Source: Chromatiales bacterium (lineage in GTDB: Bacteria > Pseudomonadota > Gammaproteobacteria > UBA6429). Taken from it: a stretch of 5,839 nt of DNA. The position numbers and the translations under genes are program-made. How positions within the stretch are numbered: the stretch's first letter is position 1; every line of letters starts with the position of its first letter. The stretch spans positions 1 to 5,839 of the forward strand of contig JALTJN010000218.1 of assembly GCA_027076405.1 (NCBI GenBank), in the 5' to 3' direction. This document shows, piece by piece, positions 1-5,839 of this stretch. The notes below the pieces were generated by a model. It was not told where the DNA came from, did not search any database, and saw nothing but the letters and a program-made list of their open reading frames with translations.

Positions 1-43
1 TATTTAGCCTCACCAGATAATAACGTGGTGTTTTTATGTTCAC
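1..43 (-). CDS. Possible 5' end of a downstream gene (partial, 14 codons)
   Basis: Reading leftwards from a GTG at 43-41, an open frame runs to the window edge and would encode MNIKTPRYYLVRLN. The peptide is basic and aromatic, and its RYYLVRL stretch reminds me of the N-termini of some DUF2062 membrane proteins, which often sit near glycan genes. That family guess comes from memory and rests on very few residues. The frame is in fact open from position 91, overlapping the end of the fusion gene, so GTG is only the most plausible start. There is no Shine-Dalgarno-like sequence before it. The alternative is that this is simply intergenic sequence. Sequence to the left of the window would decide. 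Confidence 0.25.
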   Translation of the reverse strand, partial: MNIKTPRYYLVRLN

Positions 44-52
44 ACTGATTCG

Positions 53-90
53 CAGTAGCTTCTCAGTTATTTCAGCGCTACTGACGTAGC
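53..90. repeat. Overlapping small inverted repeats at the stop codon of the fusion gene
   Basis: Three related short arms lie close together: CAGTAGC at 53-59, GCTACTG at 77-83 and GTAGC at 86-90. The middle arm can pair with either the left arm (7 bp, 17-nt loop) or the right arm (5 bp, 4-nt loop TGAC). The cluster spans the TAG stop at 80-78. On the minus-strand transcript it is not followed by a U run, so it is not a normal intrinsic terminator. It may be an RNA hairpin that protects the 3' end of the message, or it may be chance. Confidence 0.3.
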
Positions 91-3000
91 TCTATATTTT
101 CAATAATAACTTCTGTTGATTGCCACTGATCCATATCAATCCTGAATGATCCCATAAAATCCTTTTCAGGGATATTTATATAAATAGAATTGCTACCTTT
201 CTTCACCCCAAAATGCACTTGCTGAGACTCATTAAATTCTGACATATGTGATGTTTGGTAATACAGACTCATTGATTGTTCTTTATTGCTTTCTATAATG
301 ATGTTCAGTATAGGCTCAGAAATTACAGTTTCTGAAACTGCACCAAAAACAACATATGGATCTTCATTCTTTATAGATAACACTTTCAAACCATTTTTCA
401 CAAGACGAATATCTTTAAGCCCATGAGTTTTCAAAACTGATTTTTTCCAGTCATAATCATACCTCTTCTCACTTTTAGAAAACTTAGATTTAAGCTCTAC
501 TCGTCGAACCATCGTTTTAATTACTTGTAAAGTTATCGCTTCCATTTTTCTAAATCTAAACTTTTTTCTCCCCTCAATTTCATAAAGAGCCACATCAAGT
601 TTCATCGGAACAGCCTTCTTTTCAGGCAATGAAAAAGCAAAAAAACCATCCCTATCTTGCACTTTACCAGACTCAAAAACTGCTTGAATTTTATTATTTA
701 CGACGGCAGCAATTATTTTATTATTTACAGGAAAAAGTCCATCATAGATAGTTCCATAAAATGTGATTTCTTCCGGTTTCAATAACCCATCATATGCTAC
801 GTTAAAGTTACTTAGAACATCAGTTGTTTCAGGCATCTCTTTTCCTAGTAACGCCGTATAAACAGAATTTCCAGTATAATTCACTGCAATTTCATGGACA
901 GGAATCGCTTCAGAAAATAGATTCTTTTTTCTAGCTAGAGCTTTCCGAAACAATGCTCTACTATTTTCAAAATATTTTTCATACCCTGGCACCAATTCAA
1001 CTGATCGTGTTTTAACATTATTTTTAATACCTTTTAAATTCTGCCCGACTGATTCCCAAGGACTATTAATTCCAACAACACCGAGAACAGTAGACGAGAT
1101 ATCTAAAGTAGTAACAAATGATGAATTAACACTATTTTCCTTCTGATAAGGGTACTTTATAAATAACGGAACTGAAATAATATTCTTCCAAGAATCCTCA
1201 TTAACAGGAGCCCTCCTACTAAGTCCGTTCTTGCTATAAGACACACCATGATCAGAAGTAACTATTATTAGGCTTTTATCAAACAACTCCCGTTTCTTTA
1301 GCACCCTTAAAAAATCTAGCATTAAGCTATCGACGTATGAAGACTGTTGAATGTAATTATGGTAAACAACATCCAAATGAGATTGCATTACATTTTTTAG
1401 AATAAATGAATTATCAAACAACTTTTTATGTATTGGGCCGCTGTTATAAATATGTCGTCCTAAAGATGTCGTAGTATAAAAGGCATGAGGAATTTGAAAA
1501 TGCAAAAAATTAAACTGGCTATTAACCCCTACGCTCTCCACACGCCTCATCCAGTCGATAAACTGCCTTTCATGCCGGTTTCTATACTTAGGCTTTTTAT
1601 CCTTGAAAAAAACACCAAAATCTTTCCAAGACTGAGGAATACCCCCTATTCTATCTTCAATCCAATCTTTATGACTGATTATATGTATATATAAAGTTAA
1701 AAAATCAGACGCTAGGGAGATTAAATTTACCTCTTGCTTGGCCATTAAATCTGCAGGCAACACCGTGCTATATGCATCCAAAGAGCTGTTAGCTTTAAAC
1801 AATTCGATTAAGTTTTCACCTGGTGCAAGCCCAGCTTTATCTTCAAGCCGTAAATTTCCCGATGCAATGCTAGGCACACTGATATCCGTTAGCCCATGAG
1901 CCGTTAATGCATTCGGAAAATAATCTGCCTGTGTCGCTAATTCTGCAAATCCTGGATATCTGGATCTATCTAGTTGCCCCTCCATGTTCTGAAGAGTTAA
2001 CCCGCTAAACTCATCAAAAATCAACAGAAACACTGGTGTATCATTCATTCCAAGGGATTGCCCCCCCCCTTCGTGAGCATGTTTAAATAAGGTAGATGCA
2101 GGAGAGACAAAAACAAAATGTAAAAGCACCAGTGGAATTATCAAAGATAGATATGACAAGTTTCTCAATAACTGTTTTTTTAAAACAAATACAGCGACAA
2201 TAACAGCGAGCACCAAAGCAATAGAGAATAGAATGTAAGGTTCATATTTGGACGGAAAAATTCCATAACTAATTTTATTTAAAGAATAAAACAGAAATAA
2301 CCCAGAAAACACAAACAAAATTACACTATCAAAAGCTGTTACGAGCCTCACTTGCTTGCACACCCAGCGTAGAATAGTTAACAACAAAAAAGGGGTAACA
2401 CTAATAATTATTAGAAGTGTGATAATAAATTGGCTTGACAAATTATGAGCTGTAAAAAAATTAAACTGGTCGCCTAACACCCCCAAAAGAGGAACTATAA
2501 TAGCAAAATCAGTTACAAACAATAGATAGGCGTACTCTTCGAATTTCTTCCCGATAAAGGTATCTTTAAATCTAAACTTCGACTTTCTTAACTTAAATTT
2601 ATTCTTTAAAATAGATGCTACATTAGAAATAAGCGAGAGCAGGTTATTTGTAGTCCAGTAAATAAGTAATGCCAGCGGCGACTCATACAACAAAACAAGA
2701 AACATCAACGATATGAACAATCCTTGAATTAGCCCCTTACGACTAAACCTAGGCACCGTAAGCAACACCAAAATATTCACCAACGTCATTATAAACGGCA
2801 TCAAGTGAATACTGCTAAACAAAAGCGTATCAGGCTTCCCTAAATCACCTAGAACCGGAACGATACTACCCGATAATTGAGTAAAATCTGTGATCATGAA
2901 ATAAGCTGCAATGAAAAAGGGCAACTGAACACCAAGACTAGCAAGAGATCGAATAGCATAAATAGGGCGGTAGCTGTATCTTGCATAAAGACGTTTTATG

Positions 3001-3248
3001 GCTTCATGCCGTTGTGCCGCGCTATATTTTTTCTTTATTGCGTTAACCTGTGCTGCTAAGACAGACTCTATTTCAGCTTGTTTGGCAACAGAACGACTAG
3101 CATATTTATCCAAAGGCTTGGTTACAACGCGCACAACAAATGCGAGTAATACGAGCCCAATAAAATAAGAGTTTGTAATGCCACTCAAAATAATAAAAGC
3201 GGATTCAAGGAGAAACTCAACCGGTGCGAGTGTATATTGATATATCAT
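78..3248 (-). CDS. YidC/Oxa1-like insertase fused to an LtaS/EptA-type membrane phospho-transferase
   Basis: The 1056-residue protein has four parts. Residues 1-212 resemble the YidC/Oxa1 core: a first membrane helix (about 25-44) ending in FVVRVVTKPL with the conserved groove-type Arg40, a charged cytoplasmic hairpin (45-103), VQLPFFIAAY (107-116), HLMPFIM (148-154) and SPLALLIYWTTNN (190-202). The P1 domain of Gram-negative YidC is absent. A basic linker (213-237) leads to five more hydrophobic helices (about 240-382), as in LtaS and EptA. A periplasmic alkaline-phosphatase/sulfatase-fold domain (about 403-738) follows, with FDEF (411-414), TDISVPS (454-460, Thr454 the probable nucleophile), HFQIPH (583-588) and SDHG (665-668). 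Residues about 825-1056 look beta-rich. By inference it transfers a phosphoglycerol or similar group to a glycan or lipid outside the inner membrane. The ATG lacks a clear ribosome site but fits the usual YidC-core start. The gene lies 24 bp after the glycerophosphotransferase. Domain calls are firm; the reaction is not. Confidence 0.9.
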   Translation of the reverse strand: MIYQYTLAPVEFLLESAFIILSGITNSYFIGLVLLAFVVRVVTKPLDKYASRSVAKQAEIESVLAAQVNAIKKKYSAAQRHEAIKRLYARYSYRPIYAIRSLASLGVQLPFFIAAYFMITDFTQLSGSIVPVLGDLGKPDTLLFSSIHLMPFIMTLVNILVLLTVPRFSRKGLIQGLFISLMFLVLLYESPLALLIYWTTNNLLSLISNVASILKNKFKLRKSKFRFKDTFIGKKFEEYAYLLFVTDFAIIVPLLGVLGDQFNFFTAHNLSSQFIITLLIIISVTPFLLLTILRWVCKQVRLVTAFDSVILFVFSGLFLFYSLNKISYGIFPSKYEPYILFSIALVLAVIVAVFVLKKQLLRNLSYLSLIIPLVLLHFVFVSPASTLFKHAHEGGGQSLGMNDTPVFLLIFDEFSGLTLQNMEGQLDRSRYPGFAELATQADYFPNALTAHGLTDISVPSIASGNLRLEDKAGLAPGENLIELFKANSSLDAYSTVLPADLMAKQEVNLISLASDFLTLYIHIISHKDWIEDRIGGIPQSWKDFGVFFKDKKPKYRNRHERQFIDWMRRVESVGVNSQFNFLHFQIPHAFYTTTSLGRHIYNSGPIHKKLFDNSFILKNVMQSHLDVVYHNYIQQSSYVDSLMLDFLRVLKKRELFDKSLIIVTSDHGVSYSKNGLSRRAPVNEDSWKNIISVPLFIKYPYQKENSVNSSFVTTLDISSTVLGVVGINSPWESVGQNLKGIKNNVKTRSVELVPGYEKYFENSRALFRKALARKKNLFSEAIPVHEIAVNYTGNSVYTALLGKEMPETTDVLSNFNVAYDGLLKPEEITFYGTIYDGLFPVNNKIIAAVVNNKIQAVFESGKVQDRDGFFAFSLPEKKAVPMKLDVALYEIEGRKKFRFRKMEAITLQVIKTMVRRVELKSKFSKSEKRYDYDWKKSVLKTHGLKDIRLVKNGLKVLSIKNEDPYVVFGAVSETVISEPILNIIIESNKEQSMSLYYQTSHMSEFNESQQVHFGVKKGSNSIYINIPEKDFMGSFRIDMDQWQSTEVIIENIELRQ
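2061..2069 (-). repeat. G9 homopolymer inside the fusion gene (candidate phase-variation tract)
   Basis: The plus strand has nine consecutive C, which read as nine G on the coding strand and encode Gly394-Gly395-Gly396 or thereabouts in HEGGGQSLG. It lies just after the last membrane helix and before the catalytic domain, which begins at about residue 403. In the shifted frames a TGA appears at 2047-2045 (one G lost) or 2043-2041 (one G gained), so either change truncates the protein before the enzyme domain. An in-frame ATG (Met401) follows the tract, but a restart there would lack the membrane helices. Runs of this length are well known as slipped-strand contingency sites in surface-structure genes; variation here is inferred. 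Confidence 0.7.
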
Positions 3249-3272
3249 ATAAAATTAAAATATTTTTTTGAA

Positions 3273-4676
3273 TTAATCAATTTCAATTTGGTTCAGCCGT
3301 ATTTGAAGATCACTTACTTCACCACGCAATGAATCCATTTCCTGCTTCAAGGATCGTTCAAACTTTGTCATCGATAATAACTCTGCTTGCTGCTTTAAAT
3401 AAGTCACAATTGGGATAGCTGAGTGACCAAAGTTTGCAACATGCTCATCCCTCAACTCCATAAGTTTATCTGGTGTAAATTGCTCTATTGTCTCCTTAAC
3501 AATCTGGCCAATCATGTGAAGCCTATTTGAATTAACAATCACTCCAATTTTTTCAGACATAATGTCTGGCCATGTTTCTGTCATGTAATCACTTTCAAAA
3601 ACACTACGACTCTGACGCGAAATGGGCAAAGTAATTACAGGCTTTTGATATAAAAAAGCAAAATCAAACCGAATAGAAGAAGCGTCTGAAATGAGAATAT
3701 CTGCTTGCCCCATAGACTGCACCCCAAAGACATTATCGTCCCAAACTACATTATCCAACTCTCTTGTTTCCTCCATCCACTTATCTACAGATTCAGGTTC
3801 AAAAATATAGGAGTGGGGGTGTAACCGGACAATGATATGCAAATTGTCTTTTGCAAGCGCTTTGACAAATCCAGTCCCATATTCCGTAAAGCACCCTTTT
3901 GCTCCCCAAGAGGGAGCTATAAGAATAGTTTTGTTGACTGTCTCTTTAAATTTAGCTTGTAAATCAATTTCATTTTTTTGGCGATTCAGGTCATCAAGAC
4001 ACGGTAGCCCCACCGCAACCAATTCCTTTTTCGGCAAATTCCTAGCCTTCTCAACTAGGCGAATACTATGTTTTTCATGAGGACCCACCATCAAAACAGT
4101 GTCATAAAAATCTAGACTCCCTTTGCGATAGCAAGAGATGTCAACCATAGCATGAAACACATGTACTAAATTTTTAACACCAACTGGCCTCTGCAATGGA
4201 TATCCCTTCGAACCAATATTTGGTGTTGTACTTAACATCACGGGCGACTTAATATTTGCTATTTTCGCAAACCCAAAGCGATTTTTAGCAACATAACTAG
4301 AATGCATGTAGTCACTATCTATCTCAAGTCCTGGGTCATGCACATCCAATGTAATGTAACGAAAATGATTTTTTTGAGAGATAAATTCTTCGACAATGGG
4401 GTGAAAAGTTGTCCAGTACGTTTTGCCTTCACTAAATATCACTGCCATAGATTGTTCGAGACCGTTATTTGCAGCATCAACCTTATTGGAACCCATAGAC
4501 GAACGAGCAAAAATTTTATAAAAGATAGATTTTAAAAAGAATATTGCAGACCCAAAAATCGCTATAAAAAAAGAGGCAACAGCGTTCCCTGATGCAGGAT
4601 CAATATATGCGTAAGCACTTTCAGGTATCAATATTGTAAGGAATAGCAATATTATATGAGGCTTGAAATTATTCAT
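3273..4676 (-). CDS. Membrane-anchored CDP-glycerol glycerophosphotransferase-like protein
   Basis: This 467-residue protein resembles the TagB/TagF glycerophosphotransferases, which transfer glycerol phosphate from CDP-glycerol to a glycan or polymer. The catalytic part (about 75-425) shows IAPSWGAKG (253-261), the RLHPH motif (284-288) and ADILISDASSIRFDFAF (325-341), which matches the family's aDvlItDySSv.fDf signature, followed by KPVI. VFHAMVD (173-179) supplies a further conserved-type His. The N-terminus has a signal-like stretch ending AYA (21-23), then YIDPASG (24-30), then a membrane helix (about 33-50) with basic residues after it, which places the enzyme in the cytoplasm. YIDPGTGS-type segments occur in small membrane proteins near glycan genes, so this looks like a fusion of such an anchor. 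Residues about 433-466 are a likely coiled coil. It starts 39 bases after the methyltransferase stop without a clear ribosome site. Other nucleotide-activated polyol phosphates, such as ribitol, are possible donors. Confidence 0.88.
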   Translation of the reverse strand: MNNFKPHIILLFLTILIPESAYAYIDPASGNAVASFFIAIFGSAIFFLKSIFYKIFARSSMGSNKVDAANNGLEQSMAVIFSEGKTYWTTFHPIVEEFISQKNHFRYITLDVHDPGLEIDSDYMHSSYVAKNRFGFAKIANIKSPVMLSTTPNIGSKGYPLQRPVGVKNLVHVFHAMVDISCYRKGSLDFYDTVLMVGPHEKHSIRLVEKARNLPKKELVAVGLPCLDDLNRQKNEIDLQAKFKETVNKTILIAPSWGAKGCFTEYGTGFVKALAKDNLHIIVRLHPHSYIFEPESVDKWMEETRELDNVVWDDNVFGVQSMGQADILISDASSIRFDFAFLYQKPVITLPISRQSRSVFESDYMTETWPDIMSEKIGVIVNSNRLHMIGQIVKETIEQFTPDKLMELRDEHVANFGHSAIPIVTYLKQQAELLSMTKFERSLKQEMDSLRGEVSDLQIRLNQIEID

Positions 4677-4715
4677 ATTGTGAAAAATTATAAAGTTAAG
4701 TCGAAATAATTATCG

Positions 4716-5438
4716 CTATATTTTTTCAGCAACAATTCTTATTAAAAAAGGATCTTCATCTTTGTAAGGTGACAAGCCCTGACGTTCTTCTTTTTCTAAT
4801 ACTTTAAAATTTAATTTTTCTATTTTCTTAACAGTTGCATCATAGTCCAAATATCGTCTAAAGTGATTTGTCCCGAAAACTTTGGGTAATGCCTTGTCTT
4901 TCAAACTACGAGCCTCCATAAGAAACAAGCCACCACTTTTTAGTACCTTTGGTATTTGCTGCAAAACAGCTTGCTCTGATTGCTCGTCAATCGAATGAAA
5001 TGTAAATCGAGAATAAACATAATCAAAGTTTACAAAATTTGACAGCTGAGAAAAGTCCTGATTAAAAAAAATCGTATTTTTTACATTCATAAGCTTTAAA
5101 CTTTGAATCGTTTGGGATGATAAATCTAGCGCAGAAACTATTTTACCTTTTTCGGCAAAATAAATAGAATCACGCCCATTACCACACCCTAACTCCAACA
5201 AATTATTCCCTCTTTCAAGATATTTTCCTTCAACATGCCTAGCAAAAGAGGAAGGCTCGTGCACAACTCCATTCAAAGTATAAAATTCATCCCAATAATC
5301 GTGATCGTCTATCAAAGCAATAGTTTTCCTATGTACGTTTAAGAAGAGAAGTATATTATTTGCTAAATCACTGACATTACTCCGCCCACTAGGAGGCCAT
5401 GGTATTATACTATATTGGTGTGTTTTGTACACACTCAC
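4716..5438 (-). CDS. Class I SAM-dependent methyltransferase
   Basis: This 240-residue protein has a Rossmann-type methyltransferase fold. SAM-binding motif I is LLELGCGNGRD (80-90). The acidic residue ending the second strand is Asp105 in ALDLS. NQDFSQL (126-132), FDYVYSRFTFHSI (138-150) and LKSGGLFLMEARS (166-178) give the later core strands. A WDEFY...PSSFA segment (50-65) precedes the fold and is typical of small methyltransferases of the TehB/TPMT-like type. The C-terminal DPFLIRIVAEK is the usual last strand. There is no signal or membrane helix, so it is cytoplasmic. It is the first gene of the three-gene run and could methylate a sugar or cap a glycan; the substrate is unknown. The GTG start follows an in-frame TAA by two codons and has no ribosome site. 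The first 35 residues look atypical, and no in-frame ATG exists before Met117, so the true start is uncertain. Confidence 0.88.
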   Translation of the reverse strand: MSVYKTHQYSIIPWPPSGRSNVSDLANNILLFLNVHRKTIALIDDHDYWDEFYTLNGVVHEPSSFARHVEGKYLERGNNLLELGCGNGRDSIYFAEKGKIVSALDLSSQTIQSLKLMNVKNTIFFNQDFSQLSNFVNFDYVYSRFTFHSIDEQSEQAVLQQIPKVLKSGGLFLMEARSLKDKALPKVFGTNHFRRYLDYDATVKKIEKLNFKVLEKEERQGLSPYKDEDPFLIRIVAEKI

Positions 5439-5716
5439 TCGCAGTTATAAAATTGAAACACTAAGGCAAGGCGTATTTTTCTAACATTATTAATCCAGAA
5501 AACAAGCTTAATCATCTACCTAAAAAGACTAAAGCATTTTCACAAAGCAAACTTAAACGTCACATCGTGACTCCAATAAAAACTTAACTAACACATGAAA
5601 TAGTAATTCAACACCAACCTTAAGCCAGATGAAACATATTTAATAAGCTTGACTTAAAATATACAACACCTTAAAAACACGTTTTTATCCAGACCTTTAA
5701 TGAAATTCTCAAATAG
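5439..5716. other. AT-rich intergenic gap between glycosyltransferase and methyltransferase
   Basis: All frames are closed by stops and I see no RNA gene. Two small palindromes are present: GTCAC-ATC-GTGAC at 5559-5571 and TAAAAAC-AC-GTTTTTA at 5672-5687. Neither is a convincing terminator, since the first has no T run and the second is almost all A and T with a 2-nt centre. A TATAAC hexamer at 5449-5444 lies just before the methyltransferase GTG but has no good -35 partner. A promoter for the three-gene operon would be expected here, yet I cannot place one. Confidence 0.5.
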
Positions 5717-5839
5717 TTAATTTAGCCTGGGAGGCCATGCGTATGAAAAGTCCTCATAATCCAACGTTAAATTAGGGCTATAAGCAGGGTCATTTTTAAG
5801 AACCCCTCCCCACTTGTCCTTCATATATAAAACGCCCTG
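5717..5839 (-). CDS. Glycosyltransferase family 2, C-terminal end (partial)
   Basis: The frame runs open from the right edge to a TAA at 5719-5717 and gives 40 residues, ending in AYAWPPRLN-like order (FSYAWPPRLN). The fragment contains MKDKWG, NDPAYSPNLTLDYEDF and AWPPR. I recognise this as the usual tail of GT2 glycosyltransferases in O-antigen and capsule loci, where a DP.YNPNL...DF..A.PPR ending is common. Such enzymes act at the cytoplasmic face, adding a sugar from a nucleotide-sugar donor to a growing glycan. The catalytic GT-A domain lies outside the window, so donor and acceptor cannot be read. It lies 278 bp upstream of the methyltransferase on the same strand. Confidence 0.8.
   Translation of the reverse strand, partial: QGVLYMKDKWGGVLKNDPAYSPNLTLDYEDFSYAWPPRLN

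What the first reader, a model, noticed from the sequence alone, without database searches (positions are those of the whole stretch)
1035..3248. A YidC/Oxa1-type insertase core fused to an LtaS/EptA-type transferase
One chain holds a five-helix YidC-like core (Arg40 in helix 1, charged cytoplasmic hairpin, LP-FF and SPLALLIYW motifs), then five more helices, then an extracytoplasmic alkaline-phosphatase-fold domain. The topology is self-consistent: the core ends inside with a very basic linker, five helices bring the chain out, and the enzyme lies outside. LtaS and EptA also have five helices before their catalytic domain. I know of no characterised protein with this layout. The insertase groove may present or move a lipid-linked glycan or lipid donor to the enzyme, or may insert a partner protein; this is inference.
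Basis: partly seen in the sequence, partly recalled or inferred. Interest (0 to 1): 0.85.

Follow-up and report, generated by a model that had tools for sequence, protein, structure and literature searches.

The report
Insertase domain fused to surface phosphotransferase
One bacterial protein really does join a membrane-insertase (YidC) domain to an enzyme of the kind that attaches phosphate-linked groups to the outside of the cell, and related bacteria carry the same parts as separate neighbouring genes, often beside genes that make phosphonates, which points to an unrecognised machine for decorating the cell surface.

Summary

New here: the gene just upstream is TagF-like (CDP-glycerol transferase family), and the linkage recurs. 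Elsewhere the three modules are separate neighbours (TagF-like, phosphatase-fold membrane enzyme, YidC paralogue), often beside phosphonate genes: of 97 genomes, 16 had the TagF-like gene, 15 the YidC variant, 14 both.

Best explanation: a surface phospho(no)-decoration module. The TagF-like enzyme uses a CDP/CMP-activated group inside, the phosphatase-fold domain transfers outside, and the YidC domain links them, perhaps by passing a lipid-linked donor across. Composition and association are shown; the lipid-passing step is inference (about 0.3). Ten searches of an open-access library found no description.

The parts
78..3248 (-). gene for the 1056-aa fusion: YidC domain, five-helix membrane part, phosphatase-fold domain, C-terminal beta-rich part
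2598..3248 (-). aa 1-217, YidC/Oxa1 domain with N-terminal helix 2-25 and five core helices
3129..3131 (-). codon of Arg40, the groove arginine position
   Evidence: R in 37 of 38 relatives, K in 1; N, S or T in the more distant fusions
2079..2597 (-). aa 218-390, basic linker and five further membrane helices
   Evidence: model helices 231-260, 272-299, 303-326, 336-357, 361-380; hydropathy
939..2051 (-). aa 400-770, outside alkaline-phosphatase-fold transferase domain
1887..1889 (-). codon of Thr454, presumed nucleophile
   Evidence: T in 37 of 38, S in 1; T in 26, S in 3 of 29 of the wide alignment; catalytic role by analogy with LtaS T300 / EptA T280 (passages)
1248..1253 (-). codons of Asp666-His667, presumed metal ligands
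   Evidence: 38 of 38 and 29 of 29; aligned with the LtaS Asp-His
81..938 (-). aa 771-1056, C-terminal part, mostly beta, poorly conserved
   Evidence: model; no invariant column of 286 in A1
3273..4676 (-). upstream TagF-like gene (467 aa), 24 bases before the fusion gene
   Evidence: Pfam Glyphos_transf E 1.8e-10, 40.7 bits over cut-off 22.1
4497..4676 (-). N-terminal membrane hairpin of the TagF-like protein with the motif A-Y-I-D-P-x-S-G
   Evidence: two hydrophobic segments aa 7-25 and 33-51; Y, D, P invariant in 15 aligned proteins
4716..5438 (-). SAM-dependent methyltransferase, first gene of the run
   Evidence: Pfam Methyltransf_25 E 5.3e-13; same order in Nitrotoga

Best explanation
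The protein is the membrane and outside half of a module that decorates the cell surface with a phosphate- or phosphonate-linked group. Shown: a YidC-family paralogue and a phosphatase-fold domain with a conserved threonine at the nucleophile position are joined in one chain, encoded just behind a TagF-like enzyme; elsewhere the same three parts are separate neighbours, often in aminoethylphosphonate operons. Inferred: (1) inside, the TagF-like enzyme takes X-phosph(on)ate from CDP-X or CMP-X and puts it on a membrane acceptor; (2) the YidC domain's hydrophilic groove lets that lipid-linked X, or the acceptor, reach the outer leaflet; (3) the phosphatase-fold domain moves X through a phospho-threonine intermediate onto a surface glycan or lipid, as LtaS, EptA and OpgB do from phospholipids (family knowledge). 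X is probably a phosphonate in the genomes with PEP mutase; in the window's own close group (Nitrotoga has no PEP mutase match) X is unknown, glycerol phosphate being the first guess.
For: Both domains and folds. Active-site residues kept. Paralogue status: G001 has a canonical YidC (562-aa frame, E 3e-61) and the fusion; 12 of 12 further genomes have one canonical and one divergent YidC. Linkage: 26 of 103 fusion-search hits share their longest-contig length with a TagF-like hit, chance mean 0.45, maximum 3 in 1000 trials with jittered lengths. Class sample of 369 genomes: 12 TagF-like, 13 YidC variants, 11 shared, hypergeometric 2.5e-18, 9 of the 11 within 12 kb. Order sample of 97: 16 TagF-like, 15 YidC variants, 14 shared, 6e-14, 13 of the 14 within 12 kb. 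TagF-like, phosphatase-fold enzyme and YidC paralogue as separate genes in a row in 10 of the 16 regions L091-L106, and in L054; 10 of the 14 phosphatase-type genes flagged in those 16 regions were sent to Pfam, 10 of 10 match Sulfatase, 9 also DUF3413. PEP mutase over the cut-off in 15 of the 16 TagF-like and 14 of the 15 YidC-variant genomes, in 19 of 97 overall. An ABC transporter ATPase with a Wzt_C domain near the Nitrotoga copy.
Against: No substrate, acceptor or transport step was tested. Two of four fusion genomes (G001, G117) have no PEP mutase match, and G098 has none over the cut-off, so the phosphonate link cannot be carried over to the window. In G117 the fusion and the TagF-like gene lie on different contigs. 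Unmatched in the class sample: G344 (TagF-like only), G141 and G109 (YidC variant only). G824 has TagF-like and phosphatase-fold genes but no YidC variant in the search. Three PEP-mutase genomes (G822, G811, G767) have neither TagF-like gene nor YidC variant. In the class sample's split loci the phosphatase-type neighbour is below Pfam's cut-off in L051 and L052, and none was recognised in L053. Association does not tell what the YidC part does.
Confidence: 0.5

Rival explanations
1. The YidC domain is still a protein insertase, now dedicated to one or two clients: the N-terminal hairpin of the TagF-like partner and perhaps the chain's own helices. It would help to build the complex and move no lipid.
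For: The YidC fold is complete and the groove Arg is kept in the window's group. Where the groove residue is N, S or T, the residue that I match to E. coli Y517 is W in 29 of 29; published mutants show that Arg366 is dispensable if residue 517 is aromatic or polar (PMC8920935, abstract and passages). The four class-sample genomes with the fusion have hairpin TagF-like proteins (matches to A4 start at position 2-3; sequences), while those of the seven split systems lack the hairpin.
Against: Split systems keep a YidC paralogue although their TagF-like proteins have no N-terminal hairpin (7 of 7), so hairpin insertion cannot be the shared task; a housekeeping YidC is present anyway.
Confidence: 0.25
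2. The YidC domain is only a docking and lipid-binding scaffold that holds the TagF-like enzyme at the inner face and the transferase at the outer face; nothing passes through it.
For: Conservation of the cytoplasmic hairpin and second helix in A1 (H81, R86, Y88, R90, Y93, R100 invariant in 38; second helix mean identity 0.85), as a docking surface would show; in the wide alignment Y93 stays in 29 of 29 and Y88 in 27, but H81, R86 and R90 vary. Groove residue changed in the distant fusions.
Against: The aromatic pair Y197-W198 of the last core helix stays in 29 of 29, and the split paralogues keep the YidC core.
Confidence: 0.2
3. A catabolic sulfatase or phosphodiesterase that carries a YidC-like anchor.
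For: Best fold matches are sulfatases and phosphonate monoester hydrolases.
Against: Threonine instead of the formylglycine Cys/Ser; linkage to TagF-like, CDP/CMP-group and glycan-export genes; no uptake or degradation genes were noticed in the loci read, but they were not searched for.
Confidence: 0.04
4. A frameshift, misassembly or chance fusion.
For: None found.
Against: 32 full-length relatives with both domains at 44-64% identity (P0002-P0033) and four at 34-35%; fusions in four class-sample genomes; one clade.
Confidence: 0.01

Closest known systems
YidC/Oxa1/Alb3 membrane insertases (Pfam 60KD_IMP)
   Same: Five-helix core, cytoplasmic hairpin, groove Arg position, conserved aromatic residues in the last helix.
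   Different: A second copy next to a canonical gene elsewhere in the genome; fused to an enzyme; groove Arg replaced by N, S or T in 49 of 49 sampled more distant fusions that have the domain; below NCBI's YidC cut-offs (60.9 against 84.3 bits).
LtaS / EptA / MCR / OpgB / YejM-type membrane phosphotransferases of the alkaline phosphatase superfamily
   Different: An N-terminal YidC domain and an extra C-terminal beta-rich part; far below the LtaS equivalog cut-off (37.8 against 970).
TagF/TarF CDP-glycerol glycerophosphotransferases (the neighbour gene)
   Same: Glyphos_transf domain over its cut-off.
   Different: N-terminal membrane hairpin with A-Y-[IL]-D-P motif; TarF equivalog score 19.5 against 550.
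Phosphonate tailoring operons with PEP mutase and nucleotidyltransferase (PMC6697681; start of abstract, passages)
   Same: Ppd, PhnW and nucleotidyltransferase genes lie upstream of the split trio in L054 by profile, and look-alikes stand in the same place in other loci.
   Different: One passage seen names LicD-like phosphotransferases or glycosyltransferases; a text search found no 'YidC', 'insertase', 'CDP-glycerol' or 'sulfatase'. The window's own group is not shown to use phosphonates.
Gtr O-antigen glucosylation (GtrA flippase, GtrB, GtrC) (recalled)
   Same: Proposed logic: inside charging of a lipid, passage through the membrane, outside transfer.
   Different: No protein family in common (recalled); the lipid intermediate is not shown here.

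Membership tests
YidC/Oxa1/Alb3 family | Profile match over the curated cut-off | tested here: met
   Pfam 67.6 bits against 35; NCBI's narrower yidC_oxa1_cterm is below its cut-off, 60.9 against 84.3
YidC/Oxa1/Alb3 family | Five-helix fold of the YidC core | tested here: met
YidC/Oxa1/Alb3 family | Positively charged groove residue | tested here: met
   R40 in the window; R in 37 of 38 aligned rows, K in 1; not kept in the more distant fusions
YidC/Oxa1/Alb3 family | Is the housekeeping YidC of its genome | tested here: not met
   Tested on relatives only: canonical YidC separate in G001 and in 12 of 12 others; the window's own genome is not held
YidC/Oxa1/Alb3 family | Inserts membrane proteins | not testable with these tools
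   needs an experiment
Alkaline phosphatase superfamily, LtaS/EptA-type transferases | Sulfatase-type domain over cut-off | tested here: met
   59.7 bits against 25
Alkaline phosphatase superfamily, LtaS/EptA-type transferases | Thr nucleophile, no formylglycine Cys/Ser signature | tested here: met
   T454 in 37 of 38, S in 1; position judged from the motif, role by analogy
Alkaline phosphatase superfamily, LtaS/EptA-type transferases | Metal ligands in place in three dimensions | tested here: inconclusive
   Residues conserved; geometry of the model not measured
Alkaline phosphatase superfamily, LtaS/EptA-type transferases | Five membrane helices before the domain | tested here: met
   Model, hydropathy
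LtaS (strict) | NCBIfam LtaS equivalog score | tested here: not met
   37.8 against 970 bits
TagF/TarF family (neighbour) | Glyphos_transf over cut-off | tested here: met
   40.7 against 22.1 bits
Three-part surface decoration of Gtr type (works like) | Inside donor enzyme, membrane passage protein and outside transferase encoded together | tested here: inconclusive
   Three parts linked; passage of a lipid donor not tested

The most novel reading that the evidence does not exclude
A branch of the YidC/Oxa1 insertase superfamily has become the membrane-passage unit of a surface phospho(no)-decoration machine: it hands a lipid-linked phosphate or phosphonate group, charged inside by a TagF-like enzyme from a CDP- or CMP-activated precursor, to a phosphatase-fold transferase outside. 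To my knowledge no insertase-family protein has been shown to serve lipid-linked donors, and this would supply candidate last steps of bacterial phosphonate tailoring.
Probability: 0.3. Interest if true: 0.93.

Novelty: new variant of a known kind. Interest (0 to 1): 0.8.

Why it matters
Very many database proteins with this layout may be hiding under the name 'YidC insertase': of the 4856 hits, the 120 listed all carry the YidC domain and most also a Sulfatase hit (the rest of the 4856 may include canonical YidC). If the module works as proposed, it gives the insertase fold a second trade, offers a natural test of the idea from simulations that insertases can move lipids (PMC10462046, passages), and names candidate enzymes for the steps that follow nucleotidyl activation in phosphonate tailoring, a pathway whose steps after C-P bond formation the abstract of PMC6697681 called enigmatic before adding the activation step (start of abstract). 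Gene order and a split form make it directly testable.

Tried and rejected
Chance or assembly artefact: rejected by recurrence. Catabolic sulfatase: unlikely, Thr at the nucleophile position and the neighbourhood. Spread on viruses or plasmids: 58 pattern matches but no relative in viral contigs; 7 plasmid records with weak matches to the sulfatase part only and 20 with matches of a distant fusion's YidC part only. RNA elements: one chance-level hit, no known polysaccharide-operon leader. Scan of 5400-5839: 2 promoter-like sites against 1.7 expected, 1 terminator-like against 0.2. Insertion of the TagF hairpin as the common task of all YidC variants: weakened, since the split systems' TagF-like proteins have no hairpin. 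A second test in the phylum sample had no cases to add: of 398 genomes only G001 had a fusion at E 1e-30, and only G001 and a weak G612 had a TagF-like hit. L053's 631-aa protein near the YidC variant was thought a transferase; Pfam finds nothing in it. The whole-protein fold search was filled by the phosphatase fold and its 50 listed rows hold no YidC; the domain was then folded alone. Literature: ten searches of open-licence papers; one search was for lipid scrambling, the other nine bear on this protein, its motif or its families. Five returned nothing; of the rest I saw listings (20 of 22, 15 of 54, 8, 14), none with a title on this layout. Subscription journals are mostly not held, and PMC11047089 on insertases and lipid scrambling was not held. 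PMC5898192 (passages) concerns archaeal YidC and does not mention sulfatases or alkaline phosphatase. Limits: at most two candidates per genome were scored, so variants can be missed; related genomes are not independent, so the hypergeometric values are guides; the contig-length match is indirect.
Full report
What is there. The window holds a minus-strand run of three genes: a methyltransferase (4716-5438), a TagF-like protein (3273-4676) and, 24 bases on, a 1056-aa frame (78-3248). The finding's 1035-3248 covers its first 738 residues. Pfam finds YidC (60KD_IMP) at aa 28-210 with E 1.6e-18 and Sulfatase at aa 431-727 with E 3.8e-16; sequence search of solved structures gives T. maritima YidC and B. 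subtilis LtaS-type proteins.

Active site. In the 38-row alignment of close and middle relatives D412, E413, H588, D666 and H667 never change; T454 is T in 37 and S in 1. In the 29-row wide alignment D666-H667-G668 never change, T454 is T in 26 and S in 3, D412 is D in 26 and E in 3, H588 is H in 26, while E413 is mostly R. LtaS T300, EptA T280 and their Asp/His ligands are the published parallel (PMC7576196, passages). This looks like a phosphotransferase site, not a formylglycine sulfatase; activity is not shown.

The YidC part. R40 sits where YidC has its groove arginine (alignment with canonical copies). It is kept in the window's group (37 R, 1 K of 38); in four rows further out (P0043-P0046) it is R in 3 and Y in 1. 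In the more distant fusions it is lost: of 55 rows between P0047 and P0103, 26 N, 14 S, 9 T; the other 6 rows (3 F, 2 L, 1 H) are proteins listed without a YidC domain and I leave them out, so 49 of 49. In P0224-P0340 it is N in 117 of 117. A paper on YidC says that all homologues have this positive charge, but also that in E. coli the arginine is dispensable when residue 517 is aromatic or polar (PMC8920935, abstract and passages). The fusions have W at the position that I match to 517 (29 of 29; the match rests, where the window's Tyr-Trp faces Tyr-Tyr of T. maritima YidC, and on recall of the E. coli sequence). The groove may therefore still be wet and working without the charge.

How widespread. 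One search listed 103 proteins; P0001-P0033 are full-length fusions with both domains (P0001 is the window's own protein, the others 44-64% identical), P0038-P0041 are shorter ones at 34-35%, and many of the rest carry YidC with or without a recognised Sulfatase hit. One search, with a wide profile, gave 4856 hits; the 120 listed all carry the YidC domain and most also Sulfatase. Names seen include Nitrotoga, Oceanicoccus, Halioglobus, Pseudohongiellaceae, Ramlibacter, Treponema, Brachyspira (a partial without a Sulfatase hit), Saccharofermentans and Agathobacter. A tree of 58 YidC parts, of which 43 were fusions that I chose for spread, puts all fusions on one side of a branch (97/82), the six canonical YidC on one side of another (100/100), and the eight stand-alone paralogues in between on the unrooted tree. 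One fusion event is therefore not ruled out. In genome samples the fusion is rare: 4 of 369 in the class sample and 1 of 398 in the phylum sample.

Paralogue, not the housekeeping gene. G001, the genome of the Nitrotoga locus, has a canonical YidC and the fusion. Twelve further genomes with a fusion or divergent YidC each have one canonical copy (E 4.4e-63 or better) and one divergent copy. The window's own genome is not held.

The neighbour. In Nitrotoga the order methyltransferase, TagF-like, fusion is the same, followed by an ABC transporter ATPase with a Wzt C-terminal domain and genes that look, by eye, like sugar-biosynthesis and glycosyltransferase genes. In two other genomes (L025, L026) a TagF-like gene overlaps the start of the distant type of fusion. 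Comparing longest-contig lengths between the fusion hits and the 120 listed of 754 TagF-like hits as a fingerprint, 26 of 103 agree exactly (23 of the first 42), against 0.45 by chance (maximum 3 of 1000 trials); two of the 26 share one partner. The TagF-like proteins linked to fusions start with a membrane hairpin bearing A-Y-[IL]-D-P or nearly so; 111 of the 120 listed relatives have [YF]-[ILVMF]-[DN]-P within 60 residues; of the nine without it several look shortened and two begin with another hydrophobic stretch. No paper in the library holds the six motif spellings tried.

The same parts as separate genes. In a class-level sample of 369 genomes, 12 had a TagF-like hit at E 1e-20 and 13 had a fusion or divergent YidC at E 7.6e-22 or better. 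Eleven are shared (2.5e-18), nine of them within 12 kb. The four fusion genomes are the four whose TagF-like match starts at the hairpin; the seven others have a stand-alone YidC paralogue. Five of these seven paralogues were sent to Pfam: four show the YidC periplasmic domain (L008, L010, L016 over the cut-off, L009 below), L013 does not; L014 and L015 were not sent. Their TagF-like proteins lack the hairpin (7 of 7). A phosphatase-type gene lies near by in L054, L056, L058 and L055 over the Pfam cut-off, in L051 and L052 below it, and none was recognised in L053; in L058 (G197) the YidC gene is on another contig. Unmatched: G344 (TagF-like only), G141 and G109 (YidC variant only; G141 has a Sulfatase-domain gene in the same region). 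In G109 the parts are dispersed: a 217-aa YidC-like protein, and elsewhere a 99-aa hairpin protein next to a Sulfatase-domain protein.

Replication. In a 97-genome sample of the order of G369 there were 16 TagF-like and 15 YidC-variant genomes, 14 shared (6e-14; 3.6e-13 without G369, the one positive genome that was also in the class sample), 13 of them within 12 kb. I read 16 regions. TagF-like, phosphatase-fold enzyme and YidC paralogue stand in a row in 10 of them (L091, L092, L094 to L101), as in L054 from the first set. Of the 14 phosphatase-type genes flagged in the 16 regions, ten were sent to Pfam: all ten match Sulfatase, nine also DUF3413 (DUF3413 is, from recall, the membrane part of YejM). 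The other six regions: L093 (G760) shows the YidC gene, but my frame caller chose opposite-strand frames over the TagF-like hit, so the row is unresolved; in L102 (G790) the phosphatase-type gene is on the other strand and the YidC hit, with a stop in the match, 7 kb away; L103 (G837) has the YidC variant spread over two frames, a phosphatase-type gene and no TagF-like hit; L104 (G824) has no YidC variant; in L105 (G820) a frame that starts like the G837 one runs off the contig end; L106 (G838) has the YidC gene on another contig than the TagF-like hit.

Phosphonates. In L054, about 5 kb before the trio, lie genes that meet NCBI's cut-offs for phosphonopyruvate decarboxylase and aminoethylphosphonate transaminase, and a nucleotidyltransferase; in L056 PEP mutase and phosphonopyruvate decarboxylase genes precede the TagF-like gene. 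Similar-looking genes stand directly before the trio in several other loci (by their first residues only). In the 97 genomes a PEP mutase over the cut-off occurs in 19: in 15 of the 16 TagF-like and 14 of the 15 YidC-variant genomes, and in three with neither. Fourteen of the 15 lie within 12 kb of the TagF-like gene. In the first set it is over the cut-off in 4 of 14 genomes (G326, G358, G197, G369); Nitrotoga G001, G117 and G229 have no match at all. So phosphonate is a likely substrate in part of the family, not the only one, and not shown for the window.

Mechanism. CDP- and CMP-activated groups are made inside; phosphatase-fold transferases work outside and are known to take head groups from membrane lipids (family knowledge). 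A part with a groove open to membrane and cytoplasm, encoded with them or fused to the outside enzyme, fits a step that carries the lipid-linked group over. Simulations suggest that insertases with a hydrophilic path can move lipids (PMC10462046, on MTCH2, passages; its text does not mention YidC). This step is inference, about 0.3. The rivals are a dedicated insertase for partner proteins (0.25) and a scaffold (0.2).

Verdict. All three protein families are known and surface phospho-decoration is a known task, so I file it as a new variant of a known kind; if the YidC part proves to carry lipid-linked donors it would be a new kind of role for that superfamily.

Noticed in passing
L054 106-12637; L091, L092, L094-L101: Operons with phosphonate-type genes followed by TagF-like, DUF3413/Sulfatase membrane enzyme and a YidC paralogue as separate genes; candidate machinery for late steps of aminoethylphosphonate tailoring.
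   Followed up: partly
window 4497-4676: N-terminal membrane hairpin with A-Y-[IL]-D-P motif on the TagF-like protein, common in its relatives and seen in the fusion-linked but not the split forms of the class sample.
   Followed up: partly
P0047-P0103 and P0224-P0340: The groove arginine of YidC is N, S or T in the distant fusions, although a paper calls it strictly conserved in all homologues.
   Followed up: yes
L027 9007-9660 and L033 1477-3151: In genome G109 a stand-alone 217-aa YidC-like protein, and elsewhere a 99-aa hairpin protein beside a Sulfatase-domain protein.
   Followed up: partly
P0038 and P0041: Two different fusion proteins share one contig length (18073), so one contig may carry two copies.
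   Followed up: no
window 81-938: A C-terminal beta-rich part of about 286 residues that is poorly conserved and largely missing in the distant fusions of alignment A2.
   Followed up: no
G822, G811, G767: Three genomes with a PEP mutase over the cut-off but neither the TagF-like protein nor the YidC variant; they may use another tailoring route.
   Followed up: no
L103 5473-6938: The YidC variant of G837 is spread over two frames; described only.
   Followed up: no
L051, L052, L055: Split systems without PEP mutase over the cut-off that have weak Sulfatase-type membrane proteins and a nucleotidyltransferase-like gene nearby, suggesting another activated group.
   Followed up: no
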